Source: Gammaproteobacteria bacterium (GTDB taxonomy: Bacteria; Pseudomonadota; Gammaproteobacteria; JAJPIJ01). From it: a stretch of DNA of 54,973 nucleotides. Below are positions 1 through 54,973 of the stretch, piece by piece (positions within the stretch are counted from its first letter, which is position 1; each line of letters starts with the position of its first letter). The notes under the pieces were generated by a model that ran no database searches, was not told where the DNA came from, and saw only the letters and a program-made list of their open reading frames with translations. The stretch spans positions 1-54,973 of the forward strand of contig JAJVHZ010000007.1 in assembly GCA_022072255.1 (NCBI GenBank), in the 5' to 3' direction. The translations under genes were made by a program, and so were the position numbers.

Positions 1-928
1 CCGGCGGCATGGGTGCCGCGGGCATCGGCTCGGCCGCCGCCACGCTGTCGGCCGGCGGCTGCGGGGTCGGCTCCGCCGGTGTTACCGGAGCGGTCGGCTC
101 GGTGGTGGCCGCCGTTGTCGCGGGAGTTGCGGGTTCCACGGCAGCGGCCGCGCCGGACGGCTCGGCCGGCGGTGCGACGGGCGCCGGCGGCACCTCGACG
201 ACGGGGGTCTGGATGGCCTCGACGCGCTGCGCTACAGCCGGTGGCGGAACGAGCTGCGTCGAACGCGACTGGGTATACCAGTAGTACGCGCCGACGGCAC
301 CCAGGCCCGCTGCGGCCAGCAGGAGCAGGGAGGCCGCCGCGCTGAACGCGGAACTGCTGCGCGCCCGGCGCTTCGCCGAGAAGACCGTCTGCGCCGTGAT
401 GGGGCCGGAGTCGGCCCCTACCGGGACCGCGGGCTCCTCCGCGGCGGGGGTGACGCGCGGGCCTTCCAGCGAGCGTGTCGGCTCGAAGTACTCCTCGAGC
501 GACCGCTTGAGCATGCGTTTGGAGGGGCGCGTCGCGTCAAAGTCCTGCTCGCCCTCGAAAGCGCCGGTGGCCTCGTTGCGCCGTGGCACGCCCAGGGCGT
601 CGAAGACATCGCGCTGCGCGGCACTCAGCCGCATCTTGGTGGTGTCGCCGAACGGCTCGGCCGTCTCGCCGGTGGTGGTGGTGCTGCCCGGAGCGGTGGT
701 GCTCGCCGGCTCGGCCGCCGCGCCCTCGATCGGCTCGAGACGGAGATTCTCCGCCGTGTGCTCGCCCGTCTGGCTCGCGACCTCGGGCGCGGGGGCCTCA
801 GGGGGGAATGTCGAGGCGAGCTGATCCGGCGCAGCCGCGCCGGCGGCGCCCTCCTCCCCCTTCTTTTCCAGCGCGGCGCGACGTTTTTCTTCCTCCGCCT
901 TGCGCAACGCATCCATCAACAGACTCAT
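1..928 (-). CDS. MSHA-cluster inner-membrane protein, MshN-like (partial, C-terminus outside window)
   Basis: The reading frame opens with ATG at 928 and runs off the left edge with no stop, so only the first 309 residues are visible. It begins MSLLMDALRKAEEEKRR, a charged N-terminus shared by a group of pilus and secretion-linked proteins that often carry TPR repeats further on. A long Pro/Ala/Glu-rich cytoplasmic linker follows, then one membrane helix at about residues 194-218, then a Pro/Ala-rich periplasmic stretch. That topology fits MshN- or GspB-like partners of a secretin. It starts 23 bases after the mshL stop, so it is probably in the mshM-mshL transcription unit. The TPR part, if any, lies outside the window, so the MshN name is inference from context. 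Confidence 0.7.
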   Translation of the reverse strand, partial: MSLLMDALRKAEEEKRRAALEKKGEEGAAGAAAPDQLASTFPPEAPAPEVASQTGEHTAENLRLEPIEGAAAEPASTTAPGSTTTTGETAEPFGDTTKMRLSAAQRDVFDALGVPRRNEATGAFEGEQDFDATRPSKRMLKRSLEEYFEPTRSLEGPRVTPAAEEPAVPVGADSGPITAQTVFSAKRRARSSSAFSAAASLLLLAAAGLGAVGAYYWYTQSRSTQLVPPPAVAQRVEAIQTPVVEVPPAPVAPPAEPSGAAAAVEPATPATTAATTEPTAPVTPAEPTPQPPADSVAAAEPMPAAPMPP

Positions 929-951
929 GGCGGCTCACCCTGCAATCGTGA

Positions 952-2772
952 TTACTGACACCAGTCGCCCTGGCAGACCCTATCCTTGGTGCAGCCCGGC
1001 TCGTCGCGGTAGCACGGCGGTTCCTGCCCGTTGAGCGGCGGCGGGAAGCCCTGATCCGGTACCGGGGAGAGGTACTGGTTGTAGTCCTTGAAGTCCCCGT
1101 TCAGGCCGGGGTTCTTGATCACCGTCGGGCGCAGGAAAATGACCAGCTCGCTCTTCGCGTACTGGTTGTTCCGGTACTTGAACAGCTCTCCCACACCCGG
1201 GATATTCTGCAGTCCCGGCGTGCCGTCGGTGGCGATGTCGGCGCTGTCCTGCATGAGGCCGCCCAGCACGGCGGTCTGTCCGCTCGGCACCTTCAACAAC
1301 GATTCCAACTCACGGGTCTGGATGATCGGTATCTGGTTCGCCGGCAGACCCACCGTAATCGGGGCCGGATTCGGATCGATTGCGAACCCATTGATACGCG
1401 AGATGGTCGGACGGACGTTCAGCATCACCGTGTCGTCGGCATTGATCTGCGGCGTCACGTTCATCACCAATCCGACCGCCACGGAGTGCGGCGTCGTCGT
1501 CACCGTGGTCGTCGTCTGGTTGGTATTCTGGGTAGTGTCGGCCTCGATGGTGAAAAACACCTGATTGTCGACGACCTTGAGCACCGCGGTCTGGTTGTTC
1601 AACACCATCGCCTTCGGGCTGGACAGCACCTGCACGTTGCCGAACTGCTGCAGCAGGCGGATCCCGAGGTTGAAGTTGTCCCCCGCGAAGGTGAAGGCCG
1701 AGAACGGCGAGGCGGTCGAGGATATGGGCAGGTTCCCCGGGGTGCCGAGAGCGATCGCTCCCGGGAGGGCTCCCGCGGTCAGGCCCGCTGCGAGCGCGAA
1801 GTCCCCGGCAATGGCCGCCCAGTCGATACCCGCCTGGTATTGGTCGGTGAGCCTGACCTCGACGATCGTGGCCTCGACCAGGACCTGCCTGGAGACGTTG
1901 GCCATGACCTGGTCCAGAAACTTCTGGATCTCCGCATGCTGGCGCGCGGTGGCGACCACCGTCATCAGGCCGCTCTCGCGATTGACGATCACGCGCTCGG
2001 AGGCCGGCAGGCCGGTCGAGCGCTCGATGGTCCTGCTCGTGCGCTGCGTGTCGCGGTCGAAACCGAGCAGCCCGCCGCTCGACTGCGAGGTGTTCTCCTC
2101 GATCTTCTCCTGCGCGATGCTGTTGGCGGCCTCGACCTGACCGAGTATCGAGAGGATGTTCGCGGTCAGCGTCTCCCAGAAACGCTGGTTGGACGTGCTG
2201 CTGATGCTCGTGGTCGAATTGTTCTGCGAACTCCCGCTGCCGCTGCTGCTGCCGGCCGTGGTCTCGGTGCTGGTGTCGATCTGCGTGGCGACCTCGGTCT
2301 TGCTGGCGACGTCGCGCGACATGTTGATGTAGTTCACCGGGTAGGTGCGCGCGAACGGCACGTCCGGCATCACCGAAATGCGATCCGCCTTGATCTCGTA
2401 ACGGATGTCGGCCTGCTCGGAGATCCGACTCAGTATCTGCGGCAGCGTCTGCTGCACCGCATTGAGCGTGACCACGCCGCTGACGCCGGGGTTGATGTCG
2501 ACGTTCATGTTGGCGTCGCGGGCGATGGCGAACAGCAGTTCCTTCACGGGCACTTCATTGACCACCACCGTGTAACGTTCCCCTCGCGGCACCTCGGGCT
2601 GTGGCGGCGGCAACACCGGGGCCTCCTCCACCACCTTCGGTATCGGGGCGGATGCCGCGGGCGGTGCGGGCTCCGGCTTGATGTGACCCGCGGACGGCTC
2701 GCGCGGCGGCGGCACCAATTGCGCACAGGCGCCCAGTAAGGACAGCAGTGAGATGGCGAGAATCTTCTTCAT
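952..2772 (-). CDS. mshL: MSHA pilus biogenesis secretin MshL
   Basis: 606-residue outer-membrane secretin that would form the exit pore for an MSHA-type type IV pilus. I start it at ATG 2772 because GGAG lies just upstream and the protein then opens with a lipoprotein signal peptide, lipobox LGAC with Cys16; the frame is open 59 codons further upstream. In order come a Pro-rich linker, an STN/N0-like domain near residues 60-130 and a Ser/Thr/Asn-rich insert (about residues 180-210). The secretin domain then ends in a typical VLGGLMQD ... NIPGVGELF ... LVIFLRPTVI pattern. It lies downstream of the ATPase gene mshM and upstream of an MshN-like gene. MshL versus a general type II or IV secretin is decided by the neighbours. 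Confidence 0.88.
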   Translation of the reverse strand: MKKILAISLLSLLGACAQLVPPPREPSAGHIKPEPAPPAASAPIPKVVEEAPVLPPPQPEVPRGERYTVVVNEVPVKELLFAIARDANMNVDINPGVSGVVTLNAVQQTLPQILSRISEQADIRYEIKADRISVMPDVPFARTYPVNYINMSRDVASKTEVATQIDTSTETTAGSSSGSGSSQNNSTTSISSTSNQRFWETLTANILSILGQVEAANSIAQEKIEENTSQSSGGLLGFDRDTQRTSRTIERSTGLPASERVIVNRESGLMTVVATARQHAEIQKFLDQVMANVSRQVLVEATIVEVRLTDQYQAGIDWAAIAGDFALAAGLTAGALPGAIALGTPGNLPISSTASPFSAFTFAGDNFNLGIRLLQQFGNVQVLSSPKAMVLNNQTAVLKVVDNQVFFTIEADTTQNTNQTTTTVTTTPHSVAVGLVMNVTPQINADDTVMLNVRPTISRINGFAIDPNPAPITVGLPANQIPIIQTRELESLLKVPSGQTAVLGGLMQDSADIATDGTPGLQNIPGVGELFKYRNNQYAKSELVIFLRPTVIKNPGLNGDFKDYNQYLSPVPDQGFPPPLNGQEPPCYRDEPGCTKDRVCQGDWCQ

Positions 2773-2896
2773 AGCGCTCCGCTGCACTAGCGGCAGGTTG
2801 GATATGCCCCGTCTGCCGGGCCAGCGTTGCGGGTCGACGCCGTCCCTGCCCCAAGATTTCAGCGATCCATCGATCAGTGCATGGACCCGTTTGTCG

Positions 2897-2925
2897 ATAT
2901 TACAGAATAGCTTGCATCGGTTAAA
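2897..2925 (-). promoter_or_regulatory. candidate promoter for mshL
   Basis: On the minus strand TTTAAC (2925-2920) is followed after 17 bases by TAATAT (2902-2897), about 125 bases before the mshL start. The -35 match is weak. The 192-base gap between mshM and mshL makes a second promoter plausible. Confidence 0.3.
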
Positions 2926-2964
2926 GAGCAGCCTGTCTGAAGTTCGCAAACGCCCTCGTCGCCG

Positions 2965-4089
2965 CTATCGGTCGGTCGCGGGCCGCGCACCGGAAGCGCT
3001 GCTCGCCATCTCGGAGGTCTCCACGGCCGGGGTGCCGGCCGGCTGTACCGTGGAAGATCCCGTGGTGGATCCCGTGGCGGCGGCCGCAGGGGGGGTCGTC
3101 GACGCGGGAGGCTGCCCGGCCGGGACGGTCCCCTGTCCCGGGCCGGCGGCGGCGGCCTCCGTGCCGCCGGTCGCGGCGTCGTTCCCGCGCCCCGTGTAAA
3201 GCCAGTAGAACGTCCCTGCCACCACCAGCAGCAGGACCGCGGACGCTGCCGTTGCGGCCCACGCCGGGAATCGCCGCTGCGGGCGATATTCGCTGTCCTT
3301 GGCGGCCATGCGCACATGCCTGGGCGTGACGGCCATCGCCTGCTCCGCGTAGGCGGCCAGCATCGATTTGTCCGCGATGATGTTGATGCGACGCACCAGA
3401 CCGGCCGAATAGTTCTCGATCGCCTTGACCGCCGGCGGACCGAACACCTCCCCGCCCCGGAACCCGCACGCCCGCAGGCGGCTGTTCAGATAGTCCCGGA
3501 TCTCCCAGTGCTGGAACGGCGTGAGCGGAAAGGTGTGAGTGATGCGTTCCTTGAGCTGCCGGATCTCGTGCCGCGAGAGGGTGTCCTCCAGCTCGGGCTG
3601 ACCGAACAGCACGATCTGCATGAGCTTGTCCTGCCCGGTCTCGAGATTGCTGAGCAGGCGCACCTCCTCCAGGGTCGCCGTCGGCATGCTCTGGGCCTCC
3701 TCGATGAACAGCACCACGCGGCGGTCCTCGGCGTGCTTGGCGAGCAGGAAATCCTGCAGGGCGCGCATCACCACCAGCCGGTCGTCCCCGGGCTTGACGT
3801 CCAGTTTCAGCTCGAAGGCGATGGCGTGCAGGATGTGTTCGGGCGACAGACTGGGATTGGCGATGTAGACGACGTCGACGTGCTCCGGCAGCTCCAGCTC
3901 CAGCATGCGGCAGAGCATGGTCTTGCCGCTGCCGACCTCGCCGACCACCTTGACGATGCCCTCGCCGTTGGTGATCGCATACACCAGGGCCTCGAGCGCC
4001 GCGCCGCGATTGGCCCCGGGGAAGAACAGCCGGGTATCGGGCGTGATCTTGAAGGGCGGCTGATCCAGACCGAAGAACTTGTAGTACAT
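2965..4089 (-). CDS. mshM: MSHA biogenesis ATPase MshM (ExeA-like AAA protein)
   Basis: 374-residue AAA ATPase of the ExeA/MshM family, which helps assemble or place the secretin by linking ATP hydrolysis to the cell wall or inner membrane. It starts MYYKFFGLDQPPF, the family's typical opening. Walker A is GEVGSGKT (residues 50-57) and Walker B is VVLFIEEAQ (125-133). One membrane helix lies near residues 275-298, followed by an Ala/Thr/Pro-rich periplasmic tail with no recognisable peptidoglycan-binding domain. ExeA normally carries such a domain, so this is the shorter MshM form. It follows the response regulator gene by 19 bases and precedes mshL. Confidence 0.87.
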   Translation of the reverse strand: MYYKFFGLDQPPFKITPDTRLFFPGANRGAALEALVYAITNGEGIVKVVGEVGSGKTMLCRMLELELPEHVDVVYIANPSLSPEHILHAIAFELKLDVKPGDDRLVVMRALQDFLLAKHAEDRRVVLFIEEAQSMPTATLEEVRLLSNLETGQDKLMQIVLFGQPELEDTLSRHEIRQLKERITHTFPLTPFQHWEIRDYLNSRLRACGFRGGEVFGPPAVKAIENYSAGLVRRINIIADKSMLAAYAEQAMAVTPRHVRMAAKDSEYRPQRRFPAWAATAASAVLLLVVAGTFYWLYTGRGNDAATGGTEAAAAGPGQGTVPAGQPPASTTPPAAAATGSTTGSSTVQPAGTPAVETSEMASSASGARPATDR

Positions 4090-4108
4090 GATCCGTTTTG
4101 GTCGTTTG

Positions 4109-5545
4109 CTATTCGCAGATGTGTATCGAGAGGCGCTGCAGACGGCTGTAGAGCGTGGTGCGATTCATCCCGAGCATGCGCGCGGCCTTGCTCAGATTGC
4201 CGCCGGCGACACGCAAGGCGGCGTTGATGTAGCGTCGCTCCCAGTCCGCCAGCGCCGCCTCGAGGGAGAATCCGTGCGCGCGCATCTCCTGCTCGGCCAG
4301 CGTGCCCAGATCAGCGCGCTCCTCGCGCCCGTCCACGACCGTGTCGGTCTCCAGCTCCGCTGCCAGCTCGCGGGCACCCACCGCGCGGCCCGCGTACTTG
4401 GCCCCGAGCCGGATCACGATGTTGCGCAGCTCGCGTACATTGCCCGGGAAGCTGTACTTGCGCAGCTGTTCCTCGGCGTCCGCGGAGAGCGTGAACGCGG
4501 CGGAATGCCCGGAGTACAGCCGCCGGAAGCCCTCGAGCAGCAGCAGGCAGTCGTCATCGCGCTCGCGCAGCGGCGGCACACGCACGCTCAACACGCTCAG
4601 GCGATGAAAGAGATCCTGGCGGAAGCGCCCCACGCGCACCTCCTCGCGCAGGTCGCGATTGGTGGCCGCGAGCACCCGCGCCTTCGAGGCGCGCGGCTCC
4701 GTCTCGCCGATGCGGTAGTACTCGCCGTTCTCGAGCACGCGCAGCAGCTTCGCCTGCAACGGCAGCGGGAACTCCCCGATCTCGTCGAGCAGCAGGGTGC
4801 CGGCGCCGGCCTGCTCGAAGAAGCCGGTCTTGCCGGAATCCGCGCCGGTGAAGGCGCCCTTGGCGTGTCCGAACAGTTGCGACTCGAGCAGTTCGCTCGT
4901 GAAGGCGGCGCAGTTCACGGCCAGGAACGGCTTCTCGGCGCGCTCGCTCTCCGTGTGCAGGGCCCGGGCGATGAGCTCCTTGCCGCTGCCGGACTCGCCC
5001 TCGATGAGCACCGGGAACGGCGTGCGGGCGAACTGCCGGATGAGGGCCCGCAGGGTCTGCATGGCACTGCTGCGCCCGACCAGGGTGTCCGCGCTCGGCG
5101 CTTCCTCGATCGCGGGTCGCTCGGCCTCCAGCATCATCAGCTGGTGGCTGAGGCGCGATTTCAGCAGCAGCGCATCGCAGGGCTTGGGGATGAAGTCCAC
5201 CGCGCCGAGCGTCAACGCATGCTGGATGTTGCTGCGGTTGCTCTGTCCGGAGAGGACCAGGATCTTCATCGAGGGATTGAAAGCCAGCAGTTCCTCGATG
5301 AGCGCGAAACCCTCCGCGGGCGTGTGCGGCGTGGGCGGAAGGCCCAGATCGACCAGCGCCAGCGCGGGCATCTGTGCCGTTCGCCGCAACAGTGACTTGA
5401 CCTCGGCACGGGTCCCTGCCGTCTGCACCGCGTAGGCCTCCTCCAGCACGAAACGCAGCGAGTCGACGATTAGCGGGTCATCGTCAACCAGCAGCAACGC
5501 CGTACGCGTCGTGACCGAAGGGCTGGCGGATTCCGTGCGACTCAC
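4109..5545 (-). CDS. sigma-54-dependent response regulator (NtrC family)
   Basis: 478-residue three-domain regulator. The receiver has the acidic triad (LLLVDDDP, phospho-acceptor Asp in ALVDLGLP, and Lys in FIPKPCD). The AAA+ domain has Walker A GESGSGKE, the sigma-54 contact loop GAFTGA, Walker B GTLLLDEIGEF and the R-finger region ATNRDL ... FRQDLFHRL. A Fis-type HTH closes it (AARMLGMNRTTLYSRL). I prefer GTG 5545 because AAGGTG sits 5-10 bases upstream; TTG 5581 and GTG 5554 are in frame. No histidine kinase lies in the window. It is 19 bases upstream of mshM, so control of the pilus genes is likely but inferred. Confidence 0.9.
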   Translation of the reverse strand: MSRTESASPSVTTRTALLLVDDDPLIVDSLRFVLEEAYAVQTAGTRAEVKSLLRRTAQMPALALVDLGLPPTPHTPAEGFALIEELLAFNPSMKILVLSGQSNRSNIQHALTLGAVDFIPKPCDALLLKSRLSHQLMMLEAERPAIEEAPSADTLVGRSSAMQTLRALIRQFARTPFPVLIEGESGSGKELIARALHTESERAEKPFLAVNCAAFTSELLESQLFGHAKGAFTGADSGKTGFFEQAGAGTLLLDEIGEFPLPLQAKLLRVLENGEYYRIGETEPRASKARVLAATNRDLREEVRVGRFRQDLFHRLSVLSVRVPPLRERDDDCLLLLEGFRRLYSGHSAAFTLSADAEEQLRKYSFPGNVRELRNIVIRLGAKYAGRAVGARELAAELETDTVVDGREERADLGTLAEQEMRAHGFSLEAALADWERRYINAALRVAGGNLSKAARMLGMNRTTLYSRLQRLSIHICE

Positions 5546-5617
5546 CGGATTCACCTTACGCCGAACGCCGGGGCGCGGCAACTTGCCGCCCTGCCCGCCG
5601 CAAACCGCCCTGCGATC

Positions 5618-6475
5618 CTAGGGCGCGCGCAAACCCAGGTTCTTCCAGATGGCCTCTGCCGGTTCGTGCTGATTCATGGTGTAAATGTGCAGGCCCGGCG
5701 CGCCGCCCTCCAGGAGCCGGCGGCACAGTTCGGTTGTCACGTCGAAGCCGAAACGGCGGATGGCGACGCGGTCATCGCCGAAATCCCGCATGCGCTTCTG
5801 GATCCAGCGGGGGATCTCCGCTCCGCATCCCTCCGAGAACCGCATCAGCTGGGTGAAATTGGTGATCGGCATGATGCCCGGTGTGATCGGAATGGCGATG
5901 CCGAGCCTCCGGCAATCGTCCACGAACCGGAAGTAGGCATCAGGATTGAAGAAGTACTGGGTGATCGCCCCGTCGGCGCCGGCATCGACCTTGCGTTTGA
6001 AGTTCCGCAGATCCTCCTGGGCCGATCCCGCCTGCGGATGCACCTCCGGGTAGGCCGCGACCTCGATGTGGAACCAGTCCCCGGTCTCGCGCCGGATGAA
6101 CTCCACCAGTTCGTTGGCGTAACGCAGTTCGCCCCAGCCGACGGTGCCGGAGGGCATGTCGCCGCGCAAGGCGACGACCAGGCGGATCCCCGCGTCCCGG
6201 TAGCGGTGGAGCACCTCCCGGATCGTCGTCACCGGCGTACCGATGCACGAGATGTGCGGCGCGGCGTCGATGCCCGTCGCGCGCTTGATCTCCTGCACCG
6301 TCTCGAAGGTGAGGTCGCGCGTGCTGCCGCCGGCGCCGAAGGTGACGGAGAAGAAAGCCGGGTTCAGCTGCGCAAGCCGATCGCGGGTGGTCTGCAGCTT
6401 GCCCACGGCCTCGGGCGTGCGTGGCGGGAAGAACTCGAAACTGTAAGTCGGCCGAGAAGTAGTCTGTGTCCCCAT
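5618..6475 (-). CDS. metF: 5,10-methylenetetrahydrofolate reductase
   Basis: 285-residue cytoplasmic flavoprotein that reduces methylene-THF to methyl-THF, the methyl donor for methionine synthase. The N-terminus has YSFEFFPPRT with the family's catalytic Glu, followed by FFSVTFGAGGSTRD and HISCIG for FAD and folate binding, and the C-terminal GLHIYTMNQ strand. I start at ATG 6475 (MGTQTTSRPTYSFEF) with AGGGG close upstream; the frame extends further but without family similarity. It lies 125 bases downstream of ahcY on the same strand, so it is probably expressed from the SAH-riboswitch transcript, which links homocysteine recycling to methyl-folate supply. Confidence 0.97.
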   Translation of the reverse strand: MGTQTTSRPTYSFEFFPPRTPEAVGKLQTTRDRLAQLNPAFFSVTFGAGGSTRDLTFETVQEIKRATGIDAAPHISCIGTPVTTIREVLHRYRDAGIRLVVALRGDMPSGTVGWGELRYANELVEFIRRETGDWFHIEVAAYPEVHPQAGSAQEDLRNFKRKVDAGADGAITQYFFNPDAYFRFVDDCRRLGIAIPITPGIMPITNFTQLMRFSEGCGAEIPRWIQKRMRDFGDDRVAIRRFGFDVTTELCRRLLEGGAPGLHIYTMNQHEPAEAIWKNLGLRAP

Positions 6476-6600
6476 AACCCCTGCCTGGAAAACCGGTGCA
6501 CGAGAGTCCGGCGAGCCGTGCGGACTGGCGCCCGCCTGCGGCTCGCCGGGTTGTTTCGCCGCGCGCAGCGCGCGCGCATCCAACCGATCGGTCGCGCCGA

Positions 6601-8022
<1,422 letters not shown>

Positions 8023-8064
8023 CTCGCGCCCTCCTTTCTCTGGTCGAACAAGAAAAAAGTTTGC

Positions 8065-8140
8065 GAGCGCCGTTCCGAACGACTCTGACGGGAATGCCTC
8101 GAGCCTGGCGTCCGGTGGGTCGCTGCAGCGCTCCTCAAGG
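8065..8140 (-). ncRNA. SAH riboswitch in the ahcY leader
   Basis: On the minus strand CCTTGAG (8140-8134) pairs with CTCGAGG (8103-8097) to form P1. The conserved GAGGAGCGCTGC (8136-8125) and GCCAGGCTC (8109-8101) are present. GAGCGC (8133-8128) can pair with GCGCTC (8070-8065) to form the pseudoknot that follows the AACGG element. A short GCG/CGC helix (8123-8121 with 8110-8108) gives P2. This matches the SAH riboswitch class known upstream of ahcY in beta- and gammaproteobacteria. These ON switches are thought to expose the ribosome site when SAH binds; the ahcY GGAGG is about 35 bases downstream. A TATACT at 8155-8150 would place transcription start at the aptamer's 5' edge. Confidence 0.93.
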
Positions 8141-8149
8141 CAGGCCGCG

Positions 8150-8155
8150 AGTATA
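8150..8155 (-). promoter_or_regulatory. candidate -10 element for ahcY
   Basis: TATACT on the minus strand predicts a start near 8143, three bases before the riboswitch P1. No convincing -35 hexamer is seen at normal spacing, so the call rests mainly on position. Confidence 0.4.
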
Positions 8156-8209
8156 GACGCGCGCCGCGGCGCAGAAAAGCTCGAATTGCCGAACTGGCAG
8201 TGGAGGATC

Positions 8210-8232
8210 GGCGCCGGCAGGCCTCCGGCGCC
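8210..8232 (-). terminator. GC-rich hairpin after metK
   Basis: A perfect 8-bp inverted repeat GGCGCCGG/CCGGCGCC with a 7-base loop lies 18 bases after the metK stop and upstream of the ahcY promoter. It lacks a T-run, so it may be a pause or Rho-linked site, or an RNA-stabilising end, more than a classic intrinsic terminator. Confidence 0.35.
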
Positions 8233-8249
8233 CCGGCAACGGCCACGCG

Positions 8250-9416
8250 CTAGCGGATGCCCGCCGCCGCGCGCAGGGCCTCCGCCCTGTCGATGCGCTC
8301 CCAGGTGAAACTGGCGTCGCTGCGGCCGAAGTGCCCGTACGCGGCGGTCTTCCTGTAGATGGGGCGCAGCAGATCGAGCATCTGCACGATGCCCTTCGGG
8401 CGCAGATCGAAGTGCTTCTGCACCAGATCCGCGAGCTGCTCGTCGGAGATCTTCCCGGTGCCGAAGGTCGTCACCATCACCGAGGTCGGGCGGGCCACGC
8501 CGATGGCGTAGGAAACCTGCACCTGGCATTTCGAGGCGAGCCCGGCGGCCACCACATTCTTCGCCACATAGCGCGCCGCGTAGGCGGCCGAGCGATCGAC
8601 CTTGGAAGGGTCCTTGCCGGAGAACGCGCCGCCGCCGTGCGGGGCTGCGCCGCCGTAGGTGTCGACGATGATCTTGCGCCCGGTCAGCCCGCAGTCGCCC
8701 TGCGGCCCGCCGACGACGAACCGGCCGGTCGGATTGATCAGGTATTTCACCTCGCCCTTGATGAGCTCCCCGGGGAGCACGGGCTTGACGATCTCCTCGA
8801 TGACCGCCTCCGTCAACGTGGCGTGATCGACCTCCGGCGCATGCTGGGTGGAGAGCACCACGGTGTCGATGGAGTCCGGGCGCTGGTCCACATAGCGCAG
8901 GGTCACCTGCGACTTGGCATCCGGCCGCAGCCACGACAGCTTGCCGCTCCTGCGCAGCATCGACTGCCGTTCCACCAGCCGGTGCGCGTAATAGATGGCC
9001 GCCGGCATGAGCTCGGGCGTCTCCTCGCAGGCATACCCGAACATGAGGCCCTGATCGCCGGCGCCCTGTTCGAGATCCAGGCCGCGACCTTCGTCGACTC
9101 CCTGGGCGATGTCGGGCGACTGCTTGTCGTAGGCGACGAGAACCGCGCAGCCCTTGTAGTCGATGCCGTACTCGGTGTTGTCGTAACCGATATCCTTGAT
9201 CGCGTCGCGCGCAACCTGGTTGTAGTCGATGCTCGCGTCGGTCGTGATCTCGCCGGCCAGCACCACCAGGCCGGTGTTGCACAGGGTCTCGGCGGCGACG
9301 CGCGCGTACTTGTCCCTGGCGAGGATTGCGTCGAGAATCGCATCGGAGATCTGGTCGGCCACCTTGTCGGGATGTCCTTCGGAGACCGACTCGGAGGTGA
9401 ATAGGTAACTGGACAT
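8250..9416 (-). CDS. metK: S-adenosylmethionine synthetase
   Basis: 388-residue cytoplasmic enzyme that makes S-adenosylmethionine from methionine and ATP. Family signatures are complete: [13 protein letters not shown] at the N-terminus, [19 protein letters not shown] in the middle, and [27 protein letters not shown] in the C-terminal domain. Start ATG 9416 ([10 protein letters not shown]) has AAGGAT upstream; an in-frame upstream extension carries no family sequence. metK, ahcY and metF follow one another on the same strand, giving three consecutive steps of the activated methyl cycle, with separate control of ahcY by its riboswitch. Confidence 0.97.
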
Positions 9417-9552
9417 TGGCTGAAATCCTTGCTGGCGCGGTCTTCGGGCCTGAAAAAAGGCTGCCAAGTGTAGCCGCAACCCCAGCCATTTGGTATCCGG
9501 CCGGCCGGGCTGTCGCACCCCTGTATCCGGGCATCAGCCAGAGCGATCACCC

Positions 9553-10107
9553 ATGGCGCTGACTCACACACCCGTATGCGATTTCGGCCGGCCGGCCGTC
9601 GAATTCTCGTTGCGCGATCTGGATGGCAGGCTCCGGGGTCTCGCGGACTGCCGCGGCGAGCGCGCCACGCTGGTCATGTTCATCTGCAATCACTGCCCGT
9701 ACGTCAAGGCGATCTGCGACGCGCTGGTGCGGGACGTGCAGGCGCTCGCGGCGCTCGGCGTGCGAGCCGTGGCGATCATGCCCAATGACTACACGAGCTA
9801 CCCGGAGGATGCGCCCGAGAAGATGCGCGAGTTCGCGCGCGCGCACGGATTCACCTTTCCCTACCTGATCGATGAGACGCAGGCGGTGGCGCGCGCCTAC
9901 GGGGCGGTGTGCACCCCGGATTTCTTCGGCTATGACCGCGACCTGCGCCTGCAATACCGTGGCCGGCTGGATGCGACGACGCCGGGCAGGCCGGCGCCGG
10001 GGGGCTCCGCCCGCGAACTGCTCGAGGCGATGACGCTCATCGCGCAGAGTGGTCGCGGGCCGCAGCAGCAGACCCCCAGCATGGGGTGTTCGATCAAATG
10101 GCGCTGA
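9553..10107 (+). CDS. thioredoxin-like (AhpC/TSA-Redoxin fold) protein
   Basis: 184-residue protein with a thioredoxin fold of the peroxiredoxin-like type. It has the motif LVMFICNHCPYVKAI, a CNHC redox pair, and later YGAVCTPDFFGYD, where the cis-Pro normally lies. No signal peptide or membrane helix is visible, so a cytoplasmic location is likely. Members of this family are usually annotated as thioredoxin family or redoxin proteins without a known substrate. Start ATG 9553 (MALTHTPVCDFG) is chosen because family similarity begins there. It is divergent from metK and convergent with the Sel1 gene. Confidence 0.85.
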   Translation: MALTHTPVCDFGRPAVEFSLRDLDGRLRGLADCRGERATLVMFICNHCPYVKAICDALVRDVQALAALGVRAVAIMPNDYTSYPEDAPEKMREFARAHGFTFPYLIDETQAVARAYGAVCTPDFFGYDRDLRLQYRGRLDATTPGRPAPGGSARELLEAMTLIAQSGRGPQQQTPSMGCSIKWR

Positions 10108-10137
10108 CGCGCGCCGCGCCCCGGGAAAGCGCCAACC

Positions 10138-11619
10138 TCACATCAACGGGCGTCGCCCCTCGCCGTCCGAATCATTGAGGATCGCGCCGATATCGATGTC
10201 CTGCACCCACAGCGGCTGGGGATCGTCGTGCACGCTCGTATCGCCATCCTCCAACTTCACCGGTGAGGGCTCCTGCGACTCGGGCAACTCGATGACGTCT
10301 TCGAGGTCTTCGGTCGTGCGCGCCTCCTCGTCGCCCGGTTTCCCGGCGGCGGTGCTGCGCGCCTTTGTCCCTATCTCCTGCCAGGTCCGGCGTGCCAGAT
10401 CCTTGGCCGCCTCGAGCTCCTCGGCCGTCAACAGGCCGCCGACCGCCTCGGCAAGCTTCAGTGCCCGCTCGTCGCCGGTGATCGCGGCAGCGACATAGAA
10501 CCAGGTGTAGGCGGCGACGAAATCCTTGGCCCCGGCCATGCCGCGCGCGCAAACCACGCCCAGGCGGTAGGGCGCCCGGGGATGCCCGCCGCGCGCTGCC
10601 ACCTCGAGCCAGTAGCGCGCCTCGTGCATCATCGGCTTCTCACTGTATGCGCCGGCGGCATAGAGGCGGCCGAGGCGGTAAGCCGCCCTGACGCTGCCGT
10701 TGGCGGCCGCCCTGCTCAGCCACAGGAACGCCTTGGCCTGGTCCCGTTCGACGCCCAGCCCGTTCAGGTAGAAGGAACCGAGCGCGTACTGGGAATCGGC
10801 ATGCCTGCGGCGCGCCGCCTTGCGATACCAGCCGATCGCCTCGACGTCGCTCTTCTCCACGCCCACGCCATAGGCATACACGTAACCCAGGTTGTATTGC
10901 GCCTCGATGTGCCCGCGTTCAGCGGCGCACCGCAGCCACTGTGCGGCCTCACCGGGATGCTTCTGGATGCCCACACCGGTGAGCAGCGCCTTGGCGAGGC
11001 GAAACTGGGCGCCGGCGTGCCCCTGCCGGGCGGCGCGGTCGAACCAGATCACCGCCTGCATGGCGTCCCGCTCACAGCCCTGCCCGCGCAGATAGGCGAG
11101 TCCGAGCCGGAACTGCGCCGGGGCGTAGCCGTTGCGCGCGGCGCGGCGATACCACTCCACGGCCAGGGACCGGTCGCGCAGGATGCCGCGTCCCAGGGCA
11201 TAGGCCCGCGCGAGCAGGTAGCGCGCCCGGGCGTGGCCCTTCTCGGCCGCCAGCCTGTACCACTGCACGGCCTTGGCGGCGTCGCGGGCAACGCCACGCC
11301 CCAACCGGTAACAATCCCCGATCAGGACCATGGCGGCGGCGTGCTGCCCGCTGGCCGCGGCCCGCGTGAGCCAGTCCAGATGCTGCAGCTGGTCGTGGGC
11401 GACGCCGTCGCCGTCGCGGTAGACGAGCGCGAGCTGATACTGCGCCGGGGGGTATTCGGCCTCGGCGGCGCGCAGCAGCCATTGCAGGGACTCCTGTGCG
11501 TCCCTGTCCATACCGATCCCGTGTCGCAGATGCTCGGCGAGCTGCGTGGCCGCCGCCGGGTCGCCGGCGCGGGCCCGGTCCATCAGCGACTCGAGGTCCC
11601 CATTGAATGCCAGTGCCAT
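10138..11619 (-). CDS. Sel1-like repeat protein (ten repeats)
   Basis: 493-residue protein built almost wholly of Sel1-type TPR units of about 36 residues. I count ten between roughly residues 20 and 385, each with the AxxxLGxxYxxGxGVxxDxxxAxxWYxxAAxxG pattern. The C-terminal 100 residues are acidic and not repeat-like. No signal peptide is present, so it is probably cytoplasmic. Start ATG 11619 is chosen because GGGGAT lies 7 bases upstream; ATG 11628 is an alternative. Sel1 proteins act as scaffolds in regulatory or envelope pathways, but nothing here names a partner. It is divergent from tkt across a 358-base gap. Confidence 0.85.
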
Positions 11620-11977
11620 GGCACACATCCCCTGCCGCGCCATGACGCAACGCGGCGATACAGTTGCGCCGGCGTGGCGAACCGCGGCGATCGCCGCCGC
11701 CCCACCCGCCACGCTCAGGCAATTCCGGGATCCCTCGATGCGACTTGCCGGAAGCGCCATCGGCGACCGTGGCACGATATTGCGAATCATCGGCCGCCGC
11801 AAGGCGCAGCGGGACCCGCGCTCCCCGCGGCAGCGTACCGGAATCGCCCGGGCCGCGCATCGGCAAACACACGCGTGCGGACAGGGGCGTTCACTTGCCG
11901 TGAAGGGTCTGCTGCGGGAGAATGTCGCCCCTTCCTGTCGGGCTGCCGTTCAGGCCGTCCGATATGCCCAAACAATC
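11620..11977. other. intergenic region between the Sel1 gene and tkt
   Basis: 358 bases without a convincing gene. It should hold the divergent promoters for the Sel1 gene and tkt. I see one moderate promoter for tkt (11895-11923) and no clear hairpin, RNA gene or repeat. Confidence 0.5.
11895..11923 (+). promoter_or_regulatory. candidate promoter for tkt
   Basis: TTGCCG (11895-11900), 17-base spacer, GAGAAT (11918-11923); each hexamer matches 4 of 6 consensus positions. It lies 55 bases before the tkt start. Confidence 0.35.
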
Positions 11978-14020
11978 ATGAACCGGCCCCAATCCCTGAT
12001 GGAATCCCCCCCGCCGTCCAGTCGCCGCGAACTGGCCAATGCGATCCGTGCCCTGAGCATGGACGCGGTGCAGCAAGCCAACTCCGGGCACCCGGGCGCG
12101 CCCATGGGGATGGCCGATATCGCCGAGGTGCTCTGGAACGACTTCCTCCGCCACAACCCGACCAATCCGAAGTGGCCCGACCGCGATCGATTCATCATGT
12201 CGAACGGCCACGGCTCGATGCTGCTGTACAGCCTGCTGCACCTGACGGGCTATGCAGTAACTATCGAGGATCTGAAGAATTTCAGGCAATTGCACTCCAG
12301 GACACCGGGACATCCGGAATATGGCTCGGCGCCGGGCGTGGAGACGACCACCGGTCCGCTCGGCCAGGGACTGGCCAATGCCGTCGGCATGGCCATCGCC
12401 GAGAAGCAGCTCGCTGCGCACTTCAATCGCGAAGGGTTCAAGGTCGTCGACCATTACACCCATGCCTTCGTCGGCGACGGCTGCCTGATGGAGGGCATCT
12501 CCCACGAGGCCTGCTCGCTGGCCGGGACGCTGGGTCTCGGCAAGCTCGTCGTGGTCTACGACGACAACGGCATCTCGATCGACGGCGAGGTGCACGGCTG
12601 GTTCACCGACGACACCGCCATGCGATTCGAGGCCTACGGATGGCGAGTGATGCGCGGCGTCGACGGCCATGACGCGGCGGCGGTTCGCGCCGCCCTTGTC
12701 GAGGCGCGGCGCGACGTCGGCCGCCCCACGCTCATCTGCTGCAAGACGGTGATCGGATACGGCGCCCCCGACAAGCAGGGCACCGAGGGTTGCCACGGCG
12801 CGGCACTCGGGGCCGAGGAGGTCGCCCGCGCGCGGGCCTACCTGAAGTGGGAGTACGCCCCGTTCGTCATTCCTCCTCATATCTACGCCGCCTACGACGC
12901 GCGCCAGAAGGGTGAGGCCGCCGAGGCGGCCTGGCGGCAGGCCTTCGAGGCCTATCGCCGCGCTCATCCCGTGCTGGCAGCAGAGTTCGAGCGGCGCATG
13001 GCCGGTGAGCTGCCCGCCGGCTGGGAGGCGGCCACGCGCGCCTGCGTCGCGGCCACCGCCGCCAAGGGCGAGACGGTGGCCAGCCGCAAGGCCTCGCAGA
13101 ACGTGCTGAACGCCTATGCGCCGGTGCTGCCCGAGTTGTTCGGCGGCTCGGCGGACCTTACCAGCTCCAATCTGACCTGCTGGTCCGGCTCCAGGGCCAT
13201 GTCAGCCGCCGCCGCCGAGGCGAATTACATCCATTACGGGGTGCGCGAGTTCGCGATGACCGCGGTGATGACCGGCATCAGCCTGCACGGGGGGTTCATC
13301 CCTTACGGGGGGACCTTCCTGGTGTTTTCCGACTACGCCCGCAACGCCGTGCGCCTCGCAGCGCTCATAAAGGCGCGCTGCGTGTACGTCTACACGCACG
13401 ACTCCATCGGACTGGGCGAGGACGGCCCGACGCATCAACCCGTGGAACAGGCAGCCAGCCTCCGCCTCATCCCGAACATGAGCGTCTGGCGCCCCTGCGA
13501 CGGGGTGGAGACCGCGGTGGCCTGGAAGGCAGCCATCGAGCGCACCGGCGGCCCGACCGCGCTGCTGCTCAGCCGCCAGAACCTGCCCGCCATGCCGCGC
13601 GCGGCGGGCCAGATCGAGGCCATCGCGCGCGGCGGTTACGTGCTGATCGACGCGGCCGGCAATCCGGACGCGATCGTCATCGCCACCGGCTCGGAGGTGG
13701 CTCTGGCCGCCGCCGCCGCGCAGTTGCTTGCATCCGAGGGGGTCGCGGTTCGCGTCGTCTCGATGCCGTCGACCGATCGCTTCGACGCGCAGGAAGCGGC
13801 CTACCGCGAGCAGGTACTGCCGCGGGACGTGCGCGCGCGCGTCGCGGTCGAGGCCGGCGTCACGGACTACTGGCGCAAGTACGTCGGCCTCGACGGCGCG
13901 GTCGTCGGTATCGACAGGTTCGGGGAATCGGCCCCGGGCGATCTGCTGATGAAGCATTTCGGCTTCACCGTCGACAACGTGGTTCGCGCGATCCGGAAGG
14001 TCCTGCAGCGGCAATCGTGA
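11978..14020 (+). CDS. tkt: transketolase
   Basis: 680-residue thiamine-diphosphate enzyme that moves two-carbon units between sugar phosphates in the pentose phosphate or Calvin pathway. Motifs include [21 protein letters not shown] near the start, [14 protein letters not shown], the TPP/Mg site [23 protein letters not shown]...[10 protein letters not shown], and the pyrimidine-domain [12 protein letters not shown]. Start could be ATG 11978 or ATG 11999; neither has a strong ribosome site, and family similarity begins at [12 protein letters not shown]. It heads the tkt-gap-pgk-pyk-fba series, all on the plus strand. Confidence 0.96.
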
Positions 14021-14176
14021 GGCATTGGCAATTCCGCGGGCTGACACTTTCGGCGCGGCCCGCAGGCATGCTTTCATCCGCGATTACCTCGCGAGCGGGC
14101 GTGCAGCGGCGAGTTGAACAAGGCGCGCCCCGCCGAAGGGGGCGAACAATCTGGGAAAACTGCGGAGAATATGTGC

Positions 14177-15190
14177 ATGGCCATCAAGATCGGCATTAAC
14201 GGATACGGTCGTATCGGACGCAACGTGCTGCGCGCCCTTTACGAGGCGAAGCGGAACAGCGAAATTCAGGTCGTCGCCATCAATGACCTCGGCGACGCCA
14301 GGACCAATGCCCATCTGACCCGCTACGACAGCGCGCACGGCCGATTTCCCGGCGAGGTGATCGTCGACGGCGATCACATGGTCGTCAGCGGCGAGCGCAT
14401 CCGCGTGTTCGCCGAGCGGGATCCGGCCAAACTGCCCTGGGGCGGGATGGGCGCGGACATCGTGCTGGAGTGCACGGGCCTGTTCACGACCCGCGAGCAG
14501 GCGGGCCTGCACCTCAAAGGCGGCGCCAGGAAGGTCATCATCTCCGCGCCCGCGAGCGACCAGGTCGACGCAACGGTGGTCTACGGCGTCAATCACGACA
14601 AATTGAAATCGTCGCACACCGTCATCTCCAACGCCTCGTGCACGACCAACTGCCTGGCGCCGATGGTCAAGCCGCTGCAGGAGAAGATCGGCGTGGTCGC
14701 CGGTCTGATGACGACCATACATGCGTACACCAACGACCAGGTGCTGACCGACGTCTATCACAAGGACCTGCGGCGCGCCCGCTCGGCGACCCAGTCCATG
14801 ATCCCGACCAAGACCGGCGCTGCGGCAGCGGTGGGCCTGGTGCTGCCCGAGCTCGCCGGCAAGCTCGACGGGCTGGCGGTGCGCGTCCCGACCATCAACG
14901 TCTCGATGGTGGATCTCACGTTCACGGCCGCGCGCGATACCAGCAGGGAGGAGATCGACGCGGTCATGAAGGACGCCGCCAACGGCGCACTGAAGGGTGT
15001 CCTCGCCTACAACAACGAGCCGCTCGTTTCGATCGACTTCAATCACGACCCGCACTCGTGCATCTACGAGGCCTCCGAGACCAAGGTCATCGGCGGCCGC
15101 CTGTGCAAGGTGATGTCCTGGTACGACAACGAGTGGGGCTTCTCCAACCGGATGCTCGACGTCGCGCTCGCCTGGTCGAAGGCGAAATAG
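14177..15190 (+). CDS. gap: glyceraldehyde-3-phosphate dehydrogenase, type I
   Basis: 337-residue cytoplasmic dehydrogenase converting glyceraldehyde-3-phosphate and phosphate to 1,3-bisphosphoglycerate, or the reverse. It shows the Rossmann motif [16 protein letters not shown], the NAD-type Asp in VVAINDLGD, and the catalytic Cys in [13 protein letters not shown], with the catalytic His in [11 protein letters not shown]. The C-terminus [12 protein letters not shown] is typical. Start ATG 14177 gives the usual [14 protein letters not shown] 14171 two codons earlier has GGAG nearer and may be used. The neighbours pgk (50 bases downstream) and tkt suggest a central-carbon operon that could serve glycolysis, gluconeogenesis or CO2 fixation. 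Confidence 0.97.
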
Positions 15191-15240
15191 GCGCGCGACG
15201 CGCAAGGAGCAGCCGCCGTCACGGCGTGGGGGGCACAGCC

Positions 15241-16449
15241 ATGTTGAACATGTCCGAAGTCAAGCTTGCCGGGCGCCGCGTACTGATCCGTGAAGATCTG
15301 AACGTGCCTCTGGAAGGCGGTCGCATCACCGAGGACACGCGCATTCGCGCCGCGCTGCCCACCATCGAGCGTGCCGCGGCGGCCGGCGCCAGGGTGATGG
15401 TGATGTCGCACCTCGGCCGTCCGAAGGAGGGCGAGCATGACCCCGCGCTGTCGCTACAGCCTGTGGCAGCGCGCCTCTCGGAGCTGCTGGGCAAACCGGT
15501 GCGCCTGATCGCGGACTGGCTGCACGGCGGCCTGGAGATCGACAACGGCGAGGTCGTGCTGCTCGAGAACGTTCGGTTCGAGGTCGGCGAGAAGAAGAAT
15601 GACGACAGCCTCGCCCGCAAGATGGCGCGGCTTTGCGATGTCTTTGTCAACGACGCGTTCGCCACCGCGCACCGGGCCGAATCCTCGACCCACGGCGTGG
15701 CCAAGTACGCCCCGACCGCGTGCGCCGGCCCGTTGCTGGAGGCGGAGATCAACGCGCTGCGCCAGGTCCGCGACAATCCCACGCGGCCGCTCGTCGCCAT
15801 CGTCGGCGGCTCCAAGGTCTCCACGAAGCTCGAGGTGCTGAGCTCGCTGGTGGAGGTCGTCGATCAGCTCATCGTCGGCGGCGGCATCGCCAACACCTTC
15901 ATGAAGGCCGCGGGACTTCCCATCGGCAAATCGCTGAGCGAGAACGACCTGCTCGATACCGCGCGCCAGCTCATGCAGCGCTCCGCGGCGCGCGGCGCGT
16001 CCATTCCCATCCCGACCGACGTGGTCTGCGCCAAGGAGTTCTCCGCGACGGCGGCGGCCACCACCAAGCGGGCGACCGAGGTCGCAGCCGACGATCTCAT
16101 CCTCGACATCGGGCCGGAGACGGCCGCCGCCTACGTCGACCTGCTGAAGCGCGCCTGCACCATCGTGTGGAACGGGCCGCTCGGCGTCTTCGAGTTCGAT
16201 CAGTTCGGCAACGGCACCCAGGCGCTCGCCGAGGGGATCGCCGACAGCACCGCGTTCTCGGTCGCAGGCGGCGGGGATACGCTGGCCGCGATCGCCAAGT
16301 ATCGCGTCGGCGCCAGGATCTCGTATATCTCCACCGGCGGCGGCGCATTCCTGGAATATCTCGAAGGCAAGACGCTGCCGGCCGTCGCCATGCTTCAGGA
16401 ACGCGCCCGCGCCATGCCGGGCCGCCTGCATCCCAGCGAGGGCTATTAA
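15241..16449 (+). CDS. pgk: phosphoglycerate kinase
   Basis: 402-residue two-domain kinase that transfers phosphate between 1,3-bisphosphoglycerate and ADP. The N-domain has [15 protein letters not shown] and [10 protein letters not shown]; the hinge and C-domain have [26 protein letters not shown] and the nucleotide loop [12 protein letters not shown], then the [13 protein letters not shown] signature. ATG 15241 ([11 protein letters not shown]) is used; ATG 15250 is also possible. It is 50 bases after gap and 8 bases before pyk, so these are almost certainly co-transcribed and the pair gap-pgk catalyses consecutive steps. Confidence 0.97.
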
Positions 16450-16457
16450 GCAACCAG

Positions 16458-17906
16458 ATGGGATTGCGCCGAACCAAGATTGTTGGCACGCTCGGCCCTG
16501 CCACGGACGACCCGAACGTGGTGCGCTCGCTCATCCGCGCCGGGATGGACGTCGCCAGGATCAACTATTCCCATCAGACGCACGAACACCACGAGCGCCG
16601 TTTCCAGCTCGTCCGCGAGCAGGCCAAGGCGCTCGGCACCGAGGTCGGCATCATCGTCGATCTGCAGGGGCCGAAGATCCGCATCGAGCGGTTTCGCGAC
16701 GGCCCAATCTTTCTCGAGGAGGGCGACGCCTTCACCATCGATACGACGCTCGGTCCCGGCGACGGCGACGAGCAGCGTGTCGGCGTCACCCACAAGAACC
16801 TGCCGAAGGACGTGACGTTCGGGGACAGGCTCCTGATCGACGACGGCCGCATCATCCTCAAGGTCGAGTGCGTCAAGGGCGCGGCCATCGAATGTACCGT
16901 GCTTCTGGGCGGACAGCTCTCCGACAACAAGGGCATCAATCGCGAAGGCGGCGGCCTTTCGGCCGCATCGCTCACCGACAAGGACAAGGACGACCTTCGG
17001 CACGCAGTCCGCATGGGCGCCGACTACATCGCGATCTCGTTCGTCGAGAGCCCGGAGGACATCGCCGAGGCGCGCGAGCTCATCAAGCTCGCCAACGGCA
17101 ACTGCGGAATCATTGCGAAGATCGAGCGTGCCGAGGCGCTCGAACACGCCGAGGGCATCATCGAGGCCGCCGACGGCATCATGGTCGCGCGGGGTGATCT
17201 CGGTGTCGAGATCGGCGACGCCTACCTGGTTCCCGTGCAGAAGCGCCTTGTCCGCATGGCCCGGCAGATGAAGCGGTTCGTGATCGTCGCCACCCAGATG
17301 ATGGAATCGATGATCGACAAGCCGCTTCCCACGCGCGCCGAGGTCTTCGACGTGGCCAACGCCGTGCTCGACGGGACTGACGCGGTGATGCTTTCGGCTG
17401 AAACCAGCGTCGGCAAGCATCCGATGCAGGCGGTGCAGGCCATGGCGCGCATCTGCCTCGGTTCCGAGCGGCAGTGGGAGGAGCAGGACTCGCAGGTGAG
17501 ACTGGACATCCATTTCGACCGGGTGGATGACTGTATCGCGATGTCGGCCATGTATGCAGCCAACCGCATCGAGGCCAAGGCCATCGCCGCGCTCACCGAG
17601 ACCGGCAACACCTGCATCACCATGTCGCGCATGAATTCGGCCATTCCCATCTTCGCCTTTACGCGGCACGTGCATTCGCAGCGCAAGGTCACGATCTACC
17701 GCGGCGTGTATCCGATCAATTTCGACGTGATGCACACGGAATCCGCCGAGGTCAATCGGGAGCTGGTCAACATCCTCTCGTATCGCAAGGTCGTCGAGCA
17801 GGGCGATCTGATCATCATCACCAAGGGGGATTCCCGCGGAACCACCGGCGGCACGAATTCGATGAAGATCGTGCGCACGGGGGATTACATCGAGCGGCTT
17901 TTCTGA
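16458..17906 (+). CDS. pyk: pyruvate kinase
   Basis: 482-residue enzyme converting phosphoenolpyruvate and ADP to pyruvate and ATP. It begins MGLRRTKIVGTLGPATDD and has the substrate/Mg motif IAKIERAEAL, MVARGDLGVEIG and ATQMMESMI, then the C-terminal regulatory-type domain ending in GTTGGTNSMKIV. The B-domain is present between about residues 70 and 170, so the protein is full length. It begins 8 bases after the pgk stop. Its place in the cluster implies a glycolytic direction as well as any CO2-fixing role of the other genes. Confidence 0.96.
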   Translation: MGLRRTKIVGTLGPATDDPNVVRSLIRAGMDVARINYSHQTHEHHERRFQLVREQAKALGTEVGIIVDLQGPKIRIERFRDGPIFLEEGDAFTIDTTLGPGDGDEQRVGVTHKNLPKDVTFGDRLLIDDGRIILKVECVKGAAIECTVLLGGQLSDNKGINREGGGLSAASLTDKDKDDLRHAVRMGADYIAISFVESPEDIAEARELIKLANGNCGIIAKIERAEALEHAEGIIEAADGIMVARGDLGVEIGDAYLVPVQKRLVRMARQMKRFVIVATQMMESMIDKPLPTRAEVFDVANAVLDGTDAVMLSAETSVGKHPMQAVQAMARICLGSERQWEEQDSQVRLDIHFDRVDDCIAMSAMYAANRIEAKAIAALTETGNTCITMSRMNSAIPIFAFTRHVHSQRKVTIYRGVYPINFDVMHTESAEVNRELVNILSYRKVVEQGDLIIITKGDSRGTTGGTNSMKIVRTGDYIERLF

Positions 17907-17958
17907 GAGCGGGGCCCGGAAAGGGGCGACGCGCACCGTGTTTCCCGCGTCCTTGCCT

Positions 17959-17986
17959 TTGCGCGGAAAATGCCCCGTGCTATAAG
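17959..17986 (+). promoter_or_regulatory. candidate promoter for fba
   Basis: TTGCGC (17959-17964), 16-base spacer, TATAAG (17981-17986). It lies in the 220-base gap between pyk and fba and would give a leader of about 130 bases, suggesting the aldolase can be expressed apart from the upstream genes. Confidence 0.45.
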
Positions 17987-18126
17987 AGCGCGCACATGCC
18001 GGCTGGCGCCGCCGGGGGTTCTGATGCCCCCGCGACCAATCCCGACCATCGCGTCGCATCGCTCCCCTCCCAGCCGGAACTAACCGATAGGCCCCAAGTC
18101 ACATCTGGTAAACGAGGACGCATCTC

Positions 18127-19155
18127 ATGTCAGCAAAAAGTCAGGAAATGGCTGCTATCGCCAAGGCAATGGTCGCGCCCGGCAAGGGCATACTCGCGGC
18201 CGACGAGAGTTTCCCCAGTATCAAGAAACGCTTCGACTCGATAGGCGCCGAGTCAACCGAAGAGTCGCGGCGGAGCTACCGGGAGATGCTGATCGCGGCG
18301 CCAGGCTCGCAGGAATTCATCAGCGGTGTCATTTTCTTCGACGAGACGCTGCGTCAGTCCACCGCCAGGGGCGAGCGCTTCGTCGACGTTCTCACCCGCA
18401 ACGGCATCATCCCGGGCATCAAGGTCGATACCGGCTCGAAGGCATTGGCCGGTTTCCCCGGTGAAGAGGTCACGGAGGGACTCGACGGGCTGCGCGGCCG
18501 CCTCGAGGAGTACGTCAAGCTGGGTGCCAGGTTCTGCAAGTGGCGCGCGGTCATCAACATCGGCGCGGGCGTGCCCACCCCGGCCGGCATACACGCCAAT
18601 GCCCATGCGCTCGCCCGCTATGCCGCGCTGTGCCAGGAGCAGGGCTTGGTGCCGATGGTGGAACCGGAAGTCATGATGGAAGGAGATCACGGCATCGAGC
18701 GCTGCTACGAGGTCACGGTTGCCACGCTGCGTGAGGTCTTCCACCAGCTCGCCGAACAGCGCGTCGTGTTCGAGAACATGATCCTGAAGACCAACATGAT
18801 CGTGCCCGGCAAGAAGTGCGCTGACCAGGCCAGCCCGAAGCGCGTGACCGAGATGACGATGCGCGCGCTGTACACGACGGTACCGGCAACCGTGGCCGGC
18901 ATCGTGTTCCTTTCCGGCGGACAGAAGCCGGAGCCCTCGACGGCTCACCTGAACCTGATGAACTCGATGGGCGTCACTCACCCCTGGCCGCTGTCGTTTT
19001 CTTACGGCCGGGCCCTGCAGGAGTCCGCGCTGAAGACGTGGGCGGGCAAGGCGGAGAATCTTCTCGCTGGCCAGAAGGCCTTCCTGCATCGAGCCAGGAT
19101 GAACGCACTGGCGACCCTGGGCAAATACAGCGCGAGCATGGAGGCAGCCGCCTAG
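18127..19155 (+). CDS. fba: fructose-bisphosphate aldolase, class I
   Basis: 342-residue Schiff-base aldolase, the animal/plant-like class I type, and not the zinc-dependent class II enzyme usual in many Proteobacteria. Signatures: MVAPGKGILAADESFPSIKKRF, the phosphate-binding KVDTGSKAL, VEPEVMMEGDH, and the Schiff-base Lys in NMILKTNMIVPGKKC, then VFLSGGQ. It interconverts fructose-1,6-bisphosphate with the triose phosphates. It closes the tkt-gap-pgk-pyk series, with its own likely promoter at 17959-17986 and a strong terminator at 19196-19222. Confidence 0.96.
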   Translation: MSAKSQEMAAIAKAMVAPGKGILAADESFPSIKKRFDSIGAESTEESRRSYREMLIAAPGSQEFISGVIFFDETLRQSTARGERFVDVLTRNGIIPGIKVDTGSKALAGFPGEEVTEGLDGLRGRLEEYVKLGARFCKWRAVINIGAGVPTPAGIHANAHALARYAALCQEQGLVPMVEPEVMMEGDHGIERCYEVTVATLREVFHQLAEQRVVFENMILKTNMIVPGKKCADQASPKRVTEMTMRALYTTVPATVAGIVFLSGGQKPEPSTAHLNLMNSMGVTHPWPLSFSYGRALQESALKTWAGKAENLLAGQKAFLHRARMNALATLGKYSASMEAAA

Positions 19156-19195
19156 AGACCCGCAAAGCAGCGGGTGTATCGGTCCCTGCGGAGCA

Positions 19196-19222
19196 AGAAA
19201 GGCGGGCAGTGCCCGCCTTTCT
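19196..19222 (+). terminator. intrinsic terminator after fba
   Basis: Perfect 12-bp inverted repeat, AGAAAGGCGGGC with GCCCGCCTTTCT, three-base loop. The T-rich side serves the plus strand; the matching A-run on the other side could also serve the convergent lipoprotein gene, so it may work in both directions. Confidence 0.85.
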
Positions 19223-19276
19223 CATTGGATCGCCCCCAGGGCTGCAGCCGCAGCGGCGAGCAGCCTGCCAGACCGA

Positions 19277-19465
19277 TTACTGCTGCGCCGGCGCCTCGGC
19301 AGGCGCCTCAGCCGGCTTCTCGGCGGCACCGGCGGCCTCGGTGGTCGCGGTGGCGGCCTGCTCGGCCGGCGCGGCTGCTTCGGCTGCCGGCTCTGCGGCC
19401 TCTTTCTTCTGGCAGCCGGCCAGGGTAAGGCCCAGGAGCGCGACAGCGATGGCAAGGTATTTCAT
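19277..19465 (-). CDS. small Ala/Glu/Pro-rich lipoprotein
   Basis: 62-residue predicted lipoprotein. Start ATG 19465 has a strong AGGAGGAAG site. The signal peptide MKYLAIAVALLGLTLAGC ends in lipobox LAGC with Cys18; Gln-Lys-Lys follows, so outer-membrane sorting is likely. The rest is a low-complexity run of Ala, Glu, Pro, Thr and Gln with no domain. Very similar short lipoproteins of unknown role are common in Proteobacteria; a spacer or cell-wall-facing role can be guessed but not shown. It is convergent with fba and follows purC on the same strand by 134 bases. Confidence 0.75.
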   Translation of the reverse strand: MKYLAIAVALLGLTLAGCQKKEAAEPAAEAAAPAEQAATATTEAAGAAEKPAEAPAEAPAQQ

Positions 19466-19599
19466 ATGGTTCTTCCTCCTAACTGGGATGCATTGGTCGG
19501 GACGTCGCACGATACGGCAACCACCATCGCACGATGTGAGGAGTCTACTCCATTCCGACTGTCACCCGCACTCTCCGGGTGCCTGCGGCCCGCGATGGT

Positions 19600-20499
19600 T
19601 CAGGCCTGACCGACAAGGCGGCGCTGCGCCTCGCGGTACTTTTCCGCGGTCTTTTGCAGCACCTCGGGCGGCAGACGCGGACCGGGCGGCTTCTTGTCCC
19701 AGTCCAGCGTCTCCAGGTAGTCGCGGACGAACTGTTTGTCGAAGCTCGGCGGACTGATGCCCACCGCGTAGGAATCCGCGGGCCAGAAACGCGACGAATC
19801 CGGCGTGAGAATCTCGTCGATGAGGACGAGGTTTCCCGCCGCATCGACGCCGAACTCGAACTTGGTGTCGGCGACGATGATGCCGCGCTGACGCGCGTAG
19901 GCCGCCGCCTCCTCGTAGATACGCAGACTCACTTCGCGCACCTGTCTCGCCAGCGCGGCGCCGAGAACAGCCGCGGCCCGCGCGAAATCCATATTCTCGT
20001 CGTGTTCGCCCGAGGGCGCCTTGGTCGCCGGCGTGAAGATGGGCCGTGGAAGCTGCTCGGCCTGCTGCAGGCCGCCCGGCAGGGCGATCCCGCACACCGC
20101 GCCGGTGCGCTGGTAGTCCTTCCATCCCGACCCGATCAGATACCCGCGCACCACCGCCTCGACGGGCAAGGCCTTCAACCGGCAGGCGATGACGGCGCGT
20201 CCCGCGACCTGGATTCGTTCGGCAACGTCCGGGAGCACCTCCTCCAGGGGGCGATCCACGAGATGGTTCGGAATTATGTGCCGCATGCGCTCGAACCAGA
20301 AATTCGACACGGCGGTGAGCACCGCACCCTTGCCCGGGATCGGATCCGGCAGGACGACGTCGAAGGCGGACAGCCTGTCGGTGGCGACGATGAGGAGCTG
20401 GTCGTCTCCGACCGAGTAAACGTCGCGGACCTTGCCGCGGTAGACGAGCGGCAGGGAGGTCAACGAGGATTCGAACAGCGCGGCGGGTGTATCGATCAT
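19600..20499 (-). CDS. purC: SAICAR synthetase (phosphoribosylaminoimidazole-succinocarboxamide synthase)
   Basis: 299-residue enzyme of purine synthesis that joins CAIR and aspartate using ATP. It is the longer, yeast ADE1-like form (about 300 residues) and not the 235-residue enterobacterial form. Motifs: [51 protein letters not shown], and [11 protein letters not shown] followed by [17 protein letters not shown] 20499 ([12 protein letters not shown]) is the start where similarity begins. It follows the two ubiquinone hydroxylase genes by 35 bases and may share their transcript. Confidence 0.95.
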
Positions 20500-20534
20500 C
20501 TCTCTGCGGTCTCCGGATCCCGCCCACGCGGGGC

Positions 20535-21779
20535 TCAGCAGATGGTTCGCACGCGGGCGGCCGCCGGCAAGTCGCCGCTCAGCCCCATCGCCAGCCGCAT
20601 GATCATCTCCTTGGCGGGTTCGCAGCGATCGGTGAGCGAAAGACCCGCCCCGCGCAGCCAACGGACCGTTTTCAGTTCGCTGCCGAACAGGTGCTTGAAT
20701 CCGTCCATCGTCGTCTGCATCAGCCGATTCTCACCCGTACGCCAGCGCTCGTATCGGCGCAGTGTACGAATAGCGCCGATGTCCATGCCCGCCGCAACGG
20801 CCTGCCCAACCACCTCGGCCAGCGTCGCCGCATCGAGGAGTCCGAGGTTGGCGCCCTGCCCGGCGAGCGGGTGTATGGAGTGCGCGGCGTCGCCGGCCAG
20901 CGCGACGCGCGGCAGCACGTACCGCTCGGCGCGCGCCCTGGCGAGTTCGAATGCGGCGCGCTGTCCCACCTCCAGCACGCGGCCCAGCCGCTGTTCGAAG
21001 GCGTTCGCGAGCTCGCTGCCGAAGTCCTCGGGATCCAGTGCCAGCAGGCGTCGCGCGTGCGCCGGGCTCGTCGACCACACGATGGAGGACTTGTGAGCGT
21101 CATCGAGCGGCAGGAAGGCCAACGGGCCCTGCGACAGGAAGCGCTGAAAGGCGGTGTCGCCATGCGGTCGCTCCGTGCGCACGTTGCAGACTACGGCTTC
21201 CTGATTGTAGCCGTGACGTTCGTAGCCTATCCCCGCCAGCGTGCGCACGCGCGAGGCCGCGCCGTCGGCGCCGACCAGCAGCCGCGCCGAGATCCGTCTG
21301 CCTTCCTGAAGCGTGACTTCGAGGCACTCCGCCACGCTCTCCCAGGATTGCAGCGACGCCGGCCGCATGACGGTCACCTCCGGCAACTGCCGCAGGCGCG
21401 CACCGAGCGCGTCACAAAGGACGCGCTGCTCGACGATATAGCCGAGGGTCGGTTCGGCCAGCGCCGTGCTGTCGAAACATATCCGACCGCGGCTGTGGGC
21501 ATCCCAGACTTCCATGCGCCGGAAACACCCGCGACGGCGGCGCTCGACCTCTTCCCAGGCGCCGGCGTGCGCGAGCAGGCGCGCGGAGGCGCATGTGACG
21601 GCGTACACGCGCAGGTCATGGTCTCCGGGTGCCGGTGGCGGCGCGGCGGCGCCCGCCTCCACCGCCGCCACGCGCAGACCCAGGCCACCGAGCAAGGCTG
21701 CCGCCGCCAGGCCGACCACACCGCCGCCGATGACGGCGACGTCGAATTCGGCCGATTCGGTACGACGTGGCCTGATCAC
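20535..21779 (-). CDS. ubiI: ubiquinone biosynthesis FAD hydroxylase, UbiI/VisC type
   Basis: 414-residue flavoprotein monooxygenase of the UbiH/UbiF/VisC/Coq6 family. The dinucleotide-binding motif is [23 protein letters not shown] at about residues 12-34; DG motif [13 protein letters not shown] and the second FAD motif [26 protein letters not shown] are both intact. Start is GTG 21779, which overlaps the ubiH stop as GTGA, so the two are translationally coupled; the frame stays open upstream but is non-homologous. The pair ubiH-ubiI next to pepP is standard in Gammaproteobacteria. Which ring position it hydroxylates (C5 for UbiI, C6 for UbiF) is inferred from position only. Confidence 0.9.
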
Positions 21780-22993
21780 AACGGCCGCCCCTGCAGCAGC
21801 CGTGACCGCGCCCCGTGCAGGCCGCTGCCGTGCGCCACCAGTCGCCGCTTGAGCGGCGGCACCAGTTCCACCCCCAGCATCAAGGCCTGCCTGGCCACGG
21901 CGTGCGGCCACCAGTCGTTGCAGAACAGCCGCGTGAGTCCGTCGGTGAACCTGATCGTGCGCCGGTGATCGGCGCGGCAGCGCTCGGCATAGGAATCCGT
22001 CACCGATGCATCGCCGATGTCCAGGCCCGCCCGCGCCGCGTCGACGATGCATTCCGCGGCCACGGCCGCGTCGCGCACGCCGAGATTGAAACCCTGCGCG
22101 CCGTTCGGATGAACGGCGTGAGCGGCGTTGCCGACCACGATGTAGCGATCACCGGCGACCCGGTCAGCGACGACGAGGCGCAGCGGATACATGCTGCGCC
22201 GACCAAGACCCGAGAGTTCCCCGAGACGCCGGCCAAACCGATCCTGCACCTGCGCGAGGAAGGCGTCATCGGGAAGTGATGCGGCCGCGGGCGCAGCCGC
22301 GCCCGGAAGCACGTAGACCAGGCCGCAACGCCCTGCCCGATGCGGCAACACCGCGGCCGGACCGTCGGGCGAGAATCGCTCGTAGGCCACGTCATCGTGA
22401 GGCCGGCCCGTCCGCAGATTGGCGATGATCGCGGTCTGGCCGTAGTCACGCCGCCGAACCCTGATGTTCAGCAGCTCCCGTGAGGGCGACTGGGCGCCAT
22501 CGGCCACGACCAGGACCCGCGCCTCCATCGAATAACGCTCCTCACCCCGCTGCGCCGTCACTTCGATCGCCGCGCGATGGTGGCGCAGCCCGATCACGCG
22601 CACTGGGCAGTGCAGCTCGCAGTTGGCCTGCCGCCGCAGGCGCTGCGTCAGCCTGGCGCCGAGGTCACGTGCAAGGCTCACGTGCGCGAGCGCCTCGAGG
22701 CCGAATTCCTCCGCGTACAGCCGCACCGCGCCGAACCGACCCCGCTCGGACACGTGAATGGCCCGCACGGGCGTGGCATCGGACGCGAGGCTCGGCCATA
22801 CGCCTATGCCGCTCAGCACCCGTTGCGTTGCCGGCGACAGGGCCAGCCCGCGATCATCGAAACTTGGCGGCGTATCGTCGTCGAACGGCACGGCCTCGAG
22901 GAGCGCCACCGACAGCGGCGTCCCGCCCAGCGCGCACGCGAGCGTGGCCCCCACCAGGCCACCCCCGACGATGACGACGTCATAGCGGTTCAT
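21776..22993 (-). CDS. ubiH: 2-octaprenyl-6-methoxyphenol hydroxylase
   Basis: 405-residue FAD monooxygenase of ubiquinone synthesis, likely acting at C1 of the ring. N-terminal motif YDVVIVGGGLVGATLACAL, DG motif VVADGAQSPSREL, and the C-terminal FAD motif YIVVGNAAHAVHPNGAQGFNLGVRDAA, where Asn replaces the commoner Asp of GDAAH; the GNAAH form is usual for UbiH proteins. Located 7 bases after pepP and overlapping ubiI by 4 bases. Such hydroxylases work at the inner face of the membrane in a soluble Ubi complex. Confidence 0.93.
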   Translation of the reverse strand: MNRYDVVIVGGGLVGATLACALGGTPLSVALLEAVPFDDDTPPSFDDRGLALSPATQRVLSGIGVWPSLASDATPVRAIHVSERGRFGAVRLYAEEFGLEALAHVSLARDLGARLTQRLRRQANCELHCPVRVIGLRHHRAAIEVTAQRGEERYSMEARVLVVADGAQSPSRELLNIRVRRRDYGQTAIIANLRTGRPHDDVAYERFSPDGPAAVLPHRAGRCGLVYVLPGAAAPAAASLPDDAFLAQVQDRFGRRLGELSGLGRRSMYPLRLVVADRVAGDRYIVVGNAAHAVHPNGAQGFNLGVRDAAVAAECIVDAARAGLDIGDASVTDSYAERCRADHRRTIRFTDGLTRLFCNDWWPHAVARQALMLGVELVPPLKRRLVAHGSGLHGARSRLLQGRPL

Positions 22994-23000
22994 TGCCGGC

Positions 23001-24320
23001 TCAGGCGGCGTGCGCCAGCGACATCAACGACTCGATCTGTTCGACGGTCTTGGGCGCCTCGACGGTCAGCACCTCGTTGCCGTCGCGGGTCACCAGCACG
23101 TCGTCTTCGATGCGTATCCCGATGTTCCACCAACGCTTGGCCAGACCGCGGGTGCCGGCCTTGAAGTACAGGCCGGGCTCCACCGTCAGGGTCATGCCCG
23201 GTTCCAGCACGCGCCATTCACCGCCGACCTTGTAGTCGCCGACGTCGTGAACGTCCATGCCCAGCCAGTGCCCGGTACGGTGCATGTAATAGGGGCGGTA
23301 CGCCTCGGCCTTGATCAGGGCCGGAAGCTTGCCCTTCAGGATCCCGAGCTCCAGGAGCCCCTTGGTGATGACACGGATCGCAGCCTCGTGCGGCTCGTTC
23401 CAGTGATTGCCGGGTTTCACCTTTTCGATCGCGGCGAGCTGCGCCTCGAGCACCAGGTCGTAGGCCTCTCGCTGCGCCGCCGAGAACCGGCCGCCCACCG
23501 GAAACGTACGGGTCACGTCGGCAGCGTAGTATTCATATTCCGCGCCGGCGTCGATCAACAGCAGATCGCCGTCCTTCAGCAACGCGGAATTCTCGCGGTA
23601 GTGCAGGATGCAGCCGTTGCCGCCGCTGCCGACGATCGGAGGATACGCGGTCGCGCGCGTGCCACCGTGCATGAACGCGTGCTGCAGCTCCGCCTCGATC
23701 TGGTATTCGTACATGCCCGGCCGGCACACACGCATCGCGCGCCGGTGCGCCTCCACCGTGATCTGGGCCGCCTGACGCATCGCGGTAATTTCCGCCTTGC
23801 TCTTGAACAGACGCATGTCGTGAAGGACATGTCCAAGCGCGATGAACTCCTCCGGCGCCCGTACGCCGGCGCGGCCACGGCCCCGGACCTGGGTCACCCA
23901 GGTGACCACCCGGTGGTCGAACTCGGCGTCCTGCCCCATCGTGTAGTACACGCGCGCCTTGTTCTCGAGCAGGCCCGGCAGTATGTCGTCCATGTCTGAG
24001 TAGGGGAATGCGTCGTCGGCGCCAAACAGGTCCGTGGCACCCTCGAGACCGGCGCGCAATCCGTCCCACGCCTCCCGTTCCGGGTCGCGCTCGCGACAGA
24101 ACAGTATGTACTCGCCCTGCGGCCGATTCGGCACGAGGACCGCCACGGCCTGGGGCTCGGCAAACCCGGTGAGGTAATAAAAATCGCTGTCCGCCCGGAA
24201 TGGAAATTCGACGTCCCGATTGCGGATCCGTACCTGCGCCGTCGGGACGATGGCAATGGCGCGATTGCCCATGGTCTCCATTAGCTGCTTGCGGCGGCGC
24301 GCAAACTCCTGCTTCAGCAT
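23001..24320 (-). CDS. pepP: Xaa-Pro aminopeptidase
   Basis: 439-residue M24B metallopeptidase that removes an N-terminal residue preceding proline. It has the N-terminal creatinase-like domain (FYYLTGFAEPQAV) and the pita-bread catalytic domain. The metal ligands are visible: two Asp in LLIDAGAEYEYYAADVTRTFPV, His in YYMHRTGHWLGMDVHD, Glu in LTVEPGLYF and Glu in IGIRIEDDVLV. Start ATG 24320 is used. First gene of pepP-ubiH-ubiI, and divergent from the zapB-like gene, the conserved gammaproteobacterial layout. Confidence 0.95.
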   Translation of the reverse strand: MLKQEFARRRKQLMETMGNRAIAIVPTAQVRIRNRDVEFPFRADSDFYYLTGFAEPQAVAVLVPNRPQGEYILFCRERDPEREAWDGLRAGLEGATDLFGADDAFPYSDMDDILPGLLENKARVYYTMGQDAEFDHRVVTWVTQVRGRGRAGVRAPEEFIALGHVLHDMRLFKSKAEITAMRQAAQITVEAHRRAMRVCRPGMYEYQIEAELQHAFMHGGTRATAYPPIVGSGGNGCILHYRENSALLKDGDLLLIDAGAEYEYYAADVTRTFPVGGRFSAAQREAYDLVLEAQLAAIEKVKPGNHWNEPHEAAIRVITKGLLELGILKGKLPALIKAEAYRPYYMHRTGHWLGMDVHDVGDYKVGGEWRVLEPGMTLTVEPGLYFKAGTRGLAKRWWNIGIRIEDDVLVTRDGNEVLTVEAPKTVEQIESLMSLAHAA

Positions 24321-24436
24321 GCTGGCATCACTCTCGACGTGCGACAGGCGGATCCGAGTTCGGAAAAATGCAAGGTACGGACGGTCATAATTTTCATCGA
24401 CAATTTATCACAACTGCACATGCCTGATCGGCGCTG

Positions 24437-24465
24437 TTGACCCCCTCCTATGGCCGCTCTATATT
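24437..24465 (+). promoter_or_regulatory. promoter for the zapB-like/zapA transcript
   Basis: TTGACC (24437-24442), 17-base spacer, TATATT (24460-24465): 5 of 6 matches in each hexamer, the best sigma-70 site I found in the window. It lies 57 bases before the zapB-like start and may also contribute to 6S RNA. Confidence 0.65.
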
Positions 24466-24522
24466 GGCCAAAACCGGGCGGTGACCCGACATTCGGGCCC
24501 ACACCCTACGTGCACCAGGCAG

Positions 24523-24747
24523 ATGAACGAACAAGAAACTGAATCGCTGGATCTGGCGGCCCTCGAAGCGCGCGTCGACGAGCTCATTCGCACGATCGAC
24601 AAGCTCTCGAGCGAGAATCGCGCGCTGAAATCGCAGCAGGTCACCCTGTCGGCGGAGCGTTCGCTGCTGATCGAGAAAACCGAGATGGCTCGCACGCGCG
24701 TGGAGTCGATGATCGCCCGCCTCAAGGCCATGGAAACCCGCCCATGA
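24523..24747 (+). CDS. TIGR02449-family ZapB-like coiled-coil protein
   Basis: 74-residue, almost wholly alpha-helical protein with heptad-like spacing of Leu and Ile from about residue 8 to 70 (LDLAALEARVDELIRTIDKL), no Cys and no signal peptide. Proteins of this type sit directly before zapA in many Gammaproteobacteria and are thought to be ZapB-like partners in the Z-ring, though this is mainly from context. ATG 24523 has AGGCAG upstream. Its stop overlaps the zapA start as ATGA, so the two are translationally coupled. Confidence 0.85.
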   Translation: MNEQETESLDLAALEARVDELIRTIDKLSSENRALKSQQVTLSAERSLLIEKTEMARTRVESMIARLKAMETRP

Positions 24748-25076
24748 GTGACGCACCGAAGCCCATACCAGTGACCATACTCGACAAGGAGTATCTCGTC
24801 GCCTGCGCCGAGAACGAGCGCGAATCGCTTTTCCAGGCGGCTGAGTTCCTCAACAGGCGCATGAAGCAGTTGCGCGACTCCGGAAAGATCATCGGTGCGG
24901 AACGCATCGCCGTGATGGCGGCCCTGAACATCGCGCACGAGTACCAGGACTACCGCAATCAGAAAGAGGGCTATACTCTGAACATCGGCGCCAGCCTGAA
25001 GCGGATTCAGAGCAAGATCGCCGGCGCGCTCAGCCGCGAGGAACAACTGGAACTCACCGACGCCTCATCGAGCTGA
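24744..25076 (+). CDS. zapA: cell division protein ZapA
   Basis: 110-residue cytoplasmic protein that binds and bundles FtsZ filaments at the division site. The N-terminal domain contains PVTILDKEYLVACAENERESLFQAAEFLNRRMKQLRDSGKIIGAERIAVMAALNIAHE in pieces typical of ZapA: the TILDKEYxVxCxxxE strand-turn and the RIAVMAALNIAHE helix. A C-terminal coiled-coil tail follows. It overlaps the preceding gene by 4 bases, and 6S RNA begins 62 bases downstream, as in E. coli and Pseudomonas. Confidence 0.95.
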   Translation: MSDAPKPIPVTILDKEYLVACAENERESLFQAAEFLNRRMKQLRDSGKIIGAERIAVMAALNIAHEYQDYRNQKEGYTLNIGASLKRIQSKIAGALSREEQLELTDASSS

Positions 25077-25138
25077 GCATCGGCGATCGAGAGGGGACGG
25101 CCGCGCGACCCCCAACTGCGGCGCGGAGTCGGTAATAG

Positions 25139-25327
25139 AATTCTCTGGGGTGTACGTCAGCAGGCCGGGTATTCTTGAGCCTATACGTTACACCTACCCG
25201 GAGTCGACCGAAAAACGGCGATGTTGAGCTATGCCGCCACGAGCGGAAAGCCTGATTCGCCCGGAACGACTCCAATCTTGAACCTGCGGTTCAAGTCGAT
25301 GGTCGGCAACGGCATCCCGGAGATCCA
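25139..25327 (+). ncRNA. ssrS: 6S RNA
   Basis: About 189 bases directly after zapA. The closing ends pair: TTCTCTGGGGTG near 25141 and GGCATCCCGGAGA near 25311-25323, as in E. coli (CUCUGAGAUG with CAUCUCGGAG). The 5' strand of the central region has TTGAGCCTATA (E. coli UGAGCCGAUA), and the 3' strand has the conserved small hairpin CTTGAACC-GGTTCAAG. 6S RNA mimics an open promoter and traps sigma-70 RNA polymerase in stationary phase. Ends are estimated by alignment to the E. coli RNA from memory and could shift by a few bases. TAATAG at 25133-25138 may be its -10. Confidence 0.95.
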
Positions 25328-25419
25328 CCCTTTTCGCCAGGCGCGCACCCTTCCCGACCGGTCCGCGGTCCGACCTGCCCGGCGCCCGGACGCGCAGAGA
25401 CACCTCCTGACGCATTTCC

Positions 25420-25878
25420 ATGAACTACTGGCTGATGAAATCCGAGCCGTCCGCCTTCAGCGTCGACGATCTCGCGGCGATCCCCGGAAAGACCACGGGC
25501 TGGGACGGGGTCCGCAACTATCAGGCCCGCAACATGCTGCGCGACGATTTCCGCGTGGGCGATCTCGCCTTCTTGTACCACTCCAGCTGCGAACTGCCGG
25601 GTGTGGTCGGGCTCCTGAAGGTGGTCCGGAGAGGCTACGCCGATCCCTCGCAGTTCGATCCCGGGAGCGAGTACTTCGATCCCGGCAGCGACCCCCACGC
25701 TCCACGCTGGTTCTGCGTGGACGTGAAGCTGAAGCGGAAGTTCGGGCGCGTCATCGGGCTGGAGGAACTGCGCAGGCACAAGCCGCTGCGCAATCTGAGG
25801 CTGCTTCAGCGCGGCAACCGGCTGTCTGTCATGCCGGTTGCCAAGGCGGAATGGGATTTCATCCTTTCGCTGGAATAG
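25420..25878 (+). CDS. EVE domain-containing protein
   Basis: 152-residue single-domain protein starting MNYWLMKSEPSAFSVDDLA, the hallmark of the EVE/thymocyte nuclear protein 1 family, with WDGVRNYQARNMLRDDFRVGDLAFLYHSSC and a later P-R-W-F-C-V-D-V strand. EVE domains are PUA-like folds that recognise modified bases in DNA or RNA; the role of the stand-alone housekeeping form is unsettled. No signal peptide. It lies 92 bases after 6S RNA. In many relatives the 5-formyl-THF cyclo-ligase gene (fau) sits between the two; it is absent here. Confidence 0.92.
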   Translation: MNYWLMKSEPSAFSVDDLAAIPGKTTGWDGVRNYQARNMLRDDFRVGDLAFLYHSSCELPGVVGLLKVVRRGYADPSQFDPGSEYFDPGSDPHAPRWFCVDVKLKRKFGRVIGLEELRRHKPLRNLRLLQRGNRLSVMPVAKAEWDFILSLE

Positions 25879-26101
25879 CCTTCCGCCCTCAGGCGCGCGA
25901 AACGCCGACGGGAGGATTTCCGGAAGGCGCCGCCGAAGTTGGGGCCGGTCTGAGAGGTTGTCGTGAATCAGAGCGAGGCTGCGCGGCAAGGCATCGACCC
26001 TGACGAATCGGCAACGCATGCAGGTTCCTCTTGAAATTCCGATCGGGCCAGGTACTGCACCAATATCCTGATCCGGGACCCTTTCCCGCCGCCGTGCCGC
26101 G

Positions 26102-27199
26102 TCAAACGTTGAACCGGAAATGGACGATGTCGCCGTCCTGCATGACGTAATCCCTGCCTTCCAGCCGCCATTTGCCCTTTTCTTTCGCGGCCTGCTCACC
26201 GCCGCAGTCGATGAAATCCTGGTAGGCAACGACCTCGGCGCGAATGAATCCGTGCTCGAAATCGGTGTGGATGACGCCGGCGGCCTGCGGCGCGGTGGCG
26301 CCGAGCGGAATCGTCCAGGCGCGCGTCTCCTTCGGGCCGGTCGTAAAGAACGTCTGCAGGCCGAGCAGCGTATGTCCCGCCCGGATGAGGCGATTCAGGC
26401 CCGGCTCCTCCTGTCCGAGCTCGATCAGAAATTCACGGCGATCCGCCTCGCTGAGCTGCGAGAGCTCGGCCTCGACGGCCGCACAGACGGGCACGCATGG
26501 CGCACCCTCGGCGGCGGCGAGCTCCTCGACCTTGCGCAGGTGCGGGTTGCCGCTCCTCAGTCCGCTCTCATCGAGGTTGGCAACGTACAGGACCGGCTTC
26601 ATGGTCAGCAGGTTGTATTCCTTCAGCCGCGCCTTGTCCTCGCCGGAAAGCTCCAGGGTGCGGGCCGCACGCCCCTCGTTCAGGTGCCCGACCAGGCGCT
26701 CCAGGAGCTGCTTTTTCGCCAGCAGCTCCTTGTCGGCTCCCGCCTTCGCCTGCTTCCCGAGCCGATCCGCCGCGCGCGCCACGGTGTCCAGGTCCGCGAG
26801 CGCCAGCTCCGTGTTTATGGTCTCGATGTCGTTGAGCGGATCGACGCGCCCGGCGACGTGTATGACATTCTCGTTCTCGAAGCACCTGACCACGTGCGCG
26901 ATGGCCTGGGTCTCACGGATATGCGAGAGAAACTGGTTGCCGAGGCCCTCACCCCTGGACGCGCCGGCGACCAGGCCGGCGATATCCACGAACTCCATGT
27001 AGGTCTGCACGATCTTCTGCGGCTTCGTAATCGCGGCGATGCGATCGAGCCTGGGGTCCGGCATGGCTACCACCCCGACATTCGGATCGATGGTGCAGAA
27101 GGGATAATTCTCGGCGGCGATGCCGGCGCTGGTCAGGGCGTTGAACAACGATGACTTGCCGACGTTCGGCAGCCCGACGATACCGCATTTGAATCCCAT
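26102..27199 (-). CDS. ychF: ribosome-binding ATPase YchF
   Basis: 365-residue OBG-family P-loop protein. G1 motif GLPNVGKSS (residues 9-17), G3 [20 protein letters not shown], and NLDE in place of the usual NKxD, which is why YchF prefers ATP to GTP. A coiled-coil insert (about residues 135-190) and a C-terminal TGS domain ([18 protein letters not shown]) complete it. It binds the ribosome and modulates stress responses and translation. Start ATG 27199 ([14 protein letters not shown]). It follows pth by 29 bases, as in most Gammaproteobacteria. Confidence 0.97.
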
Positions 27200-27228
27200 T
27201 TGATCTCCGCGAGGCTAATCCCGACGCA

Positions 27229-27855
27229 TCAGCTTCCGGGCGGCTGTGTGGTGGTAGCGGCGGTGGTGGCGACCGGCGAACGGCGATTCAGGTGCGTCAT
27301 CGCCTTGTTGATCTGCCCGCCGAGCACCGCAGGCAGCACCGCCAACGCCTCGTCGATGGAGGCGAGGATCCCGTCCTCCTCGCTGGCGGGAGGCCGCCCG
27401 AGGACGAATGGCGTCACCAGTTCCCGGGAGCCCGGGTGGCCTATCCCTATCCGGAAGCGGAAGAATTCGCGGCTCGCCAGCTTTTCGATGATGTCGCCGA
27501 GGCCGTTGTGTCCGCCCGCGCCGCCGCCCTTCTTCAGGCGCGTGATCCCCGGCGGCAGGTCCAACTCGTCATGCGCGACGATGATCTGCTCCGCTGCGAG
27601 GCGGTAGAACCGCGTGAAGGCGGCGACGGCGTCGCCGCTGAGGTTCATGTAGGTGGCGGGCTTGAGCAGCCAGAGCTCGTTGTCCTCGATGCTGATCCGG
27701 CAGATCTCGCCGTGGAATTTCGATTCCCGACGGAAGCCGTCGCCCCGCCTTGCGGCCAGGCGATCGACCAGCCAAAAACCGGCGTTGTGGCGCGTGCGCG
27801 CATAGTCCGGGCCCGGATTGCCCAGGCCCACGACAGCTGCGATCGACGCGGCCAA
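27229..27855 (-). CDS. pth: peptidyl-tRNA hydrolase
   Basis: 208-residue cytoplasmic hydrolase that frees tRNA from stalled peptidyl-tRNA. Key parts: VVGLGNPGPDYARTRHNAGFWLVD with the catalytic His of TRHNAG, KPATYMNLSG with the substrate Asn, VAHDELDLPPG with the catalytic Asp, and GGGAGGHNGL. The C-terminal 20 residues are a Thr/Ala/Pro-rich tail beyond the usual end at about 190. It lies 24 bases after rplY and before ychF, so the three genes are likely one transcript. Confidence 0.97.
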   Translation of the reverse strand: MAASIAAVVGLGNPGPDYARTRHNAGFWLVDRLAARRGDGFRRESKFHGEICRISIEDNELWLLKPATYMNLSGDAVAAFTRFYRLAAEQIIVAHDELDLPPGITRLKKGGGAGGHNGLGDIIEKLASREFFRFRIGIGHPGSRELVTPFVLGRPPASEEDGILASIDEALAVLPAVLGGQINKAMTHLNRRSPVATTAATTTQPPGS

Positions 27856-27879
27856 ATCGCCGGTTCCGGTAATCGGCGA

Positions 27880-28563
27880 CTACTTCTTGCCTTCGGCCTT
27901 GGGCGCGGGAGCGGCAGCGGCCGCCGTGGCGGCCGGAGCCCCGGCTGGCGCGGCGGCGGCAGCGGCGACCTCGGCCTCCACGGGCGCCTCCTCCACGATC
28001 ACCTTGGGCAGGTGGCAGGAGACCACACCCTGTTCGGCGTCACCGATGGGCTCCACGCCATCGGGAAGCTTCAGGTCCGAGATGTGCAGCGTATCGCCGA
28101 GGTTCATGGCGCCGAGATCCACCGCAATGAACTCCGGGAGATCCTTGGGCAAGCACGAGATCTCGATGTCCGTCATCAGGTGGCTGATGACGCCGCCGCC
28201 GGTCTTCACGCCCGCGCAGGTCGACTCGTTGAGGAAGTGCAGCCGCACGCGCATCGTGAGCTTCTTCTTCTCGTCCACGCGCATCAGATCCACGTGCAGC
28301 ACGACGGGCCTGAACGGGTGACGCTGCAGATCCTTCAGAACCACCCGCTCGGCGGCGCCGTCGAGTTTCAGCGTCAGAATGTGGGAATAGAACGCCTCGT
28401 TGGCGAGGTGCAACATCATCTCGTTGTTACTGACCGCGATGGACTGCGGACTCTTGCCGCCTCCATATAGGATCCCCGGGGCCTTGCCGGCACGACGCAG
28501 GCGGCGGCTCGCACCCTTGCCCTGGTCGGCGCGCTTCTCGGCGACGATTTCGAACTGCTGCAT
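27880..28563 (-). CDS. rplY: 50S ribosomal protein L25/general stress protein Ctc
   Basis: 227-residue two-domain L25 of the long Ctc type, which binds 5S rRNA. The N-domain has EKRADQGKGASRRLRRAGKAPGILYGGG, the C-domain RPVVLHVDLMRVDEKKKLTMRVRLHF and the GDTLHISDLKLPDGVE strand. It ends in an Ala/Pro-rich tail (about residues 192-227) that is typical of this form in GC-rich genomes. ATG 28563 is preceded by AGGAGA. A 100-base gap with a long hairpin (28630-28657) separates it from prs. Confidence 0.96.
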   Translation of the reverse strand: MQQFEIVAEKRADQGKGASRRLRRAGKAPGILYGGGKSPQSIAVSNNEMMLHLANEAFYSHILTLKLDGAAERVVLKDLQRHPFRPVVLHVDLMRVDEKKKLTMRVRLHFLNESTCAGVKTGGGVISHLMTDIEISCLPKDLPEFIAVDLGAMNLGDTLHISDLKLPDGVEPIGDAEQGVVSCHLPKVIVEEAPVEAEVAAAAAAPAGAPAATAAAAAPAPKAEGKK

Positions 28564-28629
28564 GACATCTTCTCCTATGTTTACGCGACTGAGTTCGCGA
28601 TCGCCCGCGACCAGGCGACCGCTCCGAAG

Positions 28630-28657
28630 GCGGTCCGGTCGCATGTGACCGGACCGC
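28630..28657 (-). other. 11-bp hairpin between prs and rplY
   Basis: Perfect 11-bp inverted repeat (28630-28640 with 28647-28657), six-base loop, 6 bases after the prs stop and 66 bases before the rplY start. It has no T-run, so it is not a standard terminator; an RNA-processing, pausing or ribosomal-protein control site is possible. Confidence 0.5.
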
Positions 28658-28663
28658 GTACCA

Positions 28664-29620
28664 CTAATCCATGAACAGCGTGCTGAGCGACTCGCCGCTG
28701 GCGATGCGGCGCAGGCTCTCGGCAAGCAAGCCCGCCACGCTCACCCGCCGGATGCGCGAACACCCCTCGGCGTCGGGCTTCAGCGGGATCGTGTCGGTCA
28801 CCACCAGCTCGTCGAGCTCGGAGCCCTCTATGTTCGCGATCGCCTTGCCCGAGAGCACCGCGTGCGTGCAATAGGCAGACACCCGCCTGGCACCGCTTCG
28901 CTTCAGCGCTGCGGCTGCCTGGCACAGCGTGCCGGCCGTGTCGACAATGTCGTCGACGATGACGCAGCTGCGATCCTTCACGTCACCGATGATGTTCATG
29001 ATCTCGGCGACATTCGCGCGCGGGCGACGCTTGTCGATTATCGCAAGGTCGGCGTCGTCCAGACGCTTGGCCAGCGCGCGGGCGCGCACCACGCCCCCGA
29101 CGTCGGGCGAGACGACCATCAGATCCGAGCGGCTCACCTTCTTCCAGACATCGCCGAGCAGCACCGGCGAGGCATAAATATTGTCGACCGGTATGTCGAA
29201 AAATCCCTGTACCTGGTCGGCGTGCACGTCCACGGTCAGGACCCGACTCACGCCGGCAGCCTGGATCATGTTCGCCACCAGGCGCGCGGAGATCGGCACT
29301 CGCGCCGATCGCGGCCGCCGGTCCTGGCGCGCATACCCCATATAGGGAATCACGGCGGTCACCCGCGCCGCCGAGGCGCGACGGATGGCGTCCGTCATCA
29401 CCAGCAGTTCCATCAGGTTGTCGTTCGTCGGCGCACAGGTCGGCTGCATGATGTACACGTCCCGACCGCGCACGTTTTCGATGATCTCCACCTGTATCTC
29501 GCCGTCGCTGAACCGGTCGACGGCGGCCTTGCCGAGCGGCAGATACAGATACCCGGCTACCGCCTCTGCAAGGGGGCGATTGGCGTTGCCGGTGAACAGC
29601 GTAAACTGATCGAGCGCCAC
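28664..29620 (-). CDS. prs: ribose-phosphate pyrophosphokinase
   Basis: 318-residue enzyme making PRPP from ribose-5-phosphate and ATP for nucleotide, His and Trp synthesis. Class I signatures: [66 protein letters not shown], the catalytic KRR region, and the PRPP loop [11 protein letters not shown] start at GTG 29620 ([12 protein letters not shown]), with GGAG 9 bases upstream; an in-frame extension to 29671 lacks homology. It lies between tRNA-Gln and rplY in the conserved ispE-tRNA-prs-rplY-pth order. Confidence 0.96.
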
Positions 29621-29687
29621 GCAGCTGCACTCCAGTAATTGGTGAGGTCGGGGCCCCTGCCGTGGCGGCACGGGCCGTCCTGACTGT

Positions 29688-29762
29688 TGGCTGGGGCGCC
29701 AGGATTCGAACCTGGGAATGCCGGAATCAAAATCCGGTGCCTTACCACTTGGCGACGCCCCA
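29688..29762 (-). tRNA. tRNA-Gln (TTG anticodon)
   Basis: 75-base tRNA with CCA encoded at 29690-29688. The acceptor stem TGGGGCG pairs with CGCCCCA, the T-arm has GGTTCGAATCC, and the anticodon stem CCGGA/TCCGG encloses a loop reading TTTTGAT, giving anticodon TTG. It sits between ispE and prs, the same place as in Pseudomonas. Confidence 0.97.
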
Positions 29763-29797
29763 AAGAAATCCTGTCGGTCGCGATCGGCACCCCCCAG

Positions 29798-30706
29798 CTA
29801 GTCGAGCGTATCGTCCAGTGCCAACTTCGCGGTCGCCCCGGCGGCGCTGCGCGCCCGTGCCAGGCGCTCCAGCAGCGGCGATCGATTCAGCCCCCGTACC
29901 GCATAGGCCAGCCAGGGCGCCGGCACCTCGGCGACGATGGACCGGGCCTGGGCCTCGTCGGCGCAGGCTGCATACACGCAGGCGCCGGTTCCGGTCAGCC
30001 GCGAAGGCGCCCGCCGCGACAGCCAGTCCAGGGCTGCGTTCACCGCCGGGAAGCGGCGCCGCACCACCGGCTCGCAGTCGTTGCGCCCCGCCCCCTCGAG
30101 AAAGTCGCGAATTGTGATAGGCGGTGTATCACGTGTCAAATCCGGGTCAGCGAACACGGCCGCCGTGGGAACCGCGCAATCCGGCTTCAGCAGCACATAC
30201 CACGACTCGGCCGGCGCCAGCGGGGTCAGGATTTCACCAATGCCCTCGGCGAAGGCGGCCTTGCCGGCAATGAAAACGGGCACGTCGGCCCCAAGCTGCA
30301 GGCCGATCCTCGCCAGCGCCGCCAGCGGCAAGTCCAGGCCCCAGAGGAGATTGAGCGCCACCAGGGTCGTCGCGGCGTCCGAACTGCCGCCACCTATGCC
30401 GCCCCCGACAGGCAGGCGCTTGTCGATGCTCAGTGACGCCCCGGCCTTTACCCCGGTGTGCGCCTGCAGGGCGTGCGCGGCCCGCACGACCAGATCCTGC
30501 TCGGGGGCGATGCCACCCACCGCTGTGGCACGCCGGATCCTGCCGTCCTCGCGCCGCTCGAAGTCCAGCCAGTCGCACAGGTCGAGGAACTGAAAGACCG
30601 TCTGCAGGGTGTGATAGCCGTCGGGGCGACGGCCAGTGACGTGCAGGAAGAGGTTGATCTTCGCCGGTGCGGGCCAGCGCAGCGTCTTCTCTAGGGCAAC
30701 TGCCAT
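29798..30706 (-). CDS. ispE: 4-diphosphocytidyl-2-C-methyl-D-erythritol kinase
   Basis: 302-residue GHMP-family kinase of the MEP isoprenoid pathway that phosphorylates CDP-methylerythritol. It has WPAPAKINLFLHVTGRRPDGYHTLQT at the N-terminus, the ATP-binding glycine-rich loop LPVGGGIGGGSSDAA, and the C-terminal RLTGTGACVYA motif. ATG 30706 overlaps the end of lolB by 16 bases, which suggests translational coupling; an earlier start in the same frame would overlap lolB much more. The order lolB-ispE-tRNA-Gln-prs is conserved in Gammaproteobacteria. Confidence 0.95.
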   Translation of the reverse strand: MAVALEKTLRWPAPAKINLFLHVTGRRPDGYHTLQTVFQFLDLCDWLDFERREDGRIRRATAVGGIAPEQDLVVRAAHALQAHTGVKAGASLSIDKRLPVGGGIGGGSSDAATTLVALNLLWGLDLPLAALARIGLQLGADVPVFIAGKAAFAEGIGEILTPLAPAESWYVLLKPDCAVPTAAVFADPDLTRDTPPITIRDFLEGAGRNDCEPVVRRRFPAVNAALDWLSRRAPSRLTGTGACVYAACADEAQARSIVAEVPAPWLAYAVRGLNRSPLLERLARARSAAGATAKLALDDTLD

Positions 30707-31332
30707 TCGCCGATGACCACGCGCATCTTCAGCGGCGCGTTTTCCATGAAGATCTTGTCCGGCAATTCCTCCCCGCCCACCGCCTTGTAACGCTGCACAC
30801 TGACGCGCCAGCCGTCCTGCTCCAGGTCGCTCAGGCGCCCGGCATCGTCGAGGCGCACGGCGGCTACGGGCCGGTTGGGCATGGGAATTCCGCGAATCCA
30901 GTATTTCAGGCCGGCCACCGGCAGGCTCCAGCCCAGTTGTTCCTGCATCAGCGCCTGGGGATCCGCGGCGGAGATCTCGCTCCTGTCGGGTCCGCGCAGG
31001 GTCACCCCCTGTGCGTCCCCCCTCAATTCGAAGGTGCCCTGGGACATCGGGGCGGATATGCGTATCGCATACTCCTCTCCGTTCTGCTCCCAGCTCATGC
31101 TCGCATTGCCGCTGTCCTTTCCGGTCTCGATCCCCACCCGTCCCCGAAGCGTCCACTGCACCAGCGCCGCGAGCCGCTGCTGCCGATCCAGCCACCGCCC
31201 CAGCGCGGTACCCCCCTCCGCCGGCGGCGGCGCGCTGGGCGCGGTGGCACAGGCGCCGATCAGCAGCATCAACGCCAGCAGCGCAACGCGTGCAATGCCT
31301 GAGCCGGCGGCCTGCGGTAGCGAAACACTCAC
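30691..31332 (-). CDS. lolB: outer-membrane lipoprotein receptor LolB
   Basis: 213-residue lipoprotein that receives lipoproteins from LolA and inserts them into the outer membrane. The signal peptide ends in LLIGAC, lipid Cys at about residue 28. The body has the LolB pattern: WTLRGRVGIETGKDSGNASMSWEQ, then YAIRISAPMSQGTFELRGD and LGWSLPVAGLKYWIRGIP. The start is GTG 31332, overlapping the upstream TPR gene's stop as GTGA. It is downstream of a TPR lipoprotein and upstream of ispE. Confidence 0.93.
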   Translation of the reverse strand: MSVSLPQAAGSGIARVALLALMLLIGACATAPSAPPPAEGGTALGRWLDRQQRLAALVQWTLRGRVGIETGKDSGNASMSWEQNGEEYAIRISAPMSQGTFELRGDAQGVTLRGPDRSEISAADPQALMQEQLGWSLPVAGLKYWIRGIPMPNRPVAAVRLDDAGRLSDLEQDGWRVSVQRYKAVGGEELPDKIFMENAPLKMRVVIGEWQLP

Positions 31333-33110
31333 AAACCGAACTTCACTTTGACCTTCTTCAGGCGCTCGTCCTCCGGGTGACTCTTCAGCGCCTCCGCCAG
31401 GAGCTGCCTCGCCCGATTCCGCTCGCCCTTGGCCACCAGCACCTCGACCATGTGAGCCACGACCTCCGGATCGTCGCGTTGCGCGCGCGCCTGCCCGAGA
31501 TAGTTCAGGGCCTCGTCGAGTTTGCCCTGCTTGAACAGCACCCAGCCCATGCTGTCGAGTATGTAGAAGTCGTTGGGGGCGAGTTCGAGCGCCCGCTTGA
31601 TCAGGGTATAGGCCTCGTCGTACCGGGTGGTGCGATCCGCAAGGGTGTAACCGAGCGCATTCAGGGCCTGGGAGTTGTCCGGGTCGCGCTCGAGCAGTTG
31701 CCGCAGGTCGCGCTCCAGTATGTCCAGCCGGTTCATCTTCTCCGCCAGCATGGCGCGGGTGTAGAGAAGCTCCGAGTCGTAGGTGTCGTTCAGCGCCCGA
31801 TCATAGACATCCATGGCCGCCTGCAACTCTCCTGCATCGGCGAGGATTTCGCCTTCTGCGCGAATCAGGCGGATACGCTCGGCCTCGGACTCCGGCGTAA
31901 TGCCCTGCAGATACTTCTGCGCCTCCTCGGGCTTGCCCTGCCGCGCCAGCATCAACGCAACGCGCAGACGCGAGTCCAGCAGGAGCTCGCCCTCCTTCAC
32001 CTCCTCGAACCACTTACGCGCCAGCGCGTCGTCGTTCTCCGATTCGGCGATCTGGCCGAGATAAAAACGCCCTTCGTCGGCGTGCTCGCCCATTTTCACC
32101 AATTCCTCGAAATAGGGCCGCGCCTTGCGGCTGTTCTGCCGCTGCAGCTCCAGCAGGCCCAGGGCATACTTTACGTCGGCGTTCGCAGGCTGCTGCTTCT
32201 CCAGCGCCTTGAACTCCTTGTAAGCGCTGTCGTATTGCTTGTCGTCCGCCAGCAGGCGTGCGTAGATGAGCCGCATGTTCTGCTGCTCGGGATGGTTCTT
32301 GAGAACCGACTCCAGCCACTCGATGGCCGCCTTGGTCTCGCCCTGCTTCTGCAGCACGCCGATATAGGCTATCGCCACACCCTCGTTCGTGGGCTTCAGT
32401 TCCGCCACCTGATCCATCGCCTCGCGCGCCTTGTCCATCTGCTCGGCACGGATGGCGAGCAAAGCGTACGCGAATAGCGCCTCGGGCGTGCGTCCATGCT
32501 GATCAATGAGCTTCTCCATCACCTCGACAGCAGCCTTCTTGTCCTGCTCCCGGCTGAGGAGATTGGCCACGGCCCACATGCGCTCGGCGGGCTCGCCGGC
32601 GGCGGAGTTCAGGATGTAATCGAGTTGAACCAGGGCCTCGTCGCGCCGGCCGGTGCGGAGCAGTTCGCCAGCCAGTAGCTGGCGTGCCTCGAGATTCTTT
32701 GGCTGCAACTGAACCCAGCGCCCGACGGCCTCCATCGTCTCCGGTTCGCGCTGCGCGTAGGCCGCCACCCGCGCGGCACGTTCGGCGATCTGCGGATCCG
32801 GGATCGCGCGCATCAGCCTCATGTAATTGTCCAGCGCGATGTCGATCTCGCCACGCTGACCGGCGAGCTCGGCGACCAGCAGGGTGTACAGCGCATCGGC
32901 GCTCATGCCGTCCGGCGACACGCGCAGATCCTCGCCAAAGGTCGGGATAGGGGTCTTCTCGGCGGCGGAAGGCGCGGGACCCCCTGCCACGGCGGGGACG
33001 GCAGCGCGCTGCGCCGCGCATCCGGATAGCATCAAGATTGCCAGGAGCGCCGCCATGGCCGCGGCGCGCCGGCTCTGCCGACGGTGAAGATGAGCGGAGA
33101 TTTCGGCCAT
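31329..33110 (-). CDS. TPR-repeat lipoprotein
   Basis: 593-residue predicted lipoprotein with a signal peptide ending in LMLSGC (Cys31 from ATG 33110, Cys13 if ATG 33056 is the start). From about residue 70 on it is a chain of TPR-like helix pairs, clearest near the C-terminus (NSQALNALGYTLADRTTRYDEA, FYILDSMGWVLFKQGKLDEAL). Proteins of this type sit directly upstream of lolB in many Gammaproteobacteria and are envelope scaffolds of unproved function. The 4-base overlap with lolB argues for joint expression. It is divergent from hemA across a 305-base gap. Confidence 0.9.
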   Translation of the reverse strand: MAEISAHLHRRQSRRAAAMAALLAILMLSGCAAQRAAVPAVAGGPAPSAAEKTPIPTFGEDLRVSPDGMSADALYTLLVAELAGQRGEIDIALDNYMRLMRAIPDPQIAERAARVAAYAQREPETMEAVGRWVQLQPKNLEARQLLAGELLRTGRRDEALVQLDYILNSAAGEPAERMWAVANLLSREQDKKAAVEVMEKLIDQHGRTPEALFAYALLAIRAEQMDKAREAMDQVAELKPTNEGVAIAYIGVLQKQGETKAAIEWLESVLKNHPEQQNMRLIYARLLADDKQYDSAYKEFKALEKQQPANADVKYALGLLELQRQNSRKARPYFEELVKMGEHADEGRFYLGQIAESENDDALARKWFEEVKEGELLLDSRLRVALMLARQGKPEEAQKYLQGITPESEAERIRLIRAEGEILADAGELQAAMDVYDRALNDTYDSELLYTRAMLAEKMNRLDILERDLRQLLERDPDNSQALNALGYTLADRTTRYDEAYTLIKRALELAPNDFYILDSMGWVLFKQGKLDEALNYLGQARAQRDDPEVVAHMVEVLVAKGERNRARQLLAEALKSHPEDERLKKVKVKFGL

Positions 33111-33415
33111 TTACGGGGGGCCGCCCTGACGGCGGGAGCGATTTCGTTGGCTCAAGAGACGGTGTCAACGCGAATGTGTTTCAACTATAACGCACTTATG
33201 CAGGCGTGGTCAGCATAGGGCGCCGCGGCCCCCGGCAGCCGTCGTGCGGTCATTCCGCCGTCGAAACCGCGGCTTGCCCCGGTCGGCGTTCCGGCCCGAA
33301 GGCCAGGCGCAGCGCTCGCTTGTGCTGGCCGCGGCGCATCGCGGAGAATGCGAACGTTCGTGGCCATGCAACGCCCGGTCGTAAACACCGCTCCACGCAA
33401 TCGCAACACGCGCTC
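33111..33415. other. divergent promoter region between the TPR lipoprotein gene and hemA
   Basis: 305 bases without a convincing gene. TATAAC at 33186-33191 on the plus strand could be a -10 for hemA with a leader of over 200 bases, but its -35 partner is poor. The same spot reads TATAGT on the minus strand. No clear riboswitch or terminator is visible. Confidence 0.4.
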
Positions 33416-34675
33416 ATGCCGCTGACCGTAATTGGCGTCAACCACAAACATGCACCGGTCGCCGTGCGCGAGCGGGTGGCATTCGTTCCGGAGCAGTTGC
33501 CCCAGGCGCTCGAGGCGCTGCGCGGCTGCGCGGGGGTGCCGGAGGCGGCCATACTGTCCACATGCAACCGCACCGAGATCTACTGCCACACGGATGACTG
33601 CTGCCGGGTAAGGGTTATCGACTGGCTGGTCACGCAGCCCGGCCTCGGGGACACCGACCTGCGGCCTTACCTCTATTGCCACGACCAGCCCGAAACCGTG
33701 CGCCACCTGCTGCGGGTTGCTTCGGGCCTGGATTCCATGGTTCTGGGCGAACCCCAGATCCTCGGCCAGCTCAAGGTCGCCTACCAGGCGGCCGTCGACC
33801 ACGGCAGCATCGGACGCCTGCTCAACCGGCTTTTTCAACACAGCTTCCACATCGCCAAGAAGGTGCGCACGGACACGGCCATCGGCTCCAGCCCGGTTTC
33901 CATTGCATTCGCCGCAGTGCGGCTGGCACAACAGATCCACGGCGATCTGGCCGGCACGACCGCGATGCTCATCGGCGCCGGCGACATGATCGAACTCGCC
34001 GCGAATCACCTGTACGCGAATCGCCTGCGACACCTGCTGGTCGCGAATCGCTCCCTGGAGCGCGCACAGACCATCGCCTCGCGTTTTGGCGGATACGCCC
34101 TCCCGCTTCATGACCTGCCGGCGCATCTGGCCGACGCCGACATCGTCATCTCCTCGACGGCCTCCCCCACGCCGATACTCATGGCCGCCACGGTCGCCCG
34201 CGCCCTGCAGGCGCGCCGGCGCAAGCCGATGTTTCTCGTCGACATCGCCGTGCCGCGTGACATCGACCCGGCCGTCGGCGAGTTGGAGGACGTATACCTT
34301 TACACCATCGACGATCTGCAGGCCGTCATCGAGGAGAACCTGCGATCGAGGGAGGCCGCCGCCGCGCAGGCCGAGGAGATGATCGAGACGGCCGCGCAGC
34401 AGTTTCTCGAATGGATGCAGCAGGGCGACGCGGTGGACGTGCTGCGCACGCTGCGCGGCCATGCCGAAGCGGCCCGCGACGAGGTGCTGCAGCGCGCGCT
34501 GAAACAACTGGAATGCGGAACGCCGCCGCGAGAGGCCTTGCAGTTTCTCGCCAACACGCTCACCAACAAGCTGATTCATACGCCAACGGTCAGGATCAAG
34601 GCCGCGGCGACCGAAGGGCGCGAGGACATCATCGCGACGGCGGCCGCCCTGTTCGAGCTGAAGCCCGGGGGCTGA
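33416..34675 (+). CDS. hemA: glutamyl-tRNA reductase
   Basis: 419-residue NADPH enzyme that reduces glutamyl-tRNA to glutamate-1-semialdehyde, the first step of tetrapyrrole synthesis. Start ATG 33416 gives MPLTVIGVNHKHAPVAVRERVAF. The catalytic Cys is in ILSTCNRTEIYCH, followed by SMVLGEPQILGQLK, the Rossmann motif LIGAGDMIELAANHL, and a C-terminal dimerisation domain. The family's GAGEM is here GAGDM, a conservative change. hemA-prfA-prmC is the conserved order. Confidence 0.97.
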   Translation: MPLTVIGVNHKHAPVAVRERVAFVPEQLPQALEALRGCAGVPEAAILSTCNRTEIYCHTDDCCRVRVIDWLVTQPGLGDTDLRPYLYCHDQPETVRHLLRVASGLDSMVLGEPQILGQLKVAYQAAVDHGSIGRLLNRLFQHSFHIAKKVRTDTAIGSSPVSIAFAAVRLAQQIHGDLAGTTAMLIGAGDMIELAANHLYANRLRHLLVANRSLERAQTIASRFGGYALPLHDLPAHLADADIVISSTASPTPILMAATVARALQARRRKPMFLVDIAVPRDIDPAVGELEDVYLYTIDDLQAVIEENLRSREAAAAQAEEMIETAAQQFLEWMQQGDAVDVLRTLRGHAEAARDEVLQRALKQLECGTPPREALQFLANTLTNKLIHTPTVRIKAAATEGREDIIATAAALFELKPGG

Positions 34676-34788
34676 GTGCCGCTGTGCCCGGGCGGCGCCG
34701 GTCGTGGCGCGCTGCCCTGGCAAGCGGGCCGGGGCGCCGGCACGGTACAATCGCAGGCTGATTCCCGGCAGACCACCACACCTGGCTC

Positions 34789-35877
34789 ATGAAGGCTTCG
34801 TTGCTGGAAAAGCTTCAATCCCTTGCCGAACGGCAGGAGGAGCTCGGCGCGCTGCTCGCCGATCCGCAGATCATCGGCGACCAGAACCGTTTTCGTTCGC
34901 TGTCCCAGGAATATGCCGAGTTGAGCCCCGTCGTGGACTGCTTCGCGCGTTTTCGCCGCAACGAGGCGGCCATCGCCGAGTCGCAGGCCATGTTGCGGGA
35001 GTCCGACAAGGAGATGCAGGCGCTGGCGGAGGAGGAGATGGCGCGGGCAAGGGAGGAGAACGAGCGCCTCGCGGCTTACGTGCAGAAGCTGCTGCTGCCC
35101 AGGGATCCGGCGGACAGCAGCAATATCTTTCTTGAGGTGCGCGCCGGCACCGGCGGCGATGAGGCGGCGCTGTTCGCCGCGGATCTGTTCCGGATGTACT
35201 CGCGCTACGCGGAGTCCCGCGGCTGGCAGATCGAGATCATCAGCAGCAGCGCGAGCGGGCTGGGCGGTTACAAGGAGATTATCGCCCGGATTATCGGACA
35301 CGGAGCGTATTCGCGGCTGAAGTTCGAGTCCGGAGCCCATCGCGTCCAGCGGGTACCGGAGACCGAGGCGCAGGGCCGAATACATACCTCCGCGTGCACG
35401 GTGGCCATCCTTCCGGAGCTCGACGAAGTCGGCGAGATCGAGATCAATCCAGCCGACCTGAAGGTGGATACCTACCGATCCTCGGGCGCCGGCGGCCAGC
35501 ACGTGAACAAGACCGACTCGGCGATACGCATCACGCACCTGCCGACCGGCGTGGTCGTGGAGTGCCAGGAGGAGCGCTCGCAGCACAAGAACCGCGCCAA
35601 GGCCATGAGCCTTCTGCGGGCGCGCTTGTTGGCGGCCCAGCGGGAGAAGCGGCAGGCGCAGCAGGCGGAGACGCGCCGCAATCTGGTCGGCAGCGGCGAC
35701 CGCTCGGAGCGCATCCGCACATACAATTTTCCTCAGGGCCGAATCACCGATCACCGCATCAATTTGACGGTCTATCAATTGAACGACGTGCTGGAAGGGA
35801 ACCTCGACACCATCATCGAGCCGTTGATCACCGAGCATCAGGCCGATCAGATGGCGGCCATCGGGATGGAGCCGTGA
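34789..35877 (+). CDS. prfA: peptide chain release factor 1
   Basis: 362-residue release factor that recognises UAA and UAG. The stop-codon tripeptide is PET in [19 protein letters not shown], a PxT form that fits RF1 and not the SPF of RF2. The catalytic GGQ is in [20 protein letters not shown]. Start ATG 34789. A TACAAT at 34746-34751 may be its own -10. Its stop overlaps the prmC start as GTGA; PrmC methylates the Gln of GGQ, so enzyme and substrate are translationally coupled. Confidence 0.97.
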
Positions 35878-36749
35878 GCGCCGCCCGTCGGATGAAGGCT
35901 GGGCCCACGATTGGCAGTCTGCTGCGGCGGGGGGAGAGCGCGCTGAAAGGTGGTGACTCCCCGCGTCTCGACGCGGAGCTGCTGCTGGCCGGCGCGCGCA
36001 GATGCTCACGTGCGGCCCTTTTTAGCGATCGCGACGAAGCCCCTGCACCGGAGGTCGCTGACCTCTTCCTGCGATGGATAGCTGAACGGGCCCGCGGACT
36101 CCCGGTGGCCTACCTTCTGGGGCGCCGGGAGTTCTGGTCGCTCCGCCTGGAAGTCACGCCCGCGACCTTGATCCCCCGACCGGAGACGGAACTGCTCGTC
36201 GAGCGGGCGCTGGAGCTCGTGCCGGAGGGTGTCTCGTTCCGCGTCGCCGACCTCGGCACGGGCAGCGGGGCGATCGCCCTTGCAATCGCGAGCGAGCGAC
36301 CATCGGCGACCGTGGTGGCCACCGACCGGTGCGAGGCCGCGCTCGCGGTAGCCAGCCGCAATGCCGCGCGACTGGGGATACGCAATGTGACATTCCGCAC
36401 TGGGAGTTGGTTTGGGCCTCTTGCGGGGGAGACCTTCGACCTCATTGTCTCGAATCCGCCCTATGTCGAGCCAGGTGATCCTCACCTGCGCGAGGGCGAT
36501 CTGCGGTTCGAGCCGATATCAGCGCTGGTGGGCGGCCCCGAGGGGCTGGAGGCGATCCGGGAGATCGCCCGGGACACCTACCGACACTTGAGCCCCGGCG
36601 GGTTTCTGGCGCTCGAGCACGGGGTGGAGCAGGCCTCCGCGGTGCGGCAATTGATGATCGTTACGGGCTATCGCGCCATCCTCACCTATCGCGACCTTGC
36701 GGGCGGGGAGCGGGTGACGCTCGGGCAGCGGCCGCGCGGCGATGTCTGA
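35874..36749 (+). CDS. prmC: release factor glutamine N5-methyltransferase
   Basis: 291-residue SAM-dependent methyltransferase that modifies the GGQ glutamine of release factors. The N-terminal helical domain is followed by [27 protein letters not shown] motif [16 protein letters not shown] and the catalytic NPPY in [13 protein letters not shown] use GTG 35874, which overlaps the prfA stop and has GGGATGGAG before it; ATG 35892 is the alternative. The family is about 280 residues, so both fit. The next gene overlaps its end by 8 bases. Confidence 0.94.
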
Positions 36750-37149
36750 GGTCGCATCCATGACCCGGGTGCTCACCCTCGCCGCGCCCGCGGAGGACTC
36801 GCTGGTGCAGGCTCTGCGCCAGATCCCCGGCGTCGAGGCGGCCGAGGACATGGGACGGGGCGGTATTCGCTTGCGGTATGACGTGCGGAATACCGGCGTG
36901 GACAGGCTGCTTGCGTGGCTGGCCGGTCGTGGCATACAGGCCGGGCGCGGCTGGCGCACGCGGCTGTGGCACGCATGGATGGCCTACGCGGATGCCGTTG
37001 CGCGGGAGGCGCTCGCCGCCGATGACGGTTGGGAATCCTCGCTGCGGGGCCTCTACGCCGGCAGATGGCCACAGCAGGGACGTGCGCGGAGCGACGAACA
37101 TGCGCATCATTGGCGCAGATATCTTGCGCGTACGGAGACCCGGCCATGA
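36742..37149 (+). CDS. uncharacterised protein, possible HMA-like fold at the N-terminus
   Basis: 135-residue protein I do not recognise. Residues about 7-65 read as strand-helix-strand-strand-helix (TRVLTLAAP, AEDSLVQALRQIPG, VEAAEDM, GIRLRYDV, VDRLLAWLAGRGI), the order of a ferredoxin-like heavy-metal-associated domain, including the IPGV turn usual in those domains. It lacks the CxxC metal site and has no Cys at all. The second half is basic, with several Trp and Tyr residues (WRTRLWHAWMAYAD) and no clear fold. It overlaps prmC by 8 bases and moeB by 4, so it is certainly in that operon and very likely a real gene. The fold call is inference. Confidence 0.8.
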   Translation: MSEVASMTRVLTLAAPAEDSLVQALRQIPGVEAAEDMGRGGIRLRYDVRNTGVDRLLAWLAGRGIQAGRGWRTRLWHAWMAYADAVAREALAADDGWESSLRGLYAGRWPQQGRARSDEHAHHWRRYLARTETRP

Positions 37150-37925
37150 TGGCGGTCAAGCCAGCACTGAGTCGCGATCAGCTGATCCGGTACAGCCGCC
37201 ACATCATGCTGAAGGAATTCGGTGTGGCAGGCCAGCAGCGGCTGCTCGCCTCGCGCGTGCTCCTGATCGGCCTCGGCGGCCTCGGCTCGCCGGCCTCGAT
37301 GTACCTCGCCGCCGCGGGCGTTGGTGAGATGGTCCTCGTCGATTTCGACCACGTCGAGCTCTCCAATCTGCAACGCCAGATCATTCATGGCAGCTCGGAT
37401 ATCAAACGACCGAAGGTGCAGAGCGCGCGCGAACGGCTGCTGGGGCTGAATCCGGACGTGAGGCTGGCGACGATGGAAAAGGCGCTGGACGAGCGCGAGC
37501 TCGCCGATCAGGCGGCCGCGGCGGACGTCGTCGTCGACTGCAGCGACAATTTCGCAACACGATTCGCGATCAACGCGGCTTGCGTGCGCACTGGAACGCC
37601 CCTGGTATCCGCCGCCGCGATCCGCTTCGACGCGCAGATCACCGTCTTCATGAACAGTGGCGACGGCGGTTGCTATCGCTGCCTCTACGATGACGCGGCC
37701 AGCGGCCAGGAGACCTGCGCCGCCAATGGCGTGGCCTCGCCCCTGCTCGGCATCGTCGGCTCGGTTCAGGCGATGGAGGCGATGAAGATCCTCGCCGGCA
37801 TCGGGCCGGGATTGAACGGCCGGCTTCTCATCCTCGACGGGCTGCGGATGGAATGGAATGCCATCCGTCTGCGACGCGATCCCGCCTGCCCGGTGTGCCG
37901 AGACAGGCCCTCCCAAGGCGCGTAG
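37146..37925 (+). CDS. moeB: HesA/MoeB/ThiF family adenylyltransferase
   Basis: 259-residue E1-like enzyme that adenylates the C-terminus of a sulfur-carrier protein (MoaD or ThiS). It has SRDQLIRYSRHIMLKEFGVAGQQ, the nucleotide motif VLLIGLGGLGSPASMYLAAAGVG, the RQ pair in LSNLQRQIIHGSSD, DCSDNFATRFAIN, and two CxxC zinc pairs (CYRC and CPVC). There is no C-terminal rhodanese domain, so it is the MoeB-length form. ATG 37146 overlaps the preceding stop; ATG 37149 follows immediately. MoeB and ThiF cannot be separated by sequence alone here. Confidence 0.92.
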   Translation: MMAVKPALSRDQLIRYSRHIMLKEFGVAGQQRLLASRVLLIGLGGLGSPASMYLAAAGVGEMVLVDFDHVELSNLQRQIIHGSSDIKRPKVQSARERLLGLNPDVRLATMEKALDERELADQAAAADVVVDCSDNFATRFAINAACVRTGTPLVSAAAIRFDAQITVFMNSGDGGCYRCLYDDAASGQETCAANGVASPLLGIVGSVQAMEAMKILAGIGPGLNGRLLILDGLRMEWNAIRLRRDPACPVCRDRPSQGA

Positions 37926-38068
37926 GGAACCCCGGACGCACCACGTTCCGGCCGCCGTCCCGGAGCGAGGCCCGTTCTCGGCAAACGCGTCCCGGCGACC
38001 AGTCCGGGCGCAACTGCGCTGAGGACCTCGGGAAAGCTCCTGGCGGTTTATCGCCCCACCCCGTCGCG

Positions 38069-38097
38069 TTGCGTACCATCATGAGAATGATTATCAT
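38069..38097 (+). promoter_or_regulatory. promoter overlapped by a Fur box
   Basis: TTGCGT (38069-38074), 17-base spacer, TATCAT (38092-38097), reading toward the small gene at 38141. The Fur box at 38083-38101 covers the spacer and -10, a layout that gives repression when iron is plentiful. Confidence 0.6.
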
Positions 38098-38101
38098 TGT
38101 C
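38083..38101 (+). promoter_or_regulatory. Fur box
   Basis: GAGAATGATTATCATTGTC matches 16 of 19 positions of the classical Fur consensus GATAATGATAATCATTATC. It lies 39 bases before the start of the small gene at 38141. Confidence 0.85.
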
Positions 38102-38140
38102 ATTATTGAGACCGGTCAGGTCGTTGGAGGATGCAGGCAG

Positions 38141-38413
38141 ATGCGCTTCGCCGTCCAGACGCGATGGGTAGACGGAGTTCCCCACCTGCAGCTCAGGGGG
38201 CTCGAGTCCGGGGAAGTCCGAATGCAATGGCGTCTGGTTCGAACCTGCCCCGCGGCGAGCGGGGAGCGTGGGAGATCGATCCGGTCGGCGGACCGCGCGG
38301 ACACGCTTACGGCTCTGATCCGCGAACTTCTGCTCGTCGCCTGCGCCGAGGATATGCGGTGCCGCCCACCGGCGAAACGGAATTACGCAGGGGAAGTCGG
38401 GACCGGGTCGTGA
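38141..38413 (+). CDS. predicted Fur-controlled small protein of unknown function
   Basis: 90-residue frame starting ATG 38141, with GGAGG ending 10 bases upstream. The sequence opens MRFAVQTRWVDGVPHLQLRG and continues ESGEVRMQWRLVR, an alternating strand-like pattern, then a helical RADTLTALIRELLLVACAEDM. I know no family for it. It has three Cys residues but no CxxC, and no signal peptide. Support for it being real is the promoter and near-consensus Fur box just upstream, the good ribosome site and the protein-like composition; competing frames here are Arg/Pro/Gly-rich noise. It converges on bfd. Expected to be made under iron limitation. Confidence 0.55.
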   Translation: MRFAVQTRWVDGVPHLQLRGLESGEVRMQWRLVRTCPAASGERGRSIRSADRADTLTALIRELLLVACAEDMRCRPPAKRNYAGEVGTGS

Positions 38414-38427
38414 AATTCCCCTGGCCG

Positions 38428-38454
38428 CCGCCGTCCGCTATCGAACGACGGCGG
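38428..38454. terminator. hairpin between two convergent Fur-controlled genes
   Basis: Perfect 8-bp inverted repeat CCGCCGTC/GACGGCGG (38428-38435 with 38447-38454), 11-base loop, between the stops at 38413 and 38481. It lacks T-runs on either side; a bidirectional end-forming role is plausible. Confidence 0.4.
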
Positions 38455-38480
38455 GGGCGCTGGCGGCCGTCGCCGCCGCG

Positions 38481-38726
38481 TCAGGCGACGCAGCAATGCG
38501 TGGATTGAACCTTGGCCCGCCGATCGGCACGGAGGGCACCACCGCCGCCGTGATCGAGGTTCGCGCGTACGTGTTGGGAGAGACAGGCGCTTGCCGTGTC
38601 CTCGCAGGCGCCGCAGCAGGTGGCAACGTGGAGGCGATTGCGGAGGTCCTCCAGGCCGCGCGCGCCGCCATCGACGGCATCGCGGATATCCCGTTCAGTT
38701 ACCGCATTGCAGAGGCAGACGTACAT
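38481..38726 (-). CDS. bfd: bacterioferritin-associated ferredoxin
   Basis: 81-residue [2Fe-2S] protein that passes electrons to bacterioferritin so stored iron can be released. The four cluster Cys are in the family arrangement: MYVCLCNAVTERDI (Cys4, Cys6) and VATCCGACED (Cys38 and Cys41 of the CxxC, with an extra Cys beside it). Start ATG 38726. The tail after residue 60 is longer than usual and ends HCCVA. A TTGCGA-17-TATGAT promoter holding a Fur box lies upstream (38771-38801), so iron starvation should induce it; bfr is the next gene upstream on this strand. Confidence 0.93.
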   Translation of the reverse strand: MYVCLCNAVTERDIRDAVDGGARGLEDLRNRLHVATCCGACEDTASACLSQHVRANLDHGGGGALRADRRAKVQSTHCCVA

Positions 38727-38770
38727 GCTTTGAATTCCCAGGCCGTGCCGATTGAGGATCTGTAGCGCTA

Positions 38771-38799
38771 ATCATATTACAATTGAGATACATTCGCAA
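38771..38799 (-). promoter_or_regulatory. promoter for bfd
   Basis: On the minus strand TTGCGA (38799-38794), 17-base spacer, TATGAT (38776-38771), 44 bases before the bfd start. Both hexamers match well, and the Fur box at 38781-38801 overlaps the spacer and -35. Confidence 0.65.
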
Positions 38800-38801
38800 T
38801 T
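38781..38801. promoter_or_regulatory. Fur box upstream of bfd
   Basis: Imperfect 21-base palindrome AATTGAGATA-C-ATTCGCAATT, 7 of 10 arm positions symmetric, resembling the AATGAGAATnATTCTCATT form of the Fur site. Weaker than the box at 38083 but placed over the bfd promoter. Confidence 0.6.
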
Positions 38802-38987
38802 AATTCTTGACGAGGCCTGTGACCCACGTCGCGGGGGCCGGCGTCCCCTGGCTAATCCATTGTCCCCGCTGAACCGCAGGCCAGGGATGGAGGCTGCTGC
38901 CCGACCCGCCGCAGCCGGCGCCCGGCCCCGGCGCGAGAACATCTCGTCTTTCGACTCCCGCCTCGAGCCTCCCGCCACGTGGCGCGG

Positions 38988-39452
38988 TCACATCATGGAT
39001 TGCTGGTAGTTCTCCAACCCGATGCGCTCGAGCAGGTCCAGCTGCGTCTCCAGCCAGTCGATATGGCCCTCCTCGCCCGCGAGTATGTCCTCGAACAGCG
39101 CACGGCTGACGTAATCGGCGGCATCCTCGCAGGCCGCTATGGCCTCCCTGAGCATCGGAAGCCCCTCCATCTCCAGGGCGAGATCGGCCTGCAGCATCTC
39201 CAGGGTGTTCTCGCCGATGCGAAGCTTGCCGAGGTCCTGAAGGTTGGGGAGTCCCTCGAGGAACAGGATGCGCTCGATCAACCTATCGGCGTGCTTCATC
39301 TCGTCCACGGATTCCTTGTACTCGTACTCGTCGAGCTTCTTCAGGCCGAAATTGCGGAACATGCGCGCATGGAGGAAATACTGGTTGATGGCGGTAAGCT
39401 CGTTCTTCAGAGCCTTGTTGAGGTACGCGATGATCTTCTTATCGCCCTTCAT
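38988..39452 (-). CDS. bfr: bacterioferritin
   Basis: 154-residue haem-containing ferritin that stores iron as a 24-mer. Ferroxidase ligands are all present (Glu18, Glu51, His54, Glu94, Glu127, His130), as is the haem ligand Met52 in [29 protein letters not shown]. Start ATG 39452 ([15 protein letters not shown]) matches the family exactly. bfd follows 261 bases downstream with its own Fur-controlled promoter. It is divergent from prlC; ACTATA at 39495-39500 (TATAGT on the minus strand) may be its -10. Confidence 0.96.
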
Positions 39453-39716
39453 GATTGGAGCCCTCGTCACATGGATGGTTGGCCTTGCATCCTCACTATA
39501 GCAAGCCACCGCCGCCCGCAGGCGGCTCCGAGGCCGCCGGTCACATTTTCCTCGGCTCGCCACGACGCCCTGGCACAGCGGAAACCCTCCCCATCGCCAC
39601 GCGCCCGTAGCGTGCGCTGACGCCGGGTCCGGCCTCATGCGCACGTGCAGGCATGTTAAATTCCCGATCGGAGAGCCTCTCACCCGCAGATACCACGCAG
39701 GAACCGAATCGCAGCC

Positions 39717-41753
39717 ATGGATACCAACCCGCTGCTCGACGACCGCCCGTTGCCGAGCTTCGCCCGTATCGAGCCGGCGCATGCCGCACCCGCGATCAAT
39801 CAACTGCTTGGCGAGATCAAGGCGCAGACCGAGATTCTCCTGAGCGGCCCGGCGCCGGGTTGGACCAGCGCGCTTGTCCCCATCGAGGCTCTCGATGACC
39901 GCCTGAACCGGGCGTGGTCCCCGATCAGTCATCTGCACAACGTGGCGGACACCGAGGAGTTACGGGCGGCCTACAACGCATGCCTGCCGTTACTGACAGC
40001 CTATGCAACCGATAAGTACCAAAGCGAGCCCCTGTACAGGACCTACAGGCGTGTCCGCGATGGCGAGGAGTACGGTCGGCTCGGCGCGGCGGAACGCAGG
40101 ATCATCGATAACGCCTTGCGTGATTTCCGGCTCTCCGGCATCGAGCTACCCCCGGGCGGGCGCGCCCGCTTCAAGGAACTGAAGCAGACATTGGCTCGCC
40201 TGCAGACCAAGTTCGAGGAAAACGTGCTCGATGCCACGCATGCCTGGAAGAGGCACCTCACGGACGCTGCGGAATTGAACGGCCTGCCGGAATCAGCCCT
40301 CGCGCTGGCGCGGCAGACCGCGCAGCGCGAGGGCATGGACGGCTGGATGCTGACGCTGGATATCCCCTGCTACCGTCCCGTCATGGCGTATTGCGGCAAT
40401 CGCGAGTTGAGAGAGGAGATGTATCGGGCCCATGTGACCCGCGCTTCGGAGCTGGGGACCGGCGCCGGGAGATTCGACAACCACGCGGTCATGGAGGAGA
40501 TCCTGCAGTCGCGCCGCGCCCTCGCGCAGTTGCTCGGCTTCGAGAATTTTGCGGAGTATTCGCTCGCGACCAAGATGGCGAAATCGACAACGGAGGTGAT
40601 CGGCTTTCTCGAGGATCTCGCGCAGCGAGCCAAGCCTGTCGCGGAAAAGGAACTGCGGGAACTGCGCGATTTCGCCTCCGAACGCTACCAGGCGCGCGAT
40701 CTCCAAGCGTGGGACATTCCCTACTTCAGCGAGCGCCTGCGCGAGGCGCGCTATCGCGTCTCGCAAGAGGAGTTGCGACCATATTTTCCGCTTCCGCGGG
40801 TTCTCGAGGGACTGTTCGCCATCACGCGGCGGCTGTACGGCATGCGCATCGAGCCAGCCGAGGCAGAAACCTGGCACCCGGACGTGAGATTCTTCCGGAT
40901 CAGCGACGAGAACGGTAACGTCCGCGGAATGTTCTACCTCGACCTGTACGCGCGTCCGCTGAAGAGGGGCGGCGCGTGGATGGACGACTGCGTGTCGCGG
41001 CGCAGGCGCACCGACGGCAGCGTGCAGATCCCCGTGGCCTATCTGAATGGCAATTTCAGCCCGCCGGTCAGCGAGAGCCCGTCGCTGCTAACGCACGAAG
41101 AGGTGCTCACGCTGTTTCACGAATTCGGCCATGGCCTGCACCACATGCTGACCTGCGTCGAGCGACCTGGCGTTGCAGGCATCAACGGCGTGGCGTGGGA
41201 CGCCGTAGAGGTTCCCAGCCAGTTCATGGAGAACTGGTGCTGGGAGCGGGCCGCGCTGGAGTTGCTGTCGGGCCACTTCCAGACCGGCGCTCCGCTCGAT
41301 TCGTCCCTGCTGGAGAGGCTGCGCGCCGCCCGCAATTTTCAGGCGGGCATGCAGATGGTGCGGCAGCTGGAATTCGCGCTGTTCGACTTTCGCCTGCACA
41401 TCGAATGCGAGCCGTCGCGCGGCCGCACCATCGAGGCCATCGTGGAGGAGGTGCGTCGCGATGTCGCGGTCATACGTCCGCCGGCGTTCAACCGCTTTCA
41501 GAACAGCTTCACGCACATTTTTGCAGGCGGCTACGCGGCCGGATACTACAGCTACAAGTGGGCCGAAGTGCTCTCCGCGGATGCGTATTCGAAGTTCGAG
41601 GAGCGTGGCATTTTCGATATGCAGACCGGCCGCGAGTTCTTGCATCATATACTGGAGATGGGAGGTTCCCTCGATGCCATGGATCTTTTCATGCGGTTCC
41701 GGGGCCGCCCGCCGCAGGTCGATGCCCTGCTGCGCCACAGTGGCATAGCCTGA
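39717..41753 (+). CDS. prlC: oligopeptidase A (M3 family)
   Basis: 678-residue cytoplasmic zinc peptidase that degrades oligopeptides, including signal peptides. The zinc motif HEFGH is in [15 protein letters not shown], with the downstream third ligand in the [11 protein letters not shown] helix. Other family motifs are [18 protein letters not shown] and [19 protein letters not shown]. Length is normal for PrlC (about 680). The SH3-domain gene follows after 24 bases and may be co-transcribed. Confidence 0.96.
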
Positions 41754-41777
41754 TTGTCACGCCGGGAGAGTCTGTCG

Positions 41778-42590
41778 ATGCGCCGAGAACGGAAGCATGT
41801 AATGGCAGCGCTGGCGCTCGGCCTTGCAGTCGCCTGCGCGCAGCCCCGGGCGGAGACCGTCTACGTCATCGACAGACTGCTGGTCGGCGTGCATTCGGAA
41901 AAATCGCTGGATTCTCCGATCATCAAGGCGCTACCCACCGGCACCCAGCTCGAGGTTCTGGCGCGCGAAGGCGATCTCGCGCAGATCAGGGGACCCGGGG
42001 GAGTAACCGGCTGGGTCGACGCGGTCTATCTGAGCGAGGAGCAGCCGGCCGCCATGCTGTTGGAAGGTCTTGCGGCGCAGAACCGGCAGCTCGCCGAGGA
42101 TCTGAAAACGGCCCAGGCTAGGGTCGACGAACTGGCGGCCGAAGGCGCGGTGACAGCGGAGTCGACGCAACGGGCCGAATCGGGCAGGGTCGCCGGTCTC
42201 GAGCAACAGCTCGACGACGTTCGCCGGCAACTGGAGTCCGAACGCACCCGCGCGGGCGAGCTGCAGTCCAAGTTGGCGACGATCCAGAACACACCGCCCG
42301 CAGATACCAAGACGCTGGTCGACCTGACACAGGAGAACGCCGCATTGAAGCGCGAGCTGGAAGAGGCTCAGATCAAGGCCATACGCGCCGCGGAGACCGC
42401 ACAGGCCTCGCCGCCGTCGAAGGTCGACGCGAAGGCAAACGCGGACGCCATGTCCGTGGCCGGTCGGTGGAACATCTCCGTGACTGTAATCATGGGCGTG
42501 CTGCTTGGCGCGTTGCTGATCGGGTTGATCGCCGGGATCTGGCTTATGGACGCGCGTCAACGCCGGCGGCTGGGCGGGTTTCGGATCTAG
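41778..42590 (+). CDS. SH3-domain and coiled-coil membrane-anchored protein (TIGR04211-like)
   Basis: 270-residue envelope protein resembling YgiM. Signal peptide (MAALALGLAVACAQPRAET in its core), a bacterial SH3 domain at about residues 27-90 (YVIDRLLVGVHSEKSLDSPI ... GGVTGWVDAVYL), a long coiled coil from 95 to 215, and a C-terminal membrane helix near 235-258 (ISVTVIMGVLLGALLIGLIA) followed by a basic end. ATG 41778 has GGGAGAG upstream; TTG 41754 is in frame but less likely. In this topology the SH3 domain faces the periplasm, where it may touch peptidoglycan. Confidence 0.88.
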   Translation: MRRERKHVMAALALGLAVACAQPRAETVYVIDRLLVGVHSEKSLDSPIIKALPTGTQLEVLAREGDLAQIRGPGGVTGWVDAVYLSEEQPAAMLLEGLAAQNRQLAEDLKTAQARVDELAAEGAVTAESTQRAESGRVAGLEQQLDDVRRQLESERTRAGELQSKLATIQNTPPADTKTLVDLTQENAALKRELEEAQIKAIRAAETAQASPPSKVDAKANADAMSVAGRWNISVTVIMGVLLGALLIGLIAGIWLMDARQRRRLGGFRI

Positions 42591-42625
42591 ACGACCGCCG
42601 AGGCCGCGTGCCGGACGTGCCCATC

Positions 42626-43399
42626 GTGAAGATCGCAACCTGGAACGTGAACTCGCTGAAGGCGAGACTGCCGCACCTGCTGCGATGGATCGCGGAGGCG
42701 CGCCCGGATATCCTCGCCCTGCAGGAGACCAAGACCCAGGACGCGGACTTCCCGGTCGCGGAGATCCTCGCGGCCGGATACGAGGCTGTCTTCAACGGTC
42801 AGAAGACCTACAACGGCGTTGCCACCCTCAGCCGCCGCCCCCCGGAAATCATCGCCAGGACATTGCCGGCGTACGACGACCCGCAGCGCCGCCTGCTCGC
42901 GACGCGGCATGGCGCGCTGCGGGTGGTGAACGTCTACGTTCCGAACGGGGCATCGCTGGATTCCGACAAGTACCAGTACAAGCTCGACTGGCTGGCAAGG
43001 CTGCGCGATTACATCGGCGACCTGTTGCAGGCAGGGGAACCGCTCATGCTGCTGGGTGATTTCAACATCGCGCCCGAGGACCGCGACGTGCACGATCCCC
43101 TGGCATGGACCGGGCAGGTGCTCGTCAGCGAGCCGGAACGCGCACGGTTTCGCGAGTTCGAGGCGCTGGGACTGCGCGACTGTCTGCGGGCAGTCGATCC
43201 GCGTCCCGGGATCTATTCCTGGTGGGACTATCGGGCCGCCGCGTATCGCCGCAATCTAGGGCTGCGCATCGATCTCATCCTGGCCGACGGCGACAGTACC
43301 TCGCGGTGCCGGAGTTGCCGGGTCGACGTGGCGCCGCGCAAATGGGAGCGCCCCTCGGATCATGCGCCGGTGATCGCGGAGTTGGAGATGCCGTCCTGA
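42626..43399 (+). CDS. xthA: exodeoxyribonuclease III
   Basis: 257-residue AP endonuclease and 3'-exonuclease of base excision repair. It has KIATWNVNSLKARLPHLLRWI, the metal Glu in ILALQETKTQD, the Asp-Asn pair in LLGDFNIAPEDRDVHDP and the catalytic His in ERPSDHAPVIAEL, so all active-site residues are there. The start is one of three in-frame GTG codons (42608, 42617, 42626); I give 42626 because the family begins at KIATWNVNS. No ATG lies close by. Confidence 0.95.
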   Translation: MKIATWNVNSLKARLPHLLRWIAEARPDILALQETKTQDADFPVAEILAAGYEAVFNGQKTYNGVATLSRRPPEIIARTLPAYDDPQRRLLATRHGALRVVNVYVPNGASLDSDKYQYKLDWLARLRDYIGDLLQAGEPLMLLGDFNIAPEDRDVHDPLAWTGQVLVSEPERARFREFEALGLRDCLRAVDPRPGIYSWWDYRAAAYRRNLGLRIDLILADGDSTSRCRSCRVDVAPRKWERPSDHAPVIAELEMPS

Positions 43400-43525
43400 T
43401 GTGACGCAGTGGTCATCGACGGGGCTTTGCCGGTCCGCGGCGGTGACTGGGTGCGCATTCCCCGGCAGGATACGCTTCCAGCCATACGCTTCGTTGGGCA
43501 ATATGGCTGCGTCCCCTGGCGCTGA

Positions 43526-43912
43526 ATGGCCATGACCGCTGACGAAGAAAACAAGCGATTAGATTTCGAATACTGGCGTGAACTGGCGGCTACCGACGCC
43601 GCCGCGTTCGAAGCGGCGCGACGCCATGCCATCGCCGATCTCATAGAGTCTGCGCCGGAGGAGCGCCAGCGCCGCCGCATGCAGGGTCTGCAATGGCGCA
43701 TCGACCGCATCCGTGACACCTCACCCAACGCCATGGACGCCTGCCTGAAGATATCGAGGATGATGTGGGACAGTGTGCTCGGGGACGACGGGCTGCTGGA
43801 GCGTTTGCGAGCCCTGGAGGGTGTGACTCCGGCGAAGGTCAGGCCGCGGTTCCCCGCCAAGGTCATACCGCTGACTCCACACGCCGGTAAGGGCGGACCG
43901 GAGAAGGCCTGA
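43526..43912 (+). CDS. DUF3135 domain-containing protein
   Basis: 128-residue soluble protein of the gammaproteobacterial DUF3135 family, recognised by [53 protein letters not shown]. It is mostly helical, with no signal peptide or Cys motif except a single Cys. Function is unknown. The C-terminal 30 residues are Pro/Lys-rich and probably disordered. Start ATG 43526 (MAMTADEEN), with ATG 43532 as an alternative. It lies between xthA and rpmE. Confidence 0.82.
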
Positions 43913-43943
43913 CGACCCACGGCCGTCCCGGCCTGCATCTCGC

Positions 43944-43973
43944 TTGCGCCACCGGAAGCCGAGGCGGTAGAAT
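43944..43973 (+). promoter_or_regulatory. promoter for rpmE
   Basis: TTGCGC (43944-43949), 18-base spacer, TAGAAT (43968-43973), 64 bases before the rpmE start. No Zur-like palindrome is evident in the leader. Confidence 0.5.
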
Positions 43974-44037
43974 CGCGCCCCTTATTTCGCTCGGCGCCGC
44001 TGACGCCCGGGCGGCGCACCCTCTCAGGACCGCTTGC

Positions 44038-44241
44038 ATGAAACAGAACATCCACCCGGCCTACAGCGAGATCACCGTCACCTGCAGCTGTGGCAACACC
44101 TTCCAGACCCGCTCGACCGCCGGCAAGGCCCTGCACGTGGACGTCTGCTCCGCCTGCCACCCTTTCTACACGGGCCGGCAGAAGCTCGTGGACACCGCGG
44201 GCCGCGTCGACAAGTTCCGCCGCAAGTACGGCATGCGTTGA
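44038..44241 (+). CDS. rpmE: 50S ribosomal protein L31, zinc-binding form
   Basis: 67-residue L31 with the two zinc Cys pairs CSC (Cys16, Cys18) and CSAC (Cys37, Cys40), so it is the C-plus form that holds zinc. Sequence [20 protein letters not shown] and the C-terminal [11 protein letters not shown] tail are typical. Start ATG 44038. It is a single-gene unit closed by a terminator 27 bases downstream. Confidence 0.97.
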
Positions 44242-44267
44242 CGGTCCTGTCGTTCAGGAAGACAAGA

Positions 44268-44293
44268 GAAAGGGCGCTCTCAGCGCCTTTTTT
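44268..44293 (+). terminator. intrinsic terminator after rpmE
   Basis: Stem of ten pairs (one G-T), AAAGGGCGCT with AGCGCCTTTT, three-base loop CTC and a run of six T at 44288-44293. It runs into the start region of the thermonuclease gene. Confidence 0.88.
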
Positions 44294-44315
44294 GTTGTGC
44301 CGATCCGCCGGCAGC

Positions 44316-45062
44316 GTGCTGTCGATCCTGCTGGTGATGGCGCCCCCGGTTGCGGCCGATGGCTGCCGCGCGGGCCGCTACGACCGCAGCGCGGTCATCG
44401 CTTCGGTTATCGATGGCGACACCGTGCGGCTGCGCGACGGTTCCGCAGTGCGCCTCGTCGGGATCAATGCCCCGGAACTCGCCCACGAAGATCGCACACC
44501 CGAGCCGTTCGCCGTCCCGAGCCGGCAGTATCTGCGCCGCTACCTGCCGGCAGGCAGTCGCGTCGGGCTGGTCTTCGACGAGCAGCGCCACGACCGGCAC
44601 CACCGCTTGCTGGCGCACGTCTTCCGCGTCGCGGACGGTGAGAACATCCAGGCGCTGATGCTCGCGAGCGGAATGGCCGCGCTGTTCACGGTCCCGCCGA
44701 ACCAACGATTCATCGATTGTTACGGCTCGCGGGAGGAAGATGCGCGCCAGACCGGTGCCGGGATCTGGAGGGAGTATCGCGCCCAGCCCGCCCGGCATTT
44801 GCCGCACCGCGAGGGTTCCTTCACGCAGCTGGTGGACGACATTCGCCTCGTGCGCAGGTCCCTGCCTGGCACACGGCTGGAGATGGCCTCGGGCCTGACC
44901 GTCTTTATCGACCGGCGCGACCTGCGCTATTTTCGCGGCGTCGACCCCGAACTTTGGCAGGGACGACGGGCGCACGTACGCGGCTATCTCTGGAAACGCG
45001 AGGGTCGCCGCAGCATGCGACTGCGACATCCGTCCAACATCCGGTTCATCGAGCGACTGTAA
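44316..45062 (+). CDS. thermonuclease (SNase-like) family protein, exported
   Basis: About 248 residues. The OB-fold nuclease domain runs from VIASVIDGDTVRLRDGSAVRLVGINAPELAHE to QTGAGIW. Staphylococcal nuclease's Arg35, Glu43 and Arg87 have counterparts (VRLVG, NAPE, HDRHHR), while its Asp40 is Asn here. A second, smaller OB-like domain follows (residues about 165-248). The start is uncertain: GTG 44316 gives a short hydrophobic signal (LSILLVMAPPVAADG), ATG 44337 loses most of it, and TTG 44292 or 44295 lie inside the rpmE terminator. Likely periplasmic or outer-membrane-facing. Confidence 0.8.
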   Translation: MLSILLVMAPPVAADGCRAGRYDRSAVIASVIDGDTVRLRDGSAVRLVGINAPELAHEDRTPEPFAVPSRQYLRRYLPAGSRVGLVFDEQRHDRHHRLLAHVFRVADGENIQALMLASGMAALFTVPPNQRFIDCYGSREEDARQTGAGIWREYRAQPARHLPHREGSFTQLVDDIRLVRRSLPGTRLEMASGLTVFIDRRDLRYFRGVDPELWQGRRAHVRGYLWKREGRRSMRLRHPSNIRFIERL

Positions 45063-45077
45063 TGGGAGCCCATCATC

Positions 45078-46550
45078 ATGAGACACACTGCCCGCCTGCT
45101 CGCGATCCTCGGCGTTGCCGCCACCTTCCTCGCCAGCGGCTGCGCCACCAACCCGGTCAGCAAGCGCTCCGAATTCGTCCTGATGTCCGAGGAACAGGAA
45201 CTCGCCATTGGCCGCCAGATGCATGCGGAAGTATTGCAGGAGTACGGGGAGTACAAGGACCCGAAACTGCAGGCCTATGTCCAGCAGGTCGGCGAGAGCG
45301 TAGCTGCGCTGAGCGATCGGCCCCAGCTCATCTACCGCTTCACGGTCCTCGACAGTCCGGAGGTGAATGCCTTCGCGCTGCCCGGCGGCTACATATATAT
45401 CACTCGCGGGATCATGGCCTACTTCAACTCGGAGGCCGAGCTGGCGGCAGTCCTTGGCCATGAAATCGGACACGTCACGGCGCGCCACGCGGTGCGCCAG
45501 TACACCGCCGCGCAGGCCACAGGAATAATCGCGACTATCGGCTCCATTTTTGTACCCGGGCTCGGCTCCTACGGTGGCAGCCAGCTCATCAATATCCTGG
45601 GAACGGCGCTGCTGCGCGGCTACGGGCGCGAACACGAACTGGAGGCCGACGGGCTGGGCGCGAAATACATGGCCAAGGAGGGCTACGACCCGATGGCGAT
45701 GCTCAATGTGCTCGGCACGCTGAAAAATCAGGAGATCCTCGAGAACCAGGTCGCCAGGCAGGAGGGGCGCGAACCACGCGTCTACCACGGCGTGTTTTCC
45801 ACCCACCCGGACAGCGACACGCGCCTTCAGGACGTCATCGGGGCGGCGCGCCAATTGCAGGCCGGCGGCGCCAAGCGACTCGACCGCGAGCGCTACTACT
45901 CCTACATCGACGGCATGATCGTCGGCGACAGTCCGCGCGAAGGATTCGTGCGCGGCAACGCCTTTTATCATCCGGATCTCGGTTTCGGGCTACGCTTTCC
46001 CAAGGGCTGGAGCGTGAAGAATTACCCTGATCGCATCCTGTTCGTCGCCCCGGCGGGCAAGGCAATGATGCAGATGGGCGCCGAGGACCTTAACAAGCGC
46101 ATGTCTCCCAAGCAGTTCATGACGGATAAGATGGGGCTGAAAAAGCTGTCCTACGACGGGACGATAAGCCCGGCAGGACTCGACGGCTACACGGCGGTGG
46201 CGCCGGCGCGCACCAGCAAGGGGACGCGCGACGCCCGCTTCTCGGTGGTCTTCTTCGACAAGAAGGCCTACTTGTTCGCCGGGGTGGTCGAGGCCGGCGG
46301 CAGTGTCGCTGTCTACGACAACGCCTTTCTCGATACCGTCAGTTCCTTCCATCCGCTGACGGCGCAGGAGCGCGAATCGCTGAAGCCGCTGCATCTGCGG
46401 ATCACCCCCGCCACGGCCGGAGAAACGTTCGGGGAGTTGGCGAGCAGATCGCCTTTTCAGACCAATGCCGAGGCGCGATTGCGCCTGCTCAACGGCTACT
46501 TCCGCGGTGGCGAGGTGCCAGCCGGGGACCTGATGAAGGTCGTCGAGTAG
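45078..46550 (+). CDS. M48 family metalloprotease, lipoprotein
   Basis: 490-residue predicted lipoprotein (signal peptide ending LASGC, Cys22). The zinc motif HEIGH is in AAVLGHEIGHVTARHAVRQ and the third ligand is in REHELEADGLGAKYM, so it is an active-site-complete, BepA/LoiP-related protease of the periplasm or outer membrane. After about residue 280 there is a second domain with beta-rich sequence (FYHPDLGFGLRFPKGWSV) found in many longer M48 proteins, and no TPR repeats. It follows the thermonuclease gene by 15 bases. Confidence 0.92.
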   Translation: MRHTARLLAILGVAATFLASGCATNPVSKRSEFVLMSEEQELAIGRQMHAEVLQEYGEYKDPKLQAYVQQVGESVAALSDRPQLIYRFTVLDSPEVNAFALPGGYIYITRGIMAYFNSEAELAAVLGHEIGHVTARHAVRQYTAAQATGIIATIGSIFVPGLGSYGGSQLINILGTALLRGYGREHELEADGLGAKYMAKEGYDPMAMLNVLGTLKNQEILENQVARQEGREPRVYHGVFSTHPDSDTRLQDVIGAARQLQAGGAKRLDRERYYSYIDGMIVGDSPREGFVRGNAFYHPDLGFGLRFPKGWSVKNYPDRILFVAPAGKAMMQMGAEDLNKRMSPKQFMTDKMGLKKLSYDGTISPAGLDGYTAVAPARTSKGTRDARFSVVFFDKKAYLFAGVVEAGGSVAVYDNAFLDTVSSFHPLTAQERESLKPLHLRITPATAGETFGELASRSPFQTNAEARLRLLNGYFRGGEVPAGDLMKVVE

Positions 46551-46783
46551 ACCGCCTCGGGCTACAAAGGCAACGGCTCAACCAGGCGATGTCGGGCCTT
46601 GACAATTCGCTGTCCGCAGGATCTGTGGATAAATTTGTTGAAAAGCTGCGGCTATCGACGGCAAAGGCCGGTCCAGACACGAGACCGGATGCTGTTAGTA
46701 AGATCACCCTGCAATTTTTGTCATTTAAAAACAGCATGTTAGCTTCGTGGCCTGCGATTCCTGCAGGCCGTTGCGGCTAACTC

Positions 46784-46802
46784 ATTCTCCCGACGGGAGA
46801 AT
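46784..46802 (+). other. perfect 9-bp inverted repeat
   Basis: ATTCTCCCG-A-CGGGAGAAT followed by TTT. With the central bases unpaired it makes an 8-bp stem with a GAC-type loop, resembling a weak terminator. Confidence 0.5.
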
Positions 46803-46945
46803 TTTCTCCATGTGCATAACCGGGTGGGCGGCGGGAACTAACCGGATGCGCCTGGGTCTTATTTCTCACGTTCCTCATGAACGTGTTCCGCTCAATATCC
46901 TCCCAGAGCGGGACGTAAAGCCCGGTCTCCCCAGCCGGGTGGATT

Positions 46946-46997
46946 GGCCCCGGGACGAAAAAATTCCCCCTATGTGGTTTCTCCCGGGGCCTTCTTT
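46946..46997 (+). terminator. terminator-like hairpin upstream of cytochrome c4
   Basis: Perfect 10-bp stem GGCCCCGGGA (46946-46955) with TCCCGGGGCC (46982-46991), 26-base loop, then TTCTTT. The T-rich tail is interrupted and the loop is long, so it may end a small RNA or act as a switchable leader terminator. Confidence 0.5.
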
Positions 46998-47167
46998 ATT
47001 CCCGCACAGCATTTCCATTGTCGCGATCTCTCGCGTCGTTGACTTGACTCAAGTGCTGGCCCGGTCTGTCTCGTTGTCATCGGCCGGCCGCATCCCAATA
47101 CACAGGCTCATGGTGTATGCTTTTGATTCTAACGGCTACTCAACGACAACAATTCCGAGATTCCAGC

Positions 47168-47767
47168 ATGCATCGGCCATTCCTCGCGTGGATTATTTTC
47201 CTGGCACTGGCAGTCAACCTCCCGGTCGCGAATGCTCAAAGCGGAAGGGAAAAGTCCGCCGCCTGCGCCGCGTGTCACGGTATCGACGGTAACAGTGTCA
47301 CCGCGGAGTGGCCGAAGCTTGCGGGGCAGCACGCCAGCTATATCCGCGCGCAACTTACCGCCTTCAAGTCGGGCGCACGGCAGAACGCGCTGATGAGTCC
47401 CATGGCGACCGGTCTCAGCGAGGAGGACATGAGTCTGCTGGGGGATTTCTTCTCGAGCCAGAAGATCCAGCCCGGCACGGCGAAGAAGGAGTTGCTGGAT
47501 GCCGGTCAGAAGATCTACCGCGGCGGCAATGCAGCAACGGGAGTCCCGGCCTGCATGGCTTGCCACGGTCCGCGGGGCTCGGGAAACCCGGCGGCCGCTT
47601 ATCCCGCACTTCACGGGCAGCACGCCGTCTACACGGTGAATCAACTGAAGGCCTACAAGAACGGCGATCGCACCACGGACGCCAATTCCATCATGCGCTC
47701 CATCGCCGGGCGCATGACCAGTGCCGAGATCGAAGCGGTCGCCTCCTATCTGGAAGGGCTGCACTAG
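47168..47767 (+). CDS. dihaem cytochrome c4-type protein
   Basis: 199-residue exported cytochrome with signal peptide MHRPFLAWIIFLALAVNLPVANA cut near residue 23. Two haem-binding sites: CAACH (residues 33-37) and CMACH (129-133), one in each half, with likely axial Met residues in LMSPMA and IMRSIAG. Cytochromes c4 carry electrons in the periplasm, mainly toward terminal oxidases. The order cytochrome c4-dsbA-GGDEF is the same as in Pseudomonas. Start ATG 47168 is where the signal peptide begins. Confidence 0.94.
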   Translation: MHRPFLAWIIFLALAVNLPVANAQSGREKSAACAACHGIDGNSVTAEWPKLAGQHASYIRAQLTAFKSGARQNALMSPMATGLSEEDMSLLGDFFSSQKIQPGTAKKELLDAGQKIYRGGNAATGVPACMACHGPRGSGNPAAAYPALHGQHAVYTVNQLKAYKNGDRTTDANSIMRSIAGRMTSAEIEAVASYLEGLH

Positions 47768-47873
47768 CGGCCGGATGCCCCAGGTCCGCCCCCCGCGCGA
47801 TAGACATTGCGACTCCGTTGAACGTGGAGCGGCGGGAAACTTTTGTCCGCGGCCCCATCTCCAAGGAACCACT

Positions 47874-48581
47874 ATGAAGAGACTTCTCGCTGGTCTGACC
47901 GCCATTGCAGGTATTGGAATTCTGACCGCGTCGCTGTGGACCAACGCCGAGGAAACGGCACCGGACACGGCAGCCGCGAGCCCCTCACCCAATACGGTGA
48001 TCGTGCTGGAGGAGGGCAAGAATTTCCGCACCGTGATCCCCCCTCAACCCACCCAGTCGGGGGACCAGATCGAGGTCATGGAAATATTCTGGTACGGATG
48101 TCCTCATTGTCACGATTTCGAACCGTACCTGCTCAAATGGCTCGAGAACAAGCCGGCGGACGTCGCGTTCCGCCGCATGCCCGGGATATTCCGGGAGTCC
48201 TGGATACCTGCAGCCAGAGCCTTCTATACGGCCGAGGCGCTGGGGGTCCTGGACAGGATGCACCCCGCGCTCTTCAAGGCCATACACGAGGAGCAACGCG
48301 GACCCTCGACGAACGAAGAGTGGAGCAAATTCTTCGGCGGTCTGGGTGTCTCGGAGACCGATTTTGCCCAGGCGTGGGATTCCGTGGAGGTAGCGAAAAA
48401 GGTCCGCGAGACCATGGCACAGGTTCAGAATTACGGCATCGAGGGCGTCCCGGCCATGGTTGTCGCGGGGAAGTATCAGACCTCGGCGGGGATGGAGGGG
48501 GTGGGCAGCTTCGATACCATGCTTAAAGTTGTCAATGCGCTGGTCGATAAGGTTCGTACAGAGGCCAAGCCGGCCGAGTAG
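47874..48581 (+). CDS. dsbA: thiol:disulfide interchange protein DsbA
   Basis: 235-residue periplasmic oxidase that inserts disulfides into exported proteins. N-terminal signal or anchor helix (LLAGLTAIAGIGILTASLW), an acidic Thr/Ala linker, then the thioredoxin-fold core with active site CPHC (Cys76, Cys79) in EIFWYGCPHCHDFEPYL and the cis-Pro loop in GVPAMVVAGKY. ATG 47874 has AAGGAA upstream. It lies 106 bases after cytochrome c4; DsbA helps keep haem-site thiols in order during cytochrome c maturation, so the pairing is sensible. Confidence 0.95.
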   Translation: MKRLLAGLTAIAGIGILTASLWTNAEETAPDTAAASPSPNTVIVLEEGKNFRTVIPPQPTQSGDQIEVMEIFWYGCPHCHDFEPYLLKWLENKPADVAFRRMPGIFRESWIPAARAFYTAEALGVLDRMHPALFKAIHEEQRGPSTNEEWSKFFGGLGVSETDFAQAWDSVEVAKKVRETMAQVQNYGIEGVPAMVVAGKYQTSAGMEGVGSFDTMLKVVNALVDKVRTEAKPAE

Positions 48582-48760
48582 TCGTACGGCGCGATCGCCA
48601 GTCCTTCCCGCCGGGGCAAGTTCCTCAGCCTCGTCCGATGCTGGGCAAGTTCGACGCATTCATGCTCGGTCAGGCCGTCACCGCGCCCCGGCGCTGCGAC
48701 GGCCGGTTCGCGACGGCCTTGGAGGAGTCATTTGCGTCAGCTACCAGGCCAGAAAGCGAA

Positions 48761-50299
48761 ATGGAACCGACCACATCACGCCTCGGTGCGCTATTGAGAG
48801 ACAACCGCGCTGACGCAGCGGCGGAGCTCGCCCGCATGCAGCGCTCGCTGCTCAAGCTCGCGTTTGCGCTGAGCGGCCGCAGCACGGAACTGGATCGGGT
48901 CCTCGCAGAACTCACCAACGCGCTGCGCAGCGGCGAGCGCAACGTCAACGTGACGGGCATAATCGACGAGATCATCGCCGCGATCAGGCAGGAGGAGCTC
49001 TCCGCCACGCGGAAGAACGCCTCGCTCGCTACCGCGCGCTCGGTTGCGGCGCAATTCATCGATGCGCTGGCGGCAGCGGTTGCGCCGCCGATCCCGGAGC
49101 TAATCGCCAACGGCAAGACCCGCCTCGAGAACGTCGAGAGCGACCGTGCGCTGCTCGCCCTGACCTCGACGCTGGCGCAAGTACTCGGCGAGAGGCTCGG
49201 CCAGGTGCAGAAAAATCCGGTCGACGACGGCAGCGGGGTTGCCCTGCTGTTGCAGACCTTGAACCAGCTCCACTTCCCTGAATCCCTGACCGGCGGCGTG
49301 CGCGCCGTGCGCACACGCCTGGGGGAGCCTCCGCGCCCGACGGATGCCGAGGCGACGCGCGCCGTGGCGGAGCTCATCACCGCCGCGCAGGCAGAGGCGC
49401 AGCAGGAATCGGATCGCTTGAGCGCGTTCCTGCGGCAGGTTGCGGTCAAGATTGCACACCTTCAACAGCAGCTTCACTACGTGAACGAGTCGCGCGGCGC
49501 GTCGATTCGTGAAAGCGAAGCGATGTCGGAAAGCGTCGTGGGATGCGTGAACGACATGCGCAGCAGCGTCGAGGTCGCCGACGACATTCATTCGCTGAGA
49601 GCCAGCATCGCCGGCAACCTCGAATCGCTGCACAAGGGTGTGGATGAATTCATGACCTCGGCGCGTCAGCGCAGCGAGCAGACCGAGGAACTGCTGACGC
49701 TCCTCAATGGTCAGCTGCAGACGCTCGAAGGGGAAACCAAGAAACTCCGCGAGGGGATCGAGCACGAGCGCGAACGCGCCAGCACCGATGCCCTGACAGG
49801 GGTGGCGAACCGACTCGGATTCGAGGCATTCCATGCGCACGAGTTCGCGCGCTGGCAGCGTTACGGCGGGGACCTCTCACTCATCATCGGCGACATCGAC
49901 CATTTCAAGCTCATCAACGACGAGCACGGGCATCTGGCCGGCGACAAGGTATTGAAAACGGTCGCGGATCAGTTGCGCTCTCAGCTTCGCGAGTCCGATC
50001 TGATGGCCCGCTACGGCGGCGAGGAGTTCGTCGTGCTGCTCCCCAACACCAGCCTCGAGCAAGCCAACGCCGTTGCCGACAAGCTGCGTCGCCATCTCGA
50101 GTGCTGCCGCTTTCATTCGGGCGAAAAGATCGTGCCGGTGACCTTGTCGGTGGGCGTTGCCACCTACCGCACGGGCGATGGCAAGGATGCCGCACTTGAG
50201 CGCGCAGATCGCGCGCTTTACCTCGCCAAGCGCATGGGGAGAAACCGTGTCGCCAGCGAGGACGACCTCAGGGAACGGGACCGGACGGTCGCAGGCTGA
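48761..50299 (+). CDS. GGDEF diguanylate cyclase
   Basis: 512-residue protein from ATG 48761; ATG 48638 in the same frame would add 41 residues of non-conserved sequence. The N-terminal 330 residues are helical with coiled-coil parts and no membrane helix, resembling the N-terminal region of Pseudomonas PA5487-type proteins. The C-terminal GGDEF domain (about 340-495) has the active GGEEF loop in ARYGGEEFVVLLP and an RxxD inhibitory site (RESD) five residues before it. So it should make c-di-GMP and be product-inhibited. It follows dsbA and is convergent with the subtilase-like gene. Confidence 0.92.
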   Translation: MEPTTSRLGALLRDNRADAAAELARMQRSLLKLAFALSGRSTELDRVLAELTNALRSGERNVNVTGIIDEIIAAIRQEELSATRKNASLATARSVAAQFIDALAAAVAPPIPELIANGKTRLENVESDRALLALTSTLAQVLGERLGQVQKNPVDDGSGVALLLQTLNQLHFPESLTGGVRAVRTRLGEPPRPTDAEATRAVAELITAAQAEAQQESDRLSAFLRQVAVKIAHLQQQLHYVNESRGASIRESEAMSESVVGCVNDMRSSVEVADDIHSLRASIAGNLESLHKGVDEFMTSARQRSEQTEELLTLLNGQLQTLEGETKKLREGIEHERERASTDALTGVANRLGFEAFHAHEFARWQRYGGDLSLIIGDIDHFKLINDEHGHLAGDKVLKTVADQLRSQLRESDLMARYGGEEFVVLLPNTSLEQANAVADKLRRHLECCRFHSGEKIVPVTLSVGVATYRTGDGKDAALERADRALYLAKRMGRNRVASEDDLRERDRTVAG

Positions 50300-50307
50300 C
50301 GGCCGGA

Positions 50308-51753
50308 TCATCCGCCGGTATCGCGTCGCCACGCCAGCGCGTAACGCCACAGGAATGCCTCCTCGCCGTCCCCAGGTCTTACGACGACGCGGTAGTCGTG
50401 CCCCGGGGCGAGTTCCAGCCTGATCGTCTCGGTGTTCTCCGCCCAGCTCGCTGACACGGCAACCCGCCTCGCCTCCGTGTCGTCGAAGAGCTCGAGATCC
50501 AGGTCCACGAGTTCCGGCTCGCCCGCAAACGCCGCGGCGGAGTCAGTCGAGATGCGGACGTTCCACGCCAGCGTCGCTGTCAGCCAAGGGTGCCGCCGAT
50601 CGGCTCGGAAGTAATAGTTGGCCACCTCGTTGCTTCCGGCCGCACCGCCAAATTCATCGTCGAAATCGTACCCGTAGGGCTTGATGTCTCCGCGACGGCG
50701 GCGGTCGTCCTCGGCGCTGCGCTGCTCGCCGCCGCTCAAGATCGCGTAGCTGTTGAGTACGTTGACCTGACCCGCGCCATAGATCCGATCCAGGCCGTTG
50801 GCACTGCGGCGATCCAGCTCCCGACGATAGTCGCTTGCCCCATGGCCGCTCTGAAACTCGCGGCTCGCCCCGGCCATCAGCAGGGCCTTGACGACCTCCG
50901 GTCGTGCCCCGTCAGGCAGTGCTCCGCCATCGAGCGTTCGCACCGTGTTCCGCGAGAATGCCGCCCAGCGCTGCGCCGTTTGCACGAGAACGGCGGCAGC
51001 GGCGGCGACCACGGGGGTCGCGGCGCTCGTGGTATCCATCGGCGCCACGAGCAGGGGCATGGTTCTTCCCTCTCGATAGACACTGTCGATCTCCGCGGTA
51101 CCGGAGCCGTGCCGCCCGTCACTGCGTCCTACCGAGATCACGTTGAACGCGTTACCGAGCAGGGGCGGCGAGGGACTCCCGTTGCCGACGCCGACCACGT
51201 GAAGATTGCGATCGGCATTGATGCTCCAGTCCAGGCGCCGCAGCATCTCACTGTCGTAGACGGGACTGCCCGTGGAACCAACCCAGCTGTGATTGACGAC
51301 GCGCGCGTTCATCTGGGCCGGGAAGAACGTCGACCCGGTGCGGAGCACATCGCGCATCCAGTCGGTCGCGCCGTAGAGGTCGATATCGGTTGCCGCCGAG
51401 GCCATGGAACTGGACGCCCCGTAAAGCAGCCGGCCGACGCCCGTCGCATGGCCCGAGATTCCACCCTCGCCGATGGATGTCACGAAGTGAAACCGCTTGC
51501 CCTCGAAGTCGCCATCGTCGACGTCCGGCCGCCAGGCGCCGGCGGCGGCAAACTGCCACAACCCCGGCCTGCTCAACAGTGGCGCCTCGACCTGGGCGAT
51601 GCGTATGCCCGCTCCGTCCGGCGCGCGGATCGCCAATACCTTCTCGAGAAGGCGATAGCCGATGACTTCGCGATAGTCCGCGGCCGGCGCGCCGTGAACG
51701 CCGCCGAGCAGTGAGAGGACTGCCGCAAGCGCCTTCAGCCGCGGCCGGCGCAC
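50308..51753 (-). CDS. S8 subtilase-like protein with an atypical active site
   Basis: 481-residue exported protein from GTG 51753 (signal peptide LKALAAVLSLLGGVHGAPAADY). The subtilase pattern is visible: His102 in SGHATGVGRLL, oxyanion Asn154 in VVNHSWVG, and Ser243 in DTTSAATPVVAAAAAVL, the GTSxAxP equivalent. At the expected catalytic Asp position the sequence is IRIAQVEAPLL with Glu56 and no Asp. It could use Glu, or be a non-enzymatic relative. The last 130 residues look like a beta-sandwich of a P-domain or pre-peptidase C-terminal type. The start is uncertain; the frame stays open to 52038 across the ypfJ-like gene. Confidence 0.75.
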   Translation of the reverse strand: MRRPRLKALAAVLSLLGGVHGAPAADYREVIGYRLLEKVLAIRAPDGAGIRIAQVEAPLLSRPGLWQFAAAGAWRPDVDDGDFEGKRFHFVTSIGEGGISGHATGVGRLLYGASSSMASAATDIDLYGATDWMRDVLRTGSTFFPAQMNARVVNHSWVGSTGSPVYDSEMLRRLDWSINADRNLHVVGVGNGSPSPPLLGNAFNVISVGRSDGRHGSGTAEIDSVYREGRTMPLLVAPMDTTSAATPVVAAAAAVLVQTAQRWAAFSRNTVRTLDGGALPDGARPEVVKALLMAGASREFQSGHGASDYRRELDRRSANGLDRIYGAGQVNVLNSYAILSGGEQRSAEDDRRRRGDIKPYGYDFDDEFGGAAGSNEVANYYFRADRRHPWLTATLAWNVRISTDSAAAFAGEPELVDLDLELFDDTEARRVAVSASWAENTETIRLELAPGHDYRVVVRPGDGEEAFLWRYALAWRRDTGG

Positions 51754-51853
51754 GCCGCGCCCCGGCGGCGTCCGCGGTCGCTCGACAAGCTCCCCGACGC
51801 ATCGCCATTGGCGGTAAGATAGCCGCGACCAGTCAAGTCGGGAGCGGCGGCAA

Positions 51854-52750
51854 ATGCGTTGGGAACGGGGGACCAGTCGCGGCAATATCGAGGACCGGCG
51901 CAGCGGCGGTATCAGCATCGGTGGCGGCGGGGTTCGGCTGGGATTGGGAGGCATGGCAATCCTGCTGGTCCTAAGCCTGCTCACCGGCAAGAATTTTTTT
52001 GCCATTCTCGGCCCGGGCGGGGGACTGGGCGTGCCCACGGAGCAGGCCGGCGAACCATACCAGCCTACGCCTCAAGAAGAGGAGATGGTGGATTTCGTCA
52101 GTTTCGTGCTCAATGACGTGCAGGATGTGTGGGGCACCGCGCTGCCGCGCGGCACTGGGCAGCAGTACCAGGATGCCCGTCTCGTTCTGTTCAACGGTAC
52201 CGTGCAGTCCGGATGCGGCTACGCCCAGTCGCAGATGGGGCCATTCTACTGTCCGCTCGATCAACGCGTGTACATCGATCTCGGTTTTTACCAGGAAATG
52301 AAGAGCCGTTTTGGCGCGCCCGGCGATTTCGCGCAGGCCTACGTACTGGCGCACGAGGTCGGACATCACGTTCAGAATCTGCTGGGCATTGCCGAGAAGG
52401 TTCACGAGCTCCGTCAGACCAGTCCCGAGGCGTCCAATGCCCTGTCGGTGCGCATGGAGCTGCAGGCCGACTGCCTGGCAGGCATATGGGCGAATTCCAC
52501 CCGGCAGCGCAACCTGCTGGAGGCCGGCGACGTCGAGGAGGGCATGAACGCGGCCGCCGCAGTGGGCGATGACCGCATCCAGGGACAGGCGACCGGAACG
52601 GTCAGTCCGGAGGAGTGGACACACGGGTCCTCGAAACAGCGGGTCGCGTGGTTCATGCAAGGCTACCAATCCGGCGACGTCAACAGCTGCGACACGTTCA
52701 ATTCCGAATTGGCCGCTGATCGAGAAAGCGCCGGCGGCAGCCCGTTCTAG
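51854..52750 (+). CDS. ypfJ: YpfJ-type neutral zinc metallopeptidase
   Basis: 298-residue membrane-anchored protein of the KPN_02809/YpfJ family. It begins MRWERGTSRGNIEDRRSGG, with one membrane helix at about residues 33-52 (MAILLVLSLLTGKNFFAIL). The zinc motif HEVGHH is in YVLAHEVGHHVQNLLG and a downstream ELQADCLAGIW supplies further ligands. The family has two conserved Cys around CGYAQSQMGPFYC, present here. Substrate is unknown. It is divergent from the subtilase-like gene and convergent with the DAHP synthase. Confidence 0.93.
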   Translation: MRWERGTSRGNIEDRRSGGISIGGGGVRLGLGGMAILLVLSLLTGKNFFAILGPGGGLGVPTEQAGEPYQPTPQEEEMVDFVSFVLNDVQDVWGTALPRGTGQQYQDARLVLFNGTVQSGCGYAQSQMGPFYCPLDQRVYIDLGFYQEMKSRFGAPGDFAQAYVLAHEVGHHVQNLLGIAEKVHELRQTSPEASNALSVRMELQADCLAGIWANSTRQRNLLEAGDVEEGMNAAAAVGDDRIQGQATGTVSPEEWTHGSSKQRVAWFMQGYQSGDVNSCDTFNSELAADRESAGGSPF

Positions 52751-52780
52751 CAGAAAAGCGCGACTGCCAATATCAACTGC

Positions 52781-52806
52781 CGCCGCTGGAGCGCAGCTTA
52801 GCGGCG
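52781..52806. terminator. hairpin between ypfJ and aroG
   Basis: Perfect 7-bp inverted repeat CGCCGCT/AGCGGCG with a 12-base loop between two convergent stops. No T-run. Confidence 0.3.
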
Positions 52807-52824
52807 ACGGCGGGTGGAATCTGC

Positions 52825-53907
52825 CTACCCGGTCGCGGACTGCATTTGCGCCTGCAGGCGGCGCGCCCGCGCCGCCGAGGCGAACTCCCGCAGCAGCGGC
52901 TCGGTGTCGGCCCAGCTCATGCACGCATCCGTGATGCTCTGCCCGTAAGTGAGCGGCCTGCCGGGCTTGAGGTCCTGACGGCCGCCCACCAGGTGGCTCT
53001 CCAACATGACTGCGAAGATGCGCGCATCGCCGGCAGCCACCTGTCGCGCCACGTCCAGACCGACCTCGGTCTGGCGCTCGTGGCTTTTCTCGCTGTTGGC
53101 GTGACTGCAGTCTATGCATAGCAGCGACCTGACGCCCGCCTTGGCGAGCTTGACAGCGGCGTCTTCCACACTGGCCGCATCGAAGTTCGGCCGCCGACTG
53201 CCACCGCGGAGGATCACGTGGCAATCGGGGTTGCCGGAAGTCGCCAGGATCGCCGAGTGCCCCTGTTTGGTCACGCCGAGAAAGTGATGCGGGTGGGACG
53301 CGGCCTTGACCGCGTCGATCGCCACCTGCAGTCCGCCGTCGGTGGAGTTCTTGAAGCCTATGGGACAGGACAGGCCGGAGGCCAGCTCACGGTGCACCTG
53401 ACTCTCGGTGGTGCGTGCGCCAATGGCGCCCCAGGCGACCAGGTCCGCGATGTACTGGGGACTGATCGGGTCCAGAAACTCCGTGCCGGCTGCGACGCCC
53501 ATCTCGTTGAGATCAACGAGCAAGCGGCGCGCGATGCGCAGACCGTCGTTGATTCGGAAGCTCTCGTCGAGACCCGGGTCATTTATGAGCCCCTTCCAAC
53601 CCACCGTCGTGCGCGGCTTCTCGAAATAGACACGCATGACGATGAGCAGGTCCTCGGACAGCTCGTTGATCAGCGTCTTCAGTTTGCCCGCATATTCGCG
53701 TGCCGCGTCGGTGTCGTGGATCGAACACGGCCCGGTGATCACCAGGAGCCTGTCGTCGACGCCGTTGAGGATGCCTTGTATGGCGACGCGGGTACCCGCC
53801 ACCGTTCGCGCCGCGCGCTCGCTTATCGGAACCTCGGCGCAAAGCTGCGCGGGCGGTATGACTTCCTGGGTGGATCGAATTCTGAGATCGTCTGTTCTGG
53901 TCGACAT
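52825..53907 (-). CDS. aroG: 3-deoxy-7-phosphoheptulonate synthase, class I (AroG type)
   Basis: 360-residue enzyme that condenses phosphoenolpyruvate and erythrose-4-phosphate, the first step of aromatic amino-acid synthesis. Motifs: LLVITGPCSIHD with the metal Cys, RVYFEKPRTTVGWKGLINDP, AIGARTTESQVHRELASGLSCPIGFKN, ILRGG and CIDCSHANSEK. It is the E. coli AroF/G/H type and carries the N-terminal extension used for feedback control. Which aromatic amino acid inhibits it cannot be read with confidence. Start ATG 53907. Confidence 0.95.
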   Translation of the reverse strand: MSTRTDDLRIRSTQEVIPPAQLCAEVPISERAARTVAGTRVAIQGILNGVDDRLLVITGPCSIHDTDAAREYAGKLKTLINELSEDLLIVMRVYFEKPRTTVGWKGLINDPGLDESFRINDGLRIARRLLVDLNEMGVAAGTEFLDPISPQYIADLVAWGAIGARTTESQVHRELASGLSCPIGFKNSTDGGLQVAIDAVKAASHPHHFLGVTKQGHSAILATSGNPDCHVILRGGSRRPNFDAASVEDAAVKLAKAGVRSLLCIDCSHANSEKSHERQTEVGLDVARQVAAGDARIFAVMLESHLVGGRQDLKPGRPLTYGQSITDACMSWADTEPLLREFASAARARRLQAQMQSATG

Positions 53908-53960
53908 GACAGTGTCCTAGCCAAGCTGGTATTGTAAGCGAGCTTGTCCTCGCCCCGCAC

Positions 53961-54683
53961 GTGAAAATGCGCCTCATCGCCACTCTCCGGCCGTACCACC
54001 TGCTGATGCTTGTTCTGCTAGGTTTTTTCGGCGCCTGCGGCCGGGCGACAAACGCCTATTTTCCGCTCGAGGAGGGCCTGCGATGGCAGTACGACATCCA
54101 CGTCATGACGATGGATGGTCCCCAGAGGAAGAAGTATCTCGTCTCGAACCTTCCGCCAGCGCGCCATGAGGGACAGACTCTTAACGTGCGTGCGAGCGCC
54201 GATGGCCGCTACGTTTACTACCGCGTCGAGCCGGCCGGCGTCGTGCGCATCGGCGAATCCGCGCCGGACTCGCCGCTGCGCCTCTACACCACGCCGCGTC
54301 TAGTGCTACCCGCAAGGATCGATGAGCCCATCTCCTGGACCGACACCGAATTCACGGTGACCCTCGAGCACACCGGCCCGCCGGAGCACTCCCTCAATCG
54401 AATAACCGTGCCGGTGATCATGAATTATCGAATCGAGGCCACCGATGCGGAGGTCACCGTCCCGGCTGGCACGTTCAGGAACTGCGTGCGCATCCGCGGC
54501 GTCGGGACGACGTCGAAAAACGTCGGATTCTATGTCGGCCAGACGGACATTCGAGTGGAAAACACCGAGTGGTACGCGCCAGGCGTCGGTCTCGTGAAGG
54601 CCGTGCGCGAGGAAACGACCACCAGCACGGTGCTGCCTCGCGGTTCCTACGAGCTCGCCCTCACCGACTTTACTCGCGACTGA
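53961..54683 (+). CDS. predicted lipoprotein of unknown function (TapB-like)
   Basis: 240-residue predicted lipoprotein: LLMLVLLGFFGACGRA, lipobox FGAC with Cys26. The mature part is beta-rich (FPLEEGLRWQYDI, YVYYRVEPAGVVRIG, VTVPAGTFRNCVRIRG) and ends in TEWYAPGVGLVKAVREE, a closing pattern seen in TapB-like and related lipoproteins. No enzymatic motif. GTG 53961 and ATG 53967 are both possible starts, neither with a strong ribosome site. It is divergent from aroG, and its end overlaps the next gene's end by 14 bases. Confidence 0.8.
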   Translation: MKMRLIATLRPYHLLMLVLLGFFGACGRATNAYFPLEEGLRWQYDIHVMTMDGPQRKKYLVSNLPPARHEGQTLNVRASADGRYVYYRVEPAGVVRIGESAPDSPLRLYTTPRLVLPARIDEPISWTDTEFTVTLEHTGPPEHSLNRITVPVIMNYRIEATDAEVTVPAGTFRNCVRIRGVGTTSKNVGFYVGQTDIRVENTEWYAPGVGLVKAVREETTTSTVLPRGSYELALTDFTRD

Positions 54684-54973
54684 CCTGCGCAACCCGGCCG
54701 CCCGGCGCCCGGGTTACCTGCACGGTCACGTGAACGAGCCGGACCACACCCTCCAGCAGCCGTCGATAGTGGTCGGGTGGCTGCGGGGCCGTGCTCTCGA
54801 CCTCGACGATGGCCGCCATCTGGTTCGGCGCGAGGTGCCAGACGTGCAGGTCGGCGACGCGATGAGCGCCGTCGCGCTCCACCGCATCGCGCATGGCCCG
54901 CTCGGTCGCCTCGTCGGCGCGTCTGTCGAGAAGTATCCCGGCGCTGTCTCGCAGCAGTCCATGGCACCAGCGC
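54670..54973 (-). CDS. cation diffusion facilitator, C-terminal part (5' end outside window)
   Basis: Only the last 100 or so residues are present; the start lies to the right of the window. Reading in from the edge the frame gives CHGLLRDSAGILLDRRADEA, the end of the last membrane helix and the start of the cytoplasmic domain of CDF efflux proteins, then HRVADLHVWHLAPNQMAAIVEVES, the conserved metal-sensing strand-turn with two His. This is closest to the DmeF/CzcD-like Co/Zn exporters, but metal choice cannot be told from this piece. The stop at 54670 lies inside the end of the convergent lipoprotein gene. Confidence 0.85.
   Translation of the reverse strand, partial: RWCHGLLRDSAGILLDRRADEATERAMRDAVERDGAHRVADLHVWHLAPNQMAAIVEVESTAPQPPDHYRRLLEGVVRLVHVTVQVTRAPGGRVAQVSRE

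Follow-up and report, generated by a model that had tools for sequence, protein, structure and literature searches.

What does the 617-bp gap (46551-47167), which follows the stop of an M48 protease gene (45078-46550) and precedes the cytochrome c4 gene (47168-47767), encode? In the initial annotation of the window, i.e., the whole 54,973-nucleotide stretch of DNA that was analysed, it was described as a low-GC, hairpin-rich region lacking a gene, and a small RNA or a long regulatory leader was proposed. The description is accurate: the GC content is 0.546 vs 0.66 for the window, and the row of perfect short stems with a 10-bp terminator-like hairpin was located, namely ATTCTCCCG-A-CGGGAGAAT (46784-46802), CACGTTC..GAACGTG, CCGCTC..GAGCGG, CCCGG..CCGGG and the 10-bp GGCCCCGGGA/TCCCGGGGCC (46946-46991). 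Folding was compared with dinucleotide shuffles for the whole gap (z −4.2) and for 46862-47002 (z −4.5), and in neither case was any shuffle equally stable. The open frames of 181, 63 and 82 aa were rejected as coding; they are not conserved, and in the nearest relative the 181-aa frame is broken by stops and frameshifts.

This relative, G001, corresponds among the named cytochrome c4 loci to MAG contig JAJVIQ010000029.1. Identity to it reaches 97% across 46868-46998, 88% in 47091-47167, 84% in a block with a DnaA box as well as in the hairpin at 46784-46808, and 82% in the promoter, while three weakly conserved segments (46551-46599, 46661-46783 and 46999-47090) show 53-63%. With G002 and G003 of the same family and G043 of another family, the window has only the RNA part of the gap in common. 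The proposed small RNA stands, but the conserved RNA occupies only ~130 nt of the 617. The features are collected in Table 1.

Table 1. Features located in the gap between the M48 protease and cytochrome c4 genes (positions in the window).
Feature	Position	Strand	Evidence or remark
Conserved block (TTGACAATT, perfect DnaA box)	46600..46660	+	84% identity to relative; outside the small RNA
Probable terminator of M48 protease gene, ATTCTCCCG-A-CGGGAGAAT then TTTTCT	46784..46808	+	84% identity to relative; outside the small RNA
sigmaE-type (ECF) promoter, GGAACTA-N16-TCTTA	46834..46861	+	10/12 consensus matches
Small RNA gene, ~131 nt	46868..46998	+	5′ end inferred from promoter, 3′ end from terminator; covariance-model match
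Hairpin 1, CACGTTC-CTCAT-GAACGTG	46867..46885	+	Sequence variable among homologues
Hairpin 2, loop UCCUCCC (anti-Shine-Dalgarno-like)	46885..46914	+	7/7 pairs with double changes
Hairpin 3, loop UCUCCCCAG (loop 3 run UCUCCCC)	46920..46940	+	6/6 pairs with double changes
Hairpin 4 and U-rich tail, intrinsic terminator, C-rich loop UUCCCCCU	46946..46998	+	Fold, covariance model, covariation
Probable promoter region of cytochrome c4	46999..47167	+	47091-47167 88% identical to relative

Additional copies of the RNA were obtained by a pattern search for hairpin 3 in 369 genomes of the class, and the named loci (L) come from a scan of the genomes for cytochrome c4. A covariance model (R1) built from six aligned copies, none of the window's lineage, gave a single match in the 55-kb window, at 46885-46998 (59.6 bits, E 2.3e-11; the E-values of this model and the next are rough, both being home-made). 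Matches to R1 were observed in 156 of the 369 genomes (~40%), mostly one copy each and in a few genomes two to four in tandem. In a search of 398 genomes from the phylum, the second model (R2), from 55 copies, matched 44, of which 40 belong to the window's class; the matches in the four genomes outside it, with rough E-values of 8e-5 to 1e-3, are taken as near chance. At L172 and L177 (G173 and G280, same family) four tandem copies lie between polA and engB, each with its own sigmaE-type promoter, which suggests dosage or loop diversification.

The Rfam scan proposed in the initial annotation returned no match in the gap at gathering thresholds, and a permissive search brought up matches far below threshold to anti-hemB (RF02837; 22.5 bits at 46886-46999, cut-off 49.5) and the Betaproteobacteria toxic small RNA (RF02278; 21.1 bits, cut-off 50). 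For the window, ErsA (RF01719, cut-off 50 bits) was not listed even at E ≤ 5, nor was Spot 42 (RF00021, cut-off 80 bits). Of 37 other loci with model matches, Rfam at its cut-offs labels two, both as anti-hemB.

The covariation test that had been called for was carried out on 103 copies. Since the alignment was fitted to the model structure, the counts lean towards that structure; read in this way, 94% of the pair cells are standard, each of the 22 pairs has examples in which both bases have changed, and covariation scores 0.546 vs 0.175 for shuffled and ≤0.083 for slid controls. The bases of the stems vary, and the loops, including the C-runs, are more conserved, so that the functional sequence is likely to be the loops. 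Conservation amounts to 0.82-1.00 for CCUCCC of loop 2 and 0.90-0.98 for CCCC of loop 3; CUCCC is present in the hairpin 2 loop of 90 and CCCC in the hairpin 3 loop of 81 of the 103 homologues. The 10-bp stem of hairpin 4 is followed by TTCTTTATT. A stem of at least 5 bp upstream of the model match, the place of hairpin 1, was found in 51% of the homologues vs 19% of shuffles.

The promoter motif, GGAACTA-N16-TCTTA in the window, is one which we take to be of the sigmaE/AlgU type. In homologues it was scored as GGAACTT-N15-17-TCTAA with a threshold of at least 9 of 12 matches. In the first round it was present upstream in 50 of 56 matches, the corresponding figures being 9% for shuffles and 4% for random windows, and in the second round, with 40 loci unused at first, in 81% of 48 matches vs 8% of shuffles. 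Overall, 88 of the 103 homologues (85%) carry it vs 9% of shuffles, nearly always 40-70 nt upstream and with a spacer of 16 in 76 of the 88. Exact matches to GGAACTW-N15-17-TCTNA number three in the 4.27-Mb genome, the window promoter being among them. Both RpoE (293.9 bits against a cut-off of 236) and Hfq (at 96 bits) are encoded in the genome, and motifs similar to the promoter, judged by eye only, are seen upstream of rpoE genes in the family of this bacterium. As far as the motif is a guide, the window RNA would be under sigmaE control.

The chromosomal position of the RNA was also found to be conserved, with polA, engB or c4 within 3 kb in 38 of 40 additional match loci. The commonest order is polA > RNA > < engB, c4 > dsbA. 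Two derived orders were observed: M48 > RNA > < engB, c4 (L007, L013, L020, L115) and M48 > RNA > c4, the arrangement of the window (L124, L168, L179). The RNA adjoins polA in relatives such as L005, L009 and L014. The genome of the window has polA on a separate contig and no engB match over the cut-off. An EngB/YsxC GTPase over the family cut-off was found in none of four genomes of this bacterial family (window genome and relatives, G000-G003; two genera, 95-98% complete), nor in G004 and G009. The gene is usually conserved and often essential. The probable history is that the RNA descends from that of the polA-engB slot (ErsA, anti-hemB) and that in this lineage polA moved and engB was lost, the RNA being kept beside cytochrome c4. 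Rfam places ErsA (Pseudomonas poae), Spot 42 (Shewanella) and anti-hemB (betaproteobacteria) in the same slot.

Taken together, the out-of-sample model match, covariation, conserved promoter and terminator, and conserved synteny strongly support a free-standing small RNA, the first of the two readings offered initially. We consider it highly probable that the gap encodes an envelope-stress-induced, ErsA-like trans-acting RNA that uses its C-rich loops to pair with ribosome-binding sites rich in G; its expression, sigmaE control, pairing and targets are what we infer. RpoE would transcribe it from ~46868 under envelope stress, and the transcript would stop at its own terminator (~46998). By analogy with related RNAs, the three C-rich loops would contact G-rich, Shine-Dalgarno-like sites in mRNAs and block translation, the targets probably being envelope or metabolic genes. 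It counts against this reading that ribosome-binding sites rich in purines are all open to pairing with such loops, which leaves target specificity unaccounted for. The conserved stress promoter would predict when the RNA family is made. As ~40% of the sampled class genomes carry the RNA and only two of 37 loci are labelled by Rfam, tests of targets and of sigmaE control in tractable relatives would be transferable.

Could the RNA instead be a sponge, its C-rich loops binding a protein or some other small RNA rather than mRNA? Repeated loops and tandem copies are typical of titrating RNAs, and both are seen here: similar loops recur within the RNA, and some genomes have it in tandem. The loops complement Shine-Dalgarno sites, however, and mRNAs are repressed through G-rich motifs by sX13, whose loops are similar (PMC3771888), which leaves titration improbable. 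Still less probable is the second initial reading, a long 5′ leader or riboswitch controlling cytochrome c4 in cis. In the window's lineage the RNA does lie directly upstream of c4 on the same strand, but it terminates by itself 170 nt ahead of c4, next to which a separate block is conserved, and in other genomes it is mostly followed by engB in the opposite orientation, which leaves the leader unsupported. Moreover, the RNA is on the strand opposite to c4 in Neisseriales, and in some genomes polA is the sole adjacent slot gene. That the gap is a mere hairpin-rich spacer of terminators and DNA-level elements is hardly credible, for all its further hairpins and DnaA box, given an RNA stretch 97% identical in the relative and covariation, promoter and slot conserved across the class.

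Several other elements accompany the small RNA gene. The stem of the probable M48 terminator is shorter in the nearest relative. The DnaA box, TTATCCACA on the minus strand at 46624-46632, is the only perfect one in 55 kb (0.08 expected); as a chromosome origin it is unsupported, being single in the window. It is followed by TTTGTTGA, and the block is conserved in a same-genus genome. The extended box pattern occurs once per genome in two same-genus genomes and is absent from two sister-genus genomes. Upstream of cytochrome c4, TTGACTTGACTCAAG (47040-47054) looks like a pair of FNR/Anr-type half-sites and is for the most part preserved in the relative. Elsewhere in the window Rfam identifies 6S RNA at 25139-25327 (+), a SAH riboswitch at 8058-8142 (−) and a tRNA at 29691-29762 (−).

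Among known systems, ErsA (Pseudomon-1, RF01719) resembles the trans-acting RNA proposed here in slot, strand, length class (132 nt) and envelope-stress sigma promoter, a sigmaE/sigma22-type promoter being present upstream of the window RNA. The position between polA and engB is found in homologues of other genomes and not in the window, and loop 2 of ErsA is without the CCUCCC run of the window RNA. R2 recovers ErsA at a rough E of 1e-4 in the same slot, in keeping with the link to a Pseudomonas polA/engB small RNA that had been drawn initially. ErsA is strictly sigma22-dependent (PMC7565897) and with Hfq represses the translation of algC (PMC7565897, PMC8395346).

The RNA anti-hemB (RF02837), ncS04 of Burkholderia cenocepacia, shares the slot, the C-rich loops and the hairpins with a terminator; the window RNA differs in having an additional hairpin at its 5′ end and a longer loop in the terminator. 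R1/R2 matches coincide with the Rfam anti-hemB calls in L054, L065, L066, L077, L074 and L108, and overall they do so with anti-hemB and ErsA calls and not with Spot 42. ncS04 is expressed and is a reported Hfq binder (PMC5688073). The Betaproteobacteria toxic small RNA folds into a double hairpin, and its CU-rich loops complement ribosome-binding sites (PMC5688073); unlike the window RNA, its copies are dispersed and have no tie to the polA-engB slot.

sX13 of Xanthomonas, compared by description only, has three stable hairpins with loops CCCC, CCCC and CCCCC and adjoins polA (PMC3771888). The window RNA likewise has three hairpins with C-rich apical loops, without polA beside it, and UCCCCCU of sX13 loop 3 is also present within its terminator loop. 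Through its C-rich loops sX13 represses mRNAs that carry G-rich motifs close to the start, Hfq being dispensable, and its authors pointed out that it has the polA locus in common with Spot 42 and alpha-r7 RNAs (PMC3771888). sX13 was described as limited to Xanthomonadaceae; a direct search for it in Xanthomonadales c4 loci gave nothing convincing (Stenotrophomonas L076, E 0.37, no polA in the stretch examined).

Spot 42 (RF00021) is found by neither R1 nor R2. It is known from CRP-controlled carbon metabolism and not from sigmaE control. Like the homologues of the window RNA, Spot 42, an RNA of E. coli among others, lies between polA and engB (PMC3295665; Rfam call in Shewanella), and common descent may be considered on the basis of the slot alone. 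Our literature search found no paper uniting ErsA, anti-hemB, sX13 and Spot 42 in one family. The comparison suggests that the separately named small RNAs of Pseudomonas, Burkholderia and perhaps Xanthomonas form one ancient family. We lean, by a modest degree, towards the view that ErsA, anti-hemB and probably sX13 are lineage names of one ancient sigmaE-controlled, C-rich-loop RNA of Gamma- and Betaproteobacteria, with Spot 42 as perhaps a re-wired descendant in the same slot, and that the window RNA is a typical unannotated member which has persisted after its neighbours polA and engB were lost.
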